A DNA stretch of 21,217 nucleotides from a virus, in the IMG/VR virus record IMGVR_UViG_3300046817_001084, positions 1 through 21,217 of that record. One strand, given 5' to 3'. Position numbers and translations under genes: made by a program. This document shows positions 1-21,217 of this stretch, piece after piece. Under the pieces are notes generated by a model. That model made no database searches. It was not told the DNA's origin and was given only the letters and a program-made list of their open reading frames with translations. How positions within the stretch are numbered: position 1 is the stretch's first letter; every line of letters begins with the position of its first letter.

Positions 1-956
1 CTCAAGCGCTCCTCGAGCCACAGCAAGGCCGGCGCGACCTTCAACTCGCCGAGCTCGCGGCGCAAGGTCGCGACCGCGCCATCGGGCGTAGTGAGCGCCT
101 GCAGCAGATGCTCGTCGGCGGTCTGGGTCAGCATCACGGCGCGGTTCTGCACGCCGGGCGAGAGGTGCTGCAGCCAGCCGGCTTCGGCAACGAGAGGGAT
201 GTCCTGCAGCTGCAGGGGTGGGAGCTCGGTGAGCACATCGGACTTACGGCGACGCAGGATGTACGGGGCGAGGGCAGTGCGCAGCTCGGGCTGGTTCTTA
301 CTGCCGGTTATCTGGCGGCCGTAGACGGTGTCGCGGTAGCGGGTGAAGCGATCCTCGAACCGATGCTGGCCCAGCGGTGGCCCCAGCGCGGTCGGCCAGA
401 AGGTGCGATAGTGCTGCCAGATCTCGCCGGCGTGATTGGGGGTTGGCGTGCCGGTCAGCAGGATGACCTTGTTGGCCCTGGCCTGCAGACCGTTATCACT
501 GCCGCTAAGACCGTATAGGCTCTGGGTGCGGTTGGAGGCGTTCTTCAAGTAATGCGCCTCGTCGAGGATCAGCAGACCCCAGGTGAAGCGGTTCAGCGCC
601 GCGGCGACATGCGACCTGCGGTCGCTGAACTCGTCGTAGCCGACGATCACGATGAGCGGGCCTTCGGCCTCGAGGCGGTGCTTGACCGCCGGGAGGTCGT
701 GGGGCGGCTCGAGGAGAAGGACACGGCGGGTCCAGTGCGGGAACCAGCGCGCGATCTCGCCCTCCCAGACGCGCCGGGCACCGGCCGGAGAGACGATGAT
801 GATCCGCTGGGCGTTGAGCTTGCGCGATGCCTCGAGCGCCTGCAGGGTCTTGCCGAGGCCGGCCTCGTCGAGGAGCATCACCGCGCGCGTGAGGGCCAGG
901 TGGCTTACTAGCCACTCGACACCGTCCAGTTGATAATCGCGCAGAGCTGCGGGCAT
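1..956 (-). CDS. SNF2-family DNA helicase/ATPase, C-terminal part beyond window
   Basis: This is a superfamily 2 ATPase of the SNF2 type, expected to translocate on duplex DNA in phage replication or recombination. The translation begins MPAALRDYQLDGVEWL, the usual Q-like entry. Walker A is DEAGLGKT (about residues 30-37). The DEAH box lies in LLILDEAHYLKN (near residue 130), motif III is LLTGTPTPNH, and the domain linker reads YILRRRKSDV. About 318 codons are visible and the helicase C-terminal lobe lies off the left edge. The ATG at 956 is preceded by GGAG four bases away. It is the last visible gene of a leftward operon, 126 nt behind the resolvase gene, and that gap carries its own promoter-like sequence and a perfect operator-like palindrome. 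The family call is firm; the precise role in the phage is inferred. Confidence 0.9.
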   Translation of the reverse strand, partial: MPAALRDYQLDGVEWLVSHLALTRAVMLLDEAGLGKTLQALEASRKLNAQRIIIVSPAGARRVWEGEIARWFPHWTRRVLLLEPPHDLPAVKHRLEAEGPLIVIVGYDEFSDRRSHVAAALNRFTWGLLILDEAHYLKNASNRTQSLYGLSGSDNGLQARANKVILLTGTPTPNHAGEIWQHYRTFWPTALGPPLGQHRFEDRFTRYRDTVYGRQITGSKNQPELRTALAPYILRRRKSDVLTELPPLQLQDIPLVAEAGWLQHLSPGVQNRAVMLTQTADEHLLQALTTPDGAVATLRRELGELKVAPALLWLEERL

Positions 957-967
957 AGAGCTCCAGC

Positions 968-982
968 ACCACAAGATGTGGT
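968..982. promoter_or_regulatory. Perfect 15-bp operator-like palindrome ACCACA-AGA-TGTGGT
   Basis: The two 6-bp halves are exact reverse complements around a 3-bp centre. It lies 12-26 nt upstream of the SNF2 start codon, next to the ribosome binding site. It is the only perfect member of a family of similar sites found through the early region of this window, and I use it as the consensus. The protein that binds it is inferred (one of the two Xre paralogues), not shown. Confidence 0.65.
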
Positions 983-1024
983 ATAATTGGGAGAAAGCTG
1001 ACGGAGGTTCTTTTCGGCAGGTCT

Positions 1025-1053
1025 ATTTAATGACTAAACACAGGTCGAGTCAA
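1025..1053 (-). promoter_or_regulatory. Sigma-70-like promoter for the SNF2 gene
   Basis: On the minus strand TTGACT (1053-1048) is separated by 17 bp from TTAAAT (1030-1025), five of six and four of six matches to consensus. The predicted transcript start near 1018 leaves a leader of about 60 nt that contains the palindrome at 968-982. A 10-bp direct repeat (AAACACAGGT at 1036-1045 and 1066-1075, 30 bp apart) brackets the -35 element and may be another protein-binding site. Confidence 0.5.
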
Positions 1054-1082
1054 CGCTCAACACCAAAACACAGGTAAAGATT

Positions 1083-1562
1083 TTAGTGTGAGCCCTGATG
1101 AGCGCCGAAAAGCGCCAGCAAGGCAGCCTCGGCGCGGCCGTCATCCTTCACTCTGATGAAGCTCGCCGCGTTGGCGGGGAAGAGACGCGAGGCGATAAGT
1201 CGGGCCTCCGACTTGTCGGGCCCGAGGCGGAAGCTGCGCTTCCACTCTTGCGGCGTGACGAGGCTGGTCGGGATCGCGAGAGCGGCAAGGACGCCGCGCA
1301 CCAGACCATAGGCCAGGCCGAAGGAAAACGACGAGGTCACGCCCTGCTTGGGGAGGGCGTGGACACGTTCGATCCACGCTGTATCCGGCTGATAATGCTT
1401 GATTATGTCAGCGAGCCAGACCTCCGAGACCTGGCGCCGCTTGATCTTGCCGACCTTGATCAGCGCCTGCGGCATGTCGGCGAGAGTGAGCGCCTCGAGG
1501 TCGATGTCGTAAAGCGCCAGCGCCCCTGTCGCGCCGGGGTCAATGCCGAGGACTGTCGGCAT
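1083..1562 (-). CDS. RuvC-like Holliday junction resolvase (RNase H fold)
   Basis: This 159-residue protein matches the phage/bacterial RuvC-type resolvase pattern. GIDPG at residues 6-10 supplies the first acidic residue (D8). IERVHALPKQG supplies E65. The C-terminal KDDGRAEAALLALFG supplies the last acidic pair (D140/D141) and a following glutamate. RuvC-family enzymes cut four-way junctions as dimers; in phages they resolve recombination intermediates before packaging. The length is close to the 160-170 residues usual for the family. Its start overlaps the end of the upstream HTH gene by 23 nt, so translation is probably coupled. Sitting beside an SNF2 helicase suggests a small recombination module. 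I would not name it ruvC, because it is a phage homologue. Confidence 0.88.
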   Translation of the reverse strand: MPTVLGIDPGATGALALYDIDLEALTLADMPQALIKVGKIKRRQVSEVWLADIIKHYQPDTAWIERVHALPKQGVTSSFSFGLAYGLVRGVLAALAIPTSLVTPQEWKRSFRLGPDKSEARLIASRLFPANAASFIRVKDDGRAEAALLALFGAHQGSH

Positions 1563-1815
1563 TAGGCGGAGTGCCGGGCGAGGGCGGCGCGAACTCGTCC
1601 TGGTCGATAAAGAACTCGCGGCAGTGGTGACCGCTGCGCTCGATCGAGTAGAGCACGGCCGCGACCCAGCGCGCAGGGATCTGACCGCGCTGGAGCCACA
1701 TCTGCGCCCGGTTATACGATAAACCGTGTTGTGGCTGATAGCGATCGAGCAGGTTCAACACGCCTCTGACGCCGTTAAAGGTCCGAAAGACGTGGGGGAC
1801 GTCGAGGGTCACCAT
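1540..1815 (-). CDS. Cro/carph-isopro-like helix-turn-helix protein
   Basis: This 91-residue protein has an N-terminal region FNGVRGVLNLL followed by YNRAQMWLQRGQIPARW. That matches the general form of Cro-like phage DNA-binding domains, where a recognition helix is followed by W-x-x-R-G-x-I-P-A-R-W. The C-terminal 20 residues are Pro/Ser-rich and overlap the resolvase gene. It is the first gene of the leftward operon and faces the Xre gene at 2168 across a 350-bp control region, the position a Cro-type regulator has in lambdoid phages. The ATG at 1815 has GGAG about 9 nt upstream. The HTH nature is likely; the Cro role is inferred from position. Confidence 0.65.
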   Translation of the reverse strand: MVTLDVPHVFRTFNGVRGVLNLLDRYQPQHGLSYNRAQMWLQRGQIPARWVAAVLYSIERSGHHCREFFIDQDEFAPPSPGTPPNADSPRH

Positions 1816-1926
1816 CGGGAAAAACTCCGGGCTACAGGGAAAGTGTAAGCCTAATTTAGGCCGCGACTCGAGAAATGTAAGGTTCTAACCGTATTTTTAG
1901 GCACAACCTCACCCGTATCCGTTTTG

Positions 1927-1941
1927 GCAACAGGTTGTGGA
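1927..1941. promoter_or_regulatory. Operator-like site, degenerate (GCAACA-GGT-TGTGGA)
   Basis: Nine of the 12 arm positions match ACCACA-N3-TGTGGT. It lies in the divergent region, about 115 bp upstream of the leftward operon start codon. It is weaker than the other copies and could be chance on its own. Confidence 0.35.
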
Positions 1942-2064
1942 TAAGAGCGCAAAGAGCGCACAAAATGCGCTTGATCTAGTTTGTGTCCGGTAGAAAACAA
2001 ACGCCTTATCGCCACATATTGTAGTGGATTTGTTGCAGTTCTGTACACAAAATATTGCGGCTCG

Positions 2065-2079
2065 AACACATCTTGTTGT
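2065..2079. promoter_or_regulatory. Operator-like site AACACA-TCT-TGTTGT overlapping a -35 box
   Basis: Ten of the 12 arm positions match the consensus taken from 968-982. It overlaps the -35 hexamer (2076-2081) of the promoter proposed for the Xre gene at 2168, the position expected for an autorepressor site. Confidence 0.5.
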
Positions 2080-2104
2080 GTTGTTGCGGCACAAAGAGTA
2101 TATG
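2076..2104 (+). promoter_or_regulatory. Promoter-like element for the rightward Xre-xis-int operon
   Basis: TTGTGT at 2076-2081 and TATATG at 2099-2104 are separated by exactly 17 bp. The predicted start near 2111 gives a leader of about 57 nt before the ATG at 2168. The -35 box is overlapped by an operator-like palindrome. Confidence 0.45.
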
Positions 2105-2167
2105 AGATCAGCCTGCGAACTTATGGACAATTATGTGGATAACCACACATCCCAAAGGACCTTTACC

Positions 2168-2899
2168 ATGATCCCATCGAAAAAGACCCCTATGGACTCC
2201 GATAACACAATTAAGCAAGATGCCTTGACTCCACAGAACGTGGAGGAGGAGGCGCAACATGTTCCGCCGAAAAAAGCGACTGCCGCGCGGCCTGAGCTTC
2301 AGTCCTTCGTCGATGCCCTGAGCGCCGCCATGGCGAAGCACAATCTCACGGCGTCAGACCTCGCCCGGGCTGTGTGGGGCACCACCAAGGACACGCGCGG
2401 CTACGAGGTCGCCAAAGGGCGCGACCGCATCGGATACTTCCTCCGCGGCGTTCATTTCCCCGATCAGAAGAACTTGCAGAAGCTCGCTCGGGCAGTCGGC
2501 CTCACGGTCGAGGAGCTGGCCCGTGGAACCTCATACGCGGCGCCTTGGGTTGCTCTTGCAGCTGCCCGGTCGGGGGCTAAGTCTGCCGGCAAGCTGACAG
2601 AAGACGAGGCGACAGAGGACAAGGCGACAGAGGACAAGGCGACGGCGGGCAAGACGACTACGCGCGAGGCACCGGCGGGCAAGGCAAAGACGTCCGATCC
2701 GTTTGCCCTTGCAGGGCCTCTGCAGTTGCTGCGGGTGCACGGGGAGCCGGACAAGCTGTACGTGCTGATCGCGGAGCCGCTCGACATAAAGCTCGCCAAA
2801 GAGATCGCCGCGCTGGTGCTCTCCAGCCTTGGGGTCGAGCCTCTAAACGGCAATCATAACAACAACAACCATAACGACAACGGCGGCGAAACCGCGTGA
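2168..2899 (+). CDS. Xre-type HTH regulator 1 (candidate repressor), repeat linker
   Basis: This 243-residue protein has an N-terminal arm, an Xre-like DNA-binding domain at about residues 44-118 (LTASDLARAVWGT, then RDRIGYFLRG, then NLQKLARAVGLTVEELA), and a Thr/Ala/Glu/Lys-rich linker of pentapeptide repeats (ATEDK type, about 140-175). A C-terminal domain at about 182-228 is followed by an Asn/His-rich tail. The HTH and C-terminal parts are recognisably homologous to the protein at 7708. The frame is open upstream to 2024, but I place the start at ATG 2168 because AAAGGA lies 8 nt before it and the upstream residues overlap promoter-like DNA. It faces the Cro-like gene, so a lysogeny repressor is likely. 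It also heads the xis-int operon, overlapping the next gene by GTGA. Confidence 0.75.
   Translation: MIPSKKTPMDSDNTIKQDALTPQNVEEEAQHVPPKKATAARPELQSFVDALSAAMAKHNLTASDLARAVWGTTKDTRGYEVAKGRDRIGYFLRGVHFPDQKNLQKLARAVGLTVEELARGTSYAAPWVALAAARSGAKSAGKLTEDEATEDKATEDKATAGKTTTREAPAGKAKTSDPFALAGPLQLLRVHGEPDKLYVLIAEPLDIKLAKEIAALVLSSLGVEPLNGNHNNNNHNDNGGETA
2598..2687 (+). repeat. 15-bp tandem repeat in the linker of Xre regulator 1
   Basis: Six consecutive 15-bp units encode pentapeptides. Units 2 and 3 (2613-2627, 2628-2642) are identical. Unit 1 differs at two positions, and units 4-6 are diverged. The repeat keeps the reading frame, so changes in copy number would only alter the length of the flexible linker between the DNA-binding and C-terminal domains. 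Confidence 0.8.
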
Positions 2900-3252
2900 A
2901 GCTCCTGACGCAGCGCGAGATCGCCTCGGTGCTGCGTTGCTCCGTCCACACCGTCGCGCGGCTGCGGCGGGACGCCGGGCTGCCCTGGCTTCCAGGGCGT
3001 CCGGTCTTGATCCCAGAGGAAGATTTCGAACGATGGCTTACGCGACGAACGAGAAGATCTCTATCGGACCCTTTCGCTCCCTCCGGCTCGAGCAAAACGC
3101 GGGCGGCTACTGGGAGATCCGGTGGTCCTACTATCAAGGGCCTGGCAGCTTTAAAGGCGACCGTAAAAGCTGCCGGACGAAGCTCATCTCTGAAGCGGAA
3201 GTTGAGTTCGAAGATTTCTGCCGCGCCGCCCGCGAAGCCACCGAAGCCGTGA
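2896..3252 (+). CDS. Excisionase-like winged-helix DNA-binding protein
   Basis: The N-terminal 50 residues (LTQREIASVLRCSVHTVARLRR, ending in LIPEEDFERWL) fit the MerR/excisionase helix-turn-helix family. Those proteins bind near attachment sites and bias the integrase towards excision. The GTG start overlaps the previous stop (GTGA). Xis proteins are often 60-80 residues, but this frame stays open for 118 codons. The last 73 codons lie inside the integrase gene in another frame and give a low-complexity Ser/Lys/Ala/Pro tail. That tail may be a by-product of the overlap or a basic extension that adds DNA contact. Directly preceding an integrase strongly supports the role. Confidence 0.75.
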   Translation: MKLLTQREIASVLRCSVHTVARLRRDAGLPWLPGRPVLIPEEDFERWLTRRTRRSLSDPFAPSGSSKTRAATGRSGGPTIKGLAALKATVKAAGRSSSLKRKLSSKISAAPPAKPPKP

Positions 3253-4178
3253 AGGCGCAGCAAGGGTTGACGGTCGACGAGCTCTGCCGGCGCTGGCTCG
3301 AGAACGCCGCCCTGCACGGCAAGGAGCGCACCGGCTTTTACGTGCTGAGCGCGCCGCGGCGCATGCTGGGCCACTACACGGCAGCGCAACTGGTTGCGGA
3401 CGACGACATCCTCGCCGCCTATCCGCGCCAGCGCGGGATCGCCAACGGCTCGATCCGGCGCGAGCTCGGCGCGCTCAAGACGGTGCTGCGCTGGGCCGCG
3501 AAAAAGAAACTGATCACGGCGGCCGAGGTGCCTTCCTTTTACGAGATGCTCCCGCCCTCCGGCGCGCCGCGCGCCAAGTTCCTCACCCGCGAGCAGAAGG
3601 CCCGGTTCTGGGAAGAAGCGATGCGCTGGGGCGACGGCACGGCCACGCGGCACTGGCACCCCCTGCAGCAGCGCTCGGCCTACCGCCTGATGCTGTTCAT
3701 CGCCTTGGGGCTCGAGACTGCGGCGCGGCGCGGCGCGATCTACGACCTCACCTGGGACCGCGTCGACCTCGAGCGCGCGACGATCGATTACCGGGTGCCG
3801 GAGCAGCGCGTGACGAAGAAACGGCGCGTGCGGGTGCCGATCTCGACGCGGCTGCAGCCGGTGCTTGAGGCGGCGTGGCTCAAGGCCCCCAAGGACGCCG
3901 GCGGACGGGCCACAGGGCGCGTCCTCGGCGAGGACCGCGTCATCGACCAGGGTTTCGTCAAGTTCACCACGATGATCGGCATGCGCTGGGTGACGCCGCA
4001 TGTGCTGCGCCACACCTGGGGCTCGTTGGCGGCGATCAACGGAGTGCCGCTGTGGCACATCGCGCAGGTCATGGGCGACACCATCGCCACCATCGAGGCC
4101 AACTACCTGCACCTGACGCCGGAGCATCTGCGCGGCGCCGTCGACCACGACATGGAAACCATCGCGAAGGATGCATGA
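3033..4178 (+). CDS. int: Tyrosine recombinase / phage integrase
   Basis: This 381-residue site-specific recombinase would integrate and excise the phage genome. The N-terminal arm domain (GGYWEIRW near residue 25) and a core-binding helical domain (about 80-170) precede the catalytic domain. Catalytic residues read as Arg in TAARRGAI (about 232), the KKRRVRV strand region, H-V-L-R-H at 323-327 (R326) and Tyr358 in EANYLHL. The usual LGHS box is MGDT here, so the position normally held by His/Trp is Asp349, a departure worth noting. I chose ATG 3033 over the earlier in-frame start at 2937 because AGAGGAAG precedes it and the extra residues look unrelated. The gene starts 220 bp before the excisionase frame ends. 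Confidence 0.93.
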   Translation: MAYATNEKISIGPFRSLRLEQNAGGYWEIRWSYYQGPGSFKGDRKSCRTKLISEAEVEFEDFCRAAREATEAVKAQQGLTVDELCRRWLENAALHGKERTGFYVLSAPRRMLGHYTAAQLVADDDILAAYPRQRGIANGSIRRELGALKTVLRWAAKKKLITAAEVPSFYEMLPPSGAPRAKFLTREQKARFWEEAMRWGDGTATRHWHPLQQRSAYRLMLFIALGLETAARRGAIYDLTWDRVDLERATIDYRVPEQRVTKKRRVRVPISTRLQPVLEAAWLKAPKDAGGRATGRVLGEDRVIDQGFVKFTTMIGMRWVTPHVLRHTWGSLAAINGVPLWHIAQVMGDTIATIEANYLHLTPEHLRGAVDHDMETIAKDA

Positions 4179-4345
4179 ACATAGGCAGTCCCGCTCAGAC
4201 CGCCAAGACACTGCGCGAAACGGCCGCGCGCTGCCGCGAGCTGGCTTCGATCCCGACCACCGGAGGGCATGAGTCGGATCGCCTGCTGCGCGAGTTCGCG
4301 GAGCTCCTCGAGCGCGAGGCCGACAAGCTAGCTGTGACCACATGA
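4175..4345 (+). CDS. Small helical protein of unknown function
   Basis: This 56-residue protein starts at an ATG that overlaps the integrase stop (ATGA), so it is probably translated by coupling. The sequence (TAKTLRETAARCRELA, then LLREFAELLEREADKLA) is strongly amphipathic with heptad spacing of Leu/Ala, consistent with a helical hairpin. Similar short proteins are common in alphaproteobacterial genomes, but I cannot assign a function. It was found by extending the overlap from the integrase stop. Confidence 0.6.
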   Translation: MNIGSPAQTAKTLRETAARCRELASIPTTGGHESDRLLREFAELLEREADKLAVTT

Positions 4346-4358
4346 GGCGTTGTCCCAA

Positions 4359-4532
4359 GTGACCGAGCAAGAATACCGGAACGCAAGACGTGAGTTGCGC
4401 CGACTCAATCGGCTCATTGACGAAGCGCCTATGGAGGCCAAGCCGGTTTTTCGCGGCATCTGCGAGCTTCATGCGGCGGTCGCTGATTACGAGCGCTATA
4501 AAATCCGCGCAGCACTTCGCGCGATTAACTGA
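4359..4532 (+). CDS. Small charged helical protein, unknown
   Basis: A protein of 57 residues starting MTEQEYRNARRELRRLNRLIDEA. It is mostly helical and Arg/Glu-rich. GTG 4359 is preferred because GAGG lies 11 nt upstream; a TTG at 4350 would be only 2 nt from that site. It follows the previous gene by 13 nt in the same rightward operon. No family recognised. Confidence 0.5.
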   Translation: MTEQEYRNARRELRRLNRLIDEAPMEAKPVFRGICELHAAVADYERYKIRAALRAIN

Positions 4533-4543
4533 AAAGGGCCGCC

Positions 4544-4780
4544 GTGACAGACCTAAAAGTGGTCAAGCTGCCGACCGGAAACCTGCAGGACATTCCGGCT
4601 CTCATGGAGGCGGTTGCCAGGCAGACGCGCGAAGGTAAGTTCGGCAAGATAGTGGCCGGCGTCTGCGTCCTGCTCAATGATGCCGGTGAGCCCCAAGTGT
4701 TCGGGTGGGGCGACACCGATGCTGTGCGAGGCATCGGGTTACTGACGCTGGGCGCTCAGTTTTTGGCGCGAAAGCCGTAA
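4544..4780 (+). CDS. Conserved-looking phage hypothetical protein
   Basis: This 78-residue protein starts with GTG behind AAAAGGG. The sequence shows a beta-rich C-terminal half (VAGVCVLLNDAGEPQVFGWG) and ends LLTLGAQFLARKP. Small proteins that open MTDLKVVKL, sit in phage accessory regions and have this alternating pattern are familiar to me from alphaproteobacterial phages, but none has a known role. It is the last gene before a 330-bp gap. Its stop codon lies 2-3 bases before the A-tract of a hairpin whose terminator polarity is leftward. Confidence 0.6.
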   Translation: MTDLKVVKLPTGNLQDIPALMEAVARQTREGKFGKIVAGVCVLLNDAGEPQVFGWGDTDAVRGIGLLTLGAQFLARKP

Positions 4781-4782
4781 AG

Positions 4783-4818
4783 AAAAAAAAAACGGCCGTC
4801 CGAGGAAAGGACGACCGT
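4783..4818 (-). terminator. Intrinsic terminator of minus-strand polarity
   Basis: The arms ACGGCCGTCC (4792-4801) and GGACGACCGT (4809-4818) pair over 10 bp with one mismatch or wobble around a 7-nt loop. The plus strand has ten consecutive A before the hairpin (4783-4792), which on the minus strand is a run of ten T after it. No T-run follows on the plus strand. The signal therefore stops leftward transcription, yet no leftward gene is evident to its right. Confidence 0.75.
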
Positions 4819-4943
4819 AAAAGCTTTGATGTCCACACACCGCAGACCCGGACGCCATATCCGTTCCAGGCCCACATCAGGGAAAAAGCAGAAGCTTGGG
4901 GGCTCACTGTTTTCCGAGAAGCCCAGTATGCCCTAACGCGGCC

Positions 4944-4972
4944 TATAAGCCAAAACAATTTTGTGGTCTCAA
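4944..4972 (-). promoter_or_regulatory. Possible leftward promoter of a short RNA
   Basis: On the minus strand TTGAGA is followed after 17 bp by CTTATA (or after 19 bp by TATAGG). With the terminator at 4783-4818 it would define a transcript of about 150 nt. The -35 box adjoins the operator-like half site TTGTGGT. Weak -10 match, so tentative. Confidence 0.3.
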
Positions 4973-4985
4973 CACAAGAGCGCTT
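4971..4985. promoter_or_regulatory. Operator-like half site upstream of the primase gene
   Basis: AACACA-AGA matches the left arm and centre of the consensus, but the right arm is not conserved. A second half site, TTGTGGT, ends 4 bp before it. Together they suggest weak binding in the primase leader. Confidence 0.3.
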
Positions 4986-5110
4986 GCCTCGCGCCCTGTC
5001 GCAGGCGCAGGCTGAACGCTCGCCCGCAGATCGCCACAATCCGGTCTGCGCGGAAATCCCATGGACACCCTACCGCCTTGCATCTCCCCGATGCGAGCAG
5101 GAGCCCCTTC

Positions 5111-7537
5111 ATGTCCTCTTCCGACAGCAGCAATGTCGTGCCCTATCCGATGACCAACCCGCAGTTCCTCGAGGGGCTTGCCGGTCCGGAGTGGGGGGAC
5201 ATCCAATGCGCCTATTTCTCCGGCAATCCGCAGGATCCGGACAACCCATGCATCAACTGGAACGTCTATCCCGCATCGACGGTGATCCACGTCATGGAAC
5301 CGCACCTGAACAACTACTTTTGCGTCAGCCTGCCCAAACCCGGAGCGCCGGCCGGCCGCAAGCAGCCATCCTTCGGCAAGATGTTCGTGCTCGTGATCGA
5401 CGATGTCGGCAAGAAGGTCGACGCGGCAAAGATAGAAGCGATCCTCGGCCCGCCATCCTACATCCTCGAGACGAGCGCCGGCTCCTCGCACTGGGGCTGG
5501 ATCCTCGAGCCGATCACCGATCACGCCTGGGCCCAAGGGATGGTGCAGGCGCTCTACCGCGCGATCGGTGCCGGCGACAACCTCGTCAAGCTGCAAACCA
5601 TGGTGCGCCTGCCGTGCGGAACGAACGGCAAGTACGGCTCGTCCTGCAGGCTGCTGCGCTGGACGCCGAACAACCGGATACGGCACAGCGACTGGATCGA
5701 GATCGAGCGGCGCATCGGCGCGATCACGCCGATCGCGCCGCCACTCGATCTCGATCCGCAGCTGCCGGACCCCGGCGAGGTCGAGGCCGATACCACGCTG
5801 CAAGCATTGCGCGAGCACGGCGACGTGCTCGGCAACCTGCGCAAGACCACGATGGGCTACGGGTTCGACGTCCGGTGCTTCAACGCCGCGGAGCACACCG
5901 ACAAGCGCGACGCAGCGGTCTACGTGCCGATCTCGGGGATCTACAAGTGCCTGCACGGGCACTGCATCAACCTCACCGGCGCCGATCTCCGCGCCTATGC
6001 GGACAAGACGCTGCGCGAGGAGTCCGGCGGCCTCGACTCGCTGGCGCGGCGCGAGTTCGACGATGTCGACGAAGCGACCGTGCGTGCGTGTAACGCGCCG
6101 TCTCTCGCCGGCGTCTTCGACCCGTGGGCCGTGCGCGATCCGATACGCTGGCCCGGCGGTATTCTGCCCGCGGCATGGGAGGAGAAACTCACTCGATACG
6201 CCGAGATCTACGGCTACGACCCTGCGGCGCTGATGCTGAGCTTCATCGGCGCGGGCAGCGCCGCAGCCGACAAGCGCGCGCGGTTCCGGCCCTATCATCA
6301 GACCGACTGGGAGGTGCCGCCGATCATCTGGGTCGTCCTGGTCGCGCAAAGCGGCTCGCGCAAGACAGCGATATGGCGGCGCGCGATGGAGGTGCTGACG
6401 CGGATCAATAGGGAGCGCATGGCGGCGTGGAAGAAACGCCACGACGACTGGCACAGTTTGCCGTCGAAGGAACGCAAAGAGCAGCCCGAGCCTTACGCCG
6501 AGCCGGTCATGCTCGCCGACGCGACGATCGAGGCGCTGCAGCAAACGCTGGTCCGCAATCCGCGCGGCGTTCACTGGGCGCGGGACGAGTTCTCGGGGCT
6601 GCTCGATTTCGACCGCTATCACAACGCAGGCCGCAGCGGTAAGACCCACGATCACCGGGCCTTTTTGCTCGAGAGCTACGAAGGCGGATCCTTCACCTCG
6701 ACCCGCGTCGGCCGCGGCGACCTGCACATAGAATCGTGCGGGCTGACGACGGGAGGGGGCATACAGCCGGCGGTGCTCGCCGAGCTGCGCGAAGGCCTGA
6801 GCACCGACGGGCTGCTGCAGCGCTGCGCGCTGTTAATAACGTCGACCCCGGAAGACAGGAAGAGCTCCTTGGAAGGAGCAACGCCGGCGCTCGACGAGAT
6901 CGACGCGGCGATCGCGCGGCTGGTCTGGTTCACGCCGGCGATCGGCGCCTATATGACCGACGCCGAGGGCGAGGCCGCGATCCGCGAGACCGAGCATGAC
7001 GGCGAGAGGCTGGTGCAATCGACGGATCTCGGGCTGGCCTTCCAGGCCGTCGCCAGCAAGCTGCACGGGCTGCATGCACGCTGCGCACTGATCCTTCATT
7101 TGCTGGACGAGCCGGCTCACGGCGTCATTCCAGGCAACACAGTTTGGAGGGCCTGGCGACTGGTGTGGTTCCTTTTGGACCACATGTTGTGGATTTATGA
7201 GAGCCTACCGGGTCCGCAAGTGGATACCACACGCGAGATCGCGAGTTATTTGTTGCGCTATGATATCAAACGGCTGACAACACGGATGTTGAAGCGCAAC
7301 GTAGCAGTGTGCAGGGATATGGACCACAAGATGTTACGCGGCGCTATCGAGACTCTGGTCACAATGGAGTGGCTGCGTCCTGTGGAACGTGGTGTAGAGA
7401 ATAAAGCATGGCTCGTAACCCCCGGATTAGACGTGCTTTTTGCTGAGCGCAAACGGCAAGAACACGCCCGTGTAGAGGCCCTCAAACAGGCCTTCAACTG
7501 GCGCGGACGGTATCGGCCGTCTAGACCGAAGGACTGA
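5111..7537 (+). CDS. Primase-helicase-like replication protein (RepB-like primase + DUF3987)
   Basis: This 808-residue protein probably primes and unwinds phage DNA. The N-terminal part resembles archaeo-eukaryotic/RepB-type primases, with VLVIDDVG at residues 93-100, SSHWGW near 125-130 and VRLPCGTNGKYG near 165-175. A zinc-binding pattern follows: C256, H262, and C-L-H-G-H-C at 280-285. The second half is a DUF3987-type P-loop domain with Walker A-like AQSGSRKT (about 412-419) and acidic WARDEFSG (about 489-496). The frame is open further upstream, but ATG 5111 has AGGAG at 5098-5102, 8 nt away, and the upstream residues do not look coding. The last 130 codons are visibly less GC-rich than the rest and contain two operator-like sequences. 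Domain names come from memory of the families. Confidence 0.82.
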   Translation: MSSSDSSNVVPYPMTNPQFLEGLAGPEWGDIQCAYFSGNPQDPDNPCINWNVYPASTVIHVMEPHLNNYFCVSLPKPGAPAGRKQPSFGKMFVLVIDDVGKKVDAAKIEAILGPPSYILETSAGSSHWGWILEPITDHAWAQGMVQALYRAIGAGDNLVKLQTMVRLPCGTNGKYGSSCRLLRWTPNNRIRHSDWIEIERRIGAITPIAPPLDLDPQLPDPGEVEADTTLQALREHGDVLGNLRKTTMGYGFDVRCFNAAEHTDKRDAAVYVPISGIYKCLHGHCINLTGADLRAYADKTLREESGGLDSLARREFDDVDEATVRACNAPSLAGVFDPWAVRDPIRWPGGILPAAWEEKLTRYAEIYGYDPAALMLSFIGAGSAAADKRARFRPYHQTDWEVPPIIWVVLVAQSGSRKTAIWRRAMEVLTRINRERMAAWKKRHDDWHSLPSKERKEQPEPYAEPVMLADATIEALQQTLVRNPRGVHWARDEFSGLLDFDRYHNAGRSGKTHDHRAFLLESYEGGSFTSTRVGRGDLHIESCGLTTGGGIQPAVLAELREGLSTDGLLQRCALLITSTPEDRKSSLEGATPALDEIDAAIARLVWFTPAIGAYMTDAEGEAAIRETEHDGERLVQSTDLGLAFQAVASKLHGLHARCALILHLLDEPAHGVIPGNTVWRAWRLVWFLLDHMLWIYESLPGPQVDTTREIASYLLRYDIKRLTTRMLKRNVAVCRDMDHKMLRGAIETLVTMEWLRPVERGVENKAWLVTPGLDVLFAERKRQEHARVEALKQAFNWRGRYRPSRPKD
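7179..7193. promoter_or_regulatory. Operator-like palindrome ACCACA-TGT-TGTGGA inside the primase gene
   Basis: Eleven of the 12 arm positions match the consensus. It lies in coding sequence, so it may be a distal or looping site, or coincidence. A partial copy (ACCACA-AGA-TGTTAC) lies 144 bp downstream at 7323-7337. Confidence 0.4.
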
Positions 7538-7707
7538 GAAATGGCGATAACACGCAGGATGTCTAATAATAATAAATTTGCAGGATATATTATACAATAA
7601 AAGATAGAGTCAAAAATGTATTTCCCCTGTGTGTTATCGACACTGCCCGCAGTCACAGAGCAACACAAGATGTCCACAGAGCACCACAAGATGTGAGGAA
7701 GCTGACA
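7538..7707. promoter_or_regulatory. AT-rich leader of the second Xre gene with phased operator repeats
   Basis: Bases 7555-7620 are very A/T-rich (TAATAATAATAAA, then TATATTATACAATAAAA) and could hold a promoter on either strand or an origin-like melting element. Next come two direct repeats of 20 bp, 19 of 20 identical, at 7654-7673 and 7675-7694 (consensus CACAGAGCAMCACAAGATGT). Their operator-like cores at 7662-7676 and 7683-7697 are spaced 21 bp centre to centre, two DNA turns, so bound dimers would sit on the same face. The second core overlaps an ATG at 7693 and nearly touches the ribosome site of the gene. Confidence 0.65.
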
Positions 7708-8220
7708 ATGCCGCAACGCCGGAGAGCACGTCGAGGGACACGTCGAAGAGCGGAGCCAAAGCCGGAGTACCAACCGTTCGCCGAGAAGCTGAACACCCTC
7801 ATGCGAGAGCACGATCTCACGCTCTCGGATCTGGCCCGACGCATGTGGGGCACGCGCACCGACCGGCGCGGCTACACCGTCGCGACGAACCGCGATCGGG
7901 TCGGGCACTACGTCGCCGGGACCAGCTATCCGACCGAGCAGAACCTGCACAAGCTCGCGGCGATCTTCGGCGTGCCGGTCGACACGCTGGCGATCCCGGA
8001 GCGGCCGCGAACCGGCCGGCCGCTGGGCGGCGTGCTTGGGCCGGCTCCGCCCGCCCGCCATCTGTGCCGCGTCACCGGATCCACGGCCGCCCCCGCGCTC
8101 ATGCGCCTCGAGCTCGATGTCATGATCCGCGGAGAGCTCGCGCTGCAGATCATGCAGCTGATCATCGCCGAGAAGGATCGCGAGGAAACCCCGCCGTCGG
8201 AACCGCCGTTATGCCCGTAG
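7708..8220 (+). CDS. Xre-type HTH regulator 2, paralogue of the gene at 2168
   Basis: This 170-residue protein has a basic N terminus (RRRARRGTRRR), an Xre-like DNA-binding domain at about residues 25-97 (LTLSDLARRMWGT, D-R-R-G-Y-T-V-A, RDRVGHYVAG, then NLHKLAAIFGVPVDTLA) and a C-terminal segment at about 119-155 rich in Leu/Ile/Met. The DNA-binding part aligns block by block with the protein at 2168, with the same order and spacing. The C-terminal segments also correspond, but the repeat linker is absent. I choose ATG 7708 (AGGAAG 6-7 nt upstream) over ATG 7693, which lies in the operator repeat. The tandem operators just upstream suggest autoregulation. It may be a second repressor, an antirepressor partner, or a replication control protein. 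Confidence 0.75.
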   Translation: MPQRRRARRGTRRRAEPKPEYQPFAEKLNTLMREHDLTLSDLARRMWGTRTDRRGYTVATNRDRVGHYVAGTSYPTEQNLHKLAAIFGVPVDTLAIPERPRTGRPLGGVLGPAPPARHLCRVTGSTAAPALMRLELDVMIRGELALQIMQLIIAEKDREETPPSEPPLCP

Positions 8221-8241
8221 GGTCAAAACCGCCGTTATGCC
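8201..8241 (+). repeat. 15-bp direct repeat spanning the Xre 2 stop codon
   Basis: AACCGCCGTTATGCC occurs at 8201-8215 and again at 8227-8241, 26 bp apart. The first copy encodes the last residues of the regulator and the second is non-coding. A small duplication around the stop codon, or a pair of binding sites, would explain it. Confidence 0.7.
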
Positions 8242-8569
8242 TTAGTTGCCCCGATCGGGGCGCCATTTAGGCTGATGTTTGGCCCCCGCCGTTACCCTCA
8301 CCAGAGCGCAAGGGAAGGCCGCTGGCGCGCAAGTCGGCGGCTGGTAGGGTAGTCGCACCCAGCCCGTACTTACGCGCCAGTGGCCTTGCCTGTGCCTCTG
8401 GCAGCCACTGCCCGGGCGCAATGGGAACAGCGGCGCCGATAGGGTACCCCGACCCATGATGACAGCCACAGCCGCCCACCGCGCGCGGCGATAAGGCCGC
8501 ATGCGGTCAAGGCCGTGGCGCTACGGGCGAGGTGGATCCGCGCGAAGGGTGAAGTCATCTGTCGAGCGC
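8221..8569. other. Convergent gap with palindromes, no convincing gene
   Basis: About 350 GC-rich bases between convergent genes. The gap holds a 14-bp perfect palindrome at 8248-8261 (GCCCCGATCGGGGC) and a 7-bp inverted repeat with a 19-base loop at 8378-8410 (CAGTGGC and GCCACTG). Neither is followed by a T-run on the plus strand. Three short minus-strand frames are open here (8242-8502, 8267-8479, 8370-8558), but none has a clear ribosome site. The one at 8267-8479 looks most protein-like and may be a decayed gene. Confidence 0.45.
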
Positions 8570-8788
8570 TCAGCTCGTGAACAGAAAAGCGCGGAAAAGA
8601 GCGCCTGTGAAGAGCAGGGAGCCTAACGCGCTCGGAACCGTAATCGCGTTGAGCTCGAGGATTGCGTTAAATGCAAACTGATGCTTGCCCAGCAAAAGGT
8701 TGAGAGTGCCGAGCGCGTACATGAAGACAAAGAACATGACGAGGAACATGGCTGGGGCCATAATCAGGGTGTAGATTGCAATGATCAT
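8570..8788 (-). CDS. Small two-helix membrane protein A
   Basis: This 72-residue protein has two hydrophobic segments: about 3-27 (IAIYTLIMAPAMFLVMFFVFMYALG) and about 48-70. A short polar hairpin, NLLLGKHQFAFNAI, lies between them. It is homologous to the protein at 9679-9888, sharing FMY-x-L, NLLLG and the following A-I. Size and topology would fit a class II holin or an inner-membrane accessory protein, but no lysis gene is next to it. The start is preceded by an AAAGCCACACAC repeat that recurs before other genes of this operon. It is the last gene of the leftward group. Confidence 0.6.
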   Translation of the reverse strand: MIIAIYTLIMAPAMFLVMFFVFMYALGTLNLLLGKHQFAFNAILELNAITVPSALGSLLFTGALFRAFLFTS

Positions 8789-8843
8789 TTGTGTGTGGCT
8801 TTCTTTTGAGCCGGGAAGTGTGTGGCTTTCAACGCTTTAAGCT

Positions 8844-8917
8844 CGCGCGGCGCCTGCGCCGCGCGAGGCTTTCGAGGCTCGAGAGACTGGCGCTAGATGC
8901 GGCGCAGGCGCCGCGCG
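8844..8917. repeat. 19-bp perfect inverted repeat with self-palindromic arms
   Basis: The 19-mer CGCGCGGCGCCTGCGCCGC at 8844-8862 is exactly reverse-complemented at 8899-8917, with 36 bp between. Each arm is itself nearly palindromic, so local hairpins and a long-range stem are alternatives. The right arm encodes the Arg-rich end of the small protein at 8893 and the left arm lies downstream of its stop. Downstream of a minus-strand gene it may act as a terminator or mRNA stabiliser, though no T-run follows. Confidence 0.8.
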
Positions 8918-9042
8918 GCATAGGCGATCGAGCCTACCACCATGGCAAGGCCGGCGGCCATGAGCTCGAGGCTCGAGCCGTATCCCGACATGAACACGAT
9001 AGCGCCGATGGATGTGAGAGAAAGCGCGAGCGGGTAGATCAT
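8893..9042 (-). CDS. Small membrane protein with two predicted helices
   Basis: A 49-residue protein, MIYPLALSLTSIGAIVFMSG then LMAAGLAMVVGSIAYAARRLRRI: two hydrophobic stretches and a positively charged C terminus, suggesting both ends are cytoplasmic. The ATG at 9042 is 5 nt after the stop of the upstream gene, whose final codons supply the ribosome site GAGTGAG. The frame is open upstream to 9078, but that would overlap the upstream gene. Function unknown; a holin-like or spanin-like role is only a guess. Confidence 0.55.
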   Translation of the reverse strand: MIYPLALSLTSIGAIVFMSGYGSSLELMAAGLAMVVGSIAYAARRLRRI

Positions 9043-9047
9043 TCTGC

Positions 9048-9404
9048 TCACTCGAGGGTAAAGATATCCGAGCCGCAAGAAGGATCGAAGCTGTCGCCGG
9101 GCCGAGGGCCGAAAGGATCAACTCCTTTGGTTTCGCACTCGGCGATGTACTCGCGGAACGTTCCGCAAGCCAGCCATAGGACGCGCGCGCGGTTTTGCTT
9201 CTCATCTTCAAGCTCTTCTTTGTCCCAGGCGCCGTAGCCCTTTAAGCCGTATTGCATGGCGGACTGTGATAGGTCGGCAAGAATGTTTTTCACTTGCGGG
9301 TCCTCCAGCCAGTAGGAGATGATATCGTCCGCCGGGCCAGGGCTGCTGCATTCCATGATGCATTCGACCGGCAGATCGGTTATGAGGATGTAGTTTTTGG
9401 ACAT
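9048..9404 (-). CDS. Acidic cytoplasmic hypothetical protein
   Basis: This 118-residue protein starts MSKNYILITDLPVECIM. It is acidic, with several Cys, and contains a motif-like YGLKGYGAWDKEELEDEKQ. I do not recognise a family. The ATG at 9404 has GAAGGAAG 5-7 nt upstream. The frame extends to 9464, but the extension is Arg/His-rich and lies in structured leader DNA. It is the third gene of the leftward group, after the zinc-ribbon gene and before the small membrane genes, and is separated from the former by 90 nt containing two palindromes. Confidence 0.6.
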   Translation of the reverse strand: MSKNYILITDLPVECIMECSSPGPADDIISYWLEDPQVKNILADLSQSAMQYGLKGYGAWDKEELEDEKQNRARVLWLACGTFREYIAECETKGVDPFGPRPGDSFDPSCGSDIFTLE

Positions 9405-9442
9405 AGTGGCTTCCTTCAGTCTTAGGTGTGTGGCCTTATCAA

Positions 9443-9480
9443 TGTGCGCATGACGCACAGACACGGCCCTAGGGCCGTGT
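9443..9480. promoter_or_regulatory. 20-bp perfect palindrome and adjacent hairpin in a 90-nt gap
   Basis: Bases 9461-9480 read ACACGGCCCTAGGGCCGTGT, a perfect 20-bp palindrome. Just before it, near 9443-9458, GTGCG-CATGA-CGCAC forms a second inverted repeat. They lie between the zinc-ribbon gene and the 118-residue gene. On the plus strand only TTT follows the palindrome. A protein-binding site or RNA processing hairpin is possible. Confidence 0.7.
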
Positions 9481-9494
9481 TTCGGCCTCTGGGC

Positions 9495-9674
9495 TCAGTC
9501 ATCCTCGCTACAGCAGGCGTCATCGTGATCGACCTCACAGCCGCATTCAAAGCACTTGCGTTGCCGCACCCAAGTCGTGCTCGCAGCGTCCCACCGGCTG
9601 CGCGCATTGGGACAGCCATGCTCATGGCAGGCTACGCCGTTGATGGATACCATCTCGCATCGATTACAGTGCAT
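9495..9674 (-). CDS. Cys-rich zinc-ribbon phage protein (59 aa)
   Basis: The translation begins MHCNRCEMVSINGVACHEHGC and continues to RKCFECGCEVDHDD. Two Cys clusters (C-x2-C early, C-F-E-C-G-C late) plus the C-H-E-H-G-C-P-N block match a small zinc-ribbon family that I know from many phages and their hosts, always of unknown function. Nine Cys in 59 residues is unusual for a cytoplasmic protein unless metal is bound. The ATG at 9674 has a canonical GGAGG 8 nt upstream and lies 4 nt after the preceding gene's stop, so the two are co-translated. The frame is too short for a 60-residue cut-off and easily missed. Confidence 0.85.
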   Translation of the reverse strand: MHCNRCEMVSINGVACHEHGCPNARSRWDAASTTWVRQRKCFECGCEVDHDDACCSEDD

Positions 9675-9678
9675 GATC

Positions 9679-9888
9679 TCAGCCTCCGATCAAGGTGGTG
9701 TAGAAGGTGTAGCCGGTGAAGATGAGCGCCGCGATCGATGCAAGAAACGAGATCGCATCGGTTGAAAGGCGCTTGCGGCCTAGCAGCAGGTTGGGGATGG
9801 CGAGGCCGTACATGAACAGGATGGACGAGCCGTAGAATGTGATGGGGGCGAGAACCAGGGTGAGGGCGATCATGGCGAGGACGGACAT
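9679..9888 (-). CDS. Small two-helix membrane protein B, paralogue of protein A
   Basis: This 69-residue protein has hydrophobic segments at about 3-33 and 46-67 and a central hairpin NLLLGRKRLSTDAI. The block FMYGLAIPNLLLG matches FMYALGTLNLLLG of the protein at 8570-8788, so the two genes are diverged duplicates at opposite ends of the same leftward group. The ATG at 9888 has AAAGGAAA upstream and begins the operon. Membrane localisation is clear; the function (holin, superinfection exclusion or other) is not. Confidence 0.65.
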   Translation of the reverse strand: MSVLAMIALTLVLAPITFYGSSILFMYGLAIPNLLLGRKRLSTDAISFLASIAALIFTGYTFYTTLIGG

Positions 9889-9980
9889 TGTGGCGTTTCC
9901 TTTTGCCTAGTGGCGTGTGGTTGACGGATGTGATATAACCACAACTAGACAAAACACAACACAACTTGTGGTGTGGCAGG
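9889..9980. promoter_or_regulatory. Divergent promoter region with operator AACACA-ACT-TGTGGT
   Basis: The 92-bp gap separates the leftward small-gene operon from the rightward gene at 9981. TATAAC at 9934-9939 is a rightward -10 candidate. TTGACG at 9921-9926 could be a -35 box for a different, weaker -10 at 9945-9950. On the minus strand TTGTGT and TTATAT are 15 bp apart. The operator-like site at 9958-9972 matches 11 of 12 consensus arm positions and lies between the proposed rightward start and the first codon. A CCACAA half site lies at 9939-9944. Confidence 0.5.
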
Positions 9981-10445
9981 ATGTCGCATATCGCGACTAT
10001 AGGTGAAGTTAAGCGGGTAGGCGGCTGGAAAGGCTCACCAAATAGCCTCGCCGCCTTACGTCCTGGCGGTATTGCTTTTCAGCCTAGATGCGAGCGGTGC
10101 AAGGGCCAACCGGCCATTAGGGGCACAACAAGATGTAAGTTTCATACCCCTGGCCGGAGGATAGCCTCGCCGGCTTATGGCCGCGCCGAACGTCGTGTTT
10201 TGGTGCGGCTCGAGCGTCTAGGGTTGTTGCCGCTCGATCTCTTAGCCTTGCCTGTCTGGCGCAATCTGGCGCCGCTGAAAACAGCGCAAAGGGCTCCTAT
10301 GCGGCTAGCCCTTGTTCAAGCATGGGATCTGCAGATTACCGAGTCTTTGCGTTGGGCCGCAGTCCATCGGCAAGCCCGGGATCTGGCAATCCATGGGCCA
10401 CAGTTTCCGCAGCATGCGTCAAAGCCATGGGCCGATTATGCCTGA
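9981..10445 (+). CDS. Phage protein with a Cys3-His zinc-binding motif
   Basis: This 154-residue protein carries RCERCKGQPAIRGTTRCKFH at about residues 36-55, that is C-x2-C-x10-C-x3-H. This is the signature of small phage proteins that usually read C-x-A-x-x-x-x-G-x-P-C, then R-C-x-x-H-G-G. The rest is Arg/Leu-rich and helical. ATG 9981 has only AGG directly before it, so initiation may be weak or leaderless; a TTG at 9966 is an alternative but lies inside the operator. Proteins with this motif often precede terminase genes. Base composition is less GC-rich than the late genes. Confidence 0.6.
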   Translation: MSHIATIGEVKRVGGWKGSPNSLAALRPGGIAFQPRCERCKGQPAIRGTTRCKFHTPGRRIASPAYGRAERRVLVRLERLGLLPLDLLALPVWRNLAPLKTAQRAPMRLALVQAWDLQITESLRWAAVHRQARDLAIHGPQFPQHASKPWADYA

Positions 10446-10764
10446 AAATGGAGCGCGAAAAGCTAAACGGGATCAAAGGGTTAAAGGGGGTCACATAGAC
10501 CAGGTATCCGTAGACCCCACAGAACGTGTTAGTTATGCTTCGACCGCTAAGACATTGAGAGACCTAGCAGATCGGACGGATATACCCGCTAGCGCGAGAG
10601 TAACAGCCGCACGCACTTTAGCAGAAATAGAAGGATTGATAGGCAGGCACCAACAATCCCCTGATCGGGCCGCTATTGCGCCAGTTTCGAGCCTATCCAG
10701 GACCGACCTGGTAACGGAGCTCGAGCGGCTTCGGTACGTATTTGCACACCAACTACGTACCTAA
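10438..10764 (+). CDS. Candidate terminase small subunit
   Basis: This 108-residue protein starts at an ATG that overlaps the previous stop by 8 nt. The central part (YASTAKTLRDLADRTDIPASARVTAARTLAEIEGLIGRHQ) is helical and resembles the DNA-recognition and oligomerisation region of some phage small terminases. It follows a Cys/His zinc-binding gene that is often upstream of terminases. Against this, the large subunit is 7 kb away at 17682. The role is therefore tentative. The 3' end, including the last codons, forms an 8-bp hairpin stem (10733-10761). Confidence 0.4.
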   Translation: MPENGARKAKRDQRVKGGHIDQVSVDPTERVSYASTAKTLRDLADRTDIPASARVTAARTLAEIEGLIGRHQQSPDRAAIAPVSSLSRTDLVTELERLRYVFAHQLRT

Positions 10765-10868
10765 CCTATTGATATGACTTATCTTGTCTCTTCCTCACCT
10801 AGGAAGCCATGCGCCTTTCGACACGCATGCGGTGCGCCCACCAGGGCTTCCGCACCCCCTGGGGGTGC
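10733..10868 (+). other. Highly structured intergenic segment with alternative helices
   Basis: Four inverted repeats lie in 136 bases. GGTACGTA/TACGTACC spans 10733-10761 around the stop codon. CTTCCT/AGGAAG spans 10790-10806. GGAAGCC (10802-10808) pairs with GGCTTCC (10845-10851), enclosing CATGCG/CGCATG (10808-10829). GCACCCC-CTG-GGGGTGC spans 10852-10868. The AGGAAG strand can pair either upstream or downstream but not both. No T-run follows, so this is not a simple intrinsic terminator. Confidence 0.55.
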
Positions 10869-10911
10869 CCGACCGGCCGCGCGTTACCCAATGATGACCC
10901 CAGCACCAAAT

Positions 10912-10941
10912 TTGCATATTATTAACTTTTGCACCCTATAG
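10912..10941 (+). promoter_or_regulatory. Possible promoter before the 170-residue gene
   Basis: TTGCAT (10912-10917) and CTATAG (10936-10941) are 18 bp apart. The -10 lies in a 10-bp palindrome, CCCTATAGGG. The predicted start would be only a few bases before the ATG at 10952, giving an almost leaderless message, so it may be coincidental. Confidence 0.25.
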
Positions 10942-10951
10942 GGGTAGCCAC

Positions 10952-11464
10952 ATGCCATGGTTGCTATCGTCGAGTTCCGATCGCCGCGCCCTCGACGTGG
11001 TGGATGGAAGCGGACCGTTTCAGGGGCAGGGCCCGCACTATTCGAGGCGGACTCCCGGCAGCAAGACCTTCACGGGGGTTGGCCAGGAGATCGTGCTGGT
11101 CACCGCATGCGGGCGGGGGGTGTGGGCTTGCATACGGCAGCGAACGCCGCATGCTCCCGGTACCGGGGCCAGCCGCGGCCGCGAGGGCGTCCTCGACACC
11201 CATGCGCGCTACCTCTGGCGCAACATGCTCTTCCGGAACCTCGGCGCTGGACTTTCTTCCGAGCTGATCCGTGAAGCCACTGAGATGACCTATCGCGAGT
11301 GGATCAGGCGCTATGGCGCGCTGCCCGCCGAGCGTTTGCGCACCGAGATCGGCATCCGTGAAATCCGTTCCACCAACCCGGGCTACTGCTACATGATGGC
11401 TGGATGGGAGCGGGGCGAGACCAAACGGGGCAAGCTGTTTCTCTACGCGCCCCCTACGCCCTAG
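10952..11464 (+). CDS. Conserved phage protein of unknown function
   Basis: This 170-residue protein has the motif series LVTACGRGVWACI, then MLFRNLGAGLSSELIREA, then IREIRSTNPGYCYMMAGW, then ETKRGKLFL. I recognise this order from a widespread phage/prophage family of unknown function that usually reads VFRNEG, SS-x-LI-x-EA, NPG-x-C, AGW and TK-x-GL. The strand-helix pattern and the NPGYC...AGW end recall a GNAT-like fold, but that is an inference. AGGGG lies about 7 nt before ATG 10952. It stands alone between a structured gap and a gene-poor stretch. Confidence 0.65.
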   Translation: MPWLLSSSSDRRALDVVDGSGPFQGQGPHYSRRTPGSKTFTGVGQEIVLVTACGRGVWACIRQRTPHAPGTGASRGREGVLDTHARYLWRNMLFRNLGAGLSSELIREATEMTYREWIRRYGALPAERLRTEIGIREIRSTNPGYCYMMAGWERGETKRGKLFLYAPPTP

Positions 11465-11680
11465 CCTCTGGACGCAGTTACAGGCCCCCCGGGCCCAACC
11501 CCGCCATATCGCTGCGGTCGCGTGCTCTCCCCAGAGCGTCCGCGCAGGGGCCGAAGTGTGCTTGCCGAGGGCACGCGCACCCATGCTTGGGCCTTTTCTT
11601 GGGGTGGCGGACCTCGCTCGAAAGCGGGGTGGCTGGCGGAGCTGCGGGGGTTAGCCGCAATGGTTTCTACGCCGGCAGCT
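11465..11680. other. Gene-poor stretch, nothing supported
   Basis: GC-rich sequence with short open frames on both strands, none with a ribosome site or recognisable motif. Read with 11681-11949, it separates the early/middle genes from the late structural block. Confidence 0.4.
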
Positions 11681-11875
11681 TCAGGGCCTGTTACGTTTGA
11701 TCAGTGTGGGTTCCTGCGGCCTTGTCAGCCCGGCCTCTCGATCGAGGCGTTGGCGTAGCTCGGCCTGCCGGTTGTCTTGCGTGAAGAACGCGCGGTTGGC
11801 GCGTTTCGCCTGGTCTTTCTGCTCAGCCCGCGCCTTGAGTCGGCGCGATCCTTTAAACGCCATAACCCCCACCAT
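11681..11875 (-). CDS. Small basic helical protein, unknown
   Basis: This 64-residue protein, MVGVMAFKGSRRLKARAEQKDQAKRANRAFF and onwards, is very rich in Lys/Arg/Gln and predicted helical, so nucleic-acid binding is plausible. The ATG at 11875 has AAGGA 7-8 nt upstream; a second ATG at 11863 is also possible and follows GGTGGGGG. It is the only leftward gene in this part, facing the first tail-fibre gene. No family recognised. Confidence 0.5.
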   Translation of the reverse strand: MVGVMAFKGSRRLKARAEQKDQAKRANRAFFTQDNRQAELRQRLDREAGLTRPQEPTLIKRNRP

Positions 11876-11949
11876 ATAGCATCCTTGCGTTTGTTGTCAC
11901 GCTAAGTGTAGTGTCAAGCTTCCTTTTGTGGGGTAGGGCACAATCTCTT

Positions 11950-13326
11950 ATGGCGTCCCCGCTCGGAAAGATCTCCGGTGTTGCAAAACCGCATGCGCCG
12001 CGGCCGCAGCCTGTTGCCCGCCAGTACTCCTTTACTGATCACCAGATAAATAACCCGAAAGCTCCGCCGCCCGGCGACCGCCTCGACGGCGAGCTCGATC
12101 GCGCGGTCAAGGCGATCGCCCGTACTATAGAGTGGGCCGGGGTCAGCCTCGGCCCCGACGGCGAGCTGCGCGACGGCGCCATCGGCCAAAAGCACTTCCA
12201 GCCCGAGCTCTTCGATCATATCGGCGCGACCGCCGTGCGCGAGGCGCAACGCCTGGCGGATGTCGCGGCCGACGCCGCGCGGCAGGCGCAGGCGGCGGCG
12301 GACATGGTTCGCGATGCCCTGCGCGTCGCGCTGGAACAGCATGCCGGGGTCGCCGCCACCGTGGCCCGCGCCGGCGTGGCGGCTCAAGACAGTGCCGACG
12401 ATGCTCGCGACGCCGCGTCCTCGGCCCAAGACGCGGCCAACTCGGCCGCGGCTGCGGCGAACTCGGCCGGCAACGCCGACGGATCCGAGGCGGTGTGCGT
12501 CGATTATGGCGTCTTGACCCAGGCCTGGGCCGAGCACATGCCGGACACCATCCCGCCGAACATCCTCGCCGTGATGGACGTGACCGGCGATCACTGGTCT
12601 TCGCGCTGGTGGGCGAACAACGCCGCCCAGATCGTCACCGACGCCTCGGGCGATGCGGTCTGCGCGATCCAAAGCTATTGGCTCGGCGCTTTTGCCAACC
12701 CGCCGACCCACACGACATGCGGCGATCCGGTCTCGGCCGGGGCGATGTACTGGAACACGACCTCCCAGACGACGCAGGTATACGACGGCGTGATCTGGCA
12801 TGACGTGGTGCAGCCCGCGCCCGCGACGGTCAGCGAATATCTCTATCTTCCGGCCGCGCCCACGACGGTTTTCACCGGCGTCGATTACCACGGCAACACG
12901 ATGGTTCTCGACGCGGTCAACGCCGAGATCGCGGTGTACTTGAACGGCGTGAAGCTGCTCAACGTGCTCGATTACACGCTCACCTCGAGCAGCGTGACCC
13001 TGACGAGCTCGGTGACGGTGCCCAGCACGGTCGAGGTCATCGGCCTCAAGAAGGTGAGCCCGGTCTCGGTGCCGCCCTCCGGCGTCAAGGTGAACACGTC
13101 GATCTGGACCTTCGACGGCGTCACGAAGACGTTCCCGCTGCAGAACTCGACGGGCGGCACGCTCACGCCGCCTGGCTCGGTCGATTGCATCGTCTCACTC
13201 AACGGCATCATCCAGGAAGCGGGCGGCGATTACACGACGCGCGCGGGCTTCATCGATTTCATCGTCGCGCCCGAAGCCGACGCCGATAAGTGGATGGTGG
13301 TCGGCCTTCCCGGGGGTGGTCCCTGA
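11950..13326 (+). CDS. Tail fibre / tail spike-like protein, N-terminal attachment type
   Basis: This 458-residue protein opens with a segment typical of phage fibres that dock on the virion (ARQYSFTDHQINNPKAPPPGDRLDGELDRAVKAI, read in two parts around residue 30-60). An Ala-rich coiled coil follows (about 110-175, with repeated AA-x-x-A and SAQDAANSAA). Beta-rich modules come next: AVYLNGVKLLN, then DYTLTSSSVTLTS (about 310-350), and a second similar module near 400-445 (CIVSLNGIIQEAGGDYTTRAGFIDF). Such modules form trimeric shafts. ATG 11950 is chosen over an earlier in-frame codon at 11911; the ribosome site is weak. It is the first gene of the late rightward block and overlaps the next by one base (TGATG). 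Confidence 0.75.
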   Translation: MASPLGKISGVAKPHAPRPQPVARQYSFTDHQINNPKAPPPGDRLDGELDRAVKAIARTIEWAGVSLGPDGELRDGAIGQKHFQPELFDHIGATAVREAQRLADVAADAARQAQAAADMVRDALRVALEQHAGVAATVARAGVAAQDSADDARDAASSAQDAANSAAAAANSAGNADGSEAVCVDYGVLTQAWAEHMPDTIPPNILAVMDVTGDHWSSRWWANNAAQIVTDASGDAVCAIQSYWLGAFANPPTHTTCGDPVSAGAMYWNTTSQTTQVYDGVIWHDVVQPAPATVSEYLYLPAAPTTVFTGVDYHGNTMVLDAVNAEIAVYLNGVKLLNVLDYTLTSSSVTLTSSVTVPSTVEVIGLKKVSPVSVPPSGVKVNTSIWTFDGVTKTFPLQNSTGGTLTPPGSVDCIVSLNGIIQEAGGDYTTRAGFIDFIVAPEADADKWMVVGLPGGGP

Positions 13327-13766
13327 TGGCAACGAACGCCTGGCAGCTCGCGAACGGCATCAACACCCCGACCATCGTGACGGCCGCGCTCGGCAAGATC
13401 ACGATGAGCGATCCGCAATATCTCGCGATCGCGGGCGGCAGCAACGGCGCGGCGCTCACGACGGACGGCAGCTCGCATATCACCTGGCGCGTGCCGGTCG
13501 GCGGCGCGGGCATCGCGGATGCGCCGCTCGACAGCACGTGCTATGGCCGCGAGAACGCGCTTTGGGTGAACGTCCTGCCCATGACGGGCGGTATTTTGAC
13601 CGGCTTGCTCACGCTGAGCGGCCCGCCGACCGCGCCGCTGCATGCCGCGACGAAAGCCTATGTCGACGCGCAAGTATCGCCGGTGACGGTCGATGGAACG
13701 TCGATCGCGGGCAATGGCACAAGCACGCCGCTGAGCGTCAAGACGATCGATTGTGGGTCATATTGA
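13326..13766 (+). CDS. Short tail-fibre module protein
   Basis: This 146-residue protein starts MATNAWQLANGINTPTIV at an ATG sharing one base with the preceding stop; GGGGTGG is upstream. It ends with one copy of the fibre module GGILTGLLTL...HAATKAYVDA seen three times in the next gene. It is probably a component of the same fibre complex. Its TGA stop (13764-13766) is in the same frame as the next gene, with no further stop in between. Confidence 0.7.
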   Translation: MATNAWQLANGINTPTIVTAALGKITMSDPQYLAIAGGSNGAALTTDGSSHITWRVPVGGAGIADAPLDSTCYGRENALWVNVLPMTGGILTGLLTLSGPPTAPLHAATKAYVDAQVSPVTVDGTSIAGNGTSTPLSVKTIDCGSY

Positions 13767-13782
13767 TGCGCGCCGGTATATA

Positions 13783-13799
13783 AGGAGGGCATAGCTATC
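13783..13799 (+). promoter_or_regulatory. Strong ribosome binding site upstream of a non-standard start codon
   Basis: AGGAGG at 13783-13788 is a near-perfect anti-SD match. Eight bases later is ATC (13797-13799), and two bases later is ATA (13791). No ATG, GTG or TTG in the downstream frame occurs until TTG 13854, which is 65 bases away and has no ribosome site. Confidence 0.75.
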
Positions 13800-15377
13800 G
13801 CCCAGACCATCCAGATCCTTAGGACGAGCACCAACGTCGCGCCGACGACGCTCTTGCCCGGCGCGCTCTCGGCCGAGCTGGGACCGCAGACGAAGCTGTG
13901 GATCGGCTCGGGCAGCGGTAATCGTTTATTGCTTTCGTCGGACCCGGCCGACAGCGGCGCAGCGGGCGGCGCTTATTTGAAGCTCGCGGGCGGCACCCTC
14001 ACCGGCGCGCTCACGCTCGCGGCCGATCCGGCGGCAGCGCTGCAGCCCGCGACGAAGCAGTACACCGACGCCAAGGACGCGCTGCGCTTGGCGCTCACCG
14101 GCGGCACCCTTACGGGCCCGCTCACTTTAGCCGCGGACCCAGCGGCGGCGTTGCAGCCTGCGACGAAGCAGTACGTCGACGCCATCAACACGACGCTGGC
14201 GGCGGCGGATACGACGATACGCAGCACGTATCTGCCGCTGGCGGGCGGCACCCTCACCGGCGCGCTCACGCTTGCGGCCGATCCCGCTGCGCCGCTGCAA
14301 GCCGCGACCCGGCAGTATGTCGACGCCAAGCCGTCCGGTGCGACGATCCTTGCTAGTGCGCCATCCTCGCCGACACCGGGGCAGCTGTGGTGGGACAGCG
14401 TCGGCGGTCAGCTTTACGTTTATTATAACGACGGCACGAGCCAGCAATGGGTGCCTGCTTCGACGGTGCCGGGCAACACGGCAAGCATAAATAACGTCGG
14501 CCGTAATCTTCTGCATAATGGCCGGTTCAACGTCCAGCAGCGCGGTGCCGGCACTTTCACTGCGCCTGCCTACACGGCTGATCGCTGGAGAACGATTGTC
14601 TCGGGCTGTACGGGAACAACGGCCCTATATCCGACAAGTGCGCCCGACGAAACGCTTCAATGGCAAGCCAATAACGTTTTCACCGGCTCGGCGACGGCGG
14701 GGGCGTTTTATTTCTTCACCCAAAGCATCGAGGGCGTCAAACGGCTCGGCGGCACAACCGTCACGATTTCCTTTTGGGGTTCGACGGGAGTAGGTTCGCT
14801 CAATCTCGGCGTTATTTTGTCTCAGGTGTTTGGGACTGGCGGCAGCCCGTCGCCGACCACGTTTTCAGCTGCAGTGACCGTAGTCCTGACGCCCGTATGG
14901 CAGCGCTTCACTGTGACGATCGCCGTGCCTTCGGCGAGTGGAAAAACGCTGGGCACGAACGGCGATGACAGCACAAATCTGATTTTCATCATGTCGCAGC
15001 AAGGCAGCACTATCGGCGTGCAGTCGGGTACGATCGCGCTGGCGGGCGTGCAGCTTGAAGTCGGCAGCGTCGCGACGCCGCTGGAGAAGCCCGACCCGCG
15101 CTATGATCTCGCCAACTGCCAGCGGTTTTATCAGACTGGTGGTCTCTCATTTTATGCGTATACGACGCTTGCGAGTGCGCCTAGTTCTGCGCTCGTTCCG
15201 CTTGCTGTGTCGATGCGAGCGCTGCCCACGCTTACAAGCAATTTTTCGACGTTAACAAATGCTACTGGGCAAGCTCTTAGCGCTCTCTCGCTGAACTCGC
15301 TTGCTGGCTATGTCCTGTCGGTTGCGCCGGGATATTTTAACGCGTCCGGCACCTTCACCGCTTCCGCCGACCTGTGA
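13797..15377 (+). CDS. Tail fibre protein with three GG-x-LTGALTL modules; ATC/ATA start proposed
   Basis: This is about 526 residues if it starts at ATC 13797, giving (M)AQTIQILRTSTNVAPTTLLPGALSAEL and then KLWIGSG. That is a conserved phage-fibre N terminus in which a hydrophobic strand, LxxGELxxE and KLWIG follow in order. Three copies of the module GGTLTGALTLAADPAA...ATKQYVDA follow (13989-14330). Next are a GQLWWDS/YVYYNDGTSQQWV strand, then a carbohydrate-binding-like beta domain that begins NLLHNGRFNVQQRG, with DRW and LEVGSVATPLEKPDPR near its end, typical of phage receptor-binding proteins. The final 80 residues are Ser/Leu-rich beta. The standard-codon alternative, TTG 13854, would remove the conserved N terminus. 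Confidence 0.75.
   Translation: MAQTIQILRTSTNVAPTTLLPGALSAELGPQTKLWIGSGSGNRLLLSSDPADSGAAGGAYLKLAGGTLTGALTLAADPAAALQPATKQYTDAKDALRLALTGGTLTGPLTLAADPAAALQPATKQYVDAINTTLAAADTTIRSTYLPLAGGTLTGALTLAADPAAPLQAATRQYVDAKPSGATILASAPSSPTPGQLWWDSVGGQLYVYYNDGTSQQWVPASTVPGNTASINNVGRNLLHNGRFNVQQRGAGTFTAPAYTADRWRTIVSGCTGTTALYPTSAPDETLQWQANNVFTGSATAGAFYFFTQSIEGVKRLGGTTVTISFWGSTGVGSLNLGVILSQVFGTGGSPSPTTFSAAVTVVLTPVWQRFTVTIAVPSASGKTLGTNGDDSTNLIFIMSQQGSTIGVQSGTIALAGVQLEVGSVATPLEKPDPRYDLANCQRFYQTGGLSFYAYTTLASAPSSALVPLAVSMRALPTLTSNFSTLTNATGQALSALSLNSLAGYVLSVAPGYFNASGTFTASADL
13989..14330 (+). repeat. Three copies of a tail-fibre repeat module
   Basis: Copies begin near 13989, 14100 and 14244. Each encodes GGTLTG(A/P)LTLAADPAA(A/P)LQ(P/A)AT(K/R)QY(V/T)DA, with high DNA identity including silent positions. 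That points to recent duplication or ongoing recombination. The linkers between them differ (about 11 and 22 residues), so the shaft may change length by module gain or loss. A fourth, diverged module lies in the preceding gene near 13588-13670. Confidence 0.85.
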
Positions 15378-15385
15378 GGGGCATC

Positions 15386-15565
15386 ATGGAGTACCAACTG
15401 GTCGCGACCCTTCCCGGCATGATCCAGAGCGTGCAGCGCCTCAGCGACGGCGCGTTCATCCCCTTCGATCCCGGCAACCGCGATTACCAGCAATATATTT
15501 CGTGGCTTGAGGACGGCAACACGCCTGATCCCGCGCCGACGCCGGTCGCGAAGGAGAAGCCATAA
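15386..15565 (+). CDS. Small fibre-associated protein
   Basis: A 59-residue protein, MEYQLVATLPG then VQRLSDGAFIPFDPGNRDYQQYISWLEDGNTP: the block DGAFIP-x-DP-x-N-x-D-Y-x-x-Y-x-x-W-L is familiar from small phage tail proteins and fibre-associated segments. GAGGGG precedes ATG 15386; a GTG at 15374 is also in frame but overlaps the upstream stop. It ends directly before the next fibre gene and its last codons contain that gene's ribosome site. Confidence 0.65.
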   Translation: MEYQLVATLPGMIQSVQRLSDGAFIPFDPGNRDYQQYISWLEDGNTPDPAPTPVAKEKP

Positions 15566-15566
15566 G

Positions 15567-16535
15567 ATGGCCCTTGATTTCCCCAGCTCCCCGGCCACCG
15601 GGCAGACCTACACCGGCTCCGACGGCACCGTATGGAAATGGGACGGCGCGAAGTGGGTGAGCGGTGTCACAGCTGGCGTGCTCTCGGCGTCGCAAATGGA
15701 CCTTGGCACGCGCCTCGCCGCGGCCGGGACCAAGCTCAACGCGCTGGGGCCGGTGACTTCTGTCAACGCGCCGAGCGGCACCGTCATGACGGCGCTCGAT
15801 GGCGCGATGAACTACCAAAGCGGGGCAGCAGCGAACCACACTTGGAACCTTCCGCCCGTAACGTCCGGCGCGTATCTCATTATCCGGCTGCCGAACAACT
15901 CCAACTCTTGCACGATCACTCCTGCCGGAAGCGATCTGATTTTGTCCCCGGCTTCAAAAAACTACAGCAACGCAGCACCGATGGTTATCCCGCCTCTGCT
16001 CGCGGGCGCAGGTGCTTGCGTTTTCTTAAGCGGTGTTCCGCCTTTCTGGATCGCGGATGCAGCGGCTGAAATCGAAAAAGCGCTGGGCTGGGTTTCGCAT
16101 CCGTATTGCGAAGCAACATATAATGGCCCGTCTATCACGATTACCACTAGTACTTGGACGCACTTTAACTGTGATTTAGTGGTGCAAGACAGTCACGGCT
16201 GGTGGGACGCAGCCAATCATCGCTACAACCCGAAGCGCGCGGGCAAGTACCTGGCGACTTTTATTGTGGCGCTCGGGGACACTCAGACTGGAAACTCCGT
16301 CGTTGGGGCGCAGTGTCAAATAACGCTTAACGGTGCGAACGGCGTTACCACTCAGATTGGCAGTAATGGTGCCACTATGCTCGGTAACATTAATGCTTTG
16401 CCAGTGACACACATTTTTACCATGAACGGATCGACGGATTATATAGATCTGTGGGTTTTAGTTACGTCAGCGGCAACGCCGACGCTGATCGGCAGTGGTC
16501 TTTCCCGGTTCACTGTCACCTATCTCGGGCCATGA
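15567..16535 (+). CDS. Tail fibre with C1q/TNF-like tip domain
   Basis: This 322-residue protein has an N-terminal MALDFPSSPATGQTYTGSDGT followed by VWKWDGAKWV, a very common phage fibre attachment repeat. A beta-helical or shaft region follows (about 60-190, with LPPVTSGAYLIIRLPNN). The C-terminal jelly-roll-like domain at about 195-322 (STWTHFNCDLVVQDSHGWWD, then HRYNPKRAGKYLATFIVAL) matches the pattern of C1q-like receptor-binding tips, where N-x-R-Y-x-P-x-x-A-G-x-Y is diagnostic. AAGGAG precedes ATG 15567. It probably forms a trimer that contacts the host surface. Its base composition is less GC-rich near the tip, as is frequent in receptor-binding domains exchanged by recombination. Confidence 0.75.
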   Translation: MALDFPSSPATGQTYTGSDGTVWKWDGAKWVSGVTAGVLSASQMDLGTRLAAAGTKLNALGPVTSVNAPSGTVMTALDGAMNYQSGAAANHTWNLPPVTSGAYLIIRLPNNSNSCTITPAGSDLILSPASKNYSNAAPMVIPPLLAGAGACVFLSGVPPFWIADAAAEIEKALGWVSHPYCEATYNGPSITITTSTWTHFNCDLVVQDSHGWWDAANHRYNPKRAGKYLATFIVALGDTQTGNSVVGAQCQITLNGANGVTTQIGSNGATMLGNINALPVTHIFTMNGSTDYIDLWVLVTSAATPTLIGSGLSRFTVTYLGP

Positions 16536-16747
16536 CCATCATGGCTCAGCCCTTCAATCCCACCGATCGCCTCACCGTCACGCTTGAAGCGCAGCAATGG
16601 AACCAGGTGCTCGCGGCGCTCGGCGAGGGTCCTTACCGCGTCGTCGCGCCGATCGTCCACGCGCTGCACGATCAGCTTTACGCGCAGCAGTCCGAACCGA
16701 TACCGCAGCGCAGCGACAACGTCTTCTCGATGGAGGCAGGCGAGTGA
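16532..16747 (+). CDS. Small phage protein between fibre genes
   Basis: A 71-residue protein with QPFNPTDRLTVTLEAQQWNQVLAALGEGPYRVVAPIVHALHDQL: a strand then a long amphipathic helix, typical of small phage tail-associated proteins. It starts with an ATG overlapping the previous stop (ATGA at 16532), or at ATG 16541; neither has a good ribosome site, so coupled translation is likely. Function unknown. Confidence 0.6.
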   Translation: MTIMAQPFNPTDRLTVTLEAQQWNQVLAALGEGPYRVVAPIVHALHDQLYAQQSEPIPQRSDNVFSMEAGE

Positions 16748-17223
16748 GTGTCGATCTCGAAACCGTTACGCTGATGTCGACATACCGGGTCGGCTACCTG
16801 CCGCCGGAGATGAACTCGCTCGCTCCGGGCGAGCTTTATGTCGAGGCCGCGCCCCCGGGCGGCGGCCCACCGCGGCTCTGGGTCGGCGCCCCTTCGCATG
16901 TCGGCCTTGCCGGTGATGTCGCCTTGCTGGCGCCCGCACCCGCCGACACGTCGGGCACGGTAATCGCGATCGACCCGGTCGACAACCCGTCGCCATCGAA
17001 CGCGGTCCATATCAGCGGCACGGTGACGCCGGGGACCGAGATCGAGCTGGCTGCGATCCAGGGCAGCGATCAGGTCAACACTTGGTCGCCGTGGGATGCT
17101 TCGGCCGGCAGCTTCGACATCACCTGGTATCTGCCTCCCGGCGACAACTATTTCATCCGCGCCCGCTTGCGCGCCAACCCCGAGAACTATGCCGACAGCG
17201 GCTTGTTCGCTGTTGAGCCGTAA
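16744..17223 (+). CDS. Fibre-like protein with N-terminal docking motif and Ig-like end
   Basis: This 159-residue protein starts with GTG overlapping the previous stop (GTGA); GGAGG lies 7 nt upstream. Residues about 13-50 (YRVGYLPPEMNSLAPGELYVEAAPP, then PRLWVGAP) share the pattern seen at the start of the fibre at 13797 (LLPGALSAEL, KLWIGSG). The C-terminal 90 residues (GTVTPGTEIELAAIQG, then GSFDITWYLPPGDNYFIRARL) look like a beta-sandwich of the Ig-like type. It is probably a short fibre or fibre adaptor. Confidence 0.6.
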   Translation: MSVDLETVTLMSTYRVGYLPPEMNSLAPGELYVEAAPPGGGPPRLWVGAPSHVGLAGDVALLAPAPADTSGTVIAIDPVDNPSPSNAVHISGTVTPGTEIELAAIQGSDQVNTWSPWDASAGSFDITWYLPPGDNYFIRARLRANPENYADSGLFAVEP

Positions 17224-17231
17224 GGAGACCG

Positions 17232-17441
17232 ATGATGCAGTTTCGCCACCAGAAATCCGCGTCGCATGCAGAGGAAAAGACCGAGCATCACGCCGTGCCT
17301 AAGCACGAAACTCACGCGACGAGCGCGGCCGTTGAACCGCTGGTAGTGCCGCCGCTGCCTTACGCTACACCGGCGCTGATGCGCGTCCATCGGCAGGCCT
17401 ACCGCAACTATATCGCCGCTGGCGGCACACCGATGGTTTGA
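17232..17441 (+). CDS. Small protein with His-rich N terminus, unknown
   Basis: This 69-residue protein has five His within residues 6-27 (HQKSASHAEEKTEHHAVPKHE and beyond), a Pro/Val stretch, and a helix RVHRQAYRNYIAAGG near the end. The C-terminal block PALMRVHRQAYRNYIAAGGTP is reminiscent of small phage proteins encoded near terminase, with no known role. GGAG lies 4-7 nt before ATG 17232/17235. It follows the Ig-like fibre gene by 8 nt. Confidence 0.55.
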   Translation: MMQFRHQKSASHAEEKTEHHAVPKHETHATSAAVEPLVVPPLPYATPALMRVHRQAYRNYIAAGGTPMV

Positions 17442-17469
17442 GATCTTGTTAACGCAAAGGAGGCCCTCT

Positions 17470-17685
17470 GTGCCTGTTTCAAAACCGCTGCCGCCCAAAG
17501 ACGCGCCGCATGTTCCGCCGCCGACCGAAGACGAGCCGCACGCCCCGCCGCCGCCCAAAGACGAGCCGCACGCCCCGCCGCCGCCCAAAGACCTGCCGCA
17601 CATCCCGCAGCCGGTCAACAACCCGCCTTACGTGCCGCCGCCGACCCCAGGCACGCCGGCACCGGAGAACCCGCCCGCCGTATGA
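17470..17685 (+). CDS. Proline-rich decapeptide repeat protein
   Basis: This 71-residue protein is made largely of repeats of D-x-PH-x-PPP-x-x: DAPHVPPPTE, DEPHAPPPPK, DEPHAPPPPK, DLPHIPQPVN. It is likely an extended polyproline II structure without a globular core. GTG 17470 is the start because a perfect GGAGG lies 6 nt upstream; the frame is open further upstream to 17446 without such a signal. It ends by overlapping the terminase start. No family; it may be a linker, scaffold or virion surface peptide. Confidence 0.65.
   Translation: MPVSKPLPPKDAPHVPPPTEDEPHAPPPPKDEPHAPPPPKDLPHIPQPVNNPPYVPPPTPGTPAPENPPAV
17500..17619 (+). repeat. 30-bp tandem repeat encoding the decapeptides
   Basis: Four 30-bp units, the two central ones (near 17531-17590) being almost identical in DNA (GACGAGCCGCACGCCCCGCC and onwards). 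Outer units are diverged. High DNA identity indicates recent slippage or unequal exchange. Confidence 0.8.
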
Positions 17686-19250
17686 GCGCTGACCTCTTCC
17701 GTTACGAAAGTGTCCTCAAGCGGCTGATCGCGGTCACCGACGCCGAGACGTCGATGCTCGAGTTCACCAAGCTGATGATGCCGAGCCCGCGCTATCCGGA
17801 CGATCCCGATCACTCGCGTTACGAGGTGCAGCGCTTTCACCAGGTGATCTGCGCGGCGCTCGAGGAGCTCGAGGCGGGCCGTATCCGGCGCTTGATCATC
17901 AACCTGCCGCCGCGGCACGGCAAGACGCAGCTCGCGAGCAAAATGTTCATCGCGTGGTTCGCGGGCAAGCACCCCGAGCTCAGCACCATCTTCGGCACCT
18001 ACAACGAGAAGTTCAGCCAGGATATCGGCCGCGCGGTGCGGGACATCATGCTGTCGCCCTCTTATGCGCAGGTGTTCCCGCAGACCGTCTTGAAGGATGA
18101 CAGCAAAGCCTCCGATCGCCTCGAGACTAACGCAGGCGGTATCCTTGCTTTTGTTGGCCGCGGTGGAACCACGACTGGCCGAGGCGGCGATCTTCTGTGC
18201 ATCGATGATCCGATTAAGGACCGCATGGAAGCTGACTCGCCGACCGTGCGCGACACGCTCTGGACCTGGTTCACGCAGGTGATCGCCAGCCGTCTCATGG
18301 ACGAGACCGGCCGCATCATGCTGATCCAGACGCGCTGGCACCAGGACGATCTCATCGGCCGGCTGACCGATCCGCACAACTCTTACTACGACGCCGAGGA
18401 GGCTGCCGAGTGGCATATCATCGACCTGCCCGCTTTGGCGTTCGACGACGGCAAGGATCCGCTGCGCCGCGAGGTCGGCGAGCCCTTATGGCCGGGCCGG
18501 TTTGGCAAGAGCTACTTGCAGGCCTTGCAGCGGCGCGATGTGCGCGGCTTCAGCGCCTTGTACCAAGGTCGGCCCTCGCCCGCCGGCGGTACCTTCTTCA
18601 GTGTCGACTGGCTCCATACTTACCGGCCCAATGATCTGCCCGACAATTTACGGTGCTACGCCGCCTCGGACCATGCCGTCGCTTTGAAGCAGGCGTCCGA
18701 CAAGACCTGCCTCATGGTGGTGGGGATCGATAAGAACGAGACCATCTGGGTGCTGCCCGATCTGGTGTGGCGTCACATGACGGCCGAGCAGACGGTCGAG
18801 TCGATGCTCCGCATGATGAAGCTGCATAAGCCGCTTTTTTGGTGGGCCGAGCGCGGCCACATCTCCAAGTCGATCGGGCCGTTCCTGCGCAAACGCATGC
18901 TCGAGACGCACACCTTCTGCTCTCTCATCGAGATGCAGCCGATCGCCGACAAGCAGACCCGGGCGCAGTCGATCCAAGGGCGGCTCTCAATGGACCGCGT
19001 GCGCTTCCCCGAGCGGGCGCCCTGGTGGCCCGCGGCGCGCGACGAGATCCTCAAGTTTCCCTACGACGCGCACGACGATTTTGTCGACACGCTGGCCTAT
19101 ATCGGTCTCGGCCTGACCCTGCAGATCGGCGCGGGCATGCGCAAGACCGAGGATGAAAAACCAAGCGAGAACACGTTCGGCTGGATGAAGCAGCAGCGTG
19201 AACAAGCCGAGCGCAGCGTGAAGCTCAGCTTTGGCAGTGGAGGCTGGTGA
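17682..19250 (+). CDS. terL: Terminase large subunit (DNA-packaging ATPase/nuclease)
   Basis: This 522-residue motor pumps phage DNA into the procapsid and cuts it. The ATPase domain shows Walker A PPRHGKT (76-82), Walker B LLCIDDP (171-177) and motif C/coupling QTRWHQDD (216-223). The RNase H-like nuclease domain shows D330 (ASDHAV), E390 (WWAERG) and the final acidic cluster YDAHDDFVDTLAY (461-473). All key residues are present. The Walker A has Arg-His before GKT, a common variant in this terminase group. The ATG overlaps the proline-rich gene stop (ATGA). The C-terminal tail is charged (WMKQQREQAERSVKL). It is followed by a membrane peptide gene and the portal. Confidence 0.95.
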   Translation: MSADLFRYESVLKRLIAVTDAETSMLEFTKLMMPSPRYPDDPDHSRYEVQRFHQVICAALEELEAGRIRRLIINLPPRHGKTQLASKMFIAWFAGKHPELSTIFGTYNEKFSQDIGRAVRDIMLSPSYAQVFPQTVLKDDSKASDRLETNAGGILAFVGRGGTTTGRGGDLLCIDDPIKDRMEADSPTVRDTLWTWFTQVIASRLMDETGRIMLIQTRWHQDDLIGRLTDPHNSYYDAEEAAEWHIIDLPALAFDDGKDPLRREVGEPLWPGRFGKSYLQALQRRDVRGFSALYQGRPSPAGGTFFSVDWLHTYRPNDLPDNLRCYAASDHAVALKQASDKTCLMVVGIDKNETIWVLPDLVWRHMTAEQTVESMLRMMKLHKPLFWWAERGHISKSIGPFLRKRMLETHTFCSLIEMQPIADKQTRAQSIQGRLSMDRVRFPERAPWWPAARDEILKFPYDAHDDFVDTLAYIGLGLTLQIGAGMRKTEDEKPSENTFGWMKQQREQAERSVKLSFGSGGW

Positions 19251-19417
19251 TGAACCTGCTCGTGCTGATCTTGATCCTTGTGCTGCTGTTCGGTGTCGGC
19301 GGCGGATACTACGGCTATCGCGGCGGCTATTACGGTCCTTACGGTTTTGGCGGCATCGGTCTGATCCTGCTGATTATCGTCATCGTGCTGGTCATCGCGC
19401 CGGGACGCTTTTGGTGA
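19250..19417 (+). CDS. Gly-rich small membrane protein (DUF3309-like)
   Basis: This 55-residue protein, MNLLVLILILVLLFG then a Gly/Tyr stretch (VGGGYYGYRGGYYGPYGFGG), then IGLILLIIVIVLVIAPGRFW, has two hydrophobic helices around a Gly/Tyr loop. This layout is that of the DUF3309 family, common in alphaproteobacteria and their phages, with no known function. The ATG shares one base with the terminase stop (TGATG). It is below common length cut-offs and easily overlooked. Lying between terminase and portal, it may be a host-acquired moron or a virion/lysis accessory. Confidence 0.75.
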   Translation: MNLLVLILILVLLFGVGGGYYGYRGGYYGPYGFGGIGLILLIIVIVLVIAPGRFW

Positions 19418-19427
19418 GTAGCTTGTC

Positions 19428-21217
19428 ATGATGCAGCCGCCGCCCGGTGGGATGGGACCGCCCCAGCCTGGTGGCATGCCCCCCGGCATGCCGCCGCTCG
19501 ATCCCTCGCCGGTGACCGTCAACCCCGAGCTGCAGCAGCCGCAGGATAAGTTCATCCAGCGTGATCGCCCCGATCCGGATGAGCCGCGGCGCAAGCTGGT
19601 CAATCGCTGGCAGGACCGCGTCAAGCGGGCCAAGCGCCACTGGCGCACGCCGTTCCGCCGCATGCGCGAGAACGAGGAGTTCTGCGAGGGGCGGCAGTGG
19701 CCGGAGCTGGCCAAGAGTGAGAAGCGCGACGACCGCTATGTCGCGAACATCTGCATCCGCCATGTGCTGCAGCGCACTGCCGAGCTCTACCCGAACAACC
19801 CGACGATGCAGGCCAAGGTCAAAGAGAAGCTCTTGGCGCAGACCTGGGACGGCAGCAGCCAGGCGCTGCAGCAAGCGCAGCAGTCTTTGGCGATGGCGAT
19901 GCAGGCAGGCATACCGCCCGACCCCAACGCCGCCGCGGTCATGCAGGACGCGGCAGCGATCAAGCAGTGGCACGAGATGATGGAGCGTGTCGGCCGCACC
20001 CTCGAGCTGCTGTACCAGTATAACATCGACGAGCAGACCCACAGCTTCAAGCAGTCGATGAAGATGACGATCCGGCGCGCGATCATCACCGGCGTCGGTT
20101 ACGTCAAGCTTGGCTTCCAGCGCGCGATGAAGCTGTCGCCGGAGGTCGAGCAGCGCATCTCCGACATGAGCGAGCGCCTGGCGCATATCGAGCGCCTTGC
20201 CGCCGATCTCAGCGACGAGGAGATCCTGCCGGACAGCGCCGACGCCGAGGAGCTCAAGCTGGCGATCCAGAGCCTCACCGCGGAGGCGCAGCTGATCGTG
20301 CGCGAGGGCCTGGCTTTCGACTATCCCGACAGCACGGCGATCATCCCGGATACGCGGTGCCGCACCTTGCGCGGCTTCCTGGGTGCCGACTGGGTGGCGC
20401 AAGAGTATCTGCTGACCGAGGACGAGATCGAAGAGATCTACATGGTCGACGTCGGCAGCAGCTACACTTGCTACAACGAGGACGGCAAGTCGACCGGCTA
20501 CGAGCCGAGCCCCGAGCAGCACTACCGCAGCGGCTATGGCGACGAGGAGTCACACGGCTCCCAGCGCCCGCTGGCTTGCGTGTGGGAGATCTACAATCGC
20601 AAGGACGGCTCGGTTTACATCGTCTGCGACGGCTATCCGGATTTCCTTCAAGAACCGACCTTTCCCGAAGCCGAAACCACGCGCTTTTGGCCCTGGTTCG
20701 CCTTTACCTTGAACGAGGGATATGACGAGAAAAGCCTCTTTCCGCAGAGCGATATCGACCTGATCCGCGACATGCAGCTCGAGCTCAACCGCGCGCGCCA
20801 GGGCTTGCGCGAGCATCGTCGCGCCAACCGGCCCAAGGTCGCCGTCGCCGCCGGTCTCCTGGAGGAGCCCGATCTCGATAAGCTGCGCACTCATCCGGCC
20901 AACGCGCTCCTCGAGCTGAACGCGCTCGCCCCCGGTCAGAAGATCGACGACGTGCTGCAAGTGATCAAGATGCCGCCGATCGACAGCGCGGTCTACGATA
21001 CGCAGCCGGTGTTCGAGGACGTCTTGCGCGTCCTCGGCAGCGATCAGGCCGATCAGGGGACGACATCGAACGCCACGGCGACCGAGGTCTCGGTGGCGCA
21101 GTTCAGCCAAAACACCGATCTCTCTTCGACGGTCGACGACATCAACGACATGATGACCGAACTGGCGCAAGCCGCCTCTCAGGTGCTCGTTCTCAACGTC
21201 AGCCAGCAGACCGTGGT
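19428..21217 (+). CDS. Phage portal protein, 3' end beyond window
   Basis: The frame stays open from ATG 19428 (or 19431) to the edge, about 596 codons. After a Pro/Gly/Met-rich N-terminal tail (about 1-35) the sequence has the portal pattern: RKLVNRWQDRVKRAKRHWRTPFRRM, then YVANICIRHVLQRTAELYPNNP, a coiled region, and ITGVGYVKLGF. The region FWPWFAFTLN...FPQSDIDLIRDMQLELNRARQG is the stem/clip helix typical of large portals. The position right after terminase is the usual one. Portals form the dodecameric ring through which DNA enters the capsid. The start has only weak SD sequence, so coupling with the upstream gene is likely. Confidence 0.88.
   Translation, partial: MMQPPPGGMGPPQPGGMPPGMPPLDPSPVTVNPELQQPQDKFIQRDRPDPDEPRRKLVNRWQDRVKRAKRHWRTPFRRMRENEEFCEGRQWPELAKSEKRDDRYVANICIRHVLQRTAELYPNNPTMQAKVKEKLLAQTWDGSSQALQQAQQSLAMAMQAGIPPDPNAAAVMQDAAAIKQWHEMMERVGRTLELLYQYNIDEQTHSFKQSMKMTIRRAIITGVGYVKLGFQRAMKLSPEVEQRISDMSERLAHIERLAADLSDEEILPDSADAEELKLAIQSLTAEAQLIVREGLAFDYPDSTAIIPDTRCRTLRGFLGADWVAQEYLLTEDEIEEIYMVDVGSSYTCYNEDGKSTGYEPSPEQHYRSGYGDEESHGSQRPLACVWEIYNRKDGSVYIVCDGYPDFLQEPTFPEAETTRFWPWFAFTLNEGYDEKSLFPQSDIDLIRDMQLELNRARQGLREHRRANRPKVAVAAGLLEEPDLDKLRTHPANALLELNALAPGQKIDDVLQVIKMPPIDSAVYDTQPVFEDVLRVLGSDQADQGTTSNATATEVSVAQFSQNTDLSSTVDDINDMMTELAQAASQVLVLNVSQQTV

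Follow-up and report, generated by a model that had tools for sequence, protein, structure and literature searches.

An ATC codon in the start position of a phage tail-fibre gene, preceded by 31 extra bases and a strong Shine-Dalgarno sequence

The tail-fibre gene and its start region

The window (the whole 21,217 nt stretch analysed here, positions 1–21,217 of IMG/VR record IMGVR_UViG_3300046817_001084) carries a long gene that sits among tail genes, with the terminase large subunit gene downstream (Table 1). The predicted protein matches the PHROGs tail fiber profile phrog_4492 (E = 2.5e-50), and this match, together with the position among tail genes, bears out the first-pass annotation of the gene as a tail fibre. 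The profile likeness to PHROG 4492 and related phage tail fibres extends over residues 111–495, while relatives of the N terminus were found only in IMG/VR contigs. The N-terminal 59 residues matched no Pfam family, and no confirmed relatives were found in cellular genomes. At least one further tail-fibre-like gene is present in the window (11911–13326).

Table 1. Features at the start of the tail-fibre gene (window coordinates)
Feature	Position	Strand	Basis and remarks
Upstream tail-region gene	13326–13766	+	ORF; TGA stop 13764–13766 overlaps ATG 13766; TGATG also in contigs L002–L005
Patch more diverged from L002/L003 than its flanks, includes extra bases	13680–13830	+	Alignment
Five-codon mini-ORF, equivalent of the relatives' fibre ATG	13766–13783	+	Alignment; sequence
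31 extra bases, absent in relatives	13769–13799	+	CGCGCCGGTATATAAGGAGGGCATAGCTATC
Shine-Dalgarno AGGAGG	13783–13788	+	Overlaps mini-ORF stop TAA (13781–13783); pairing −11.6 kcal/mol
ATC occupying the start-codon position	13797–13799	+	Sequence; alignment of relatives
Tail-fibre gene	13797–15377	+	526 codons; conserved N terminus AQTIQILRTSTNVAPTTLLPGALSAEL

The first-pass annotation had pointed to an AGGAGG followed eight bases later by ATC, and these positions are exact; the frame from this ATC is open to the stop codon at 15375–15377. According to the sequence and the ORF list, it holds no ATG, GTG or TTG from the in-frame TGA at 13764–13766 up to TTG 13854. The in-frame third-base variants of ATG before that TTG are ATA 13791 and ATC 13797, 13809 and 13815, and only 13797 has the Shine-Dalgarno sequence at the proper distance. 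For ATC 13797 the predicted pairing energy to the 16S rRNA tail is −11.6 kcal/mol (a value matched by 0.7% of random window positions), as against −3.6 kcal/mol for ATG 13766 and +0.4 kcal/mol for TTG 13854. An AGGAGG lies 4–16 bases upstream of just one of the 1277 ATA, ATC and ATT triplets on both strands. No tRNA genes were found in the window, where a phage-coded tRNA with an altered anticodon was sought, nor was a structured leader (junction fold against shuffles, z 0.66).

TTG 13854 is the earliest in-frame standard start codon, and a start there would give a 507-residue fibre minus the first 19 residues. As had been stated at the outset, it has no ribosome site and would remove a conserved segment, one that is kept in all seven relatives described below, making this start very improbable.

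Start codons in related viruses

The region was compared with a sister contig (L023, which is also L001) and seven further IMG/VR contigs related at the N terminus. Alignment with homologues, proposed earlier as a check, showed that the equivalent codon is the start in all seven, being ATG in six and TTG in one. In L002–L005 the fibre ATG overlaps the stop codon of the upstream gene (overlap TGATGGCGCAG, junction ...TACTGATGGCGCAGACG...), and in L030 and L031 (ATG) and L039 (TTG) the start follows a short intergenic stretch. The claimed conservation of the N terminus likewise holds in the seven relatives, with the aligned sequence (M)AQTIQILRTxTNxxPxxLLPG; this alignment establishes that the frame open in the window is truly that of the fibre, with its first codon at the start position. 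Read from ATC, the fibre has 526 codons, compared with 526–539 in L027–L029, and shows no other lesion. In its sequence the gene fits a near-cognate (ATN) start, in that it lacks an in-frame standard start with a ribosome site and the equivalent codon of its relatives is a standard one. The observation in this phage is genuine and unusual.

The 31 extra bases and their origin

A G-to-C change in an ATG had been offered as one explanation of the ATC, but the alignment shows no simple point change, as the old ATG persists at 13766–13768 and 31 bases follow. The window retains TGATG (13764–13768), continues with 31 bases ending in ATC, and then resumes with GCC CAG. Placement of the extra bases is ambiguous: they could alternatively be 13766–13796, with the old ATG changed to ATC, or consist of 28 bases plus a repeated ATG, the second copy of which became ATC. 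The AGGAGG is carried inside them and is placed for the ATC. With 31 bases added, a number not divisible by three, the old ATG opens a five-codon ORF, MRAGI-stop (ATG CGC GCC GGT ATA TAA), one frame off the fibre, and the fibre lies in the frame of the upstream gene. The extra bases cut the fibre off from its usual ATG in this phage and in one close relative.

Divergence from L002 and L003 reaches about 20–30% in the middle of the patch (about 13680–13830), against about 5% in its flanks. Between the window and L027, codons 2–14 show seven synonymous and two nonsynonymous changes (about 9 and 30 sites, respectively). These patterns suggest a recombination patch derived from an unsampled relative in which selection acted on the N terminus of the fibre. 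Pieces of the 31 bases, searched for in the fetched loci, on both window strands and in viral and genome contigs, were found only in the sister contig L023, and searches of plasmids and phages with the junction surroundings gave no source beyond L023. The flanking patch DNA likewise matched only L023, so no donor was found.

A similar segment, AAGGAGGGCATAGCTATGGC, lies before an ordinary ATG gene in the phage contig L024 (reverse complement, 120–142), and equals the extra segment except at the third base of the start codon. That contig is otherwise without a match to the window, and the likeness is probably a chance match. As AAGGAGGGCATAGCTATGGC precedes a normal gene, the 31 bases resemble a working, ordinary ribosome site.

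Comparison with the sister contig

L023 is 99.4% identical to the window over 7615 bases and differs from it at dozens of positions. It had been proposed to re-read base 13799; L023 also has C there, with identical 31 bases. The contig is metagenomic, and an error of sequencing or assembly at 13799 or at the junction might be suspected, but an identical junction and C in a second contig with so many differences elsewhere make this hardly credible. The two contigs have no difference across 13605–14518; comparing them therefore gives no test of selection at the junction itself, nor of its age. Over the fibre gene only T275M alters the protein; the remaining codon differences are silent, among them a TCG to AGC serine switch.

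Possible routes to the fibre protein

AUC is a very poor initiator and among the rarest start codons; in the study of initiation from all 64 codons by Hecht et al. (2017), near-cognates such as AUC reportedly reached no more than about 1% of AUG. The fibre must either start at a very poor codon or be hardly made. In a reconstituted E. coli system, IF3 disfavours weak third-base pairs, and no product formed at 1.5 µM IF3 when AUC was paired with the non-matching anticodon AAU or UAU, the natural anticodon CAU being excluded there (PMC10158994). A low yield is expected at AUC because IF3 rejects such pairs.

If the fibre is made at all, AUC initiation is the most likely route to it. The lineage would have acquired, by recombination or insertion, a new initiation region of 31 bases with a strong Shine-Dalgarno sequence serving the codon directly before the conserved second residue, this codon being ATC rather than ATG. 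Inefficient initiation by fMet-tRNA at AUC 13797 would yield a fibre that begins normally, with (M)AQTIQIL. Ribosomes would come to the old ATG 13766 from the UGAUG where it meets the upstream gene; these would make MRAGI, terminate at UAA 13781 within the Shine-Dalgarno sequence, be captured by it after termination and restart at AUC 13797. A review describes how post-termination 70S ribosomes locate nearby Shine-Dalgarno sequences (PMC5972666), and among the work cited in PMC11194080 is 70S sliding after a stop, by which ribosomes come to initiate at non-canonical codons. The layout here is of this kind, with TAA 13781–13783 overlapping AGGAGG and ATC beginning 14 bases past the stop, and reinitiation after MRAGI-stop is probably the way in which AUC is reached. 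AUC initiation is further favoured by a Shine-Dalgarno sequence and spacing that fit 13797 and no other in-frame codon, by a frame intact at full length with constrained codons, and by the junction occurring in two contigs that differ elsewhere; the coding constraint may be older than the extra bases. From the sequence we infer AUC initiation, reinitiation and low yield, and the combination of a recombinant or inserted initiation region, an inefficient AUC start and reinitiation after MRAGI-stop is judged slightly more probable than not. A stronger version, in which a compact control unit (the five-codon mini-ORF, the Shine-Dalgarno sequence within its stop, and the AUC restart) replaced the ATG and holds fibre production deliberately low by termination-reinitiation as a selected trait, is doubtful.

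The main rival to AUC initiation is a damaged allele, possible on a tentative view, in which the extra bases shifted the old ATG out of frame, or brought an ATG that later became ATC, and fibre production is negligible in this lineage. Host range would then depend on the other fibre-like proteins of the phage, such as that encoded at 11911–13326, or the lineage would be defective. Poor AUC initiation fits such damage (related data in PMC10158994), and L023 is a close relative of the window, identical to it around the junction, so that the lesion may be recent. A damaged allele is harder to reconcile with a full-length fibre frame free of a second lesion, with a strong Shine-Dalgarno sequence positioned exactly for the codon, and with fibre changes between window and L023 that are almost all synonymous, though perhaps older than the extra bases.

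Recoding is improbable, whether by bypass or +1 shift from ATG 13766 or by readthrough of UGA 13764. Matched AUA codons on either side of UAA and GGAGG would allow a hop from the AUA before UAA to AUA 13791 (MRAGI-AIAQTIQ), but with about four in-frame triplets available, chance alone should give a match in about 6% of cases by our own estimate, and the Shine-Dalgarno sequence is already accounted for by initiation. There is also no stimulating structure (z 0.66 against shuffles), no conserved signal and, with five codons before the stop, no long nascent-peptide signal of the T4 gene 60 kind. A +1 shift before UAA (MRAGI-KEGIAIAQTIQ) would take place without an evident slippery P-site codon. 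Readthrough is suggested by the coincidence of the upstream and fibre frames, with UGA 13764 the sole stop between them, but the upstream gene of the relatives also ends in a stop codon. All three of these recoding routes, and the TTG start as well, are less likely than AUC initiation or a damaged allele.

Likeness to known systems

The AUU start of E. coli infC limits expression (Brombach and Pon 1987, Butler 1987, via PMC9845219). Like near-cognate ATN starts of the infC type, as described there, the fibre start departs from AUG at the third base, has a strong Shine-Dalgarno sequence and presumably gives a low yield. It differs in being AUC, with initiation that is predicted, and in belonging to a phage structural gene that has no known autoregulation and whose relatives have ATG, hence no conserved device. 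The TGATG overlap, and a mini-ORF stop on the Shine-Dalgarno sequence shortly before the next start, are shared with coupled termination-reinitiation in bacterial and phage operons (PMC5972666); the differences are the proposed restart at AUC and the presence of a five-codon ORF in between. Matched codons flanking a gap that opens with a stop (AUA-UAA ... AUA) recall the bypassing of T4 gene 60 (PMC11194080), but the gap is short and lacks both a stable structure and a long nascent-peptide signal, and the resemblance lies within chance.

Annotation programs accepting ATG, GTG and TTG would make this fibre 19 residues short. A strong ribosome site before AUC in a full-length structural gene offers a case in nature for testing whether ribosomes that reinitiate accept near-cognates, and whether the start codon tunes fibre dosage. 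If the allele is simply damaged, it shows how recombination at a stop/start overlap breaks fibre modules.

Other variation in and around the fibre gene

Within the fibre gene (13982–14330) there are three imperfect direct repeats of about 90–110 bases (LAGGTLTGALTLAADPAAALQPATKQYVDA), the number or order of which apparently varies between relatives. Two stretches of L029 (7216–7338 and 8513–8600) both match the C-terminal sequence of the window fibre, and this contig seems to carry two tandem fibre copies. In the gene after the fibre, about 18 differences between the window and L023 fall within 40 bases (15491–15529) in nearly identical surroundings, forming a small recombination or hypervariable patch.
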